From the NCBI RefSeq assembly GCF_018608325.1, contig NZ_JABAZW010000142.1, forward strand, positions 325-41,311: a stretch of DNA of 40,987 bases. Direction: 5' to 3'. The stretch is from Brevundimonas sp. (GTDB lineage: Bacteria; Pseudomonadota; Alphaproteobacteria; Caulobacterales; Caulobacteraceae). The position numbers were made by a program, and so were the translations under genes. Positions 1 to 40,987 of this stretch are shown in pieces. The notes beneath the pieces are model-generated. The model was not told the DNA's origin, ran no database searches, and worked only from the letters and a program-made list of their open reading frames with translations. Position 1 is the stretch's first letter. Every line of letters starts with the position of its first letter.

Positions 1-1071
1 GGTCAGGCCGACTACGCCGACGGGCGGCTGGCTGAAGACGCCGGTGGCCACGGCCTCGTAGTCGAAGTGCTGGGCATTGTCGCGGAAGACGGTCTGGTGG
101 AAGGCGACGGCCTCGCGGATCGCCACGGGCGTCAGGTTCATCCGGTCGGTGACATCACCGATGGCCCAGATGTTTTCCGCCGTCGTCTTCGACCAGGGAT
201 CGACCTTGATCGCGCCCTCGTCGTTCAGTTCGACCCCGGCGTGCTCCAGACCCAGTTCCTTGACGTAGGGGATGCGGCCTGTGGCGAACATGACCACGTC
301 CGTCTCCAGCTTCATGCCGTTTTCAAGGTGGTTCACCAGACCCGTCTCGGTCTTCTCGATCGACTGGTGCTGACAGCCCAGGATCACCTTGATGCCGCGC
401 TTTTGAATTTCCGCCGCCAGATGGGCGCGGACGTCATCGTCAAAGCCGCGCAGGATGTTCGGCCCGCGATAGATCAGGGTCGTCTCCACGCCCAGACCGG
501 CGAAGATGCCCGCGAACTCCACTGCGATATAGCCGCCGCCTGCGATCAGGATGCGTTTGGGCAGTTCGGGCAGGTGGAAGGCTTCTTCGGATGTGATGGC
601 GTGTTCGATGCCGGGCAGGTCTTCCGGCTTCCAGGGGCGTCCGCCGGTGGCGATCAGGATTTTCTCAGCCGTGATCGTGCGGTTCTTGCCGATGATCTCG
701 ACCGTGTGCGCGTCCTTCAGGACTGCGCGGCCGTGGACCAGTTCGACACCTGCCTTGCCCAGATTGGCGGCGTAGATGCCCGACAGGCGGGCGATCTCGA
801 CATCCTTGGCCTCAAGGAATTTCGGCCAGTCGAACTTGGCGTTGTCGAAGGACCAGCCATAGCCCTCGGCGATCTCAAGCGCGTGGCTGACTTCCGAGGC
901 CATGACCATGAACTTCTTGGGCACGCAGCCCCGGATCACGCAGGTGCCCCCGACGCGGTATTCTTCCGCCACCGCCACCTTTTTGCCGTCCAGCGCCGTC
1001 AGCCGCGCCGCCCGCACCCCGCCCGAACCGGCGCCGATGACAAACAGGTCGTAGTCGTAGGTGGTGGACAT
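1..1071 (-). CDS. gor: Glutathione-disulfide reductase, 3' end cut by window edge
   Basis: This reading frame is open from ATG at 1071 to the window edge (357 codons) and is missing from the ORF track because it has no stop inside the window. The N-terminus has the FAD-binding GAGSGGVRAAR loop, followed by the redox-active disulfide in GGTCVIRGCVPKK, which is the form typical of glutathione reductase. The last visible residues (FSQPPVGVVGLT) match the start of the dimerisation domain. Family members are about 450-460 aa, so roughly 100 residues are missing. The enzyme uses NADPH to reduce glutathione disulfide in the cytoplasm. It lies downstream of rpiA on the same strand, so co-transcription is possible. 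Large plus-strand ORFs here (67..1104) are shadows. Confidence 0.92.
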   Translation of the reverse strand, partial: MSTTYDYDLFVIGAGSGGVRAARLTALDGKKVAVAEEYRVGGTCVIRGCVPKKFMVMASEVSHALEIAEGYGWSFDNAKFDWPKFLEAKDVEIARLSGIYAANLGKAGVELVHGRAVLKDAHTVEIIGKNRTITAEKILIATGGRPWKPEDLPGIEHAITSEEAFHLPELPKRILIAGGGYIAVEFAGIFAGLGVETTLIYRGPNILRGFDDDVRAHLAAEIQKRGIKVILGCQHQSIEKTETGLVNHLENGMKLETDVVMFATGRIPYVKELGLEHAGVELNDEGAIKVDPWSKTTAENIWAIGDVTDRMNLTPVAIREAVAFHQTVFRDNAQHFDYEAVATGVFSQPPVGVVGLT

Positions 1072-1189
1072 CTTCAACTCCGCACCCGACGCGCTCTGCG
1101 GTGAGCACGGCGGCGCAAGGGGACAAATCAGTAGGGCCGAACGGCTCAGGTCGATCTAGGCGCCGCCTGTGCGTCGGGCAAGGCGTGGC

Positions 1190-1400
1190 TCAGGGCGGCG
1201 ATGCCGCAGACTGCACGCGCGCGAAGCGATAGCGGGTCACGTCGCGGGTGGTCGACGCCCAGGGCAGCAGGCCCAACTGACGCCGCTCATCCAGCAGTTC
1301 CAGCCTCAGGCCGTTGGTGTCCGCCGAGCGTCGTGCCGCATCCGGCCAGTAGGCCGCTGAGGGCTACAGCCCCCAGACCGACCCGACTGGAAATGCTCAA
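1190..1400 (-). pseudogene. Small lipoprotein gene, apparently frameshifted
   Basis: Between rpiA and gor the minus strand encodes a lipoprotein-like N-terminus from a TTG at 1400 that overlaps the rpiA stop (TTGA). It reads MSISSRVGLGAVALSGLLAGCGTT, with a hydrophobic stretch and an LAGC lipobox. The frame then hits a stop after about 37 codons. A second frame, entered near GGCGGACACC, continues coherently as NGLRLELLDERRQLGLLPW and ends at TGA 1190-1192. A single-base indel would join them into a protein of about 70 aa. This may be a real frameshift, a sequencing error, or two unrelated fragments. No family was recognised. Confidence 0.35.
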
Positions 1401-2083
1401 GGGGTGATCGTCTCGACGTTGTCGTCGTGGCCGATGATGGCCAGATCGGCCAGATCCAGAAACAGGCCGTGCTCCACCACGCCGGTGATCAGCTTCAGAT
1501 CGTCAGCCAGACGGGCCGGATCTGTGATCGCCTTGCAGGCGGCGTCATAGATCAGGTTGCCGCCGTCGGTGCGGACCAGACCGCGATCCGCCTGACGCAC
1601 GCGTGCCGGGGCGGCGATGTCATGATCGGCCAGAACATCGGCGATGCGGTTGCCCGTGGTCTTGTGTCCGAAGGCGACGACCTCGATCGGCAGGGGGAAG
1701 GTTCCCAGCACCGGCACGACCTTGGCGGCGTCCGCGATGACGATGCAGCGGGCCGACGCCTCCCACACCAGTTTCTCACGCAGCAGGGCCGCGCCGCCGC
1801 CCTTGATCAGGGCCAGACCGGGGCCGATTTCGTCGGCGCCGTCGACGGTCAGGTCGATGCGCGGCGTGTCCTCCAGCGTGGACAGGGTCAGGCCCAGTTC
1901 ACGCGCCAGATCAGCGGTCTTTTCCGAGGTCGGCACGCAGCGCAGGTCGGGCAGGTTGCGCGCCGCCAGCGCCTTGACGAACCAGGCGGCGGTCGAGCCG
2001 GTGCCCAGTCCCACGATCATGCCCGCTTCAACGTGCTGGGCGGCGGCTTCGCCGGAAAGGCGTTTTTGATCATCTGCGCTCAT
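1397..2083 (-). CDS. rpiA: Ribose-5-phosphate isomerase A
   Basis: The 228-aa product has the family length and signature motifs: GLGTGSTAAWFV near residue 25 (phosphate binding), the catalytic-site DGADEI near residue 80, and KGGGAALLREK just after. It interconverts ribose-5-phosphate and ribulose-5-phosphate in the non-oxidative pentose phosphate pathway, in the cytoplasm. The ATG at 2083 gives the usual start, and the SseB-like gene is divergent 105 bp away. The plus-strand ORF 1427..2179 is an antisense shadow. Confidence 0.95.
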   Translation of the reverse strand: MSADDQKRLSGEAAAQHVEAGMIVGLGTGSTAAWFVKALAARNLPDLRCVPTSEKTADLARELGLTLSTLEDTPRIDLTVDGADEIGPGLALIKGGGAALLREKLVWEASARCIVIADAAKVVPVLGTFPLPIEVVAFGHKTTGNRIADVLADHDIAAPARVRQADRGLVRTDGGNLIYDAACKAITDPARLADDLKLITGVVEHGLFLDLADLAIIGHDDNVETITP

Positions 2084-2188
2084 GCCCGCTCCATACGGGC
2101 TGTGCGCGAAGGCGTGAAGGGGGCAGGGCTTGGGGCAGGCGACAATCGTGCTATTCGCGGGCTGATCGTTTCAGACTGAGGTAAGCCC

Positions 2189-2884
2189 GTGTCATCAATA
2201 AACCTGTTGGAAGCCGCTCTGGACGCCGCCTTCTCGGACCCGTCGCGGCAAGGCGGCGTGCAGACGGCCTTGCTGGCCGCCGAGCTCTATGTGTCGCCGA
2301 CCGGCGGCAAACCTGCTGACGGCGTGGTTCTGGGGCGTGACGCGCCGTTCCGCCTTAACGGCATTGTCCTGCAGGAAGGGCATAACGCCACCGCCGCCTT
2401 CACGCGGACAGAGTTCGCCACCGCCCTGTTTGGTGAACCCGCAAGTATGGCCATTCGCGGTCGTCATCTGCTGGAAGCCTTCATTGGCGGGTGGATCGTG
2501 CTGAATCCGGGGCAGGAGAGAGGGCTGGTGCTGTCTCCAGCTGATATCGCAGCCATTCTAGCGCACGCGGGCGATGCGCAGCCTACCGTCGAAGATCCGA
2601 ACATCGAAGTCTTGACGCCAGAGCCCGCGCCAACCGCTCTGATTGCGAACATGAAGGTAGTGCTGGACCATCCCGCAATCCGTTCGGCCTGGGTGTCGAC
2701 GACGCGGGATCGGACGACCGGGCAAACCGGATGGCGGATGGAGGTCTATGGCGACCTTGAACTGGCCGAAGTCCGCGAGCGCGTACGTCAGGGCACCCGT
2801 GGTCTGGACTTCGGCGATGAGCCGCTGGATCTGCTGATCGGCCCCGCGTCCGACGCGGTCGGCGCAGGCCTGCGGATCATCTGA
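2189..2884 (+). CDS. SseB-like protein
   Basis: This 231-aa protein starts at GTG 2189. Its N-terminal part (about residues 1-120) resembles the SseB N-terminal domain, with an LLAAELYVSP region and a TRTEFATALFG stretch. The C-terminal part (about 135-231) resembles the SseB C-terminal domain. SseB was named for enhanced serine sensitivity in E. coli; its biochemical role is unclear, so no reaction is proposed. No signal peptide or membrane segment is visible, so it should be cytoplasmic. It is divergent from rpiA and convergent with glmU, with 6 bp between the two stops. The assignment rests on recognising the domain style, not on a search. Confidence 0.6.
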   Translation: MSSINLLEAALDAAFSDPSRQGGVQTALLAAELYVSPTGGKPADGVVLGRDAPFRLNGIVLQEGHNATAAFTRTEFATALFGEPASMAIRGRHLLEAFIGGWIVLNPGQERGLVLSPADIAAILAHAGDAQPTVEDPNIEVLTPEPAPTALIANMKVVLDHPAIRSAWVSTTRDRTTGQTGWRMEVYGDLELAEVRERVRQGTRGLDFGDEPLDLLIGPASDAVGAGLRII

Positions 2885-2890
2885 TCCGGG

Positions 2891-4243
2891 TCAGTTCTTG
2901 CCGGACGCCTTGGCGGCCTTGGCCTTCTCGCGGAAGGCGGCTCCAGCGTCCGGCTTGAACGCCTGGCGGGCGCGACCAAAGGCCAGGGCGTCGGCGGGCA
3001 CGTCCTTGGTGATGACCGAGCCGGAGGCGACGATGGCCCCGGCGCCAACGCTGACCGGCGCAACCAGCGAAGAGTTTGAGCCGATGAAGGCGCCGTCGCC
3101 GATCTCGGTGCGGGCCTTGTTGAAGCCGTCGTAGTTGCAGAAGATCGTACCTGCGCCGATGTTCGCGCCCGCGCCGACCGCGCCGTCGCCCAGATAGGCC
3201 AGGTGGTTGGCCTTGGCCCCTTCGCCCAGTTTGACGTTCTTGACCTCGACGAAGTTGCCGACCTTGACCCCTGTGGACAGGTCCGCGCCGGGGCGCAGGC
3301 GGGCATAGGGGCCGACCTCGGCGCCGGATGCGACGCGGGCGCCTTCGATGTGGCTGAAGCTACGGATGCGGGCGCCGCCTTCGATGCGGGCTCCGGGGCC
3401 GAAGACGACGAAGGGTTCGATGACCGTCCCGCCGCCGATCTCTGTGTCCCAGGCGAAGTGGACCGTGTCAGGCGCGCTCATGGTCACGCCAGCGGCCAGG
3501 AAGGTCTCGCGCTGCACCTTCTGGAACAGGGCCTCGGCCTGGGCCAGTTCACCCTGCGCGTTGACGCCCATTACGGAGTCTTCGGGCGCGAAGACGGCGC
3601 GGGTCGGGTGGTCGGCCTTGCGGGCCAGTTCGACCACGTCGGTCAGGTAGTATTCGCCCTTGGCGTTGTCGTTCCTCACGTCCGCCAGCAGCGAGAACAG
3701 CAGGGCGGCAGGGGCGGCCATGACGCCGGAGTTGCAGGCGGTGATAGCCAGAACCTCGGGTGAAGCCTCCTTGGCCTCGGTTATGGCGGTCAGGGTGTCG
3801 CCTTCGATGATCAGCCGCCCATAGGCACCCGGATCGCGCGCTTCAAAGCCGATGACCGTCACGCCCGTTGATCCGAAAACGGGTTCGATATCGGCGGCCT
3901 TCAGCAGCGGCACATCGCCATAGGTGACCACCACCTCGCCCTCGAACCCGGCCAACGCCTGTTCCGCCGCGCGGACGGCGTGACCCGTGCCCAGCGGCGG
4001 GTCTTGAACCGCGATGGCCGCTTCGCCCAGACGTTTGACGACATGGGCGCGGACCTCGGGCGAATGAACGCCGACCACCACCACGATCCGCTCGCAGCCC
4101 AGCGCCTCGGCGGCGTCAATGGCGTGGTCCAGCATGGCGCGTCCGCCAACCGGGTGCAGCACCTTGGGCAGCGGCGATTTCATCCGCGTGCCTTGCCCGG
4201 CGGCGAGAATGATGGCGGCGCGAGCGCGTGTCTGGCTGGTCAT
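2891..4243 (-). CDS. glmU: Bifunctional N-acetylglucosamine-1-phosphate uridyltransferase / glucosamine-1-phosphate acetyltransferase
   Basis: The 450-aa product is full length for GlmU. The N-terminal uridyltransferase domain has the nucleotide-binding [18 protein letters not shown] (residues about 13-30). The GDVPL metal site lies near residue 108. The C-terminal half is a left-handed beta-helix acetyltransferase with hexapeptide repeats, including [15 protein letters not shown]. GlmU acetylates glucosamine-1-phosphate and then transfers UMP to make UDP-GlcNAc for peptidoglycan and lipopolysaccharide. The ATG at 4243 gives the canonical N-terminus. Upstream is a REP-like palindrome, and gph is divergent. 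Confidence 0.96.
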
Positions 4244-4324
4244 GAATCGTCCCGGCGTCTAGGTCTTCCTTCGCCGTCTACAATGCGCAGGCGAGCAATA
4301 GAACCGTCATCAGCTTTTGACGCC

Positions 4325-4431
4325 GTCATCCTCGGGCTTGACCCGAGGATCGGGCGCTGGGCGTGACATGCTGCTTGTTTCGTCGCACGTGCGGCGGAAC
4401 CTCCGATCCTCGGGTGAAGCCCGAGGATGAC
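4325..4431. repeat. REP-like inverted repeat
   Basis: Two nearly complementary arms, GTCATCCTCGGGCTTGACCC and the matching copy ending in CCGAGGATGAC, lie about 55 bp apart between the divergent genes glmU and gph. Each arm is itself an imperfect palindrome around TCGGGCTTGACCCGA. Short palindromes of this kind are dispersed in many alphaproteobacterial genomes. Genome-wide copy number cannot be judged from this window. Confidence 0.6.
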
Positions 4432-4452
4432 GAACAAGGATGACCTGAGACC

Positions 4453-5172
4453 ATGACCCATCGCGACCTAGAAGGCTGGACCATCGCCTTTGATCTGGAT
4501 GGGACGCTGGTCGATTCCGCGCCGGACCTGATCGGAACCCTGAACCGGCTTCTGGTCGAAGAGGGTCTGCCGACGGTCGCGATGGAAGAGGCGCAAAAGC
4601 TGATCGGCTCCGGAGCGCGGGCCCTGCTGGTTCATGGCTTTGAGGCAGCAGGCGCATCGGTCGAGCGCGCGGAATCCGACGAGTTGTTCGAACGGTTCCT
4701 GACCGACTACACCGCCCATATCGCTGACGGCTCCCTGCCGTTCGAAGGCGTGGTCGAGACGCTGGAGCGGTTGACGGAGCGCGGCGCTATTCTGGTGGTG
4801 GCCACCAACAAGCGCTCGGACCTGTCGGAACTGCTGCTTGAAAAACTGGAACTGACCCGGCATTTCGCCGCCATCGTCGGTCCCGACCGCGTCAGCGCCC
4901 GCAAACCTTCCGGCGCCCATCTGAAGGAGGCCGTCACTCAGGCCGGTGGTGATCCCGAACGCGCCATCATGGTCGGTGACGCCGCGCCCGACGCCGGTGC
5001 AGCGCGTGACGCAGGCATGCCCTGCATCCTGACCACCTTCGGCTATACCCCCGTGCCGGTCGAGACGTTGGGCGGCGACGTGTTGATCGACGCCTTTGAA
5101 GACGTTGAGGAAGCCATCGACGGCGTCCTGTCCGACTTCTACGTCCTGAAGGCGCTCAAAGGGATGATGTAG
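4453..5172 (+). CDS. gph: Phosphoglycolate phosphatase (HAD family)
   Basis: The 239-aa HAD-superfamily hydrolase has motif I FDLDGTLVDSAPDL at about residues 13-26, with two catalytic aspartates. Motif II is VVATNK, motif III falls near the ARKPSG lysine, and motif IV is MVGDAAPDAGAARDAGM. A helical cap follows motif I, as in Gph. It probably dephosphorylates 2-phosphoglycolate. HAD substrate ranges overlap, so another small phosphoester is possible. It is cytoplasmic and lies upstream of a transporter gene on the same strand with a 108-bp gap, so co-transcription is uncertain. Confidence 0.85.
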   Translation: MTHRDLEGWTIAFDLDGTLVDSAPDLIGTLNRLLVEEGLPTVAMEEAQKLIGSGARALLVHGFEAAGASVERAESDELFERFLTDYTAHIADGSLPFEGVVETLERLTERGAILVVATNKRSDLSELLLEKLELTRHFAAIVGPDRVSARKPSGAHLKEAVTQAGGDPERAIMVGDAAPDAGAARDAGMPCILTTFGYTPVPVETLGGDVLIDAFEDVEEAIDGVLSDFYVLKALKGMM

Positions 5173-5280
5173 AAAAACTGAGGGTGGGTTGCAGAAAAAC
5201 TGACGCCCGAACCCGCGCCGGTACGGTTGCGGATTGCGGGCGCAATGGACAGATTGGCGCACTGTTTTGAAAGTACGTCC

Positions 5281-6570
5281 ATGCTCGCCCGCCTCTTCAA
5301 AATCCCCCTGTGGCAACGCACAGCCGCAGGGTTCGCCCTGGGCATCCTTGCTGGACTGATACTGAGAGAAAAGGCCGAGGTCTGGCTCCAGCCGATCGGC
5401 GACGTCTATCTGAACCTGATCCGCATGGTGGTCGCGCCTCTGGTGCTGTTCACCATCGCCAGCTCCATCGCCAAGCTGGGCGAGGGGGCAGGGGCCGTGC
5501 GTCTGGGTGTGCGCACCATCGTCTGGTTCGCCATCACCTCCCTGTTGGCCGTTCTGGTCGGTTTCGCCTTTGGTCACATCATCAATCCGGGCGTGGGCCT
5601 GTCCAACCTGCCACTGGGCGAGGTCAAGGAACGGGTGATCCCGACTCCGCTTGAGGTTCTGATCGGCGTGGTGCCGCGCAACCCGTTTGCGGCTCTTGCC
5701 GAGGGCAAGGTGCTGCAGATCATCTTCTTCTCGGCGCTTGTCGGGATGGCGCTGGTGGCGCTGGGCGACCGGGCGCAGGGCGTACGGCGGCTGGTGGACG
5801 AAGGCGCCGCAGTCGTCTTCCGCATCACCCGCTGGGTGATCCAGCTGACGCCCATCGGCGTGTTCGGCCTGATCGGTTCCGTGGTCGGCGGTTACGGCTG
5901 GGAAGCCCTGCTGCCCCTGCTCAAGTTCATCGCCGCCATCTATGCCGCCTGCCTGTTCCACATCCTGATCGTCTATTCGGGTCTGTTGAAGTTGCATGGG
6001 CTGAAGGTCCGCAGCTTCTTCCGCGGCGCCTTTGCCGCGCAACAGACTGCCTTCGCTACCTCGTCGTCGCTGGGCACCCTGCCGATCACCCTGCGCCAGA
6101 CGGTCGAGCGTCTGGGCGTACCCCAGGCCTATGCCGCCTTCGCCGTGCCCCTGGGCGCCAATGTGAAGATGGACGGCTGCGGCGCCATCTATCCGGCCAT
6201 CGCCGCGATTTTCATCGCCCAGTATTTCAAGATCGACCTGACGATCACCCAGTACATCCTGATCGGCCTCACGGCGGTTCTGGGCTCGCTGGGCACGGCG
6301 GGGGTTCCGGGAACCTCCATCGTCATGCTGACCCTGACCCTGTCCACAGCGGGCCTGCCGCTGGAAGGCATCGGCTATATCGTCGCCATCGACCGCATCA
6401 TCGACATGATGCGCACAGCGACCAATGTGACCGGCCAGATGGTCGTGCCGGTGCTGGTGGCCAAGGAAGAAGGCATCCTGAACGAGGACATCTATAACGG
6501 TCACGTCGCCTGGCTGCCGGGCGACCCGGATGCGGACACCGCAGAGACGGTGAAAGCCGCAGGAATCTGA
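5281..6570 (+). CDS. Dicarboxylate/amino acid:cation symporter (DAACS family)
   Basis: The 429-aa inner-membrane protein carries the family landmarks in order: hydrophobic N-terminal helices, the serine-rich hairpin TSSSLGTLPIT, the KMDGCGA motif replacing the usual NMDGT, the second hairpin AGVPGTSIVM, and the DRIIDMMRTATNVTG helix. It should import C4-dicarboxylates or acidic amino acids with sodium or protons. The NVTG motif is followed by Q where sodium-coupled relatives have D, which hints at altered cation coupling. The track ORF starts at 5227, but ATG 5281 gives a start typical of the family (MLARLFKIPLWQR). The 717-aa minus-strand ORF over this locus is a shadow. Confidence 0.9.
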   Translation: MLARLFKIPLWQRTAAGFALGILAGLILREKAEVWLQPIGDVYLNLIRMVVAPLVLFTIASSIAKLGEGAGAVRLGVRTIVWFAITSLLAVLVGFAFGHIINPGVGLSNLPLGEVKERVIPTPLEVLIGVVPRNPFAALAEGKVLQIIFFSALVGMALVALGDRAQGVRRLVDEGAAVVFRITRWVIQLTPIGVFGLIGSVVGGYGWEALLPLLKFIAAIYAACLFHILIVYSGLLKLHGLKVRSFFRGAFAAQQTAFATSSSLGTLPITLRQTVERLGVPQAYAAFAVPLGANVKMDGCGAIYPAIAAIFIAQYFKIDLTITQYILIGLTAVLGSLGTAGVPGTSIVMLTLTLSTAGLPLEGIGYIVAIDRIIDMMRTATNVTGQMVVPVLVAKEEGILNEDIYNGHVAWLPGDPDADTAETVKAAGI

Positions 6571-6626
6571 AACGGACGCTTGCGTGATGCGGAGGAGCGG
6601 GCTACATCGCCGCCTCCGCAAGGCAA

Positions 6627-6701
6627 GGACGCGTAGCTCAGCGGGAGAGCACCTCGTTCACACCGAGGGGGTCACAGGTTCAATCCCTGTCGCGTCCACC
6701 A
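6627..6701 (+). tRNA. tRNA-Val (anticodon CAC)
   Basis: A full cloverleaf can be folded. The acceptor stem GGACGCG pairs with CGCGTCC, the D arm contains TAGCTCAGCGGGAGAGC, and the anticodon stem CCTCG/CGAGG closes the loop TTCACAC (anticodon CAC). The T arm contains GGTTCAATCCC, and CCA is encoded. It is intact and is not the site used by the prophage. Confidence 0.97.
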
Positions 6702-6924
6702 TCCTTCCCTTTTAAGCGATTGCCCGACACCGCTGTTTTGCAGGGCTTGTCTGGCGGCAGACACTCGGCGATCGTGCCAAGTCAAATACAGGAAAGCCGT
6801 CGCCCTGCGATGAGAACGACGGCTCAGGCTGCCGCGGCCGATCGGCATGCGAATCTGGACCGTTTTAGGAATGGTCCGCCGTCAGATCGGCCGTGGGGTA
6901 GTCACGCGGGCTCAAGGCTACGGT

Positions 6925-7347
6925 CTACGTGCACTCACATTTCAGACCAATGACATGATTGGGTGGCAGGTTGGTGCCACCGGTTTGCGGCGCCACCTTG
7001 TGACCCCAGTTGGCGCCATTGCCTCCATAAAGAATGGCCCGGCATTGTTGCTGCAACTCGACGCCGGCGATCCGACCCGCGATTTCCGGGTGGTGATATG
7101 TGGTCGGTCCACGCAGTTGGCGGAGCGTTGCACTGTCACGCGGGACCAGCAGCACGGTTTCGCCATTTCCAATCGCGAAAAGCTGCCTGTTTTCAGCATC
7201 CTTTGCGGCGCATTCAGCGACTTGCATCGGAGCGAAACTGGCTTTGGCGACGGTGGCTGACGCCCCGCTTGCATGAATGGACGCCGCAGCCAAGGCGACG
7301 GTTGCTGTAATCGCGGCAAATACTGGAACTTGATAAGACTTTTTCAA
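6925..7347 (-). CDS. Small secreted protein of unknown function
   Basis: The track ORF starts at 7377, but a TTG at 7347 is preceded by GGGAGG five bases upstream. It gives MKKSYQVPVFAAITATVALA, a classic signal peptide with likely cleavage near ASIHASGA. The mature protein of about 115 aa has three cysteines (AECAAK and LKCECT, with QQCRAI between) and no domain I recognise. It sits between tRNA-Val and the tRNA-Lys scar, so it is most likely a host gene. The flanks 6702-6924 and 7348-7636 hold no other convincing gene. Confidence 0.55.
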   Translation of the reverse strand: MKKSYQVPVFAAITATVALAAASIHASGASATVAKASFAPMQVAECAAKDAENRQLFAIGNGETVLLVPRDSATLRQLRGPTTYHHPEIAGRIAGVELQQQCRAILYGGNGANWGHKVAPQTGGTNLPPNHVIGLKCECT

Positions 7348-7636
7348 AATGGCCTCCCTAAGGCGTCTAGTTTTCACCCTCTAACCGAGCGTGTTATCGT
7401 CCGAAGACGCCATTGGGATAACATGGATTCATCAACTTGGAAGTGTGCAAAAATCTCCCATAGTTGTGTTTTGCGGGCTCTCCGCCGCATTGGGAGCGAT
7501 GTTGCGCTTTCAGCCGCTTCACCGCGCTTCAGGTAGAAGTTGCGTGGGTTGGAAGGGCGGTATGGCGCAGCCGAGAGCGCGTCGCGCCGGGTTGCTCTAA
7601 AGCCGGTCAGTGCTCGCATATGCGCTGAAAAGACGA

Positions 7637-7687
7637 TGGTGGGTGATCACAGGTTCGAACTGTGGACCCGCTGATTAAGAGTCAGAG
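7637..7687 (-). other. Prophage attachment site: displaced 3' half of tRNA-Lys(CTT)
   Basis: Read on the minus strand, this segment runs CTGACTCTTAATCAG (anticodon arm, anticodon CTT), then CGGGTC, the T arm CACAGTTCGAACCTGTG, the 3' acceptor strand ATCACCC, and ends in ACCA. The 5' half (acceptor strand and D arm) is absent; the sequence just upstream is AT-rich and unlike a tRNA. Integration into a tRNA 3' end leaves such a fragment at one prophage end while the phage copy rebuilds the tRNA at the other. The orientation predicts an intact tRNA-Lys beyond the right edge. The exact core boundary, near 7687, is uncertain. Confidence 0.8.
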
Positions 7688-7801
7688 GCGAGGCGTTGAT
7701 TTTACTGATATTCGCTTGATTGTTCTGTGAATGTTTACGGCTGCTAAACGACTGATTTGATTGGAGTATGATGTTGAGTCTGACGGGCGATGCGGTTGGC
7801 T

Positions 7802-8605
7802 CTAGTGCGGCTTGCTGGCCCATATAATCACTGTCTCGCCAGCTAGGTTTTCGATGAGCCTCTCTCGGATGAGAGGCTCATCCTCCTCATCAGGAGACAC
7901 AATGGTCGCGACTGACCGAACTTCAAATCCGACCCCTTTCAGAAACTCGGCCAGTCTGGTGTGCCTGAAATAGTGGATGTGCCACGGCGGCGCCCACCAC
8001 TTCCAATCCTGACGCTCTGCCTGCGCCTTGGCGCTTCCCCAGTGCGGTAGAGCGAGTATCAGCAGGCCGCCAGGGCGAAGCAAATCCCAGAACTTTCTCA
8101 GCGCTGCATATGGATCCGGCATGTGTTCAAGTGCGTGGCTTGAGCAAATGGCGCCAACCCCACTTAGGATAGGAAAATCCGGGTCAAGGACCGTTCCCGA
8201 CCATGCCTGAGCGCCATGGGCGCGAATAAATGAGGTAGCGTCGCCGTTCGGATCTATACCCCAAGCGTCATATCCAATCCGCGACCATTCAATGGGCCCG
8301 AGGCCGTGGGAGCAGCCTACGTCCATCAATGTCTCGCCATCCTGAATGCCGTTGCACCGCAGATCGCGTTGAAAATCAGCAGCCTGTTGACGCCAAGGGG
8401 ACGGATCGCGCAACCAATCCGCCGCTATTCCATCGCCTTGGTCACTGAAGCAGTTCTTCTCTCGATATGCGTTTGACAAGTCCGGTATGGGCCAAATCAT
8501 TTCGGCTCCGCACTCACATTCGACAAGCCTCCAGTCGTCGTGACGCAAGGTCACTGCACCAGATCGGGACGCGCAAGCGGGACAGATGAAGCGTTCGTGG
8601 AGCAT
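7802..8605 (-). CDS. SAM-dependent methyltransferase with N-terminal zinc ribbon
   Basis: The 267-aa protein begins with a CPAC...CECG zinc-ribbon-like pair (residues 8-11 and 30-32). A class I methyltransferase fold follows: SAM-binding motif LMDVGCSHGLG (about 93-103), then SSHALEHMPDPYAALRKFW and LRPGGLLILALP in the order seen in the type 11/12 families. The substrate is unknown. It is the last gene before the attachment site, next to the tailspike, and both are less GC-rich than their surroundings. That position suits a cargo gene altering the lysogen, for example by modifying surface sugars, but this is inference. Start ATG 8605. Confidence 0.75.
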   Translation of the reverse strand: MLHERFICPACASRSGAVTLRHDDWRLVECECGAEMIWPIPDLSNAYREKNCFSDQGDGIAADWLRDPSPWRQQAADFQRDLRCNGIQDGETLMDVGCSHGLGPIEWSRIGYDAWGIDPNGDATSFIRAHGAQAWSGTVLDPDFPILSGVGAICSSHALEHMPDPYAALRKFWDLLRPGGLLILALPHWGSAKAQAERQDWKWWAPPWHIHYFRHTRLAEFLKGVGFEVRSVATIVSPDEEDEPLIRERLIENLAGETVIIWASKPH

Positions 8606-8641
8606 TGAAAATTATCGCTCCAATAATCCTCGAGCGCAAGG

Positions 8642-10261
8642 CTAGGTGGTGATCTGGCTTGGCGCACTAGTGTAGTCGCTTACATAGCTTGCTGGTGCGT
8701 AATAGGATCCGACAACCTTTGCGCGACCGGTAGCGTCAGAGAACTCGATATTATTCTTCACCTTGTTGCCACCCGAACCAAGGAACGCGGGTGTCTCGAT
8801 GACAAGTGATGTGTCGCCGGTTCCGACGAAAATATCTGACCAGGTATTGTTGGCTGCAGAGCCGTTATCGTTAAAATCGACACCCTTCAGTCGCCGGATA
8901 GGCAAGATGCTGCCACCGCTCGTGTAGGCCTGGCTAAGGACTCCGTGCTTAGCGTTCTTGTCAACTCGGAAGCCGTTGATCCGAGCCATCAGGCATTCCG
9001 GTGAAAAACGCAGACCGATCCCATTATTCAGATAGCTCGCCCCTCCATTGATATCGACTTGAGCTACAGCGCCTAAGACGATTCCGTCTCCCCCGCTCGT
9101 TCCGACATCCACGCCGGTGAGAATGCAATCAAAACAACCTATGAAGAGGGCGGCGTCGGTTAAGCTGCCGCAATAGTCGATTGCCAGGTCATAGGCTTTC
9201 GATAGGCCACGTGCCGCCCCAAGATACAGACCGGAACGGTTGCTACCTTGGAGGTAGAGATTGCTAGATTGCAGTCCAAAGCCGTAGGCACCGTCAGATC
9301 TGTCCATAAACTCGACGATATGTTGCGGCAACGGGATGTTTGTCGGGTTCCCGTTCAGAAGAAGGTTTTCAAGAACCACGTGTCCTGACTTTGGACGCGC
9401 CCGGATCAGTGGGGCAGTAGAGCCGTCAGCCAGCTTGAGGCCCACGCCACGGTCAAAACCCCGTCCGTTCAGACCGCGTGTACGTTCACCAGCACCAAGC
9501 CCAATGAAGGCGACGCCCAAGCCCGCAACAGTTGATGTGTCCCGCACCTCCAACCCGCTTGTCACGTAGAAAGTTGCCGTTCCGCGCGGGTCCGTCCCAT
9601 CCTGTGGCGGGATGAAAAGGGCGCCATTGTAGGGCTGGAGCAGATCGATAGCCCTCTGAAGTTCTGCTTGGTTGTCTTTCAGCGTGCCATTCGGGTTGAA
9701 CAGCGAGACGCCGAAATCCGTCACTGCATTGGCAAAATGTTTGTGGCGATCACGAAGATTCGACGGAACGATGCCCGCACCGGAGCCTCCGATGGGAACC
9801 GGGAAGACCTTGCCCGAATAGTCGCCAGCATCGACATTACCGAGGTTGGAATTGGCTTTACCGATAAGACCGATACTTTCACCAGCCTCTTCCACGGCAT
9901 CAGCGATGAGCTGCGCCAGATCCTGCTGCTGAGCGGTCAGTCGGTTCAGCGCTTGGTCAACAGACCCGACAGGGACATTGTTGGCTGGCGAGAAGTTGGA
10001 AGCGCGCATCGGCCGGACGTTCCGCCAAATCCGCACCTCACCTGTCGCGGGCACGTTCAGAGAGACGGCTCCGCCTGCGTACCCGCCTCCATCCAGCAGA
10101 GTGCCGCTGAATGTGAAGTCTGACTGAAGCAACTTGACGCCATCGATCGATACCGACAGGTTCTCCTTTGCGAACAGGCTGAAGCTGATCGGAAATACGG
10201 CCTGCGCCGATGCGGTGAACGTCGCGAACGTCGGTTCGTCGGGAATGGTGAGGCGGGCCAT
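8642..10261 (-). CDS. Tailspike/tail fibre protein with T7-like N-terminus and beta-helix
   Basis: The 539-aa product starts with a particle-binding region resembling T7-type tail fibres (MARLTIPDEPTFATFTASAQ, then SIDGVKLLQSDFTFSG, about residues 1-95). A short helical linker follows (AQQQDLAQLIADAVEEAGES). From about residue 190 onward it has the repetitive short-strand pattern of a pectate-lyase-like right-handed beta-helix, opened by DNQAELQRAIDLL. It should bind, and perhaps cleave, a surface polysaccharide; no catalytic residues can be assigned. It follows motif copy 7 after a 29-nt gap with no visible Shine-Dalgarno sequence. Base composition is lower in GC than the neighbouring virion genes, suggesting module exchange. 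Confidence 0.85.
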   Translation of the reverse strand: MARLTIPDEPTFATFTASAQAVFPISFSLFAKENLSVSIDGVKLLQSDFTFSGTLLDGGGYAGGAVSLNVPATGEVRIWRNVRPMRASNFSPANNVPVGSVDQALNRLTAQQQDLAQLIADAVEEAGESIGLIGKANSNLGNVDAGDYSGKVFPVPIGGSGAGIVPSNLRDRHKHFANAVTDFGVSLFNPNGTLKDNQAELQRAIDLLQPYNGALFIPPQDGTDPRGTATFYVTSGLEVRDTSTVAGLGVAFIGLGAGERTRGLNGRGFDRGVGLKLADGSTAPLIRARPKSGHVVLENLLLNGNPTNIPLPQHIVEFMDRSDGAYGFGLQSSNLYLQGSNRSGLYLGAARGLSKAYDLAIDYCGSLTDAALFIGCFDCILTGVDVGTSGGDGIVLGAVAQVDINGGASYLNNGIGLRFSPECLMARINGFRVDKNAKHGVLSQAYTSGGSILPIRRLKGVDFNDNGSAANNTWSDIFVGTGDTSLVIETPAFLGSGGNKVKNNIEFSDATGRAKVVGSYYAPASYVSDYTSAPSQITT

Positions 10262-10290
10262 TGCGGCAGATTGTGCGACCGTCGCAATGG

Positions 10291-10303
10291 CTCAACGCAC
10301 GGG
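10291..10303 (-). promoter_or_regulatory. Late-region 13-mer, copy 7
   Basis: CCCGTGCGTTGAG on the minus strand, 2 nt after the antirepressor stop and 29 nt before the tailspike ATG. TTGAGC is followed after 17 nt by AATCTG, then CCGCA and ATG. See findings for the family of sites. Confidence 0.7.
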
Positions 10304-10305
10304 GG

Positions 10306-11046
10306 TTAGTGGGTTGTTGGCCTGACCAAGATCACAGGGTGTCCACCGCTGACGGGCCGCTGGGCGTCCTGCAGGATCATCCCGTCACGCTCCATTTCGG
10401 CGAGCAGCGCTTTGACCCTGGAATAGCCGTGTCGCTGGAACCGCTTGATGATGTCGCGCTGGGTCGCGCCCGGAGAAGCGTGGACCTGCTGGAGGATTCG
10501 GCCCTTCAGGTCGTCCTGGCTGGCGCTGCGGCTCGTGGTGAGAGAGCGCATGGAGGGCGTCATCGGCAAGCCGAGCACCTCCCACAGCTCACGAGCCGAC
10601 TGCCGGCAAAAGGTCACTCGCGCCTCGTTCACCATCTGACGGCGCTCCTGAAGAGTCAGGCCGTCGTGCAGTTGGGGGACGTGGGGCAGGGCGACTTCCT
10701 GACCTGAAGGGCCGAAATGGTCAGCGAGAACCTGGAAGCACTCTCGCCGGTATAGGGTGATCTTGTCTCTGATCTCAGGCCGCACCCGCGCGGCGTCGAC
10801 GCCGAACAGCCAGCCGTTGAGCAGGTGGAGGGGGAGGCAGATGGTTTCCTGGACGCCGCCGCTGGAAGGTGTTGCCATCATGGCAACGGCTTCTTTCAGG
10901 ATTGGATCGCGGTCTATGCGCCGGTACTGCGCCGACCAATCCAGACCCAGCGCCTCGACTATGGGACGCATCGCCACGAAGGGTTCGCCCTCGCGCTCAA
11001 AGGCGAACAGGGTGTCGCCGTGAAAGTCTATGGTGGCGAGTTCCAT
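10306..11046 (-). CDS. P22-type phage antirepressor
   Basis: The 246-aa protein starts at ATG 11046, overlapping the stop of the gene before (TGATG); the longer track ORF is an N-terminal overextension. Residues about 1-120 match the P22_AR_N antirepressor domain: a beta-rich start (IDFHGDTLFAFEREGEPFVA), then RPIVEALGLDWSAQYRRI and TLYRRECFQVLADHF. The C-terminal 75 residues look like a winged helix (GATQRDIIKRFQRHGYSRVK). Antirepressors of this class bind and inactivate phage repressors. The neighbouring divergent ribbon-helix-helix gene and palindromes make a P22 immI-like switch. Confidence 0.8.
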   Translation of the reverse strand: MELATIDFHGDTLFAFEREGEPFVAMRPIVEALGLDWSAQYRRIDRDPILKEAVAMMATPSSGGVQETICLPLHLLNGWLFGVDAARVRPEIRDKITLYRRECFQVLADHFGPSGQEVALPHVPQLHDGLTLQERRQMVNEARVTFCRQSARELWEVLGLPMTPSMRSLTTSRSASQDDLKGRILQQVHASPGATQRDIIKRFQRHGYSRVKALLAEMERDGMILQDAQRPVSGGHPVILVRPTTH

Positions 11047-11351
11047 CAGTGGCCCCGCAGGAATGCCAGAACCTCGCCCAGCATGGACCGATCCGTTCCA
11101 TCGGCGCGCTCGGCGTTCCCCTCGTCGATCCACGCTAGCACGACCGCCAGCTTTCCTGCGGCGTCGGCATGGGTCTGGATCGGGGCCTTGGCCACCAGAT
11201 CCCATATGGCCTCTTTGGTGGTCCACGCGGGTTCGAAGACGGCGTCATGCTCGGAATCGTGCTCCGACCAACGCATGATCGCATTCGTGGCGAAAAACGC
11301 CCTCGCCAGTTCAGCGGGTGGCGCGGGTATGCTAGAGGCTTCGCAGGCCAT
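11046..11351 (-). CDS. Hypothetical phage protein preceding the antirepressor
   Basis: The track ORF begins at a TTG (11402), but ATG 11351 has a GAGG sequence about 8 nt upstream and gives MACEASSIPAPPAELARAFF, 101 aa. It is predicted soluble and mostly helical, with no recognised domain. Its stop overlaps the antirepressor start, so the two are translationally coupled. It occupies the position of Arc in phage P22 but does not look like a ribbon-helix-helix protein. Function unknown. Confidence 0.65.
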   Translation of the reverse strand: MACEASSIPAPPAELARAFFATNAIMRWSEHDSEHDAVFEPAWTTKEAIWDLVAKAPIQTHADAAGKLAVVLAWIDEGNAERADGTDRSMLGEVLAFLRGH

Positions 11352-11419
11352 GACGTGATCCTCGGTGATCCGTTTCGGTTTAGGGCCGAGGAAAGGCTGC
11401 AATCCTTGCCTTGGCCCGT

Positions 11420-11439
11420 ACTTTCTGGCATTAGAAAGT
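11420..11439. promoter_or_regulatory. Palindromic operator candidate O1
   Basis: ACTTTCT and AGAAAGT arms flank six bases, immediately upstream of the ribbon-helix-helix ATG. Its centre is 32 bp (about three helical turns) from O2. It probably binds the adjacent repressor. Confidence 0.6.
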
Positions 11440-11440
11440 C

Positions 11441-11653
11441 ATGTCGTCAAGCGTTTCTAACGTTAGAAAGAAAACCGGCCGTCCCCCGGTGAACGCGGTG
11501 CCGTTGTCGGTGCGCGTCCCTCCCGACCTCCTGACCGCTGTCGATCAATTCATTGACGAGCGCCGAGCATACGGCGAAGCTCTATCCAGGCCCGAGGCTA
11601 TCCGTCGCTTGGCGACCGAAGCGCTTCAGAAGATGGGGCTCTATAGGCTCTGA
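11441..11653 (+). CDS. Ribbon-helix-helix (Arc/Mnt/CopG-type) repressor
   Basis: This 70-aa protein is one of very few plus-strand genes in the prophage. After a basic KKTGRPP stretch it has a strand-helix-helix pattern, VPLSVRVPPDLLTAVDQFID followed by LSRPEAIRRLATEAL, typical of small MetJ/Arc-fold DNA-binding dimers. It is divergent from the antirepressor operon, as Mnt is from arc-ant in P22, and two palindromes lie around its start codon. If ATG 11441 is correct, O2 falls inside the first ten codons; a GTG at 11490 is an alternative start. It probably represses the antirepressor promoter and its own. Its 3' end overlaps the convergent gene by 56 bp. Confidence 0.75.
   Translation: MSSSVSNVRKKTGRPPVNAVPLSVRVPPDLLTAVDQFIDERRAYGEALSRPEAIRRLATEALQKMGLYRL
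11454..11469. promoter_or_regulatory. Palindromic operator candidate O2
   Basis: TTTCTAACGTTAGAAA is a perfect 16-bp palindrome within the first codons of the ribbon-helix-helix gene. Between O1 and O2 the minus strand has TTGACG (11445-11450), which could be the -35 box of the antirepressor promoter. Confidence 0.65.
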
Positions 11654-12005
11654 CCCTTTTGACGCCGCGATCATCCAAAAAGGCGTTGCAGCTAATGTCC
11701 TGCTTGCACACTCGCGTTCGGAATGCAGTGCGGATCGCAACATCACCGAGAACGATGTCGAGGGCTGCCATCCGTCGTTCGGCAGCATCTGCGCCAACTT
11801 CCTGCGCCAAATCTGACCGGATGCTTTCTCGGACATCGCTACATAGAAGCACCGCGACCCTTCCAGAATCGAGCAGCGGCTCAGCGCCATAACCGATGTA
11901 GTAGGCTGCCTGGTCGGTGCAGGCCTGATATCGAATCATATTGTCGTAGTTTTGAGCCGCCGTCATTTGCAGGGCGACTGCTAAAAGCATCTCAATACCC
12001 ACCAT
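11598..12005 (-). CDS. Small exported cysteine-containing protein
   Basis: The 135-aa product starts at ATG 12005, overlapping the end of the large internal virion gene by 14 bp. The first 19 residues (MVGIEMLLAVALQMTAAQN) look like a signal peptide. Cysteines occur at QACTD, LLCSD, RVCKQ and ISCNA, consistent with two periplasmic disulfides. No domain is recognised. A periplasmic phage protein at this location could affect infection or superinfection, but nothing in the sequence proves that. Its 3' end overlaps the convergent ribbon-helix-helix gene. Confidence 0.6.
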   Translation of the reverse strand: MVGIEMLLAVALQMTAAQNYDNMIRYQACTDQAAYYIGYGAEPLLDSGRVAVLLCSDVRESIRSDLAQEVGADAAERRMAALDIVLGDVAIRTAFRTRVCKQDISCNAFLDDRGVKRVRAYRAPSSEALRSPSDG

Positions 12006-15000
12006 CACGCGCCTCGTCCCTTCGCCTGATCTTCTCTGCCGCCATGTCCTGTAGGTCGCTGGCGTACCGCTCGTTTATCATGGCGCTCGCATCACGACGA
12101 TAGGCGGTGATCACGTCCTTGATGTACTCGGCCTTGCCGCCGTCAGGGCCGTCGGTCAGGCTGAAATAATAGTCGCTGTCGGCGTGTTGACCGGACACGA
12201 CCGCGTTCAATTGTTCGAACGCAGGCTCGCCCGCCAGACGTAGCATTTCGCTGTAGATGTCTGGACGGTTCTTTAGACTGACGCTTTCGCCCATGACGCT
12301 GATCGTCCGCCCCGGCATCGACACCGAGACGCCGTTGTTCAGGATTTCGAGATCGATGGCCGAGCCGCCAGCCGCGCGGGTTTGCACCGGCACGATGGCG
12401 TCATAGACGGTTCCCAGGCCAGTCTGATAGGTGCGCGGTTTGCCCCACAGATCGCGCTGCGGAGGCAACTCGTCGCTGAACCCCGGGATGGTGTTGCGGA
12501 TTGCATCGACCACGCCTGCCGTCTCGCGCAGGTAATCGTCGGCTCCACGGCGCGTCATGCGGAGAGCGGAACTGCCGGGGATCATCCCGGAAATGCGCTG
12601 CTTCAGAAGACGTTCGGCATCGTCTGGCGTGCCGTCGAGCATTGCTGACGTGAACTCTGAGGCGCCCTTCAGGATGGTCTTGTCGAAGAAGGCCTGTCCG
12701 ATGGCCTGCACGGCGTGGGCCGCAACTTCGTCCCATTCCTGGCGCCCAGCATCGTCCCAATCGCTGTTCTTCATAAGGTCGGCCATGTCGCCAATCAGGG
12801 CGAGGCCTTGCCCCAGTGGGTCGGCGCGCTCGAAGCTGTACCAGCGATCACCGAATCGGACGGAGTAGGGTTGCCAGACCTGACCGCCATACTCGTCGGA
12901 TCGCATCAGGGCCTCTTTCTGGGCGCGGTTGCCCGGCCCCTGGCCCGTGATCTGTCCGTCCATCGCCATGCCCATCCAAACGGACCACAAGGCCGTGCCG
13001 ACGGCCATCCGCGCCTTGGCGGTTTCAGCAGCGGCACCCCCAGCAGCAAGATCATTACGGAAGCGGCGGCTGAAGGGAGCGAGGGGAGAATAGCGCATCC
13101 CCATGCTGATTAGGTTAGCGGGCGTCTTGATGAAGGGAAGAATGACCGTTCCAAACGGCACCGGCGTGGAGTCTGCGCCTTCACGCAGCGCCATGAAGCC
13201 CTCGGCAATGGTTTCGCGCGGAGATTCCTTCTGCCCCTTGAACTCTCGGGTTGTGATGTCCCGCGTGAACGTCAGGTCGTGCATTTCCTGCTCGGCCGCT
13301 TTCAGCATGTCATCGGTCGGGTTCTCCAGCAGATCAGCCATGCGCTGCGCCGCAGGTCCGCCCTCCAGCCCTTCGTGCATCGTCTGACGGAAAGCCTGGG
13401 CGTGCAGTTCGCCCCGCGCCGCAATCGACTTGAACGCATCATCGGTCAGGTTGTTGATGTTCGACGGCGCGTTGACGATCATGTTCATGATGTCGAGCGT
13501 ACGGCCCAGCACGCTATCTTCTTCGACGCGCCATGCGGCTGCTGACAGGGGGCGGTCTGCGCCGCTGCCCAGCATCCCAGCCTCTTCGCGCTCGGCGCGC
13601 AGCTTCAGGCCATCGGGAATGGAGTCGTCCAGACCCGGCGCCATGCCCCGAAACAGGCCGTCCCGACGCAGAGATTCGCCCGCGTTCGCCCCGATCCGTT
13701 CCGCCGCCTGCATGGGGTTCAGCTTGAACATGTCGCGAAGCGCCATCTGGTAGCCATGCACCAGCGCCGTCGCCTCACCGATCTGCGTTGACGCATTGCC
13801 TCCGAACGCGCGGGCGAGGCGAGGGGACACGGCACGGCTGGCGATGTTCATGCCCAGAATGCCGACGTTGCCGACGGCGTTGATTACGGGCGTGCCAATG
13901 CCGGACAACAGGCTGTTGGTGTAGATGAACTTGGCGACATCGCGCGTCCGCGCGCCCCAGCCGTTCTTGATCATCTGGTTCAGCGCTACGTCGCCCGCCT
14001 CAGCAGCCGCCAACACCCGGCTCGCCAGTTCCTGAGCGCTGTTCGCTCCGCCGATATCCGCCAGCAGGCTATCGACCTGACGCAGATAGGAGGCGGGCTG
14101 TCCGGCCGGAATCTTGAAGGCGTTCAGCGCGCGACCGGCCTCGGCACGGGCACCCAACAGTTCATTCTGGATGGCGCTGTGTGCGGCGGTCGCGCGACGG
14201 AAGGCGTATTGGTTCGCGACCGTCGGGTTTTCCTGCACCGCCCGCGCAAGCTCCAGCACCTTGGACGCGCTGGCGTTGGTTGCCTCGCGGAAGGCCAGTG
14301 CCGTTTCTGCATTGACCGCCTCCCCCGCGCGACGGCTGGCCATCTCCTGAACCCAATCGACCTTGCCGGATGCGGCACGGGTATCTTCCCACGTCCGCGT
14401 CGCACGGCGGGCCAGATCGGCGTCCTTGGCGAAACGATCCGCCATGCCGACGATGACGGCCTGCACGTCCTCGGGCGTGTCCAGGCGCGATAGGTTGATA
14501 TCGAAGACGTTGGCGGACGGCGCGGCCTCGGCCACCTCTGCGGCCATCTCGGCGGGTTGTTTACTGGTCGAGCGCTCGGCTCGCTGTATTTTACGCGTGA
14601 GCAAAGCCGCGTCTGTTTCGGTGCGCTCCCTAAACCTCGGCGCCTCAGGATCGCCCAGCACAGCCTTGATCTGTTGCTGCATGGCCTCGCCTTCAATCTC
14701 GGCGCGCGGCTTGGGTAGATCGGGCGGCACCTGCAGCCCTTCGGCGGCCGCAACCTCACGCGCCATCAACTTGGTCTGGCGCGCGGCGCGCAGCGCACGG
14801 ACGCCGCCGATCAGGGCGTCTGTGGCCAGCCCCAGGCCCGCACCCTCCAGCGCGTTCTTGGCGCGGCCCAGCAGTTCGGGGTCATCCTCCTTGGCGGCGA
14901 GGAAATCAAAGACTGGAGCCACGGCGTCCGGCGCATGCTCCGCCAACAGGTTGGACAGGCGTTCCTCCTGCCCGTCGAACACGGTGAAGTCTGCCAGTGC

Positions 15001-16107
15001 GCCTTGAGCCATTGCCTTACCGACACGGCCTGCGGTCGCCGCCGCCTTCCAGCCGCGCAGCGCTGCGCCACCGCCTGCCCATCCAGCCGCGAACTGTGTG
15101 ATGCCCTCGATCAGGCGCCCCGTGACCGTCTCGGGGCGCTCTTCCTCCGTTTGGGGCGCACGGATGCGCGCGGCTCCAAGGCGCTGCCATATTGACCTTT
15201 GTCCGTACTGCGCCGCCTCCTGATCGGCCTGCGCCTGTTTGCGCGTCGTCAGTTCCAGCTTGAAGGGCGTCGATGCATCACCATCCAGACCCGACCACGC
15301 AATGGTGCCGGGGACGTACTGCTCGATCCAGTCGCCCGCCTCGTCAATCAGGTCCATCGTGGCGTTGAACGCCCGCTTTCCGCCCGACACGATGGCCTGA
15401 CCGCCTTCGAGAAACAGACCCTTGCCGACATCCTTCGCCACGCCAATGGCCATTTCATCGGTGATGCCGAAACCGGCCTGCACAGCGTTGCTCAGGTCGC
15501 GCGTTTCCTGATCCAGGGCTGCGCTCTCACGCTCTTCCTGTCGCCGGGCATAGGACATGTCGAGCGGGGCAGATGCAGGGTCGCTGCCGACCACGCGCGC
15601 CCAGACGTTGCGATTGGGGTCCAGCTCGTAACCCTGCGCGCGCAGGCTCTCCGGCGTGTCGGTCGGCGCCAGATCCTGGCTGTTGATCACTCGATAGTTG
15701 GCATTCGTCGCATCGCTGCCGCGCCCAGCCAGAGCCTGCACATAGTTGCGCGTCTCGGCCGAATAGCGGCTCCAGTCCTTTCCGCGCGACCGCGCATTTC
15801 CGGGACCGGAGTTGTACGCCGCCAGCGCCAACTCAGTGTCGCCGCCGAAGGCCGTGAGCTGCTGAGACATGTAGCGAACACCGCCGTCGATGTTCTGGCG
15901 CCAGTCATTGGGGTTCACACCCATATCGCGCGCCGTCCCCGGCATCAGCTGCATCAGGCCGCGCGCGCCGACCGGGGAGACTGCGCTCGGATCGAAGCTC
16001 GATTCCTGACCGATCTGGCGCACGATCAGCTCAGGATCGACGCCATGCTCCTGCGCCTTGCTCCGGGCGAAGGACTCGATTTCGTTGCGGCTGGGGTTAG
16101 CGGCCAT
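11992..16107 (-). CDS. T7 gp16-like internal virion protein with lytic transglycosylase domain
   Basis: The true start is ATG 16107 (MAANPSRNEIESFARSK), giving 1371 aa; the track ORF adds 59 residues read through the neighbouring gene. Residues about 20-110 form an SLT lytic transglycosylase domain with catalytic Glu35 in QESSFDP, GLMQLMPGTA (50-59) and AAYNSGPG (96-103). The rest is long and largely helical, as in podovirus ejection proteins. It should cut peptidoglycan and form part of the DNA-ejection channel across the envelope. It is the third gene of a gp14/gp15/gp16-like series and overlaps the preceding gene by 11 bp. Confidence 0.88.
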   Translation of the reverse strand: MAANPSRNEIESFARSKAQEHGVDPELIVRQIGQESSFDPSAVSPVGARGLMQLMPGTARDMGVNPNDWRQNIDGGVRYMSQQLTAFGGDTELALAAYNSGPGNARSRGKDWSRYSAETRNYVQALAGRGSDATNANYRVINSQDLAPTDTPESLRAQGYELDPNRNVWARVVGSDPASAPLDMSYARRQEERESAALDQETRDLSNAVQAGFGITDEMAIGVAKDVGKGLFLEGGQAIVSGGKRAFNATMDLIDEAGDWIEQYVPGTIAWSGLDGDASTPFKLELTTRKQAQADQEAAQYGQRSIWQRLGAARIRAPQTEEERPETVTGRLIEGITQFAAGWAGGGAALRGWKAAATAGRVGKAMAQGALADFTVFDGQEERLSNLLAEHAPDAVAPVFDFLAAKEDDPELLGRAKNALEGAGLGLATDALIGGVRALRAARQTKLMAREVAAAEGLQVPPDLPKPRAEIEGEAMQQQIKAVLGDPEAPRFRERTETDAALLTRKIQRAERSTSKQPAEMAAEVAEAAPSANVFDINLSRLDTPEDVQAVIVGMADRFAKDADLARRATRTWEDTRAASGKVDWVQEMASRRAGEAVNAETALAFREATNASASKVLELARAVQENPTVANQYAFRRATAAHSAIQNELLGARAEAGRALNAFKIPAGQPASYLRQVDSLLADIGGANSAQELASRVLAAAEAGDVALNQMIKNGWGARTRDVAKFIYTNSLLSGIGTPVINAVGNVGILGMNIASRAVSPRLARAFGGNASTQIGEATALVHGYQMALRDMFKLNPMQAAERIGANAGESLRRDGLFRGMAPGLDDSIPDGLKLRAEREEAGMLGSGADRPLSAAAWRVEEDSVLGRTLDIMNMIVNAPSNINNLTDDAFKSIAARGELHAQAFRQTMHEGLEGGPAAQRMADLLENPTDDMLKAAEQEMHDLTFTRDITTREFKGQKESPRETIAEGFMALREGADSTPVPFGTVILPFIKTPANLISMGMRYSPLAPFSRRFRNDLAAGGAAAETAKARMAVGTALWSVWMGMAMDGQITGQGPGNRAQKEALMRSDEYGGQVWQPYSVRFGDRWYSFERADPLGQGLALIGDMADLMKNSDWDDAGRQEWDEVAAHAVQAIGQAFFDKTILKGASEFTSAMLDGTPDDAERLLKQRISGMIPGSSALRMTRRGADDYLRETAGVVDAIRNTIPGFSDELPPQRDLWGKPRTYQTGLGTVYDAIVPVQTRAAGGSAIDLEILNNGVSVSMPGRTISVMGESVSLKNRPDIYSEMLRLAGEPAFEQLNAVVSGQHADSDYYFSLTDGPDGGKAEYIKDVITAYRRDASAMINERYASDLQDMAAEKIRRRDEARDGGY

Positions 16108-17740
16108 GAAGAATCTCGTTTCGCTTCTGGTTGAATTCGCGCGTGGACATGGGGCGTCCGGTTCCCGCGCGTTGGTTGCGTTCGGCAGACAGGGCGGCGA
16201 GGCGGGCGGCCTGATCGGTTTGCGCGGCCTGCTGATTGGCCGGACGGCCCGCGCCCTGACCGCCGAACACGGTCTTGGCGACAAACTCTCCGAACTCGAT
16301 CCGCTGTTGCAGCGTGGCGTCAGGGTTGGCTCGCGCCCAGGTCACGGCGTGCGCTTCAGCCTGCGCCATAGGAACCGCATTGCCGCGCTGGCTCATGCCG
16401 GGGCGGCGTGACGCATCACGAACCGGCGCGAGCACGTCCGCGACGATGGGCTTCAGGGCGCGGTCGTTCAGACCCTGCAGGGTGCGCGCCTGCCCCTGCG
16501 TGATGATGCCTGCCGAAAGGGCGTCTGCGATCTCGGATGTCGACAGGGTTCCAGCCTGTGCCGAATCCCTGATCTCGCCATAGGCCAGACGCGCATTGGT
16601 GCGCTCAAGCTGCGCATCGCGGTTGGTGTCCGCGCGCTCGCGACGTTCTTGAGTGCGAACCGAGTTGATCAGGCCCGCCTTCGCCGTGTCGCTCAGATCG
16701 GCCCGCGCCTTGATGTCGCTCTCTGTGACCTCCCCCATCAGAATGCCAAGGCGCAGATCGCCAACGGCTTCCCGCTCGGCGGCGCGTGCAGCACGCTCGG
16801 TTTCCTCCTGCAGACGCTTCTCTTCACGGTCGGCTGCGCTGAAGACGCGCACCTGTTCCAGCGCATCACGATTCACGCGTGCGCGACGTTCAGGCGTCAG
16901 GTCTTTGAAGGCCTCGCCCTGCAGCACCTCAGCGTTCAGGAAGCGCGTCGCTGCCGCCAGCCCAGCCTGTCCGCCCCCGGCGTCAGAATAGGCCTGCACC
17001 GCAACGCGAGCGATGCCCGCACCCAGCACGGCCTCATCGACCTTGTTGTCATCCAGAGCCCGCTGCTCAGGCGAATAGGTGATGGCGGGATTGTCTTGAC
17101 GCTGCTGCTGCAACGACTGCCGCTCGTCGGCGGCGGCGAGATATTCCGGCGCATCCTGGCCGCCCGGCTGCGAGGCCAGCGCGATCAGGCGCTCATCCAG
17201 CTCACGCACCCGCACAGTGAGGGCCTGGTTCGTCTCTGCCTCGTCCCGTTGCGACCGCGCATCCGCAACGGACGACAATCCGCTCGCCGTCACGCCAGTG
17301 GCGTATTGCTCTACAGCGACGGCGAAGTCCGGGGGCGCGCCCTGGATAAAGCCGGACACCATCTCCTTGGCGGCCTGCTCATATCCGATGGGATCATAGC
17401 GAAAATCGCGGCGGATCTGGCGTTCACGTGCATCCACATCACTGCGAACCCGCGCACTATAGGCCGTCTCCACCGCAGACTGCCGCGCCGCCGCGACATC
17501 ACCAAAGGTGAAGCGCGGCGCCACATAGTCTTTCTCGCCCGCCGCAATGGCCGCGCCTTCCTCCATTCCGCGCGCCTGGGCGCGACGTATCTGGTTGGGC
17601 TTGGCCGCCTCCGACAGCCGGTCGAATACGCGGGTCGCCTGATCCCACATCTGACCTTCGCCGTTCCGAAGATCGACCTGCGGCGCGATGTTCGAGACTT
17701 CGATATTGCGGCGCGGCTGCGCGCTCTGTCCGGTCGCCAT
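16097..17740 (-). CDS. T7 gp15-like internal virion protein
   Basis: The 547-aa, highly charged, mostly helical protein has long coiled-coil-like stretches (EEKRLQEETERAARAAEREA). No enzymatic motif is visible. It sits between a small gp14-like gene and the transglycosylase-bearing gp16-like gene, the order of ejection proteins in T7-like podoviruses, so it is probably an inner-core ejection protein. ATG 17740 follows the preceding stop by 5 bp. The call depends more on gene order and size than on a sequence signature. Confidence 0.7.
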   Translation of the reverse strand: MATGQSAQPRRNIEVSNIAPQVDLRNGEGQMWDQATRVFDRLSEAAKPNQIRRAQARGMEEGAAIAAGEKDYVAPRFTFGDVAAARQSAVETAYSARVRSDVDARERQIRRDFRYDPIGYEQAAKEMVSGFIQGAPPDFAVAVEQYATGVTASGLSSVADARSQRDEAETNQALTVRVRELDERLIALASQPGGQDAPEYLAAADERQSLQQQRQDNPAITYSPEQRALDDNKVDEAVLGAGIARVAVQAYSDAGGGQAGLAAATRFLNAEVLQGEAFKDLTPERRARVNRDALEQVRVFSAADREEKRLQEETERAARAAEREAVGDLRLGILMGEVTESDIKARADLSDTAKAGLINSVRTQERRERADTNRDAQLERTNARLAYGEIRDSAQAGTLSTSEIADALSAGIITQGQARTLQGLNDRALKPIVADVLAPVRDASRRPGMSQRGNAVPMAQAEAHAVTWARANPDATLQQRIEFGEFVAKTVFGGQGAGRPANQQAAQTDQAARLAALSAERNQRAGTGRPMSTREFNQKRNEILHGR

Positions 17741-17745
17741 TCAGA

Positions 17746-18228
17746 TCACCACTTGAACGCGCTGTTGGGCAGGGCGCGGTTCGGCGCCTTGCTTCCGCCC
17801 AGCCCTGCCGACACGGCGTTCGACACGCCGTCGGCCAGGGTTGTTCCGGCGCCGACATAGCCCATGATGTTTGCGGTCGATCCGGCGCGGCGCTTGGCCT
17901 TCGCGCTCATGCGCAGGGCGCCAGACTGATTGGTGAAACCGACCCGTTCCACATTCTCATCACGGACGGCCTGACGTGCCAGCTCCTTCTCAATGGCGAT
18001 GCCGCTTGGACTATCCAGAGACAGGCCGCGCGCGGCGCGACTGGCCATGAAGGCGGCCATGTTGGCGTTCAGCTCCTCGCGGCGGCGCTCGCTGCTCTGA
18101 AGCGCCTGCAGGTCCACGCCCTTGGCCTGTGCCTCCAGCATGACGCCTTCAGTCTTTAGGGCCTTGGCCTGGGCGCGACCGCTCATGATCTGGGTTGCGG
18201 CCGAGAGGCCTGGCGCTGCATCGCCCAT
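17746..18228 (-). CDS. T7 gp14-like internal virion protein
   Basis: A 160-aa alanine-rich protein with an N-terminal helical segment (LSAATQIMSGRAQAKALK), a central amphipathic region (NANMAAFMASRAARGLSLDS) and a glycine-rich C-terminal stretch (IMGYVGAGTTLADGVSNAV) that could insert in a membrane. This resembles small internal virion proteins that form the outer-membrane part of the ejection channel. Start ATG 18228 overlaps the previous stop (TGATG). Confidence 0.65.
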   Translation of the reverse strand: MGDAAPGLSAATQIMSGRAQAKALKTEGVMLEAQAKGVDLQALQSSERRREELNANMAAFMASRAARGLSLDSPSGIAIEKELARQAVRDENVERVGFTNQSGALRMSAKAKRRAGSTANIMGYVGAGTTLADGVSNAVSAGLGGSKAPNRALPNSAFKW

Positions 18229-20327
18229 CAGCTTGTCACTTCCATGGTGATAGTCCGCACCTCCAGCGGGCCGCCGACGTGCTGCTCAATCGTGAAGGTT
18301 GGGTATTTTGCGCGGCCCAGCGGACGGAAACGACGCACGCCCGTCGTAGGCGTCACCTCGCCGCCAATCACGCCTGACCAGCCGGACGGATCGCGCCCGT
18401 TGCCCTTGAAGCCGACGGATTCTATGACATCGACATCGACACGCGTGATCTTGTAATTGGGTCGCAGCCCCATCTGCTGATCGATAGGTGGCACACCCTC
18501 GACAATCAGGGGGAAGTCCAGGCCCACACGCACGGCGCCGAAGCTGTCATCTACGCCGATCAGGCGTCCGTCAGGTCCGACCTCAAACTCGCCCAGCTTG
18601 GACGGGCCAGACCAGACGCCGATGGTGTGGCCGGCATAGAGCGGAACAGGCGTGTTGAGGTCGGGCAGAGCCACCATGCCGTCAGCCCACGCCGTCTCGT
18701 CGAAACGCTCCAGGCGGAACTTGCGAACACCGTCGACGACGCGCTCGGCCACAACGAACAACTGCCCGTCCGCGACGACCAGCGATCTCCAAGATCCCGC
18801 CGTGTGCCACAGGCTCCAGGCTGAGAACTGCGCGCTGCGGCGATAGGTCAGCACGGCCATCTGTCCGTCATCGCGCAATACCGGAACCAGACGGTCACTC
18901 TCTGTGCCCGCCGCCAGCAGCTCAAGCTCAATCGGCGTTCCCATCAGGTGGAAGGCCAATTCCGACAGGTCGGCAATCTCCCACGAGCGACGCACGTTGC
19001 CGGTCGGCAGGCAGATCATGGTGCGGCCGCTGTCGCGCTCGATGAACATCATGCCCTCGCTGACCAGCAGCGGTTGCGGCGAGGCGGCGGACTCGGGGCC
19101 GATCTTCAGCAGTTCGAAGTTGGTGGGTGACAGGGGGGCAGCGACCTGCTCCGGCACGTAATAGACCCCCGCTTCGGTGAAGAGTAGAAGCTGCTCAGTC
19201 GATCCGAAGTGACGCAGTCCAAGGCTCGTTTCTCGACCCACGCGCTCGATGATGGCGTCAGTCTCAAGGCCGGTGCCGGTGCTGAAGTCCTCGATGTCTC
19301 CGGTCGCGCTGGCGGCCATGACATTTTGCGCGGCGTCGAAATCACCCAGCATCAGACGATTGCGGTGCAGCGCGGTCGATCCGGGATAGCCACGCGCGCC
19401 ACCGATCAGAGCCTCATCCCAATCCACGGTTGGCGCTGGCGTGGCGAAGTTGGTTACCGCGCTCATCTTGGAGCGGGCCGTGGGTCCAACCAACGCCTCA
19501 GTCGCGTCGAACAGGGTGAACCCGTCGATCATCTGGATCTGAAGTGTGGTGGCGCTTGGCACAGCCGACACAACGCCGTTGATCTGCGTATCCTCGCCCT
19601 TGACCTGCTGCCCGATAATGAAGCCGTCAGACGACGCCAGGGTCACGGTTACGGTTGGGTAGAGGGCACCGATGACGTTGCCGGTCGCCGCTGTCGGGCT
19701 GCTGACGCCCGCGATCTGGATCTCCACGCCCGTGTACCGAATGCGCGTTCCGACATGGCTCGGCAGGAAGAAGTCTGCACTTGTCGCCAGATTGATCGCG
19801 CCACTGTAGCCCGACGGCGACAGGCTGATCCCGCGCGCGGCGTAGCGCCAATAGGGTTGGAGCCGCGAACCATTCAGCCCATCAGCGAAGGCCAGCGGCG
19901 CAATAGCCCAGGTCGAGCCGGTCAGGGTCAGTATCTGCGGTTGGAACGACCGCGCCGCAACGACGACCTTTCCGTCCTCGATGGCGATCTGCATCGTGAA
20001 CAGGTCAGCCTCACGCCATGGCACAGCAGTAGCAATTACCTGCTGCACGGCGCCATCCAGACCGCGCACTTCGAACCGACCATCGCCAAACACCAGCAGA
20101 CGCGCATCGCTGCGTCCGATGCCGTAGGTTTCCAAACGCGATACGCCGTTCAGACCGGCGACATCGGCGGTCCCCCAGCGGCGCTTGAAGCCGCCTCCAG
20201 CCATGTTCAGGGCATTGCGAAACCGGCGCGCACCCTCATTGCGAACCTGCAGGTCGGTGCGCAGCAGGTATTCCTCGGCAAGCTCACCGGCCGCCATGCT
20301 GGTGATGAATGGAAAACGGCGCGCCAT
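18228..20327 (-). CDS. Tail tubular protein B-like (tail nozzle)
   Basis: The start is ATG 20327, coupled to the preceding stop (TGATG), giving 699 aa (MARRFPFITSMAAGELAEEY). The N-terminus, with LLRTDLQVRNEGARRFRNAL and then GGFKRRWGT, is the typical opening of podovirus stabilisation/tail-nozzle proteins equivalent to T7 gp12. The rest is beta-rich. It should form the distal tail tube beneath the gp11-like adaptor encoded just upstream. Confidence 0.8.
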   Translation of the reverse strand: MARRFPFITSMAAGELAEEYLLRTDLQVRNEGARRFRNALNMAGGGFKRRWGTADVAGLNGVSRLETYGIGRSDARLLVFGDGRFEVRGLDGAVQQVIATAVPWREADLFTMQIAIEDGKVVVAARSFQPQILTLTGSTWAIAPLAFADGLNGSRLQPYWRYAARGISLSPSGYSGAINLATSADFFLPSHVGTRIRYTGVEIQIAGVSSPTAATGNVIGALYPTVTVTLASSDGFIIGQQVKGEDTQINGVVSAVPSATTLQIQMIDGFTLFDATEALVGPTARSKMSAVTNFATPAPTVDWDEALIGGARGYPGSTALHRNRLMLGDFDAAQNVMAASATGDIEDFSTGTGLETDAIIERVGRETSLGLRHFGSTEQLLLFTEAGVYYVPEQVAAPLSPTNFELLKIGPESAASPQPLLVSEGMMFIERDSGRTMICLPTGNVRRSWEIADLSELAFHLMGTPIELELLAAGTESDRLVPVLRDDGQMAVLTYRRSAQFSAWSLWHTAGSWRSLVVADGQLFVVAERVVDGVRKFRLERFDETAWADGMVALPDLNTPVPLYAGHTIGVWSGPSKLGEFEVGPDGRLIGVDDSFGAVRVGLDFPLIVEGVPPIDQQMGLRPNYKITRVDVDVIESVGFKGNGRDPSGWSGVIGGEVTPTTGVRRFRPLGRAKYPTFTIEQHVGGPLEVRTITMEVTS

Positions 20328-20938
20328 CAGCAACGTCCACGACGACGCCGCCACGCTTCTGCCAGCGGAGCCGAGGTCAGAACATCGACGCCCGGCTCCT
20401 GCCGCTTGTCGCGCAGAATGGCGTCACGCATCTTCTGGTCGGCGTCTCGTTCCTTCAGCCGTGCGTCTTGTGGCTTGTCACACAACGCCTCAAGGAACAG
20501 GGCCTGCAGACGCGTGACGATGGCCTCGGACAGGTCGCCCGGCCAGACAGACTCATGCGCGCGCACGTTGGCGACGACCTGTAACGTGGCGCCCTCGTAG
20601 CGATCCCGCGTCAGGATGCGACCGCTCTCGATGGCATAGTCACCAGATCGCAGGCGCTGCCCCCGATACATCAGATACTGGATATTGATGACCTCGGACG
20701 GCGCGACCCAGGCGTGGCGATACGGACCCAATTCGACTGCTGACTGATAGGTTACCGGCAGGGTCTGCTTGGCGAAGGTCCAGGCATGACGCGTGAAGGC
20801 GGCGCGGACGATGCCCTCATAGTTGCTGTTCGCCACACGCGCGGCGCTGTCGTCGCCGTCCAGCGACGGCAACTCCTCCTCACCGATGCGGTGCAGTGCG
20901 GCCTGAATGACCTCGATAGGTGCGGCATAGGCGGGCAT
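20327..20938 (-). CDS. Tail tubular protein A-like (head-tail adaptor)
   Basis: The 203-aa protein has the helical N-terminus (PIEVIQAALHRIGEEEL) and the RAAFTRHAWTFAKQTLPV segment usual in T7 gp11-like adaptors. A central beta region contains YLMYRGQRLRSGDYAIESGR. It should join the portal to the tail nozzle. It is the first gene after motif copy 6: ATG 20938 lies 29 nt downstream with no Shine-Dalgarno sequence in the gap, so translation may be leaderless. Confidence 0.78.
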   Translation of the reverse strand: MPAYAAPIEVIQAALHRIGEEELPSLDGDDSAARVANSNYEGIVRAAFTRHAWTFAKQTLPVTYQSAVELGPYRHAWVAPSEVINIQYLMYRGQRLRSGDYAIESGRILTRDRYEGATLQVVANVRAHESVWPGDLSEAIVTRLQALFLEALCDKPQDARLKERDADQKMRDAILRDKRQEPGVDVLTSAPLAEAWRRRRGRC

Positions 20939-20967
20939 TGCGCCAGATTGAGCGGCGCAGGGAAGTC

Positions 20968-20980
20968 CTCAACGCACGGG
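20968..20980 (-). promoter_or_regulatory. Late-region 13-mer, copy 6
   Basis: CCCGTGCGTTGAG on the minus strand, 29 nt before the adaptor ATG. TTGAGG is followed after 17 nt by AATCTG, then GCGCA and ATG, the same geometry as copy 7. It lies downstream of a terminator, as expected for a promoter that restarts transcription. Confidence 0.72.
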
Positions 20981-21048
20981 CCTTGGCGTAAGTGCGAGGC
21001 GGGGGTATGGAGCGTGCAGGTCGGTGGCGCAGACCGGATTACCTACGC

Positions 21049-21285
21049 ATGGCCGCGCTTAAGCCTGACTATCATATGCCCCAGACGCCTCGCGGACTGG
21101 CCCGGCAAGGCGCCCGGCTCAAGATCATGTGCTCTTCGGCGACCTGCACCCACGAAACCAGCTTCTCAGCGCATGAGCTGATCCGAAAAGGATACGGCGA
21201 CATTCATATGAGCGCCATCGAGCGGCGCCTGTTCTGCGCCAGGTGCAAGGCCGTGAAGCCCGTCGTGCAGATTGATCTGGCGTAG
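21049..21285 (+). CDS. Small zinc-ribbon-like protein on the opposite strand (moron candidate)
   Basis: From ATG 21049 this plus-strand ORF encodes 78 aa (MAALKPDYHMPQTPRGLARQ). A CSSATC pair and a FCARC pair are spaced like a zinc ribbon, with an amphipathic helix between them (SAHELIRKGYGD). It is flanked on the left by motif copy 6 and on the right by a minus-strand terminator, so it is isolated from the late operons. That is typical of an independently expressed moron. The track start at 20992 is an alternative. No family is assigned and the coding status is only moderately certain. Confidence 0.55.
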   Translation: MAALKPDYHMPQTPRGLARQGARLKIMCSSATCTHETSFSAHELIRKGYGDIHMSAIERRLFCARCKAVKPVVQIDLA

Positions 21286-21425
21286 CAAAACGCCCCCGGC
21301 GTGAACCCCGACCGCTATCCATGCACAGACCTCAGGTGCATCTGAGGATCGATCGACAGATCGAATTACGGTCGGAGCTGGACGAATTATGAGTCGGTCT
21401 GGCTTGGGATGCAAGGCCGTAGAAA

Positions 21426-21452
21426 CGAAAAAGGCCCCGCCGAAACGGGGCC
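21426..21452 (-). terminator. Rho-independent terminator after the head operon
   Basis: On the minus strand GGCCCCG and CGGGGCC form a 7-bp GC stem with loop TTTCGG, followed by TTTTTCGTTT. It lies 25 bp downstream of the stop at 21477 and should end head-gene transcription. Confidence 0.85.
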
Positions 21453-21476
21453 AGTTCCAGGAGGGTAGGGTAGGGA

Positions 21477-21806
21477 TTACTTCTTGGAGCCCGCTTCCTT
21501 CAGCGCGTCACGCTCAGCGGTGACGGCTTCCAGACTGGTCTTCAGTTCAGCGTTCTCCGCATCACGAAGCTCTGCCAGTTCGCCCGCTTCCTTCAGCGCG
21601 GCCTCCAGTTCGGCCACGCGAGGGTCGGGACCGGCAGCGGGCGCAGGCTTGGTTACGGCCTTGTCGCGCTTGGCGACAGCAGCCTCAGCGGCCTTGTCCA
21701 GCGGATGCCAGAAGGTGCCGGGGATGGCGTCGGATTCGAACTCCTGACCGGTTTCGATCAGGCCGTCCTTCAGCGCCAGACGGGCGAGGGCTTGATATCG
21801 TGCCAT
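21477..21806 (-). CDS. Hypothetical coiled-coil protein of the head operon
   Basis: 109 aa. The N-terminal half (MARYQALARLALKDGLIETG, then FWHPLDKAA) looks like a small globular domain. The C-terminal 45 residues form a coiled coil (VAELEAALKEAGELAELRDA). It directly follows the cement protein and precedes a terminator. It may be a minor head or head-completion protein. Function not recognised. Confidence 0.65.
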   Translation of the reverse strand: MARYQALARLALKDGLIETGQEFESDAIPGTFWHPLDKAAEAAVAKRDKAVTKPAPAAGPDPRVAELEAALKEAGELAELRDAENAELKTSLEAVTAERDALKEAGSKK

Positions 21807-21817
21807 GTGCGCGCCCC

Positions 21818-22252
21818 CTACAGCGGATTCTTCTGGACGGCAGCGACGATGCCTGCCGTGATCTTGCCCGCCGTACCCGCGCCAGCGACGGTGAAGTTCA
21901 GGCGCGAGTAGCGTTTGCGCGCCTTGTACGGGATCTGATCGATGGCGAACTGGAAGCCGGGCTTCAGGTCGGCAACCGGAACCGCGCCGGACGACACGAC
22001 GGTGTCGACGCCCGAGCCGAAGTTTTCCGCATCGCTGGTCTGATAGCTGACCTGAACAGTCGTGGCGCCAGCAAAGGCCTCCACGACCTGGACCAGCAGC
22101 GGCACTTCTGGGCCAACGCCCAGATCGCGCGTCAGGGGAACAGACGAACCGTAGGGAATGCCAGCCGCCAGATGGTCGATCACATTGGTGGACGCGGCGG
22201 TCGCTGTGACCGCCTGCGCCGCTGAATACTGAAGGGTCTTGTCGAAGATCAT
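21818..22252 (-). CDS. Bbp16-like capsid cement protein
   Basis: The 144-aa beta-rich protein begins MIFDKTLQYSAAQAVTATAA and contains PLLVQVVEAFAGATTVQVSY and YSRLNFTVAGAGTAGK. This resembles the cement (decoration) protein Bbp16 of Bordetella phage BPP-1. It directly follows the capsid gene, as in BPP-1. It should bind the outer capsid surface and stabilise it. Confidence 0.78.
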   Translation of the reverse strand: MIFDKTLQYSAAQAVTATAASTNVIDHLAAGIPYGSSVPLTRDLGVGPEVPLLVQVVEAFAGATTVQVSYQTSDAENFGSGVDTVVSSGAVPVADLKPGFQFAIDQIPYKARKRYSRLNFTVAGAGTAGKITAGIVAAVQKNPL

Positions 22253-22265
22253 GGTGATGCGCTCC

Positions 22266-23279
22266 TTAGGCCACAGCGGCTTCGGTGTTCAGCAGGGCGT
22301 CGGTTTCGCGGATCGGGATGCCGCGATAGGTCATCACCTCCTGACCGGCGATTTCCATCGGGGTCAGGCGGACGAAGTTGTCCGATGCGCCCTTGTTCTG
22401 CGCCAGGGCCTCCAGGGCCTCAAGCACATCGCGGTTGCAGTAGATGGCCTGACGCGGCGCGGCCTCGCCGTCCGGCAGATTGGCGCCGGGGCGCGCAACG
22501 CGGCGGGACTGCAGCTTGTAGTAGGCTGAGCGCAGGAACTTGTAGAGGTCGACATTGCCCGCCTGCATAGCGGCGACATCGATGTTGGCGACGCGGGAGT
22601 TATAGCGCCAGTCACCGACCGACAGGCCCAGGTGCCAGCGAAAGGTTTCCTCCAGCACATAGTAGGGGTTGCCCGCCGCGTCCGTGACGCGTTGGCGGCC
22701 GTTGTCTTTGCGCTGCAGGCCGCCCGGCGCATCGGCAGGATGGATCAGCGACGTGAAGCGGTCACCCCAGGTCACAGCCCAGATCGAGGTGTTGTTCGAT
22801 CCGGTCCCGCCAGCATTGACGACGTTCTTGTTCGCCAGCGAGTTATAGCGCGCTCCCAGACCCTTGAACTTCTCAGGCGTGGTGGCGGTGTCGTGGTAGA
22901 AGATGCCGGTCGCGGCCTCCTGCGACATGGCCTCCAGCACGCCAGAGGCTTCGTTCAGGCGAAGCTGATTAACCTTGGCCGCCTCGATGTCGAGCATGCG
23001 CTCGTCAACGGCAGACATCTGCTCGATCCAGCCGGTTGTATCCTCGACCGACTGGGTGTGGCCCTTGGACTGCGGCACGCCCTGGTAAAGCGCGCCCCAC
23101 GAAACCGAGGGCAGGCCGGTGCGGATCGAATGGCGGTGCTTGTTGCCGTTGTTGCAGGGAATGACCCAGGCGTCATCTAGAACCGGGTTGGTCTGCGACA
23201 GCACTTCCAGCACCGCGCCCTCTGGCGTGGTCCGCAGCGTGTCGATCAGATTCAGATAGGAGTTGCCGATGGTGGCCAT
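22266..23279 (-). CDS. Major capsid protein (Bbp17-like, HK97 fold)
   Basis: The 337-aa protein starts MATIGNSYLNLIDTLRTTPE, a typical N-terminus for BPP-1-type capsid proteins. It contains YQGVPQSKGHTQSVEDTTGW, WHLGLSVGDWRYNSRVANID and a C-terminal FVRLTPMEIAGQEVMTYRGI stretch consistent with an HK97-type P-domain. It is flanked by scaffold and cement genes in the BPP-1 order. It forms the icosahedral shell. Confidence 0.88.
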   Translation of the reverse strand: MATIGNSYLNLIDTLRTTPEGAVLEVLSQTNPVLDDAWVIPCNNGNKHRHSIRTGLPSVSWGALYQGVPQSKGHTQSVEDTTGWIEQMSAVDERMLDIEAAKVNQLRLNEASGVLEAMSQEAATGIFYHDTATTPEKFKGLGARYNSLANKNVVNAGGTGSNNTSIWAVTWGDRFTSLIHPADAPGGLQRKDNGRQRVTDAAGNPYYVLEETFRWHLGLSVGDWRYNSRVANIDVAAMQAGNVDLYKFLRSAYYKLQSRRVARPGANLPDGEAAPRQAIYCNRDVLEALEALAQNKGASDNFVRLTPMEIAGQEVMTYRGIPIRETDALLNTEAAVA

Positions 23280-23292
23280 GTGTCAGTGATCC

Positions 23293-23967
23293 TCAGCCGT
23301 AGAGACGGGTCGCTAGATCCGGCAAGGCCGGGGCGGGTTGGGGGGCGGCCGAAAGCGCTGGGCCGGACAGTTTTGAGACGAGCTGTTCCAGGGCGATCAC
23401 GCCCTCTGCGTCGCCCATGTTTCGGCGCAGAGCGTCAGCGCCCGGTGCGCCGATGGCGGCTGTGACAGCGGAGTGAATGGCGGCGGTGCGGGCCGCATGG
23501 GACGAACCTAGCTTGGCCTGCTCAGCCGCGATGAAATCGTTCTGCGCCTGGGCGGCGGCGATCTCTTGGGCGGCATAGACGCCCAGAATTTCGGACACGG
23601 CCTCCTGCGGCATGCCCAGCTTGTGCATCACCGGCAGCATGGCGGCCGCCAACGGATCGGCGGCGTCGAACTCGACAGGCTTCCCGTCCAGACCGACGAT
23701 GGGCTCGGCTAGGGTCAGGGTGTATTTGTCGGGACTCTCGGGAACGCCTGCACGACGTGCGGCGTCCGCAGCTTCCAGCTCAGCGAGGCGCGAATAGGCT
23801 TCCGGCTTGATGCCCGTCGCCTCATCCCAGAACGCATCAGGCAGAGCGTCGGGGCGGGCCGGGGCCGCAGGCTCAGGAGCGGCCATCACAGCGGCTGGTG
23901 CGACCGGAACTGCGGTCGTCGGCGCTGGCGCCGGGGTGGGTTCTACAGGGGCGGTTGCGTCCGTCAT
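23293..23967 (-). CDS. Capsid scaffolding protein
   Basis: The likely start is ATG 23967 (MTDATAPVEPTPAPAPTTAV), giving 224 aa; the track extends it upstream into motif copy 5. A proline/alanine-rich disordered N-terminus leads to helical segments (YAAQEIAAAQAQNDFIAAEQ) and a conserved-looking C-terminus ending LPDLATRLYG. Such composition and the position between portal and capsid genes identify a podovirus scaffold, which guides procapsid assembly and then leaves. The start is 31 nt after motif copy 5. Confidence 0.82.
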   Translation of the reverse strand: MTDATAPVEPTPAPAPTTAVPVAPAAVMAAPEPAAPARPDALPDAFWDEATGIKPEAYSRLAELEAADAARRAGVPESPDKYTLTLAEPIVGLDGKPVEFDAADPLAAAMLPVMHKLGMPQEAVSEILGVYAAQEIAAAQAQNDFIAAEQAKLGSSHAARTAAIHSAVTAAIGAPGADALRRNMGDAEGVIALEQLVSKLSGPALSAAPQPAPALPDLATRLYG

Positions 23968-23998
23968 GGTCGCGACGTTGCGGCGCGCGACCCATGCC

Positions 23999-24010
23999 CT
24001 CAACGCACGG
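23999..24010 (-). promoter_or_regulatory. Late-region 13-mer, copy 5
   Basis: CCGTGCGTTGAG (12 of 13 bases; the first C is replaced) on the minus strand, directly after the stop codon of the Bbp19-like gene and 31 nt before the scaffold ATG. Confidence 0.65.
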
Positions 24011-24268
24011 TCATTCTGGCGCTATGGACCTCAGAACACCGTTCATGAAGCGTCGTGCGCCCTCGGCCTCCCGCAGCGTTTCGTTGCTGGAATTCAGAGG
24101 GGTGACGGCGTTGGCGCGCTCCAGAAGCCAGCCCATCACCCTCAGGCCATCATGTCCGCTGAACAGGCGACGCGCTGTTTGCTCGATCTTTTCGTCAACA
24201 TCGCCAGCGATGGATTTCGACGGTTGAGCGCGTAACGATGCAAAGGTTCGCTTAGGCTGTTGCACCAT
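24011..24268 (-). CDS. Bbp19-like small phage protein
   Basis: 85 aa, with RRLFSGHDGLRVMGWLLERA in the centre and an N-terminal KRTFASLRAQ segment. Size, central motif and position between portal and scaffold fit the Bbp19-like family of BPP-1-type phages. The role is unknown; it is probably head-associated. Its start overlaps the portal 3' end by 17 bp. Confidence 0.65.
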   Translation of the reverse strand: MVQQPKRTFASLRAQPSKSIAGDVDEKIEQTARRLFSGHDGLRVMGWLLERANAVTPLNSSNETLREAEGARRFMNGVLRSIAPE

Positions 24269-25793
24269 CTGGCATCCCTCCCTGTGCCGCAGCCGCCATG
24301 GCAGCTTCCTGCGCGATCTGCTCTGGCGACTTCATGACGATGTGCCGCTCCTTCGCCGTGGCGATCAGGTTTTCCATTGTCGCGGTTGCGTCGATCTGGA
24401 CACCGACCTGCAGCGCGGCGCCGATGTTGGATGCCATAGCCAGGACCTGCCCCGTCAGGTTCATGTCCTCCAGATCCTTCGCCTTGGACAACGGACTGAT
24501 CGGACGCACGTTCACGACCTGACCGCCCTTCAGCTTGACCTCCGGCAGGACGCCGCGCTGCGCCAGAATCCAGGCCACGCGCTCGATGATCGGCAACACC
24601 CATTCACGGACGCAGCGGTCACGGGGCAGTTCCTTGCGCCGCGTGTTCCAGGCCTTCTCGTCCATCCACTGGCCCAGCGTCGGCGGTGTATCGCCGGGCT
24701 GCTCGGGACGATCCTGATAGGCGGCGCGCTTGATCTCCTTGCGCATCTCGTCCTCTTTGAAGAACGAGGCGTCGAAGCGCGCTTCCGGCATGAAGGGCTC
24801 GGGCGGTTTCGATCCCGGCGCGCGGGCGTAGGCCTTGCCCGCCTCTATGCCGCCTTCGAAGTTGGCCAGTCCGTCCTCTTCATAGGAGAACGGCGCGTCA
24901 ATGCTGTTGCCCAGACCCTTGAGATTCAAATAGCCAAGCTCGTCCAGAACCCGCGCGCGCGGCGTTGCTTTCTTGAACGGACCCGGCCCCCATGCGCTGT
25001 CGGCCTGTTGACGAAACCTGCAGGCGATGACCGCGCATGATCCGGCGCCCTCGAACACCTTGTGAAACCGCTGCTTGTTGCCGACCATGATGCGATAGTT
25101 CCAGCGCTCGACGCCGGGCGTGCTGTAGTCGCGGTCGCAGCCCTCGACGACGGCCTGCTTGCGGTTCGCCTGGTTGCTGGTCGGCATAGGGAACTCAGAC
25201 GGAAGCGCCACTCCCCAGAGCATGTGCTGCTCGGCAGGCGTCAGAGACATCTCCCGCCATTTGCCGGTCACGCTGCCATCGGGCCCCCGCTCCATCAATA
25301 GGTCGGGTATCTCGATGGGCTGGAAGTGCAGGGGATTAAGCGCTCCCATGTCGCTGACTGCCAGCGCCATGGCTGATACGCCCCAGAATGCGAAGCATTC
25401 CTGGGCTGCGTCCCAATAGTTCGACCGCTCAATCTCAGCGAATATCGTGTCGCCAATCGCCTTGAGTTGCGGCGCGATCTCGCGGCGCTGCCCCTCGCTC
25501 AGGCTCTCGGCAGGTTCAAACATCACCCAGCGCTCATGACGGGGGGTGAAGGTCGAGATCATGTCAGAGGCGAAATCCTCAGCTACGATCTCCAGCGTAT
25601 TGTCGAACTGATCGTCCTGCTCCTCGATCTTCTGCGCGGCGTTCGATGAGTTGGTGCTTCGGGATTGAGCGTCCGCAATCCGCCGATAGGTCGGAAGGGC
25701 CAGGCGCAGCGTCTCGTCAATCCACACCTGATGGCGGGCGCGGTCCTGCCGGGCCAGTGTAACGCGCGCCAGAACCTTCTTGGCGTCATCCAT
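24252..25793 (-). CDS. Portal protein (head-to-tail connector)
   Basis: The 513-aa protein has the hallmarks of podovirus connectors: IVAEDFASDMISTFTPRHER near residue 70, WDAAQECFAFWGVSAMALAV, and the WGPGPFKKATPRARVLDELG segment in the middle. A C-terminal helical region (NLIATAKERHIVMKSPEQIA) ends in an Ala/Gly tail. Twelve copies should form the portal through which DNA is packaged and ejected. The start ATG 25793 overlaps the previous stop (TGATG). Confidence 0.9.
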   Translation of the reverse strand: MDDAKKVLARVTLARQDRARHQVWIDETLRLALPTYRRIADAQSRSTNSSNAAQKIEEQDDQFDNTLEIVAEDFASDMISTFTPRHERWVMFEPAESLSEGQRREIAPQLKAIGDTIFAEIERSNYWDAAQECFAFWGVSAMALAVSDMGALNPLHFQPIEIPDLLMERGPDGSVTGKWREMSLTPAEQHMLWGVALPSEFPMPTSNQANRKQAVVEGCDRDYSTPGVERWNYRIMVGNKQRFHKVFEGAGSCAVIACRFRQQADSAWGPGPFKKATPRARVLDELGYLNLKGLGNSIDAPFSYEEDGLANFEGGIEAGKAYARAPGSKPPEPFMPEARFDASFFKEDEMRKEIKRAAYQDRPEQPGDTPPTLGQWMDEKAWNTRRKELPRDRCVREWVLPIIERVAWILAQRGVLPEVKLKGGQVVNVRPISPLSKAKDLEDMNLTGQVLAMASNIGAALQVGVQIDATATMENLIATAKERHIVMKSPEQIAQEAAMAAAAQGGMPDGATA

Positions 25794-26092
25794 CAGTAGA
25801 GGACCAAGTCTGGACGGGTAAGTCCACCGCCGCCGCCACGTCCACCCCCAAACTGCGCGCCGCCAGATCCTCCACCTCCAGAAGAGCCGGTGGACTGTGA
25901 TGGGGTTGAGCCACCACCAAAGATCGGGACCGATCCGCCCGAAGATACCTTCCCGAAACGACGGATGCGGCGGGTCGTGGCGCCCGTCAGATAGGCCTGC
26001 GTTTCTTCGGTGCGTGCGACTTCAGCGCGCCGCTGCTCACGCTCGCGCGCCTCGACAACGGCGGGATCTTCTTGCTGCGGTTTAGGGCTTCT
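25793..26092 (-). CDS. Hypothetical glycine-rich phage protein
   Basis: From ATG 26092 (MRSPKPQQEDPAVVEARERE) the product has 99 aa. It shows a charged helical N-terminal part, an ARTEETQAYLTGATTRRIRR segment and a low-complexity Gly/Ser tail before LTRPDLVLY. GTGs at 26125 and 26143 are alternative starts. Small proteins with such tails occur between terminase and portal in related podoviruses; the function is not known. Motif copy 4 lies upstream, inside the preceding gene. Confidence 0.65.
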   Translation of the reverse strand, partial: RSPKPQQEDPAVVEAREREQRRAEVARTEETQAYLTGATTRRIRRFGKVSSGGSVPIFGGGSTPSQSTGSSGGGGSGGAQFGGGRGGGGGLTRPDLVLY

Positions 26093-26507
26093 CATTCGGC
26101 TGGCTCTCAAACGCAGGACGCGCACCTTGAGCGAGCAAGTCACGGCATAGGGCTTGAGGCCTCAACGCACGGGTTCTGACGCCTACGAGGTGCGCCACAG
26201 CGGGCGTGCACCAGAAGCCGAAACGGAAGGCGGGGCGGCTGGCGTCTCGCACCTTGAAAGCCAGCAGGGTGCGGCTGGCAGGCAGGGCATCAACCCAGGC
26301 GTCCATCTGCGCCGAAGACAGGGCGCGAAGGTGGGTCTGCTTCAGCGTTACATCATACAGCAGCCAGACGGACTGCTCCGCGTCGTACGCAAAGGCGACG
26401 ACATGCCGAAAGCCTGGACGACACAGGCGCCACCACCAATGCGGCTGCTCGCCGTCATAGAAGGCGACATACCATTCGCCAATCGGAGCGATCTCGCGAT
26501 CAATCAT
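26082..26507 (-). CDS. Hypothetical phage protein between terminase and portal
   Basis: 141 aa. A tryptophan-rich motif (EQPHWWWRLCRPGFRHVVAF) opens a compact domain that also contains SVWLLYDVTLKQTH and FRFGFWCTPAVAHLVG. The gene overlaps the terminase stop (ATGA) and the next start, so it is part of the packaging/head operon. No function recognised. Motif copy 4 is embedded in its codons for TRAL near the C-terminus. Confidence 0.7.
   Translation of the reverse strand: MIDREIAPIGEWYVAFYDGEQPHWWWRLCRPGFRHVVAFAYDAEQSVWLLYDVTLKQTHLRALSSAQMDAWVDALPASRTLLAFKVRDASRPAFRFGFWCTPAVAHLVGVRTRALRPQALCRDLLAQGARPAFESQPNEKP
26161..26173 (-). promoter_or_regulatory. Late-region 13-mer, copy 4 (intragenic)
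   Basis: CCCGTGCGTTGAG on the minus strand inside the 26082..26507 gene. It is 68 nt before ATG 26092, or 35 and 17 nt before possible GTG starts at 26125 and 26143. It is the only copy within a coding region. Confidence 0.6.
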
Positions 26508-28126
26508 GACCGCGACCGAAACACGGACTTACGGCCACGGTCGAACACGCGGGCATGCACCTTGGTCTGGACGGCGGCCGTGTTCCGTCCCGCACCGAAC
26601 AGCAGGTTGCCGCCCTCGCCCATGCCCAGCACCATGTAGCCGAGGGCCTCGCAGGGGTGGCTGTAGGCGTTCTTGACGATATCGCCGGAGACGAACTGAC
26701 CTGCAGAGGTGTTGGTGACCTTGAACTGATAGCCGCCACCGAGGCCCTGTTCCAGCATCCGGCAGTTGGGGTCGATCAGGAATGCCTGATACCCATCAAC
26801 CTGACGGGTCAGGATGTTGTCGATCACCTCTTTCCGACCACCCTTGCCGGCAAATCGGTTGGCGCCGGGCGCGCGGCGCACAGGCATTCCGTGCTGTCGG
26901 AAGATGTCGAAGGCCGTCTTCTCCTCGGCCTGTCCTCGAATGTCGCCGCCAGGGTCACCAAAGAACTTAACGCGGGCCGGGTCGACATCAGGAAAACGAC
27001 GCAGCAACTCGGCCTTGACGAAGGGGGCGAAAGTCACGGCTCCCACGTCCTCGGCGTACAGTTCCGCCAGCGCGAAGATGCGGCCCCGCACCGTCTGGCC
27101 GAAGACGGCGGCAGGCGTCAGGCCGAAGTCAAGACCGACGTACAGGTCCAGGTCCGGCTGATATTTCAGAGACGAGGACGCGACGTGGCTGTTACGCTCC
27201 GTCGATGCGCGGAACAGTGGGTGCACGGCCTTGCCGCGCATGATCGAGGCGGCGATGTTGCGGCAGTTCGCGTCGATCCACTGGCGCGTCACGCCGTGAA
27301 TCTTCTTCGGATAATAGTCAGGCCTCAGCCAGCGCAGGTTCTCGGCGTTCGGATTGACACAATACTCAACCTCGTCGCCCGGATTTAATGGTTCAAGGCC
27401 GTGCGCCCGCAGATCGTCATCCAGCACCAGCAGCGCGGGGGGCTGAACGAACAGGTTCCAGCCGGGCGGCCTCTTGTGCTTCTGTACATCGTCAGGCGTG
27501 AAGTGGTCGGGGACGGGGGCCTTGCCGAACATGATCGGCGCCCAATGCAGGCTCTCCGGCGCGTTCATGTCCGCGATGCCGCCAGACCAGTTGCAGCCGC
27601 CGTTCTTGACCGACGGATAACGTCCGCAGCGCGAAAGCCCCTCTGAAACCAGCAGTAGGCTGATGTACTGAAGCTCGTTGAAATAGATGCCAGTAAGCTG
27701 CAGCGAGCGCAGCTTCTTCACATCGTCTTCCTTGTCCAGCGCCAGGAAGATGAACTCGGCTTCGATGTCGCCATAGCTCATGTGGTAGGTGAACGGCGGC
27801 GACCAGCTCATTTCTCCGAACCCGCCGTCCGCCTCCTTCCCCTCGGGGAACAGGTTGCAGAATGACGGAATCGTGGTCGTCTTCAGCTCAGGGAAGGTCG
27901 AGCGGACAATGGCCCACCGGCTTCGACGGCGACGATCACGCTGTGGCGGCTGGGCGCTACAGTGCATGAACAGCCGCATGATCGCGGCGTCCGTCTTGCC
28001 CGAGCCAATCGGCCCCTGGATGATGTCGAAATCACCCGATGAGTGCATGAACGCCGTGAGAATTTTCCCATCGGGTTCAAAGACTATCGGCTCTTTCGGA
28101 GGTGCTGGCGGGGCTTTACGGGCCAT
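26504..28126 (-). CDS. Terminase large subunit
   Basis: The 540-aa packaging motor has Walker A GPIGSGKT at residues 38-45 and a Walker B-like IYFNE at 147-151. The nuclease domain has GLDFG near Asp333 and FFGDPGGD near Asp391. It pumps DNA into the procapsid using ATP and cuts concatemers. Start ATG 28126 lies 30 nt downstream of motif copy 3 with no Shine-Dalgarno sequence in that gap. Confidence 0.93.
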   Translation of the reverse strand: MARKAPPAPPKEPIVFEPDGKILTAFMHSSGDFDIIQGPIGSGKTDAAIMRLFMHCSAQPPQRDRRRRSRWAIVRSTFPELKTTTIPSFCNLFPEGKEADGGFGEMSWSPPFTYHMSYGDIEAEFIFLALDKEDDVKKLRSLQLTGIYFNELQYISLLLVSEGLSRCGRYPSVKNGGCNWSGGIADMNAPESLHWAPIMFGKAPVPDHFTPDDVQKHKRPPGWNLFVQPPALLVLDDDLRAHGLEPLNPGDEVEYCVNPNAENLRWLRPDYYPKKIHGVTRQWIDANCRNIAASIMRGKAVHPLFRASTERNSHVASSSLKYQPDLDLYVGLDFGLTPAAVFGQTVRGRIFALAELYAEDVGAVTFAPFVKAELLRRFPDVDPARVKFFGDPGGDIRGQAEEKTAFDIFRQHGMPVRRAPGANRFAGKGGRKEVIDNILTRQVDGYQAFLIDPNCRMLEQGLGGGYQFKVTNTSAGQFVSGDIVKNAYSHPCEALGYMVLGMGEGGNLLFGAGRNTAAVQTKVHARVFDRGRKSVFRSRS

Positions 28127-28156
28127 GCGCCAAAGAGAGGCGAGGCCCGGTTACGC

Positions 28157-28169
28157 CTCAACGCACGGG
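28157..28169 (-). promoter_or_regulatory. Late-region 13-mer, copy 3
   Basis: CCCGTGCGTTGAG on the minus strand, 30 nt before the large-terminase ATG, in the 77-bp gap after the esterase gene. Confidence 0.7.
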
Positions 28170-28203
28170 GGGCTCAGATGATGTGAGGGTGTGGGGGTGG
28201 CTA

Positions 28204-29652
28204 TCACGCAGCCATAGACAGGAAGGCCTGAGCGACCGGCAAGGCGAGGCCGTTGGCGATGACGTCGTGCCCGTCCTGCGAAGGGTGAACATCAGAAGCC
28301 GTGCCGTAAGAGGCTGAGAAATCCGACCCGGCGGCATAAATCCCGAGCGCGTGGAAGTCGACGAACCGGACCCGAGCCTGATCGGCCGACGCCACAGCAG
28401 CAACACCGGCAGCGATGGCAGACGTGTAGGTTCCGGTGGCATCGACAAACGGGCCGACGACGACAATGCGAAGATAGGGCAGCGCCTCGAGAAGCTCGGC
28501 GAGCCTCGCCGTCACCTCAGCGGTCAGGCTTGCAAGGTTGACTTCGTTGCTAGCATCGTTCGTACCGAGCGCGATCACCAGCATGTCGGGCGCTTCGGCG
28601 ATTATGGCCGCAACATCCAGTGAGAACGGCGTCGTGGCCAACCAGCCCCGACCTGAAGTGCCAAACGGTACTGACCGATCCCAGGCCCCCAACTTCCATG
28701 CGACCTGTTGCGCCCAGATGCCGCCGGCGTAATCGGCCAGCTGGTACTCGGTGATGCTGTCGCCAGCGAACAGCAGCTTCGCGCCAGTCAGTTCAGCGGG
28801 AGTGACCGAGGCGTCCGCGTCCACGTTTATCTCACCCAGCATCGTGCCGTAGTCGGCGATGATGTCGATGCGCCGGGTCTTCTTGGTGGTGTTGACGCGG
28901 TTCCAATAGACCAGCAGCACAGCCCCTGTTCCCGACCCACCTGTCACCGCGACCGTGTTGTTAGGCACCACGCTGTAGGCGCCGGAATCGGTGACGGCGA
29001 GGCTGATTATCGCTCCCGAGCCGTTGACCGCTCCGACCCGCACCTGAGCAGGCGAGGTGAACGTCCCGCCCGTCAAAGTCAGCACGTCGCCGACGACGTA
29101 GCCCGATCCGGACGGAGTGCCGATGTTGGCGCGACCACAGCGAAACGAGACGAGGTTCGCGCCGAAATCGCATAGAAACCGATGGCGAGCCGTCGCGCTA
29201 CTGGCCTTATTGGTCAGGCCCGGCAGGAACTGATCCCATGGCGTTTTAGTCACCAGCTCTCCATCGACCAGGATCGAGAAACCGCGCGTGGAGCCCGACA
29301 CTCGGGCACCGCGAATATCGAACCGGCGGCCCGTCAGCTTGAAGCTGATATGGGCGCCTGCACGCTCTGGAGCGTTGAACGCAGTGTCGCCGCTGTACTG
29401 AGTCCAGGTGCCAGACCGAGAGATCAGCAGGCTATCCTTGCTGATGGTGTTCGGCGTCGGGATGGTGCTGGCCCCGCCCACCGCGCTCATGTTCATGGTT
29501 GGCGGAGACGCCATGACGGGCGGCAGTGCCTGCAAGCCGGAGAAGCGCTTGGCCCAGCGATGGAAGGGAAGATCCTTCAGGCCGTCAGCCAAGGCCAAGG
29601 CCTTATCGCCGGGGGCTTTGACGTTGACGACATCGGCGCCGGTGAAAGCCAT
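28204..29652 (-). CDS. SGNH/GDSL hydrolase, probable tail-associated esterase
   Basis: The 482-aa protein has a C-terminal SGNH hydrolase domain with all blocks: GDSI at 297-300 (nucleophile Ser299), the GTSGRG glycine near 331, GTND at 363-366, and DVHP at 454-457 (Asp454, His456). Residues about 75-280 are beta-rich and include a glycine-rich repeat (SGSGYVVGDVLTLTGGTF) common in phage adhesins. Such enzymes remove acetyl or acyl groups from surface polysaccharides. It probably modifies the receptor during adsorption. It sits next to a short repeat protein rather than beside the tailspike. Confidence 0.82.
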   Translation of the reverse strand: MAFTGADVVNVKAPGDKALALADGLKDLPFHRWAKRFSGLQALPPVMASPPTMNMSAVGGASTIPTPNTISKDSLLISRSGTWTQYSGDTAFNAPERAGAHISFKLTGRRFDIRGARVSGSTRGFSILVDGELVTKTPWDQFLPGLTNKASSATARHRFLCDFGANLVSFRCGRANIGTPSGSGYVVGDVLTLTGGTFTSPAQVRVGAVNGSGAIISLAVTDSGAYSVVPNNTVAVTGGSGTGAVLLVYWNRVNTTKKTRRIDIIADYGTMLGEINVDADASVTPAELTGAKLLFAGDSITEYQLADYAGGIWAQQVAWKLGAWDRSVPFGTSGRGWLATTPFSLDVAAIIAEAPDMLVIALGTNDASNEVNLASLTAEVTARLAELLEALPYLRIVVVGPFVDATGTYTSAIAAGVAAVASADQARVRFVDFHALGIYAAGSDFSASYGTASDVHPSQDGHDVIANGLALPVAQAFLSMAA

Positions 29653-29654
29653 GA

Positions 29655-29945
29655 TCAGTTCTCCAGTACGAGCAGGTCGTCGTTCAGCCCGATGGGCTGG
29701 CCGTCGAGCATGAGGATGCCGTCGATGATCTCCACCACACCCGTCGCAGGGGCGAGCCTGAAATCCGGTCGCTCATTCGCCCCTACAGCCACCACGCGGA
29801 AATCAGGCAGGCGTACGCCGATGACTTCGGCATAGGTGAAATCCGGGCGCGGGGATGCGTCCGGATCCACCAGCAGCACGCGGTAGTCCGGGCGCGGAGA
29901 TGCGTTCTCAGCAACAAACGTGATGTTGAAATCAGGGAGCGCCAT
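29655..29945 (-). CDS. Short repeat protein with PDF/PDY units
   Basis: The 96-aa protein contains about five tandem units each opening with PDF or PDY: LPDFNITF, RPDYRVLL, RPDFTYAEV, LPDFRVVAV and RPDFRLAP, spaced 12-16 residues apart. This suggests a small beta-repeat structure. ATG 29945 lies 32 nt after motif copy 2. It is followed at once by the esterase gene and may form its attachment or chaperone partner, which is inference. No family recognised. Confidence 0.65.
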   Translation of the reverse strand: MALPDFNITFVAENASPRPDYRVLLVDPDASPRPDFTYAEVIGVRLPDFRVVAVGANERPDFRLAPATGVVEIIDGILMLDGQPIGLNDDLLVLEN

Positions 29946-29977
29946 TTGAGGCGAGTAGGCGGATAGCGGCTGATGAC

Positions 29978-29990
29978 CTCAACGCACGGG
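29978..29990 (-). promoter_or_regulatory. Late-region 13-mer, copy 2
   Basis: CCCGTGCGTTGAG on the minus strand, directly abutting the TAA stop of the HslV-like gene and 32 nt before ATG 29945. Confidence 0.7.
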
Positions 29991-30422
29991 TTAGTGGCGG
30001 ACGGAGACAACGTCTCCGCCAGACTTGCAGTCCAGCGTCATGGCGGCGCGAACCGCCTCCTCAGCGGTCGCTCCTACGGCCATGGCTCCAGCCGCGAACT
30101 CACCCCCGGAGCCCATCGCATAGTACGGAACATCCAAACGTATCAGACCAGCATCATTGATGAGAAAACAGGCGTCAGGCGTGGCGATGAAGCCCCAGTA
30201 GGACAGATCGGGATTGTTGGCGCTAGGCGTTGGAGGCGGAGCGCCAATGCAACCAGCCGAAACCCAGGAGCGAAAGTCCCGGCACATGGCTGCCGTTCCA
30301 GAGGCGGCGGCAAGCACCCGGCCCCGCTTGACGACCTTCACCTGACGGCCTTCGATCTGATCATGCAGGGTCATACGCGTGTCAGCCGCCAGCACGCCAT
30401 CCCGATAAGCAATCGTCGTCAC
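29991..30422 (-). CDS. HslV/proteasome beta-like Ntn hydrolase
   Basis: From GTG 30422, coupled to the preceding stop (GTGA), the 143-aa product begins MTTIAYRDGVLAADTRMT. Removal of Met would expose a threonine nucleophile. GVLAADTR, the KVVKRGRVLAAASGTAA segment and YYAMGSGGEFAAGAMAVG align by eye with HslV (catalytic Thr1, Asp17, Lys33 region and the GSGG loop). No ATPase partner is encoded nearby, so it may act alone or with host HslU. The substrate is unknown; maturation of virion proteins or turnover of a regulator are options. The track ORF adds 30 spurious residues. Confidence 0.78.
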   Translation of the reverse strand: MTTIAYRDGVLAADTRMTLHDQIEGRQVKVVKRGRVLAAASGTAAMCRDFRSWVSAGCIGAPPPTPSANNPDLSYWGFIATPDACFLINDAGLIRLDVPYYAMGSGGEFAAGAMAVGATAEEAVRAAMTLDCKSGGDVVSVRH

Positions 30423-31609
30423 ACCAGCATCTCCGGCGTCACCGTAACGCTGCCGACCTGCCCCCATCGCGCATGATAGGTGTAGGCGGTCGCCTGCCGC
30501 TCGCTCATCCACCCGCCGCGCGCCGCGTAGGCATCTCTGGCCGCCAGGGTCGAATGCTGGACCACCTTCATGCCGGAATGCTCCTTCACCTCTTCATGGT
30601 GCCGGTGGCCGCAATGGGCGTACCTCTTGGTCGTCGCGCCCCACTCGCGCGGGTATTGCGCCGCGAACAACAGGGGCAGGGCTTCGTTCTTTTTCAGATG
30701 TCCGTGGTGGAAGGCCAACATGACCTCACCATGCAGGTGGACATAGTAGGGCAACTCCGAGTCGATCACCTTCACGCGGGGCTCGCTCTCGTACAGGGCG
30801 GCGAACATGAGGCGCAGCCAAACCGATGAGGCCAGATCGTGATTGCCCTCCGCCATGACGACGAACACCGTCTGGTGCTTGGCCAACGCCATGTCGATCA
30901 CCCGGCGCAGGATGCGGATCGCCGCGCCGACCATCTTGGAGAACCGACCGTCCTGATCCAACACGTGGCCCGAGGTCGGCGTTACCGGTAGAAGGCCATC
31001 ACTATGCAGCCAGTCGCCCAACTGGTTGACGACGCAGGTCGTCGCGGCGGGAGAGGACAGGACCATCTGCTCAAAGCAGCCGGTCAGGGTCTGCTCTGCG
31101 ATGTTGAGATCCCAATCTGCGCCGCCCTCCTTGCGCCAGGCCAGCATCCCAACATGACTGTCGGTCAGGGTGTAGAGATTGCACAGGTGGTCCGCTGTGG
31201 CGCCGGGGGCGGGCAGGGGTGGCGCGCGCGGAACATCGTCCGTCATCGCCGCGATGGCCTCACGGATCAGCTCAAGGCGCCGGTCGTCGTCCAGTTTGGT
31301 CTTGACCCATTGCAGCTTCACCTCGCCATCCGCGCCGTACAGGGTCGAATGCCCCTTGGCGACCATGGGCGAGGGGATGGCGTGGTTCAGGTCGTAGTCG
31401 GGCGCATAACCCTGCACCGTGGCCAGCGCCTTTACGCGCGCGACCGTCTGCTGAAACCCGCCACGGCGTTGTCCAAGCTTCCGTGCGGCCGCTGAGACGT
31501 TTCCGTCCGTGTCGATCAGCGCCTGAATGACGGCTCGCTGGCTGTCGCTCTCGCAATAGTGCAGCAGTTCGGCGCGGGGCGTCGCGTCCGGCTTGAACGA
31601 CAAGCTCAT
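30419..31609 (-). CDS. HTH-metallophosphoesterase fusion protein
   Basis: The start is ATG 31609 (MSLSFKPDATPRAELLHYCE), overlapping the spanin stop, giving 396 aa. An N-terminal helix-turn-helix (residues about 25-65, DTDGNVSAAARKLGQRRGGF) precedes a calcineurin-like phosphoesterase. The metal-binding motifs are complete: TDSHVG (D150, H152), LGDW (D199), EGNHD (256-258), HHGH (304) and CGHRHH (333-338). It is likely a nuclease or phosphatase. Related phage proteins are often left unassigned. It lies between lysis genes and the HslV-like gene. Confidence 0.75.
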   Translation of the reverse strand: MSLSFKPDATPRAELLHYCESDSQRAVIQALIDTDGNVSAAARKLGQRRGGFQQTVARVKALATVQGYAPDYDLNHAIPSPMVAKGHSTLYGADGEVKLQWVKTKLDDDRRLELIREAIAAMTDDVPRAPPLPAPGATADHLCNLYTLTDSHVGMLAWRKEGGADWDLNIAEQTLTGCFEQMVLSSPAATTCVVNQLGDWLHSDGLLPVTPTSGHVLDQDGRFSKMVGAAIRILRRVIDMALAKHQTVFVVMAEGNHDLASSVWLRLMFAALYESEPRVKVIDSELPYYVHLHGEVMLAFHHGHLKKNEALPLLFAAQYPREWGATTKRYAHCGHRHHEEVKEHSGMKVVQHSTLAARDAYAARGGWMSERQATAYTYHARWGQVGSVTVTPEMLV

Positions 31610-31848
31610 GTAGGCCACCCGCAAAGGGCTACGCCCGTCGCATTGTGGGATTTCACCTCCCGTATCGTCTGGTCAGTGTCGCGCGATGACCATGAGATTG
31701 GCTTGGCGATCCGGCAGTAGGTGTCTGCGCCGCGCTCAGGCTCAGTCGCGACGGAACCCGTCCGACTGGCGCAGGCGCTCAGGATCAGAATCACGGACGG
31801 CAGCGTCAACGCGTGCAACATCCGCCCGTCGAACCGCATGGTCCGCAT
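31606..31848 (-). CDS. Outer-membrane spanin subunit (Rz1-like lipoprotein)
   Basis: The 80-aa product contains a lipoprotein signal (MLHALTLPSVILILSAC) with lipobox LSAC and a mature part ending REVKSHNATGVALCGW, a pattern common in Rz1-like proteins of alphaproteobacterial phages. It overlaps the 3' end of the Rz-like gene in another frame, the classic nested arrangement. Together they should bridge and fuse inner and outer membranes in the final step of lysis. Start 31848 is used here; 31839 and 31821 are alternatives. Confidence 0.82.
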   Translation of the reverse strand: MRTMRFDGRMLHALTLPSVILILSACASRTGSVATEPERGADTYCRIAKPISWSSRDTDQTIREVKSHNATGVALCGWPT

Positions 31849-32038
31849 CGGCTCGTTCCTTTTCGATGATGGTGGTCGAGCCGTCTGAGCGGCCCTTTCT
31901 GTAGATGAACAGCAAGGCGATTGCCGCGATGCCGGAAAGCAGGCCCTTGGTTCCGAAGGTGCGGAACAGCACGACCAACAGGGTGATGACCGCGATGGCG
32001 CCGATGATGAACTTGGCGTGGTCGAGGAGCGCGGTCAC
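31742..32038 (-). CDS. Inner-membrane spanin subunit (Rz-like)
   Basis: GTG 32038 overlaps the preceding stop (GTGA) and gives 98 aa; the track ORF is overextended. Two hydrophobic stretches (FIIGAIAVITLLVVLF and LLSGIAAIALLFIY) are followed by a charged periplasmic helix (EKERADADHAVRRADVARVD) and the ending ERLRQSDGFRRD. The o-spanin gene begins inside it. It works with the Rz1-like lipoprotein in outer-membrane disruption. Confidence 0.8.
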   Translation of the reverse strand: MTALLDHAKFIIGAIAVITLLVVLFRTFGTKGLLSGIAAIALLFIYRKGRSDGSTTIIEKERADADHAVRRADVARVDAAVRDSDPERLRQSDGFRRD

Positions 32039-32244
32039 GAGAGCGGATCCGCCGAAACGCCTTGGCCACAGGTTACAGGCCATGGGCCTCCAGGATAGTA
32101 AGGCCTCTGGAAATCGTAGCGCGGCATGGGAGGTGGCTGGGTCAGATAGTTGGGTCCAGCCTGAAGCGCCACGTTTTCGCGACGGACAGAAAAGACGCGT
32201 TCTAGCTCTTCGCGAAAAATGCGGCGGACGTCTTCTTCGGTCAT
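32035..32244 (-). CDS. Small hypothetical protein of the lysis operon
   Basis: 69 aa from ATG 32244, coupled to the endolysin stop (TGATG). The N-terminal helix MTEEDVRRIFREELERVFSV is amphipathic, followed by a proline/tyrosine-rich tail (LTQPPPMPRYDFQRPYYPGG). No membrane segment and no recognised domain. Its place between endolysin and spanins suggests a lysis-accessory role. Confidence 0.6.
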   Translation of the reverse strand: MTEEDVRRIFREELERVFSVRRENVALQAGPNYLTQPPPMPRYDFQRPYYPGGPWPVTCGQGVSADPLS

Positions 32245-33146
32245 CAAACCCCACCTCCCACCTTCAGCTGCCGCCGTCCGGTCAGAACCAGGCCAGCAGC
32301 CAGCAGCACGACGACAAAGGCGGCGAGCGCCCAGGGGTTGGTGACACCTTCCAGCACAGGCTTGAGGACAGCAGCCGCGCCGCCGATTCCACCCAGTCCA
32401 GCCAGCACGCCGCCGATGGCCGTCTTGTCCGTCTTCAGGTCCGCACCGTCAGGCTTGGCGGCCTCAACGATGGCGGACGGAACGGGCAGCTTGGTCACCT
32501 CAGCAGCGGCGCGACCGTTTCCAGAAAGCACAACCTTCGCCGCCTCCTTCCGCGCCGCGATCAGCGAGTCGAGGAAGTTGCGGTAATAGCCAGCGATCAG
32601 CGAGGCCTTGTCCGTGCCGTTGACGATACGGCGGGCGCCCTCGGGGTCTTCGGTCGTGGCATTGAAATAGCGGTCCAGATCGTGGCCCGGAGCGAACAGG
32701 CCCTGACGCATCCCAACAACGATAGACCGGGCGCTGATCTCAGGGTCCAGCAACAGTCCGGGGTTGGCGATCAGGTCCAGTCCAAGGGCCGTGCTCATTC
32801 GGTGATAGTTTTGTTTATGGGTGACCTGCACGTCGCCGCGCCCGAACCATCCGTCGCGCCAGTAGGGCTTCGAAACCTTCAGCGCGCCAGAGGCATAGGC
32901 CGCGTCGAGACGGCGGATGGCCTGCGCGCCGCTCGTGGCGAATGTCTCGCGCACCGGCTGCATCCTGCCGCCCGTTTCGCGGAAGTCCGTCGCCAGCAGG
33001 TAGGCCAACTGTCGGTCGTCATCGACGCCGTGTTCGTCCCAGGCTGCAATCAGGCGTTCGACGCCTTGAACCTGATCCTTCGTCAGCCTGCCGCCGAACG
33101 GCGCGTTACGGAGGAAGGCGAATAGGGTTGCGTGGTCGCGGGTCAC
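32244..33146 (-). CDS. Endolysin: GH19-like catalytic domain with C-terminal membrane segments
   Basis: The 300-aa protein has a chitinase-class-I/GH19-like fold in its first about 190 residues: the DFRETGGRMQPVRE motif with probable catalytic Glu57, and GRGDVQVTHKQNY near 103-114. The last 65 residues contain a glycine-rich hydrophobic stretch (AIGGVLAGLGGIGGAAAVL) and a clear membrane helix (WALAAFVVVLLAAGLVL). It should cleave peptidoglycan during lysis. The membrane tail may anchor the enzyme or substitute for part of a holin. Its start overlaps the previous gene (ATGA). Confidence 0.82.
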   Translation of the reverse strand: MTRDHATLFAFLRNAPFGGRLTKDQVQGVERLIAAWDEHGVDDDRQLAYLLATDFRETGGRMQPVRETFATSGAQAIRRLDAAYASGALKVSKPYWRDGWFGRGDVQVTHKQNYHRMSTALGLDLIANPGLLLDPEISARSIVVGMRQGLFAPGHDLDRYFNATTEDPEGARRIVNGTDKASLIAGYYRNFLDSLIAARKEAAKVVLSGNGRAAAEVTKLPVPSAIVEAAKPDGADLKTDKTAIGGVLAGLGGIGGAAAVLKPVLEGVTNPWALAAFVVVLLAAGLVLTGRRQLKVGGGV

Positions 33147-33376
33147 TCCGGCGCCCTCCGGCGTTGGCTAGGGCGTAGCGCGCTCGCCAACTCTTGAATG
33201 GATGCAGTCAGGAACTTCACCTGCTCCTGCAGGCGGATCACCTCGTCGCGCGTGGCGTCGTGGCCCGCCTCCTTGGCCTTCAGCGCATTCACACGGCCCT
33301 CCAGCCTGACAAGCCATGTCACAGCGGCGATCCCTGCCAGGGCGAGCGTGATGAAGTGCTGGGGTTCGAGGTTCAC
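33143..33376 (-). CDS. Small membrane protein of the lysis operon, holin candidate
   Basis: From GTG 33376 (MNLEPQHFITLALAGIAAVT), or GTG 33382 two codons earlier, the protein of about 77 aa has one N-terminal membrane helix and a cytoplasmic coiled coil (RDEVIRLQEQVKFLTASIQE). It sits immediately before the endolysin. Holins are too diverse to confirm by eye; an antiholin or regulator is possible. Confidence 0.6.
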   Translation of the reverse strand: MNLEPQHFITLALAGIAAVTWLVRLEGRVNALKAKEAGHDATRDEVIRLQEQVKFLTASIQELASALRPSQRRRAPE

Positions 33377-33450
33377 GAACACACCCAGCGCGTATCGATC
33401 TCTCGACCTACAATTGTCTCAGTCGCCAGGGTCTGGTTCGCGCGTGTCAT
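33373..33450 (-). CDS. 25-residue leader ORF after motif copy 1
   Basis: An ATG at 33450 opens a 25-codon ORF (MTRANQTLATETIVGREIDT...) that ends in TGA overlapping the GTG 33376 of the membrane gene. Too short for the ORF track. Two observations support it: the ATG is 30 nt after the 13-mer, as for the other motif-led genes, and it is coupled to the next gene. No function known. Confidence 0.4.
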   Translation of the reverse strand: MTRANQTLATETIVGREIDTRWVCS

Positions 33451-33480
33451 CCGCGCATAGCGCCCGCCAGCACCGTCACG

Positions 33481-33493
33481 CTCAACGCACGGG
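33481..33493 (-). promoter_or_regulatory. Late-region 13-mer, copy 1
   Basis: CCCGTGCGTTGAG on the minus strand, one base after the stop of the 49-aa gene, at the head of the lysis operon. It is the copy furthest upstream in the direction of transcription. Confidence 0.7.
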
Positions 33494-33494
33494 A

Positions 33495-33644
33495 TCATTC
33501 CTCCGGTTCCTCGGCAGGAGGCTCCGGCTGGGGGGCGGGCTGAAGCATCGCTTCAACCTGCTTGACCATGCGGGCCATGCGCTGCATGTCGTCGGAGCGA
33601 ACGGGCAGGGGTGCTGGGATGCTACGGCGGACGGTCGGGGGCAT
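33495..33644 (-). CDS. Small hypothetical proline-rich protein
   Basis: 49 aa from ATG 33644 (MPPTVRRSIPAPLPVRSDDM), coupled to the preceding stop (TAATG). A short methionine-rich amphipathic helix (MQRMARMVKQVEAML) is followed by a Pro/Glu tail. The track ORF 33495..33950 overextends it. Function unknown. Last gene before motif copy 1. Confidence 0.5.
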   Translation of the reverse strand: MPPTVRRSIPAPLPVRSDDMQRMARMVKQVEAMLQPAPQPEPPAEEPEE

Positions 33645-33778
33645 TAGGTTTCCGGCGCCTTTCGGGCCGAGCCGATGGCGGCGAAGACCGCAAGGAACAC
33701 CATCACCGCCACGCCAAAGCTTCCGGTCACATCGCCCGCAAGAAGGCCCGCGATTGAGGCAGCAAATGACCTTCGCAT
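33644..33778 (-). CDS. Small membrane protein
   Basis: A 44-aa ORF missing from the track, from ATG 33778 (overlapping the previous TGA) to TAA 33644-33646. It reads MRRSFAASIAGLLAGDVTGS followed by FGVAVMVFLAVFAAIGSARK, so it has two short hydrophobic stretches with a basic start. Coupled on both sides, which supports translation. Its proximity to lysis genes makes a holin or antiholin conceivable. Confidence 0.5.
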   Translation of the reverse strand: MRRSFAASIAGLLAGDVTGSFGVAVMVFLAVFAAIGSARKAPET

Positions 33779-34020
33779 CACACCACTCCCGCCATAATGC
33801 GCTCCAACTCCTCAACCGTCCTCGGACTGTCGGTGCGGTCGATGATGGTCTGGATGACGGCGCGGGTGATGTGGTGGTTGCGCGTGTCGTAGCTGTGAAC
33901 GCTGCGTATCTTGAATTCTTCAGGTGTGTGCTCACCGACAGCATCAGCACACGCCTGCAACAGCAGCCCTGTCTTCTCCGGCTCGGTCAGGGCTTCGCGG
34001 ATCGTGGACTCGGCAATCAT
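33778..34020 (-). CDS. Hypothetical phage protein
   Basis: 80 aa, helical and acidic (MIAESTIREALTEPEKTGLL, then TIIDRTDSPRTVEELERIMA). No membrane segment or recognised motif. It leads a chain of coupled small genes. The 219-bp gap upstream (34021-34239) holds no convincing gene. Confidence 0.55.
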   Translation of the reverse strand: MIAESTIREALTEPEKTGLLLQACADAVGEHTPEEFKIRSVHSYDTRNHHITRAVIQTIIDRTDSPRTVEELERIMAGVV

Positions 34021-34239
34021 GGCAGTTTCTCCAGTTGCGAAAAATTCTCAGAAAGGGTTCTGGACTCGAAAATTCCGTGTCGGATACCCCACGGTTCAGA
34101 CCGGACCGGCGATTTACCCCCACCCCCGGCGTCCTCGACCTGGCTGGGATTTCGGCCGGATCGGACGGCGGCTGGCAGGCGGGGCTTGGCAAACGAGCGT
34201 TCTCCGTCAGACGCCCATTTACCGACGGCACTAGGGGCG

Positions 34240-34767
34240 TCATTCATCGTCATCGTCCTCGAAATCAGCCCGTCTGACTCGCTCAGAGTCTGACGATGGA
34301 AGGCTAAGTGGCTGATATGGTTCGGCTTCGATGACACCCGGCAACCGATTGTTTGTCGGTTGCCCTCCCAAATGCACCTCTTTCGTGATGATCTGGACGA
34401 GCTGACGGGCCTGCTCGGGCATGGCTGCACGGGCGTCCTTGTCCGCGTCGATGAAGACCTTGGCGGCCTTGAGGCGCACATCCTCAGACATGCCTCGGCG
34501 CTGCAGATCGGCCGCCGTGAGCCAAGCCTGCTCTGTTTCAGAGGCCAACCACGCGCGCTTGACATCGGCCCTGAACGCTTTGACGTGCGGCTTGATTAGG
34601 GCTTTGGCTAAGCTTTCGGTCTTGTAGCCTGTGCGTTTGGCGGCATCCGCAACTGTCAGGCCCTCATGAACGATGAGCGTGATCGCGGTGCGCAGAGCGG
34701 GGCTTACACGGCCCTTGCGGATCATGGCGCCGTCGCGATCATACAGGCCGTGGTCGCCAGTGGACAT
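34240..34767 (-). CDS. HTH protein, possible terminase small subunit
   Basis: 175 aa. A basic N-terminal region leads to a helix-turn-helix, LIVHEGLTVADAAKRTGYKT (about residues 31-50), then a helical domain rich in charged residues and an acidic tail (FEDDDDE). This architecture occurs in small terminase subunits that recognise phage DNA. It is far from the large subunit (26.5-28.1 kb), so another DNA-binding role is possible. The start ATG overlaps the upstream XRE gene stop. Confidence 0.5.
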   Translation of the reverse strand: MSTGDHGLYDRDGAMIRKGRVSPALRTAITLIVHEGLTVADAAKRTGYKTESLAKALIKPHVKAFRADVKRAWLASETEQAWLTAADLQRRGMSEDVRLKAAKVFIDADKDARAAMPEQARQLVQIITKEVHLGGQPTNNRLPGVIEAEPYQPLSLPSSDSERVRRADFEDDDDE

Positions 34768-35213
34768 CAGGCGGCGTCCTTGTGCAGTTCAGCGCGACGA
34801 GGGGCGGGTACAGCTCCGATGTCCTGGGCCTGTTGAACCGGCATGAGGACGAGGGCGAGGCCGAGGCTCTCAAGCCATACGTCGCCCATCATCGAGATCG
34901 AGATGCGGCCGGAGAAGGCGGCGGTCGAGTTGTCGGGATCATCGGACGAGCAGGGGGTGATGACGAAGCCCGCCTTTCCAGACGGCTTGTCGCCATGCTC
35001 CAGCTTTGAGGTGTACCGATCCGACCACCCCGCATGAGCATCGAGGTCTTCGCAGGTCATAGCCTGGGCCATGCGATGCGACCGAAGCAGGGCGGCTATG
35101 TCGGCGCGACTGTGAACGATGGTCGGCGCGGTTACAGCACGTGCGTCACGCCATGCTGCCCGGCCCATGCCGATGACTGGCTGTTCGGAGTGTGAGGCGA
35201 CGTCCTGCTGCAC
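34767..35213 (-). CDS. XRE-like HTH regulator
   Basis: The 148-aa product (GTG 35213) has a helix-turn-helix of the Cro/CI type at about residues 35-75: SRADIAALLRSHRMAQAMTC, then a second helix ending in RYTSKLEHG. The C-terminal 70 residues are beta-rich and of unknown type. It lies directly downstream of the repeat-rich region 35340-35556, which could hold its operators. It is a candidate for control of early genes; whether it is the lysogeny repressor cannot be told. An internal start is possible. Confidence 0.6.
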   Translation of the reverse strand: MQQDVASHSEQPVIGMGRAAWRDARAVTAPTIVHSRADIAALLRSHRMAQAMTCEDLDAHAGWSDRYTSKLEHGDKPSGKAGFVITPCSSDDPDNSTAAFSGRISISMMGDVWLESLGLALVLMPVQQAQDIGAVPAPRRAELHKDAA

Positions 35214-35339
35214 TTCTTCGGTCCCCGCAGAGAGGGCCGGTCCGAAATGAGGTGCGCCAACACCCTGTCGTTATGCGTGACGATGCTTAAGGCGCGGCTA
35301 ACGATAGGGCCGAAAAGGGGTCGAAAACCGAGCGAGAGG

Positions 35340-35556
35340 GGATGACCCCCTATGTATATGTCTCCATATTGATAAACGATATGTATCTACGATACCCCCC
35401 CCACATCCCACTCGCTCGATAATTGGGGTATAAAGTATTGATATATATAAGGAACCGAGTGGGATTTTAACCATCCCACTCGAATCCCGCTTGCCCCGTT
35501 TTTGACCTGTTCAGGTCGAGTGGGATGGTCGAGTGGGGATGACAAAATCCCACTTG
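35340..35556. repeat. AT-rich inverted-repeat (iteron-like) cluster; origin or operator candidate
   Basis: The decamer CGAGTGGGAT or its complement occurs at 35405-35414, 35456-35465, 35473-35482 and 35517-35526, with near copies at 35484-35493, 35530-35540 and 35547-35556. Two form a large palindrome with a 7-base loop (35456-35482). A separate dyad, GACCTGTTCAGGTC, is at 35504-35517. The left part (35340-35460) is unusually AT-rich, with ATATGTATC and GATATATATAAGG. The region lies between the primase and the XRE gene; 35214-35339 shows no gene. Confidence 0.6.
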
Positions 35557-35610
35557 CATTAAGTGTTTGGTAAGCGGGTGGGAGGGGTGAACTGGGGTGG
35601 ACGAACAACG

Positions 35611-35640
35611 AAAAAGGGGCCGGATTCTCATCCAGCCCCC
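35611..35640 (-). terminator. Rho-independent terminator after the primase gene
   Basis: On the minus strand GGGGCTGGAT pairs with ATCCGGCCCC (one T-G pair) around a GAGA loop, followed by TTTTTCG. It lies 27 bp after the primase stop. Confidence 0.85.
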
Positions 35641-35666
35641 TCTGCATGCGTCCGTATGAAGTGGCC

Positions 35667-38096
35667 CTACACCGCCACCCTGTACCACTTCACCTTATGC
35701 CCGCCTGATGGCGGCTGACGGTCCTCTCGCTCCAGATCGCCCCCATCGACAAGGCCGTCCAGCATCTCCTTGAGGTCTTTGGAGCGCATGCGGTTCTTGA
35801 GGGCCTGGGCGATGTCGCGATAGGCCATCCAGCTCCGGCCGCGCAGAACACGCATGATGCGCTGCGCCTCGCCCTGATGCTGCGTCTCGGCCATGTAGCT
35901 GCCCGCCATCGACAACACCTGCTGGGCCGACCACATGGCCAGATCGGCGCCCCAATCCATGTCCTCCAGCGTGACGACGGGATTGGCCGGATTGATGCCG
36001 ATGGCGCGAATGACCGCCAGGCGCTGCGCCATCTCGGCCGTGCGGGTGAAGAACACCTGATCGTGGTCCATGCGTCCGATGCGCTCCGACAGGGCCATAT
36101 AGGCCTTGTGGGCATGGCCTCCGGCGCCGTCCTGCCATGGAACGATGATCATGGGCGCATCGGCTGACATGCTGTGGCTGGTGGCGCGGGTGAGGGGATT
36201 GCCGGAGTTATAGATCGCCGTCATCCCCTCGGTGATCGAGGCCGGAACCTCCATCTTGTCCGCCAGCGGCTCGCGCTCCTCGACCCGCAACAAGGTCGGA
36301 ATGATAAGGAAGCGGTTCAGGAAGCCGTTGAACACGTCGCCGCCCTCCAGGTTCTCGAAGAACTCCTCGTGCGTGGACACGCCGTACAGGCTCAACGCCG
36401 GGCTATGGACCGGCTCTCCCACGCGTCCCGCCCACTCCGGCATCGCCATGGTGTCGAAGCTGGATCCCCATGCCGACCGCAGGATGCCGGTAATGGCCCG
36501 CTCGTGCGTCGATGCCTTGCGCCCATTGATCCTGCCAAGGAACGACCCGAACTCGTCAATGCAGGTCAGGGTCAGCGGCTGACGGGTCAGGCGGCTGATG
36601 ACGGCGGACAGGGACATGAATCCGCCCGGACCGTAGTGGTGCCCCATGCTGCAGGCGTGAAGCACCCGCCCCACGCACTTCAACGGATGATCCTTCGCAG
36701 CTCCCGACGGCGCCAGAAACAGGCCGTACAGATGGGTGCCGGTCAGGGTCGGCCCGGCGAACTTGCGACCGGCAGCGGTGCCGATCAGCTCCAGGGCAGC
36801 CAGCAGGGCCCCGCCCCGCTGCGGCTTGCGGGCAGAGTCCGAGATCCAGTCTGTTAGCGCGCCCACAAGGCCGGGGACGCGGGTCAAGTGGTCGGGCAGC
36901 TCGTGGTCTGCACTCGAAACGCCCTTTCGAGTGTTTTCGAGTTCGGCGCCGCCCTCGAATCCAGCATCGGCGGGCTTTTGGGGCTCAAAAGGTGGCGAAA
37001 TGGACGATTTGGGCGCCAGCGAGGCCGAAGCTTGCTTAGGGCGCAGCGGCTCGGGCAGATCGTCGTCGCTGATACCCTGCTGGACCTCGGTTAAACCGAG
37101 GCCCAGATCAATCACCACCCCGTCTTCCTTCAGCCCCAGCCGCTCACGCAACCAGTCCGTTGCAGCGGGCTCTTCCACGTCGAGCGCCGCCATCACAAGA
37201 TCGATGGCGCTGTAGGTGTGGTTGGTGCCGAAGTCCTTGATGCCGTCGCGCTGGATCGACAGGTTCAGCTTGCGCTCTGGGATCGGCCGACCGGTACATG
37301 ACGCGCGCCACGTCGCGACCGCCTCGTATCCGCCGCGCGCCGAACGACAGCCGTAGAGGTCCAGTGCTGGAACCCATGCCGACAGGTTGTCCAGAGCCGC
37401 CGTCTTCGTCTCTGACCAGATGTCGTCGGGGTCGATATCAGGCGGCGCGGCCTTGCGCGGCCTGTTTGTGACGGACGACGTGCGTTCACGCGACCACCCG
37501 CATTGCTCCAGCGCCTCTTCCAGCGCCTCCATGTCCTCGTCAGTGAGAACCGGAAGCTCCTTGGCGGCGACCGGACCGCGCGTCCAACTGTAGGGCTGGC
37601 GCGTGTCGGGGTGGATCGACGGCGGACAAACGGTCTGGCGCGTGTCGAAGCCGGTCAGGACATCGAGCAGGCGACCATCTGGTCCGTCATACTGCGCCGT
37701 CTTCCGCGTCTTCGGCGCCAGATAGAACCGGCTCTCGCCTTTCTGGCCGCGCTTGACCATGGGCGAGGCCGGAGCGACCGCCAGCAGGGAGGTGAGGGCG
37801 TCAGGATCGGTCGCGTCGAAGTCCAGCACGACGACGTGCAGGTCCTTGCCGACCTGAGAGCCGCAGACGATGCCGATGTTTGCGCCGGGCGCGGCGAGGG
37901 CGACTTTCAGTTCGATGCCTGACAGTGTTTCGTCGCGGAATCGTTGCCATTTCGACATCCCCTGCCAGGCGCCGGATCGGTACGTGCCCGGACATTTTCC
38001 CCGGCCATTGTGGGGCGTGTAGTCGTAGGCGATCAGCGGTATTGGGTTAAAGCCGAGAGCGACAAGCTGCTCGTGGGCTGAGGCGAAGGGGGTCAT
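35667..38096 (-). CDS. Primase-polymerase/DUF3987-type helicase-like replication protein
   Basis: The 809-aa protein has an N-terminal Prim-Pol-like domain (about residues 1-200) with the metal-binding LDFD at 91-94 and FDTRQTVCPPSIHPDTRQPY further on. Its C-terminal half resembles DUF3987 ATPases, with a P-loop-like APSGAAKDH (462-470) and Walker B-like CIDEF (512-516). A winged-helix-like tail ends in GGHKVKWYRVAV. It should prime and perhaps unwind phage DNA. The usual Prim-Pol histidine motif reads ESRFYL here and the P-loop lacks the standard GKT/S, so activity is uncertain. It overlaps the gene before (ATGA). Confidence 0.75.
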   Translation of the reverse strand: MTPFASAHEQLVALGFNPIPLIAYDYTPHNGRGKCPGTYRSGAWQGMSKWQRFRDETLSGIELKVALAAPGANIGIVCGSQVGKDLHVVVLDFDATDPDALTSLLAVAPASPMVKRGQKGESRFYLAPKTRKTAQYDGPDGRLLDVLTGFDTRQTVCPPSIHPDTRQPYSWTRGPVAAKELPVLTDEDMEALEEALEQCGWSRERTSSVTNRPRKAAPPDIDPDDIWSETKTAALDNLSAWVPALDLYGCRSARGGYEAVATWRASCTGRPIPERKLNLSIQRDGIKDFGTNHTYSAIDLVMAALDVEEPAATDWLRERLGLKEDGVVIDLGLGLTEVQQGISDDDLPEPLRPKQASASLAPKSSISPPFEPQKPADAGFEGGAELENTRKGVSSADHELPDHLTRVPGLVGALTDWISDSARKPQRGGALLAALELIGTAAGRKFAGPTLTGTHLYGLFLAPSGAAKDHPLKCVGRVLHACSMGHHYGPGGFMSLSAVISRLTRQPLTLTCIDEFGSFLGRINGRKASTHERAITGILRSAWGSSFDTMAMPEWAGRVGEPVHSPALSLYGVSTHEEFFENLEGGDVFNGFLNRFLIIPTLLRVEEREPLADKMEVPASITEGMTAIYNSGNPLTRATSHSMSADAPMIIVPWQDGAGGHAHKAYMALSERIGRMDHDQVFFTRTAEMAQRLAVIRAIGINPANPVVTLEDMDWGADLAMWSAQQVLSMAGSYMAETQHQGEAQRIMRVLRGRSWMAYRDIAQALKNRMRSKDLKEMLDGLVDGGDLEREDRQPPSGGHKVKWYRVAV

Positions 38097-38440
38097 GCAG
38101 GTTCAATCACCCTCACACCAGAGCCGCGCGCCAACGCGACCATGTTCGCCGTTCCGCGTCCGCCTGGAAAGGCGACGACCAGATCAGGACGACCCTCACG
38201 CAACATCTGCTCGTTGCGGATCGGACCGGCAGCACGACCATGCTTGCGCCAGTCGGCTGGATACGATTCCACGGGAATCAGCTCGCGCGCTGCATACCGT
38301 GCCGCAAAAGCGTCTGCACCGGACGCCGCTCCGTGGATCACGCACGTAAACGGCCCATACTGCTCGTTTATGGCCGACATCTGCAGGGAGAAGGAGCGTT
38401 CGTCGCTGTAGTCGCGACCGCCACAAATCAGGACCCTCAC
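38093..38440 (-). CDS. SLOG-fold protein (DUF2493/YspA-like)
   Basis: The 115-aa protein starts at GTG 38440 and reads MRVLICGGRDYSDERSFSLQ, with the GGRDY motif of DUF2493 proteins. VIHGAASGADAFAARYA and VVAFPGGRGTANMVALA complete the nucleotide-binding Rossmann-like SLOG pattern. Members are thought to sense or process nucleotide-derived ligands; the role in phages is unsettled. Coupled to its neighbours on both sides. Confidence 0.8.
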   Translation of the reverse strand: MRVLICGGRDYSDERSFSLQMSAINEQYGPFTCVIHGAASGADAFAARYAARELIPVESYPADWRKHGRAAGPIRNEQMLREGRPDLVVAFPGGRGTANMVALARGSGVRVIEPA

Positions 38441-38646
38441 CCCTCACCCCCGAGCGGCACGGTCAGCGCAGCGACGATCCGGTCACCCGCCGCCTTGTTC
38501 GCCTCGTTGACGATGATCAGGCAGGTAGTCAGCCACTCGTCGGGCGTGATTTTGTCGAACGCAGAACCCTTGCCGATGCTGTCGAGGTGCTGGCCCGCGA
38601 TGGCGCCCGCGCGGCGAACGTCGTCGCGTGTCATGTAGGGGGTCAT
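38437..38646 (-). CDS. Small hypothetical protein
   Basis: 69 aa (MTPYMTRDDVRRAGAIAGQH), helical, no recognised domain. Coupled start and stop overlaps with both neighbours support it as a real gene of the early operon. Confidence 0.6.
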   Translation of the reverse strand: MTPYMTRDDVRRAGAIAGQHLDSIGKGSAFDKITPDEWLTTCLIIVNEANKAAGDRIVAALTVPLGGEG

Positions 38647-38795
38647 GTCTCGAACCTCGCAGCCCAGGCCGCCTCAAGCGTCGCGAAGGGCCCTGACTGA
38701 TAATGGCGAACGACCGGACCGCGCGACCCGATGTCAGTGTCGGTGGAGCGGAACCAGAACCCGCCGTTGCGATAGATGAATCGGACGCGGGTCAT
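38643..38795 (-). CDS. Small hypothetical protein
   Basis: A 50-aa ORF too short for the track, from ATG 38795 (overlapping the previous TGA) to TGA at 38643. It starts MTRVRFIYRNGGFWFRSTDT and ends ATLEAAWAARFET. Predicted beta hairpin plus helix. Coupled at both ends, which supports translation. Function unknown. Confidence 0.5.
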   Translation of the reverse strand: MTRVRFIYRNGGFWFRSTDTDIGSRGPVVRHYQSGPFATLEAAWAARFET

Positions 38796-39094
38796 GCTGG
38801 CTCCTTTTGTGGGGCGCGGCGCGGCTCTTCAAAGTCGGTGGCGGTTTCCAGCCATGCGCTCAGGTCGCGGCGCTGGACCTTGCGGAACTGGCAGGCCGCG
38901 TAGAAGCCGTCCACGCTGGGCAGGTTGTGGAACCCCGCCAGCCTGACGACGGCGATCCCGCACATGAAGGACACCGCCTCAGCCCGATAGATCGCCCCTA
39001 TTCTGAGTTGCCTAATCCCTCGCGGCGTCAGGTGCGCATATTCGGGCGGCATCCCAACACACACCAAATCATCGCCCGGTTTGAAGTCGCACAT
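38792..39094 (-). CDS. Hypothetical phage protein, SH3-like barrel pattern
   Basis: ATG 39094 gives 100 aa (MCDFKPGDDLVCVGMPPEYA); the track ORF overextends it. The order KPGDDLVCVG, LRIGAIYRAEAV, GIAVVRLAG and CQFRKVQRRDLSAW is a recurrent pattern in small phage proteins that look like SH3-type barrels. Function unknown. Coupled by overlapping codons to both neighbours. Confidence 0.65.
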   Translation of the reverse strand: MCDFKPGDDLVCVGMPPEYAHLTPRGIRQLRIGAIYRAEAVSFMCGIAVVRLAGFHNLPSVDGFYAACQFRKVQRRDLSAWLETATDFEEPRRAPQKEPA

Positions 39095-39264
39095 CACTGC
39101 ACCCCCTCGATCTTTCCAGCTTCCAGCCGGACGCGCTTGCCCTCGGGCAGCGCCTCGTAATGTTTGACCTGCACGGGCGGCCCGTTGTCGGGCTTGACCC
39201 AATGAACGAAGGCCTTGTCACGGTTCTGAAAGCCGCTTTGCACGGTCGCGTTGAACGGGATCAT
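39094..39264 (-). CDS. Small hypothetical protein
   Basis: A 56-aa ORF missing from the track, from ATG 39264 (overlapping the previous TGA) to TGA 39094. It reads MIPFNATVQSGFQNRDKAFV and ends GKRVRLEAGKIEGVQ. Predicted beta-rich. Coupling on both sides supports it. Confidence 0.5.
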   Translation of the reverse strand: MIPFNATVQSGFQNRDKAFVHWVKPDNGPPVQVKHYEALPEGKRVRLEAGKIEGVQ

Positions 39265-39638
39265 GCGGCCCCTCCTACGATGGCGCTCAACCGCTCGCGC
39301 AGGTCGGGCGTCAGGCTGTAGGCGCTGGTTCCGTAAGCGCAGGTGATGTCGCCCGGCATCCGGGACATGGCCAGACGACCACGCAGCTTGCAGATCTGCA
39401 CATGAACGATCTTCGGCGTGGGGCCGCTGCCGTCAGGCCGTTCGAACACCTGCGTGTAGATGGTGTCCTTCGGCACGGCGTAGGGGCGCTTGAACAGCAG
39501 CGTCAAAATGCCTGCCATCTGCTCGGACAGGTTCAGGGCGCCGCGCAAACGATCACGCTCGGCAACTGTGCCGGTGAACTGCGCCAGCTTGTCACGCAGG
39601 GTCTGGTTTTCGTTTTCGAGTCTCTCTTCGCGGGTCAT
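39261..39638 (-). CDS. CtrA/OmpR-type winged-helix protein without receiver domain
   Basis: 125 aa. After an N-terminal coiled coil (RLENENQTLRDKLAQF) comes an OmpR-family winged helix: LSEQMAGILTLLFKRPYAVP, then DTIYTQVFERPD, the recognition-helix region PKIVHVQICKLRGRL (about 75-89) and a wing ending ITCAYGTSAYSLT. By memory, CtrA of Caulobacter has KIIDVFICKLRKKL at the same place. No phospho-acceptor receiver domain is present. It may act as an activator, or compete with or mimic a host cell-cycle regulator. Confidence 0.72.
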   Translation of the reverse strand: MTREERLENENQTLRDKLAQFTGTVAERDRLRGALNLSEQMAGILTLLFKRPYAVPKDTIYTQVFERPDGSGPTPKIVHVQICKLRGRLAMSRMPGDITCAYGTSAYSLTPDLRERLSAIVGGAA

Positions 39639-40228
39639 GCTGCTTGCTCCTCATGAGGAATACGGGCGCCCTTCGCGAGATTATCTCGCGCCCAGAGCGG
39701 CTGCAGATTGGTGTAATGGAAGCATCGGCGTTGCTGCGCCGGGTCGGTCAGATCAAATGCCGCGCAAGGCATGATGTGATCGACATGCCAGAGGCTGCTG
39801 TTGCTCCACGACATACCGTCGCTGAACTGATTTTCGATGTGGGAGAACAACTGCTGTCTCGAGCATCCGGTCAGATCCCAGAATCGATTTGATCGGTTTG
39901 CATGAGACAGAGCTGAGCGAATGCGCCGTCTCAGTCGTGCGACTAAAGCGTACTCGGGATCTATTTTTCTGCGATTCGTCACGTAGATGGTCGAGCGCTC
40001 GCGAAGTCGATCTGCGTTCTCGTCTTTCCATTTCTGATAGTAAGTACGAGCTTCTTCGCGGTGCTGTTCTCGATATTTCTTTGCGCGATCTTTGTTCGCT
40101 GAGCGATAGGATGCGTCATAAAGTCTTGTGCATACCTTACACTTAGGGCGCAGTCCGTTTTGGCCGAGCTTATGCTTTCCAAAATCAGAAGACTGCTTTT
40201 CCTTTCCGCATTCTGTGCATTTACGCAT
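39635..40228 (-). CDS. HNH endonuclease (free-standing, homing type)
   Basis: ATG 40228 (overlapping the helicase TGA) gives 197 aa. An N-terminal zinc-finger pair (CTECGKEK and CKVC) is followed by a basic helical region, then the HNH core WHVDHIMPCAAFDLTD with YTNLQPLWARDNLAKG near the end. Such proteins nick DNA and often spread as selfish elements in phages. The gene is clearly lower in GC than its neighbours, a sign of recent arrival, yet it is precisely coupled on both sides. Confidence 0.82.
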   Translation of the reverse strand: MRKCTECGKEKQSSDFGKHKLGQNGLRPKCKVCTRLYDASYRSANKDRAKKYREQHREEARTYYQKWKDENADRLRERSTIYVTNRRKIDPEYALVARLRRRIRSALSHANRSNRFWDLTGCSRQQLFSHIENQFSDGMSWSNSSLWHVDHIMPCAAFDLTDPAQQRRCFHYTNLQPLWARDNLAKGARIPHEEQAA

Positions 40229-40987
40229 CACGCAGCCTCGCTTTCATCATGAGCAAATCTTCTGCCCACGAGATCAAACCACTTGCCGTTTTTGCGGACT
40301 TGAACGTGGGTCGGCTGGACCAACTCTGCCCATCGGTTCAGCGCCTCTTCGACGCACTCAGGCACGGGCAGGGCGCCGCCGTGGCGTTTCCACCAGGCTT
40401 CCGCCCGGTATCTGCCGGGCCCGCCGTGTTCGAACAGCACCCATTCCTGGTAGGACATCAGCCCCGCCGCATAGGTGACGCGCAAACTGTCCTTCGATCC
40501 CTGTTTCTGGTGACGACGCGCCGTCCACGTCACGACGGCGATCTCCTCCGGCGCCTGTTTCTTCAGGTCGCGCGACAGGATGGCCACGTCATCGGCCTCA
40601 GCCTCATGACGCGCACGATCCATTGACCACTCATGGCCGCAAACGATGCAGGTGCGTGCGTTGAGGGCGGCCAGCGTCTTGCAGTTCGGGCATTCCTTGG
40701 CGCGGATGTCGGAGACTTTCGCCGCGTCAGGCGCACCTTTCTTGCCGGGCCGTCGGTCGATGGTGATCGTGTCAACGGGGCCGAGACGCCGCGCTGTGCC
40801 AGTGAAGTCCAGCACCAGGCAGTCGTCCTTGCCCTCGGCCTTGCGGGTGCCGCGCCCCATCATCTGGACATAGAGGCCCGGCGACAGGGTGGGGCGAAGC
40901 AGGGCGATCAGGTCGGTGGCTGGAGCATCGAAACCTGTCGTCAGGACGTTACAATTGCTGAGGCAACGCAGCCGACCGGCCTTGAAG
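40228..40987 (-). CDS. DEAD/DEAH-type phage helicase, C-terminal part
   Basis: The frame is open through the right window edge, so the track ORF from 40863 is only its end. Upstream of that start it reads [20 protein letters not shown] (motif V) and then VQMMGRGTR (motif VI with arginine finger), which are superfamily 2 helicase signatures. A four-cysteine zinc ribbon follows ([11 protein letters not shown], then TCIVCGHEW). It probably unwinds DNA in phage replication or recombination. The N-terminal Walker domains lie beyond the window. Confidence 0.85.

Follow-up and report, generated by a model that had tools for sequence, protein, structure and literature searches.

A candidate two-layer lock on an antirepressor operon in the late region of a Brevundimonas prophage

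Which regulators could keep an antirepressor gene silent when it sits among the virion genes of a temperate podovirus? This question is raised by a prophage of Brevundimonas sp. in a stretch of 40,987 bases that we call the window (bases 325-41311 on a contig of 49,908 bases; genome size 3.5 Mb). Host genes (ribose-5-phosphate isomerase, nucleotidyltransferase) and a tRNA-Val gene (6627-6701) occupy its left side, and to the right of the host genes lie the virion, lysis, and replication genes of a podovirus, all pointing leftward. The tRNA-Val gene at the host/prophage boundary is a likely attachment site; the stretch of contig that was read showed no recognisable integrase, so the other prophage end may lie beyond the contig. 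A methyltransferase gene (Methyltransf_23; 7802-8605) lying on the attachment side of the tailspike could possibly serve lysogenic conversion or virion modification. The locus studied here is bordered by the gene of a probable tailspike (8642-10261, minus strand; assigned in the original prediction by reading the sequence and free of Pfam or other family hits) and by that of an internal virion/ejection-type protein with a transglycosylase domain (11992-16284, minus strand; phrog_6651 internal virion protein, E = 3e-41, plus lytic/transglycosylase hits). By position, the former is the probable counterpart of P22 gene 9 and the latter the counterpart of P22 gp16.

Between these genes, the original prediction had placed a ribbon-helix-helix (RHH) gene divergent from a two-gene operon that ends in an antirepressor with a P22_AR_N domain, and the open reading frames together with matches to RHH_1, P22_AR_N, and PHROG families confirm this module. 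The antirepressor gene ant (10306-11046, minus strand) encodes 246 amino acids when read from an ATG inside the listed open reading frame, which starts with GTG. Its product matches P22_AR_N (E = 3.5e-36; residues 5-112, bases 10711-11034, minus strand) and phrog_524 anti-repressor Ant (E = 3.6e-48), and is predicted to inactivate a prophage repressor. P22_AR_C is absent from it at E <= 1 and present in the Ant proteins of phage epsilon34 and a Mannheimia phage. The C-terminal remainder gave just a sub-threshold winged-helix match and no family above cut-off, and the AlphaFold model is confident only for the N-terminal ca. 110 residues (mean pLDDT 59). P22_AR_N is rare in these bacteria, with one case among 299 genomes of the order (the window's own) and two among 337 of the class; a first scan of named genomes returned no close relative of Ant, and one additional P22_AR_N case, in genome G339, was met by tracing the cassette described below. 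The first gene of the operon is a 101-codon leader ORF (11046-11351, minus strand) that stands in place of P22 arc and whose TGA overlaps the ATG of ant (TGATG). It has no hit in Pfam, PHROG, or NCBIfam, including toxin families, and its identification as Arc was rejected in the absence of any RHH or Arc match.

The divergent RHH gene (11441-11653, plus strand) encodes a CopG/RHH_1-type protein of 70 amino acids with a KKTGRPP N-terminal arm. It matches phrog_4738 "transcriptional repressor" (E = 8e-8) and Pfam RHH_1 slightly below the curated cut-off (E = 6e-4), with homologues in 15 further genomes of the same genus. The proposed classification as Mnt/Arc-type could not be upheld, since this protein hits neither Arc (PF03869) nor Mnt (PF11423), whereas both are found in the control proteins of epsilon34, and BLASTP against epsilon34 Mnt and Arc gave no match. 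Searches of phage records yielded no relatives of the RHH or leader proteins, and sequence searches for solved structures found none related to RHH or Ant. The 3' end of the RHH gene has a 56-base tail-to-tail overlap with a 136-codon ORF lacking family hits (11598-12008, minus strand).

Palindromes suggested for this intergenic region do exist: two operator-like arms on the plus strand, one 5' of the RHH ATG (11421-11437, CTTTCTGGCATTAGAAA) and one within the start of the coding region (11454-11470, TTTCTAACGTTAGAAAG), form an inverted repeat around the RHH start codon that beats 60/60 dinucleotide shuffles (p = 1/61). Most of the 49 family loci with such a gene have the RHH start codon bracketed by inverted-repeat arms, the sequence of which varies between loci (p <= 0.05 in 38/49; mean z 4.3). 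Between the arms of the window, the hexamer TTGACG (11445-11450, minus strand) is a candidate -35 element of the leftward leader-ant promoter; a consensus scan found no full sigma-70 promoter.

Because ca. 80 bases between the divergent genes are conserved among the RHH homologues, we searched this interval for an RNA and found one that had been overlooked before: a structured antisense RNA of ca. 82 nt at 11345-11426 on the plus strand, i.e., on the strand of the RHH gene, complementary to the ribosome-binding site (RBS) and ATG of the leader ORF and ending a few bases 5' of the RHH start. It consists of a 5' hairpin with an anti-Shine-Dalgarno loop followed by a terminator-like hairpin, and an alignment of 17 copies folds in the same way. 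Membership of the window RNA in this family is supported by a held-out covariance model (R2), from whose construction both the window and locus L036 were left out and which finds the window with 54.1 bits and E = 4.6e-13 (E-values of such models being rough by the tool's own statement) and also finds loci of P22_AR_N, AntA, and pRha genes. Across 32 copies, 94.6% of cells pair and 18/24 pairs show double-sided changes (115 such cells observed vs. 34.5 +/- 6 after shuffling), in an alignment that was fitted to the model and is thus biased towards it, though an earlier MAFFT alignment had already shown 13 compensated pairs. The covariation score falls from 0.485 to 0.13-0.14 when partners are slid by one base and collapses for slides of one to three bases, and the fold of the window RNA itself has a z of -3.08 (0/200 shuffles). 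The excess of G-U over A-C cells (129 vs. 11) assigns the RNA to the RHH strand, antisense to the operon. The ATG of the first ORF occupies a fixed position within the RNA in almost all of the 73 family members, and the hexamer AGCCAT (complement of ATGGCT) is almost invariant. Right past the RNA, 49/73 copies have the start of an RHH gene that is divergent from the operon. At constant offset, 57/73 copies carry a -10-like (T)GnTA(T) box, represented in the window by GCTAGA (11331-11336, plus strand), which may act as the promoter of the RNA. The window copy has a weak U-tract (CCCGTACTTTCT) and may therefore terminate poorly.

We estimate a probability of roughly 70% that the whole is an antirepressor moron under a double lock, situated among the late genes of a temperate podovirus. 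During lysogeny, the RHH protein would bind the inverted repeat that brackets the start codon of its gene, and occupancy of both arms would limit its own synthesis and shut the leftward leader-ant promoter. The antisense RNA of ca. 80 nt, presumably transcribed from its own promoter just within the leader ORF, would pair with the leader RBS and start codon on any leader-ant mRNA that escapes repression and block its translation. Given the overlap of the leader's stop codon with the start of ant, translation of ant would probably be blocked as well. Upon induction, or when phage DNA enters a cell poor in RHH protein and RNA, these locks would fail and Ant would be made. It would then disable a repressor (the most probable one being the CI-like protein of an immC-like region outside the window) and thereby lead to lytic growth.

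This CI-like protein of 197 amino acids is encoded just beyond the window (C174:47080-47673, equal to L006:7081-7674) and divergent from a 65-codon Cro-like ORF. Its Pfam match to a helix-turn-helix family is weak and not significant (HTH_26, E = 0.09). Its gene is flanked by four GTTTCGTA boxes in two inverted pairs, with a chance expectation of 0.09 in that stretch; no such box occurs in the window. We regard this protein as the foremost candidate lysogenic repressor and as the likely target of Ant. The XRE gene at 34767, which had been put forward as the partner repressor, was rejected: it is co-directional with its neighbors in the replication/lysis region, with no early operon diverging from it, and a homologue of it shares a contig with a primase homologue.

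The RHH-RNA pair recurs well beyond this prophage. RNA model R1 found hits in 22/131 genomes of the genus, 16/348 of the order (8/55 genera), and 22/385 of the class (19/276 genera), counts that stem from one genome per species and are not independent events as some loci share a common phage ancestry. A 16-base core is common to 65 named genome stretches, 17 of which gave a total of 18 matches at E <= 0.001. Apart from one weak Bryobacteraceae hit of 25 bits, these lie in records named as alphaproteobacterial (Brevundimonas, Bauldia, Pseudorhizobium, Novosphingobium, Sphingomonas, Sphingobium, Roseiarcus, Neomegalonema, and others), and relatives of the cassette occur in cultured Brevundimonas such as B. 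bullata. Judged by these searches, the RHH and RNA family thus appears almost exclusively alphaproteobacterial so far. It is also present in phage contigs. A 16-bit hit near Ant on viral contig L002 was taken as chance, its strand being wrong for an antisense RNA. The window's own genome holds a second cassette 5' of an integrase gene (C17:18421-18500; L072/L133), which has its own RHH gene and operator arms unlike those of the window.

Behind the RHH-RNA pair we found mutually unrelated antirepressor-type genes (P22_AR_N, AntA+KilAC, pRha, Bro-N) and, in addition, an orphan S24 domain, MerR proteins, and HNH nucleases, with integrase or capsid genes downstream in several loci. Antirepressors are therefore recurrent but not exclusive cargo, and many cassettes carry other genes. 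The cassette of G339 sits among tail genes ahead of the tape-measure gene. The first two ORFs overlap in only 27/63 testable loci, so coupling as between leader and ant is not universal. At L079:6848-7222, the RNA-controlled first gene encodes an orphan S24-peptidase-like protein without helix-turn-helix that could interfere with a CI-type repressor. Five loci (L034, L035, L032, L040, and L076) encode similar cargo proteins of ca. 210-270 amino acids with a winged-helix-turn-helix-like N-terminus that adjoin integrase or capsid genes and, in the one case tested, have no Pfam hit; they may form a class of prophage regulator that has not been described so far. At L075, L077, and L078, the RNA element has no RHH gene beside it and precedes HNH/zinc-finger-type ORFs, with terminase-like genes also behind those at L075 and L078.

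Is the RNA a known one, and might the leader rather than ant be what it restrains? No Rfam family matches the window up to E = 1, and its assignment to a known family was rejected on these grounds. The closest Rfam model is that of SymR (RF01809), which gives full-length matches to three relatives at E = 1e-4 to 3e-3 with a best score of 39 bits, below the gathering threshold of 61. SymR overlies the symE start codon and RBS (PMC4147584), and the two RNAs are alike in size, two-hairpin layout, start at the start-codon complement, and anti-RBS position, while the family described here differs in its sub-gathering score, its phage ORF targets in place of symE, and its RHH partner gene. Following the SymE/SymR logic, the locus could be a type I toxin-antitoxin-like unit in which the RNA restrains a harmful leader protein and ant is a downstream passenger, and the leader ORF indeed begins within the RNA in almost all family members. 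We consider this unlikely, given that the leader ORFs are heterogeneous in sequence and length across the family, that the window's leader has no family hit, and that the first gene of the RNA-controlled operon at L007 is itself a pRha gene. The N-terminus that the leader ORFs share can be attributed to the RNA and its promoter occupying that stretch.

We hold it to be just as improbable that the RNA, instead of being a free antisense RNA, acts in cis as part of the RHH mRNA, in the role of a leader or attenuator. A read-through transcript would bear it as 5' UTR, since it stops a few bases before the RHH start. However, 24/73 copies have no recognised adjacent RHH gene, the 3' hairpin is terminator-like, and the RNA begins at the partner's start codon and carries an anti-Shine-Dalgarno loop. 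Slightly less probable still is a decaying cassette whose Ant has a non-functional C-terminal half. The missing family match and low-confidence fold of this half and the weak U-tract would fit such a remnant, whereas none of the three ORFs is broken, the operators and the pairing of the RNA persist, and the Ant of G339 aligns with the window's at 42% identity across 168 residues, i.e., past the P22_AR_N domain.

Antisense control of antirepressors has previously been worked out for P22 (sar) and P1 (C4). To our knowledge, the immI region of phage P1 differs from the doubly locked moron proposed here in using a different RNA and having no RHH gene. The two are alike in that an antisense RNA controls ant behind a leading ORF (C4 RNA, icd, ant; PMC8201110), and in P1 this leading ORF is reported as required for ant expression (PMC8201110). 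On plasmid pMV158, the CopG transcriptional repressor and antisense RNAII jointly limit repB (PMC4485353), which resembles the window in combining a CopG-type repressor with an antisense RNA on one gene; this is plasmid copy control, though, and copG is co-transcribed with the downstream gene (PMC5717011), not divergent from it.

The closest parallel is immI of P22 and epsilon34. The annotated order in epsilon34 is ejection protein, Mnt (reverse), Pmnt/Pant with the operator, Arc, sar (reverse) beside the Ant start, Ant, and tailspike, and its genome paper applies the name "ant moron" to the variable stretch that separates gene 16 from gene 9 (PMC2629481). The window shares the divergent small repressor of the ribbon-helix-helix class, the Ant-terminated operon, an antisense RNA across a translation start, and the slot between ejection protein and tailspike. 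The position noted in the original prediction is therefore correct, but rather than indicating mosaic import it equals the P22-like "ant moron" slot. Unlike immI, the window has no Arc/Mnt family protein, no P22_AR_C, and an unrelated 101-codon ORF in place of arc, and its antisense RNA covers the start of the first gene instead of the second (ant). Epsilon34 sar gave no meaningful hit to model R1 even with filters off. The proposed likeness to P22 immI thus stands as a well-supported analogy, but three parts differ from those of P22, namely the RHH protein, the leader ORF, and the C-terminal part of Ant; we see the module as a functional analogue and do not claim membership in immI, with homology limited to the Ant N-terminus. 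A truly homologous immI imported from enterobacterial phages, as the comparison had implied, would explain the identical gene order, polarity, and slot and the 37% identity of the Ant N-termini of the window and epsilon34, but it is very improbable because it is contradicted for the RHH protein and RNA by the missing Arc/Mnt and P22_AR_C domains, the failure of the RNA model on sar, and the nearly alphaproteobacterial confinement of the family, so that Ant alone may share ancestry.

In the proposed doubly locked moron, a P22-like job in P22's genomic slot appears to be done by an RNA and a repressor that are both unrelated to those of P22. We found no description of the RNA family in the open-access literature. 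We lean, with some reserve, towards a broader reading in which "RHH plus antisense RNA" is a portable, class-wide lock that alphaproteobacterial phages have repeatedly captured to silence morons, including unrelated antirepressors, with RHH-operator pairs private to each prophage and convergence on the design and slot of P22 immI. If this is true, private RHH-operator pairs would allow prophages that share a cell, such as those carrying the two copies in this genome, to avoid cross-regulation. Model R1 can serve as a search tool for candidate prophage-control operons of Alphaproteobacteria that are annotated merely as hypothetical proteins, and convergence in the design of prophage switches becomes testable in environmental bacteria.

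Follow-up and report, generated by a model that had tools for sequence, protein, structure and literature searches.

The repeat cluster at 35333-35556 in a Brevundimonas prophage is, with a probability of about 85% as judged from sequence comparisons and a structure model, an iteron replication origin that is recognised by the winged-helix tail of the Prim-Pol replicase of the phage. The window, by which we mean the whole stretch of DNA analysed (40,987 nucleotides), lies on a 49.9-kb contig. The left end of this contig contains host genes for a hexapeptide/NTP-transferase protein and a sodium:dicarboxylate symporter, while the remainder is prophage DNA that encodes head and tail proteins, a terminase, an endolysin and replication functions; no nucleotide match to it was found among known phages. 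The gene for the replicase (35667..38096, - strand) encodes 809 amino acids with an N-terminal Prim-Pol domain, a helicase-like middle region that in relatives matches DUF3987, and the modelled winged-helix tail (codons 738-809; 35670..35885, - strand), which covaries with the repeat word. The gene for an XRE-like protein (34767..35213, - strand; HTH_31, below cut-off) adjoins the array on the other side, and just beyond it is a gene for a small-terminase-like protein of 175 residues (34240-34767). All genes in this segment point leftward. The cluster is thus 3' of the gene for the primase and 5' of that for XRE, in the gap where the sequence-only reading had placed it. About 110 bp separate the array from the 3' end of the primase gene, and this interval contains no annotated gene. 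An 86-residue reading frame that runs over the array (35387-35647, - strand) belonged to no family, had no match in relatives and was discarded. Two further features of the contig were recorded. A repressor-like gene (L011:13793-14674), CI-type by eye with no Pfam match, points away from the early genes and likely marks the immunity region, and a helicase gene just past the right end of the window is broken by a short run of N (XXXX; L011 ~8,200-8,500, contig C174 ~41.3 kb).

The cluster contains four exact copies of the 10-mer CGAGTGGGAT, at 35405-35414(-), 35456-35465(+), 35473-35482(-) and 35517-35526(+), and three near copies, at 35547 (-, 1 mismatch), 35484 (-, 2 mismatches) and 35530 (+, 2 mismatches). 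These are the seven copies in both orientations that had been claimed from the sequence alone, to which we add one diverged copy, CGAGAGGGGAT, at 35333-35343; a further and weaker similarity is seen at 35575(+). The 10-mer is absent from the rest of the 49.9-kb contig and occurs only twice in the rest of the 3.5-Mb genome. When the window was shuffled 60 times by a Markov model, the highest count of any 10-mer within 220 bp was three, never four. The 27-bp palindrome that had also been noted corresponds to 35456-35482, with arms of 10 bp and a spacer of 7 bp, and a second, imperfect inverted pair of the same length is found at 35530-35556. The AT-rich flank was likewise recovered, with an AT content of 60-70% at 35340-35399 and 35420-35479 as compared to about 40% in the flanks. 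No clear switch in GC skew was found at the cluster.

The copies fall into three modules. Module A (35517..35556) consists of the copies at + 35517-35526, + 35530-35539 (CGAGTGGGGA) and - 35547-35556 (CAAGTGGGAT), the last two of which form the imperfect 27-bp pair, and an equivalent three-copy module is present in close relatives. Module B (35456..35493) contains the two arms of the palindrome, + 35456-35465 and - 35473-35482, followed by - 35484-35493 (CAAGCGGGAT). Module C is an inverted pair with a left arm at 35405..35418 (CGAGCGAGTGGGAT, read on the - strand) and a right arm at 35329..35343 (CGAGCGAGAGGGGAT, + strand), the latter being the diverged copy; CGAKCGAGTG, which is similar to the left arm, is retained in most close relatives. 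The segment between the two arms (35344..35394) is about 60% AT and a candidate melting site, and a second AT-rich segment (about 70% AT) separates modules B and C (35419..35455). Iteron sets are therefore located on both sides of AT-rich DNA, with A, B and the left arm of C on one side and the right arm of C, a single diverged copy in the window, on the other. A run of eight G on the - strand (35395..35402) marks the inner edge of module C. Almost all relatives have a G/C run of 6-10 in this region (5 in L062), and further G-runs were seen at the far edge in relatives; the G-runs at module C could possibly form a G-quadruplex or serve as a priming site. The GACCTG-TT-CAGGTC dyad of the sequence-only reading is indeed present, at 35504..35517, but is not conserved in relatives and is probably outside the core element.

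As a single strand, the cluster folds into a more stable structure than its shuffles (z = -4.05). This is what would be expected of a stem-loop origin in which the folded structure matters rather than the word, as for the Prim-Pol replicases of pRN1 and phage BIP-1, whose genes are followed by a stem-loop (PMC4234260). Yet inverted iterons alone would give such a fold, the words are arranged directly as well as inverted at near helical-turn spacing, and the copies preserve the word, which covaries with the predicted DNA-binding tail. Direct repeats are also included in the arrays of L097 and L090. We consider a stem-loop origin improbable, and an array of iterons read by the replicase tail explains these features better.

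Scanning IMG/VR with the sequences of the primase and XRE yielded about 14 distinct related phage contigs of similar layout. Wherever the region was present in close relatives, a repeat array lay a short way upstream of XRE. The closest relatives share a layout in which a three-copy module is followed by a mirror-image module and by an inverted pair whose arms, 72-80 bp apart, enclose a G-run and AT-rich DNA; the spacing of the copies, 10-13 and 21-22 bp, is close to full turns of the helix. The words themselves are lineage-specific, with GGGAT, AGGAT, TCAT or TCAC after CGAGTG, or TGTGGAA or GGCGTCACT instead. The window has CGAGTGGGAT, which is found with variants in L014; the other words are CGAGTGAGGAT in L015, L019, L020 and L029, CGAGTGTCAT in L028, CGAGTGTCAC in L062, CGAGTGTCCC and CGAGTGGCGCC in L022, mixed words after CGAGTG in L016/L021, a TGTGGAA-type word in L066, AGGTTAGTTAGTT in L067, GGCGTCACT in L079-L081 and only weak repeats of CGTGAAAC in L032. 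Lack of conservation in relatives had been named as grounds for rejecting a functional cluster. Relatives do keep the layout, and what differs is the word, which changes with its presumed reader. Two of these regions, L022 and L032, are located on one contig (IMGVR_UViG_3300046000_007143, 60,786 bp) and differ in both tails and words; this contig perhaps represents two prophages or a joined assembly. In L024 (~5,100-5,600, - strand), and equivalently in L022 and L032, modules A and B are replaced, beside the array, by an opposite-strand gene, HTH-like by eye, that has no counterpart in the window.

To identify the protein that the word follows, we calculated partial rank correlations for 12 phages. 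Word similarity correlated with the identity of the primase tail, given the primase body and the XRE HTH, at 0.88 (p 0.0002), and at 0.82 after removal of near-duplicates (permutation p 0.0003), whereas the correlation with XRE, given body and tail, was -0.02 and remained about 0 throughout. Other word measures yielded word-tail correlations of 0.55-0.73 (p 0.011-0.0017), and the primase body retained a smaller correlation with the word. These p-values are only indicative, since we devised the word measure ourselves and are comparing related phages. The strongest evidence for coupling at the sequence level comes from two pairs that differ by a replaced tail on an almost unchanged body. L058 is 89% identical to L014 in the body and 98% in the XRE HTH but only 22% in the tail, and has no CGAGTG; similarly, L059 is 88% identical to L029 in the body and 23% in the tail, with zero CGAGTG remaining. 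A nucleotide alignment of L066, which shares its contig with L059, to L020 gave 89-94% identity in the body, 41-49% in the tail and 35-51% in the array, with several islands of 80-92% identity in the 3.5 kb between tail and array. Tail and array are separate low-identity tracts in this pair, and the coupling is therefore not that of one block carried along. There are counter-cases: the tails of L016/L021 are about 99% identical to that of L029, yet their words after CGAGTG are mixed, and the replacement word in L032 is weak. Comparison of the sequences shows a conserved array that covaries with the replicase tail.

The sequence-only reading had left open an origin, a control region, or both. 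The comparison supports the origin well; the half that concerns a control region or XRE operator is unsupported. The word is uncorrelated with the XRE HTH when the primase tail is taken into account. An operator through which the XRE protein controls a promoter for its own and the late genes would explain why the array directly precedes the XRE gene, both in the window and in all close relatives, and why its inverted pairs look like dimer operators. However, L022 and L028 have different words although their XRE proteins are 97% identical with identical HTHs (100%), and CGAGTG is present in L014 and absent from L058 despite 98% identity of the HTH. XRE homologues in other Brevundimonas genomes (L044-L047) have no repeats directly upstream, distant primases carry arrays without XRE, and the repressor-like gene sits elsewhere on the contig (~46.8-47.7 kb), all of which makes such an operator an unlikely explanation. 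In L044-L047 the XRE homologue comes after a small-terminase-like gene. A search of named genomes with XRE gave no confirmed match.

Packaging sites are frequently located near terminase genes, and the 175-residue small-terminase-like protein, encoded just past XRE, could in principle read the cluster as a pac or cos site. Its versions are however only 51% identical in L015 and L029, which share the AGGAT word, and 100% identical in L022 and L028, which have different words, so that we regard this reading as very improbable. Promoters for a single-subunit RNA polymerase were considered since CACTCGA resembles CACTATA, but were dropped because no such polymerase was found among the proteins scanned, which did not include every gene, and because the copies occur in both orientations.

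The genes of more distant primases (24-49% identity), those of two cultured rhizobial phages among them, are often directly followed by an array with a different word and no XRE. In other alphaproteobacteria (30-49% identity) these words are CGGTTGTCCCC in Chelatococcus, CTGACAAACGC in Methylocystaceae, AAGGTTGTCACC in Hyphomicrobiales and, in a Brevundimonas (L084:4624-7041), CGTTGCA, directly 3' of the gene for a Prim-Pol that carries another helicase domain (AAA_25). The cultured phages Rhizobium RHph_TM3_3_14B and Sinorhizobium AP-16-3 have near-identical tails and a common word, GGCAATTCCAAA. Six to seven copies of a 7-mer were observed in 6 of 14 regions 3' of primases as compared to 0 of 556 background tiles. 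No array was found directly 3' of the primase in the Methylobacterium group (L085, L087, L091, L093) or in Roseobacter phage CRP-902, and the arrangement is therefore common but not universal.

The C-terminal ~72 residues of the primase are modelled as a winged helix. A structure model of residues 700-809 (mean pLDDT 84) consists of helices followed by a two-strand wing, and its PDB matches are mostly winged-helix DNA-binding proteins, including a ROK repressor on its operator, MarR, PadR, TFE and Zalpha, with modest Foldseek E-values of which the best is only 3e-3. The model of the full-length primase (pLDDT 52) was too poor for use.

We infer from these data how the origin may be bound, melted and primed. 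The eight copies of the 10-bp word, three each in modules A and B and an inverted pair in C around AT-rich DNA, would serve as iterons that are bound by the C-terminal winged helix of the replicase encoded just upstream. The replicase would assemble on the words, its helicase part would open the AT-rich segment and its Prim-Pol part would prime synthesis. More tentatively, and with somewhat less than even odds, alphaproteobacterial Prim-Pol phages may use a modular origin code in which tail and array are swapped as separate tracts but never one without the other. Each lineage would then have an origin specificity of its own, and co-infecting relatives would be unable to use one another's origins. 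The tail swaps found in nature supply pairs in which the encoding of origin specificity can be measured, and the pairing of a putative origin with its reader is a concrete, testable proposal for a broad group of Prim-Pol phages with unannotated origins, including the cultured Rhizobium and Sinorhizobium phages.

Literature searches retrieved no paper that describes this element, which does not prove that none exists. Among the closest parallels is the rep-ori system of SaPIs and other PICIs (PMC6092414, PMC7581432), in which the C-terminal domain of the initiator-helicase Rep reads short iterons directly downstream of the rep gene (PMC7581432). The predicted reading by a C-terminal domain is alike, as are the iteron sets on either side of an AT-rich region, found in the window, and the origin immediately 3' of the initiator gene, found in the window and several distant relatives; in many close relatives about 1-4 kb lie between the primase and the array, which is beside XRE. 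The differences are that the proposed initiator here is the single Prim-Pol replicase of a complete phage and that there are more modules, in both orientations, with a G-run. If confirmed, PICI-type iteron origins would not be exclusive to those satellites. The alpha protein of P4, as described in PMC4234260, likewise unites a primase and a helicase with a winged helix, through which it binds the repeats of its origin, as is predicted for the present replicase; its primase, however, is of the bacterial Toprim type rather than an archaeo-eukaryotic Prim-Pol. The replicases pRN1 ORF904 and that of Bordetella phage BIP-1 share the order of Prim-Pol, helicase and C-terminal winged helix, and a proposed origin 3' of the gene, but the origin proposed for these is a large stem-loop with no iterons (PMC4234260); an iteron array would imply that Prim-Pol/winged-helix replicases are not restricted to stem-loop origins. 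By analogy, the best explanation is that the element operates in the manner of the SaPI and P4 systems, but with a replicase of the pRN1 kind and in full phages.
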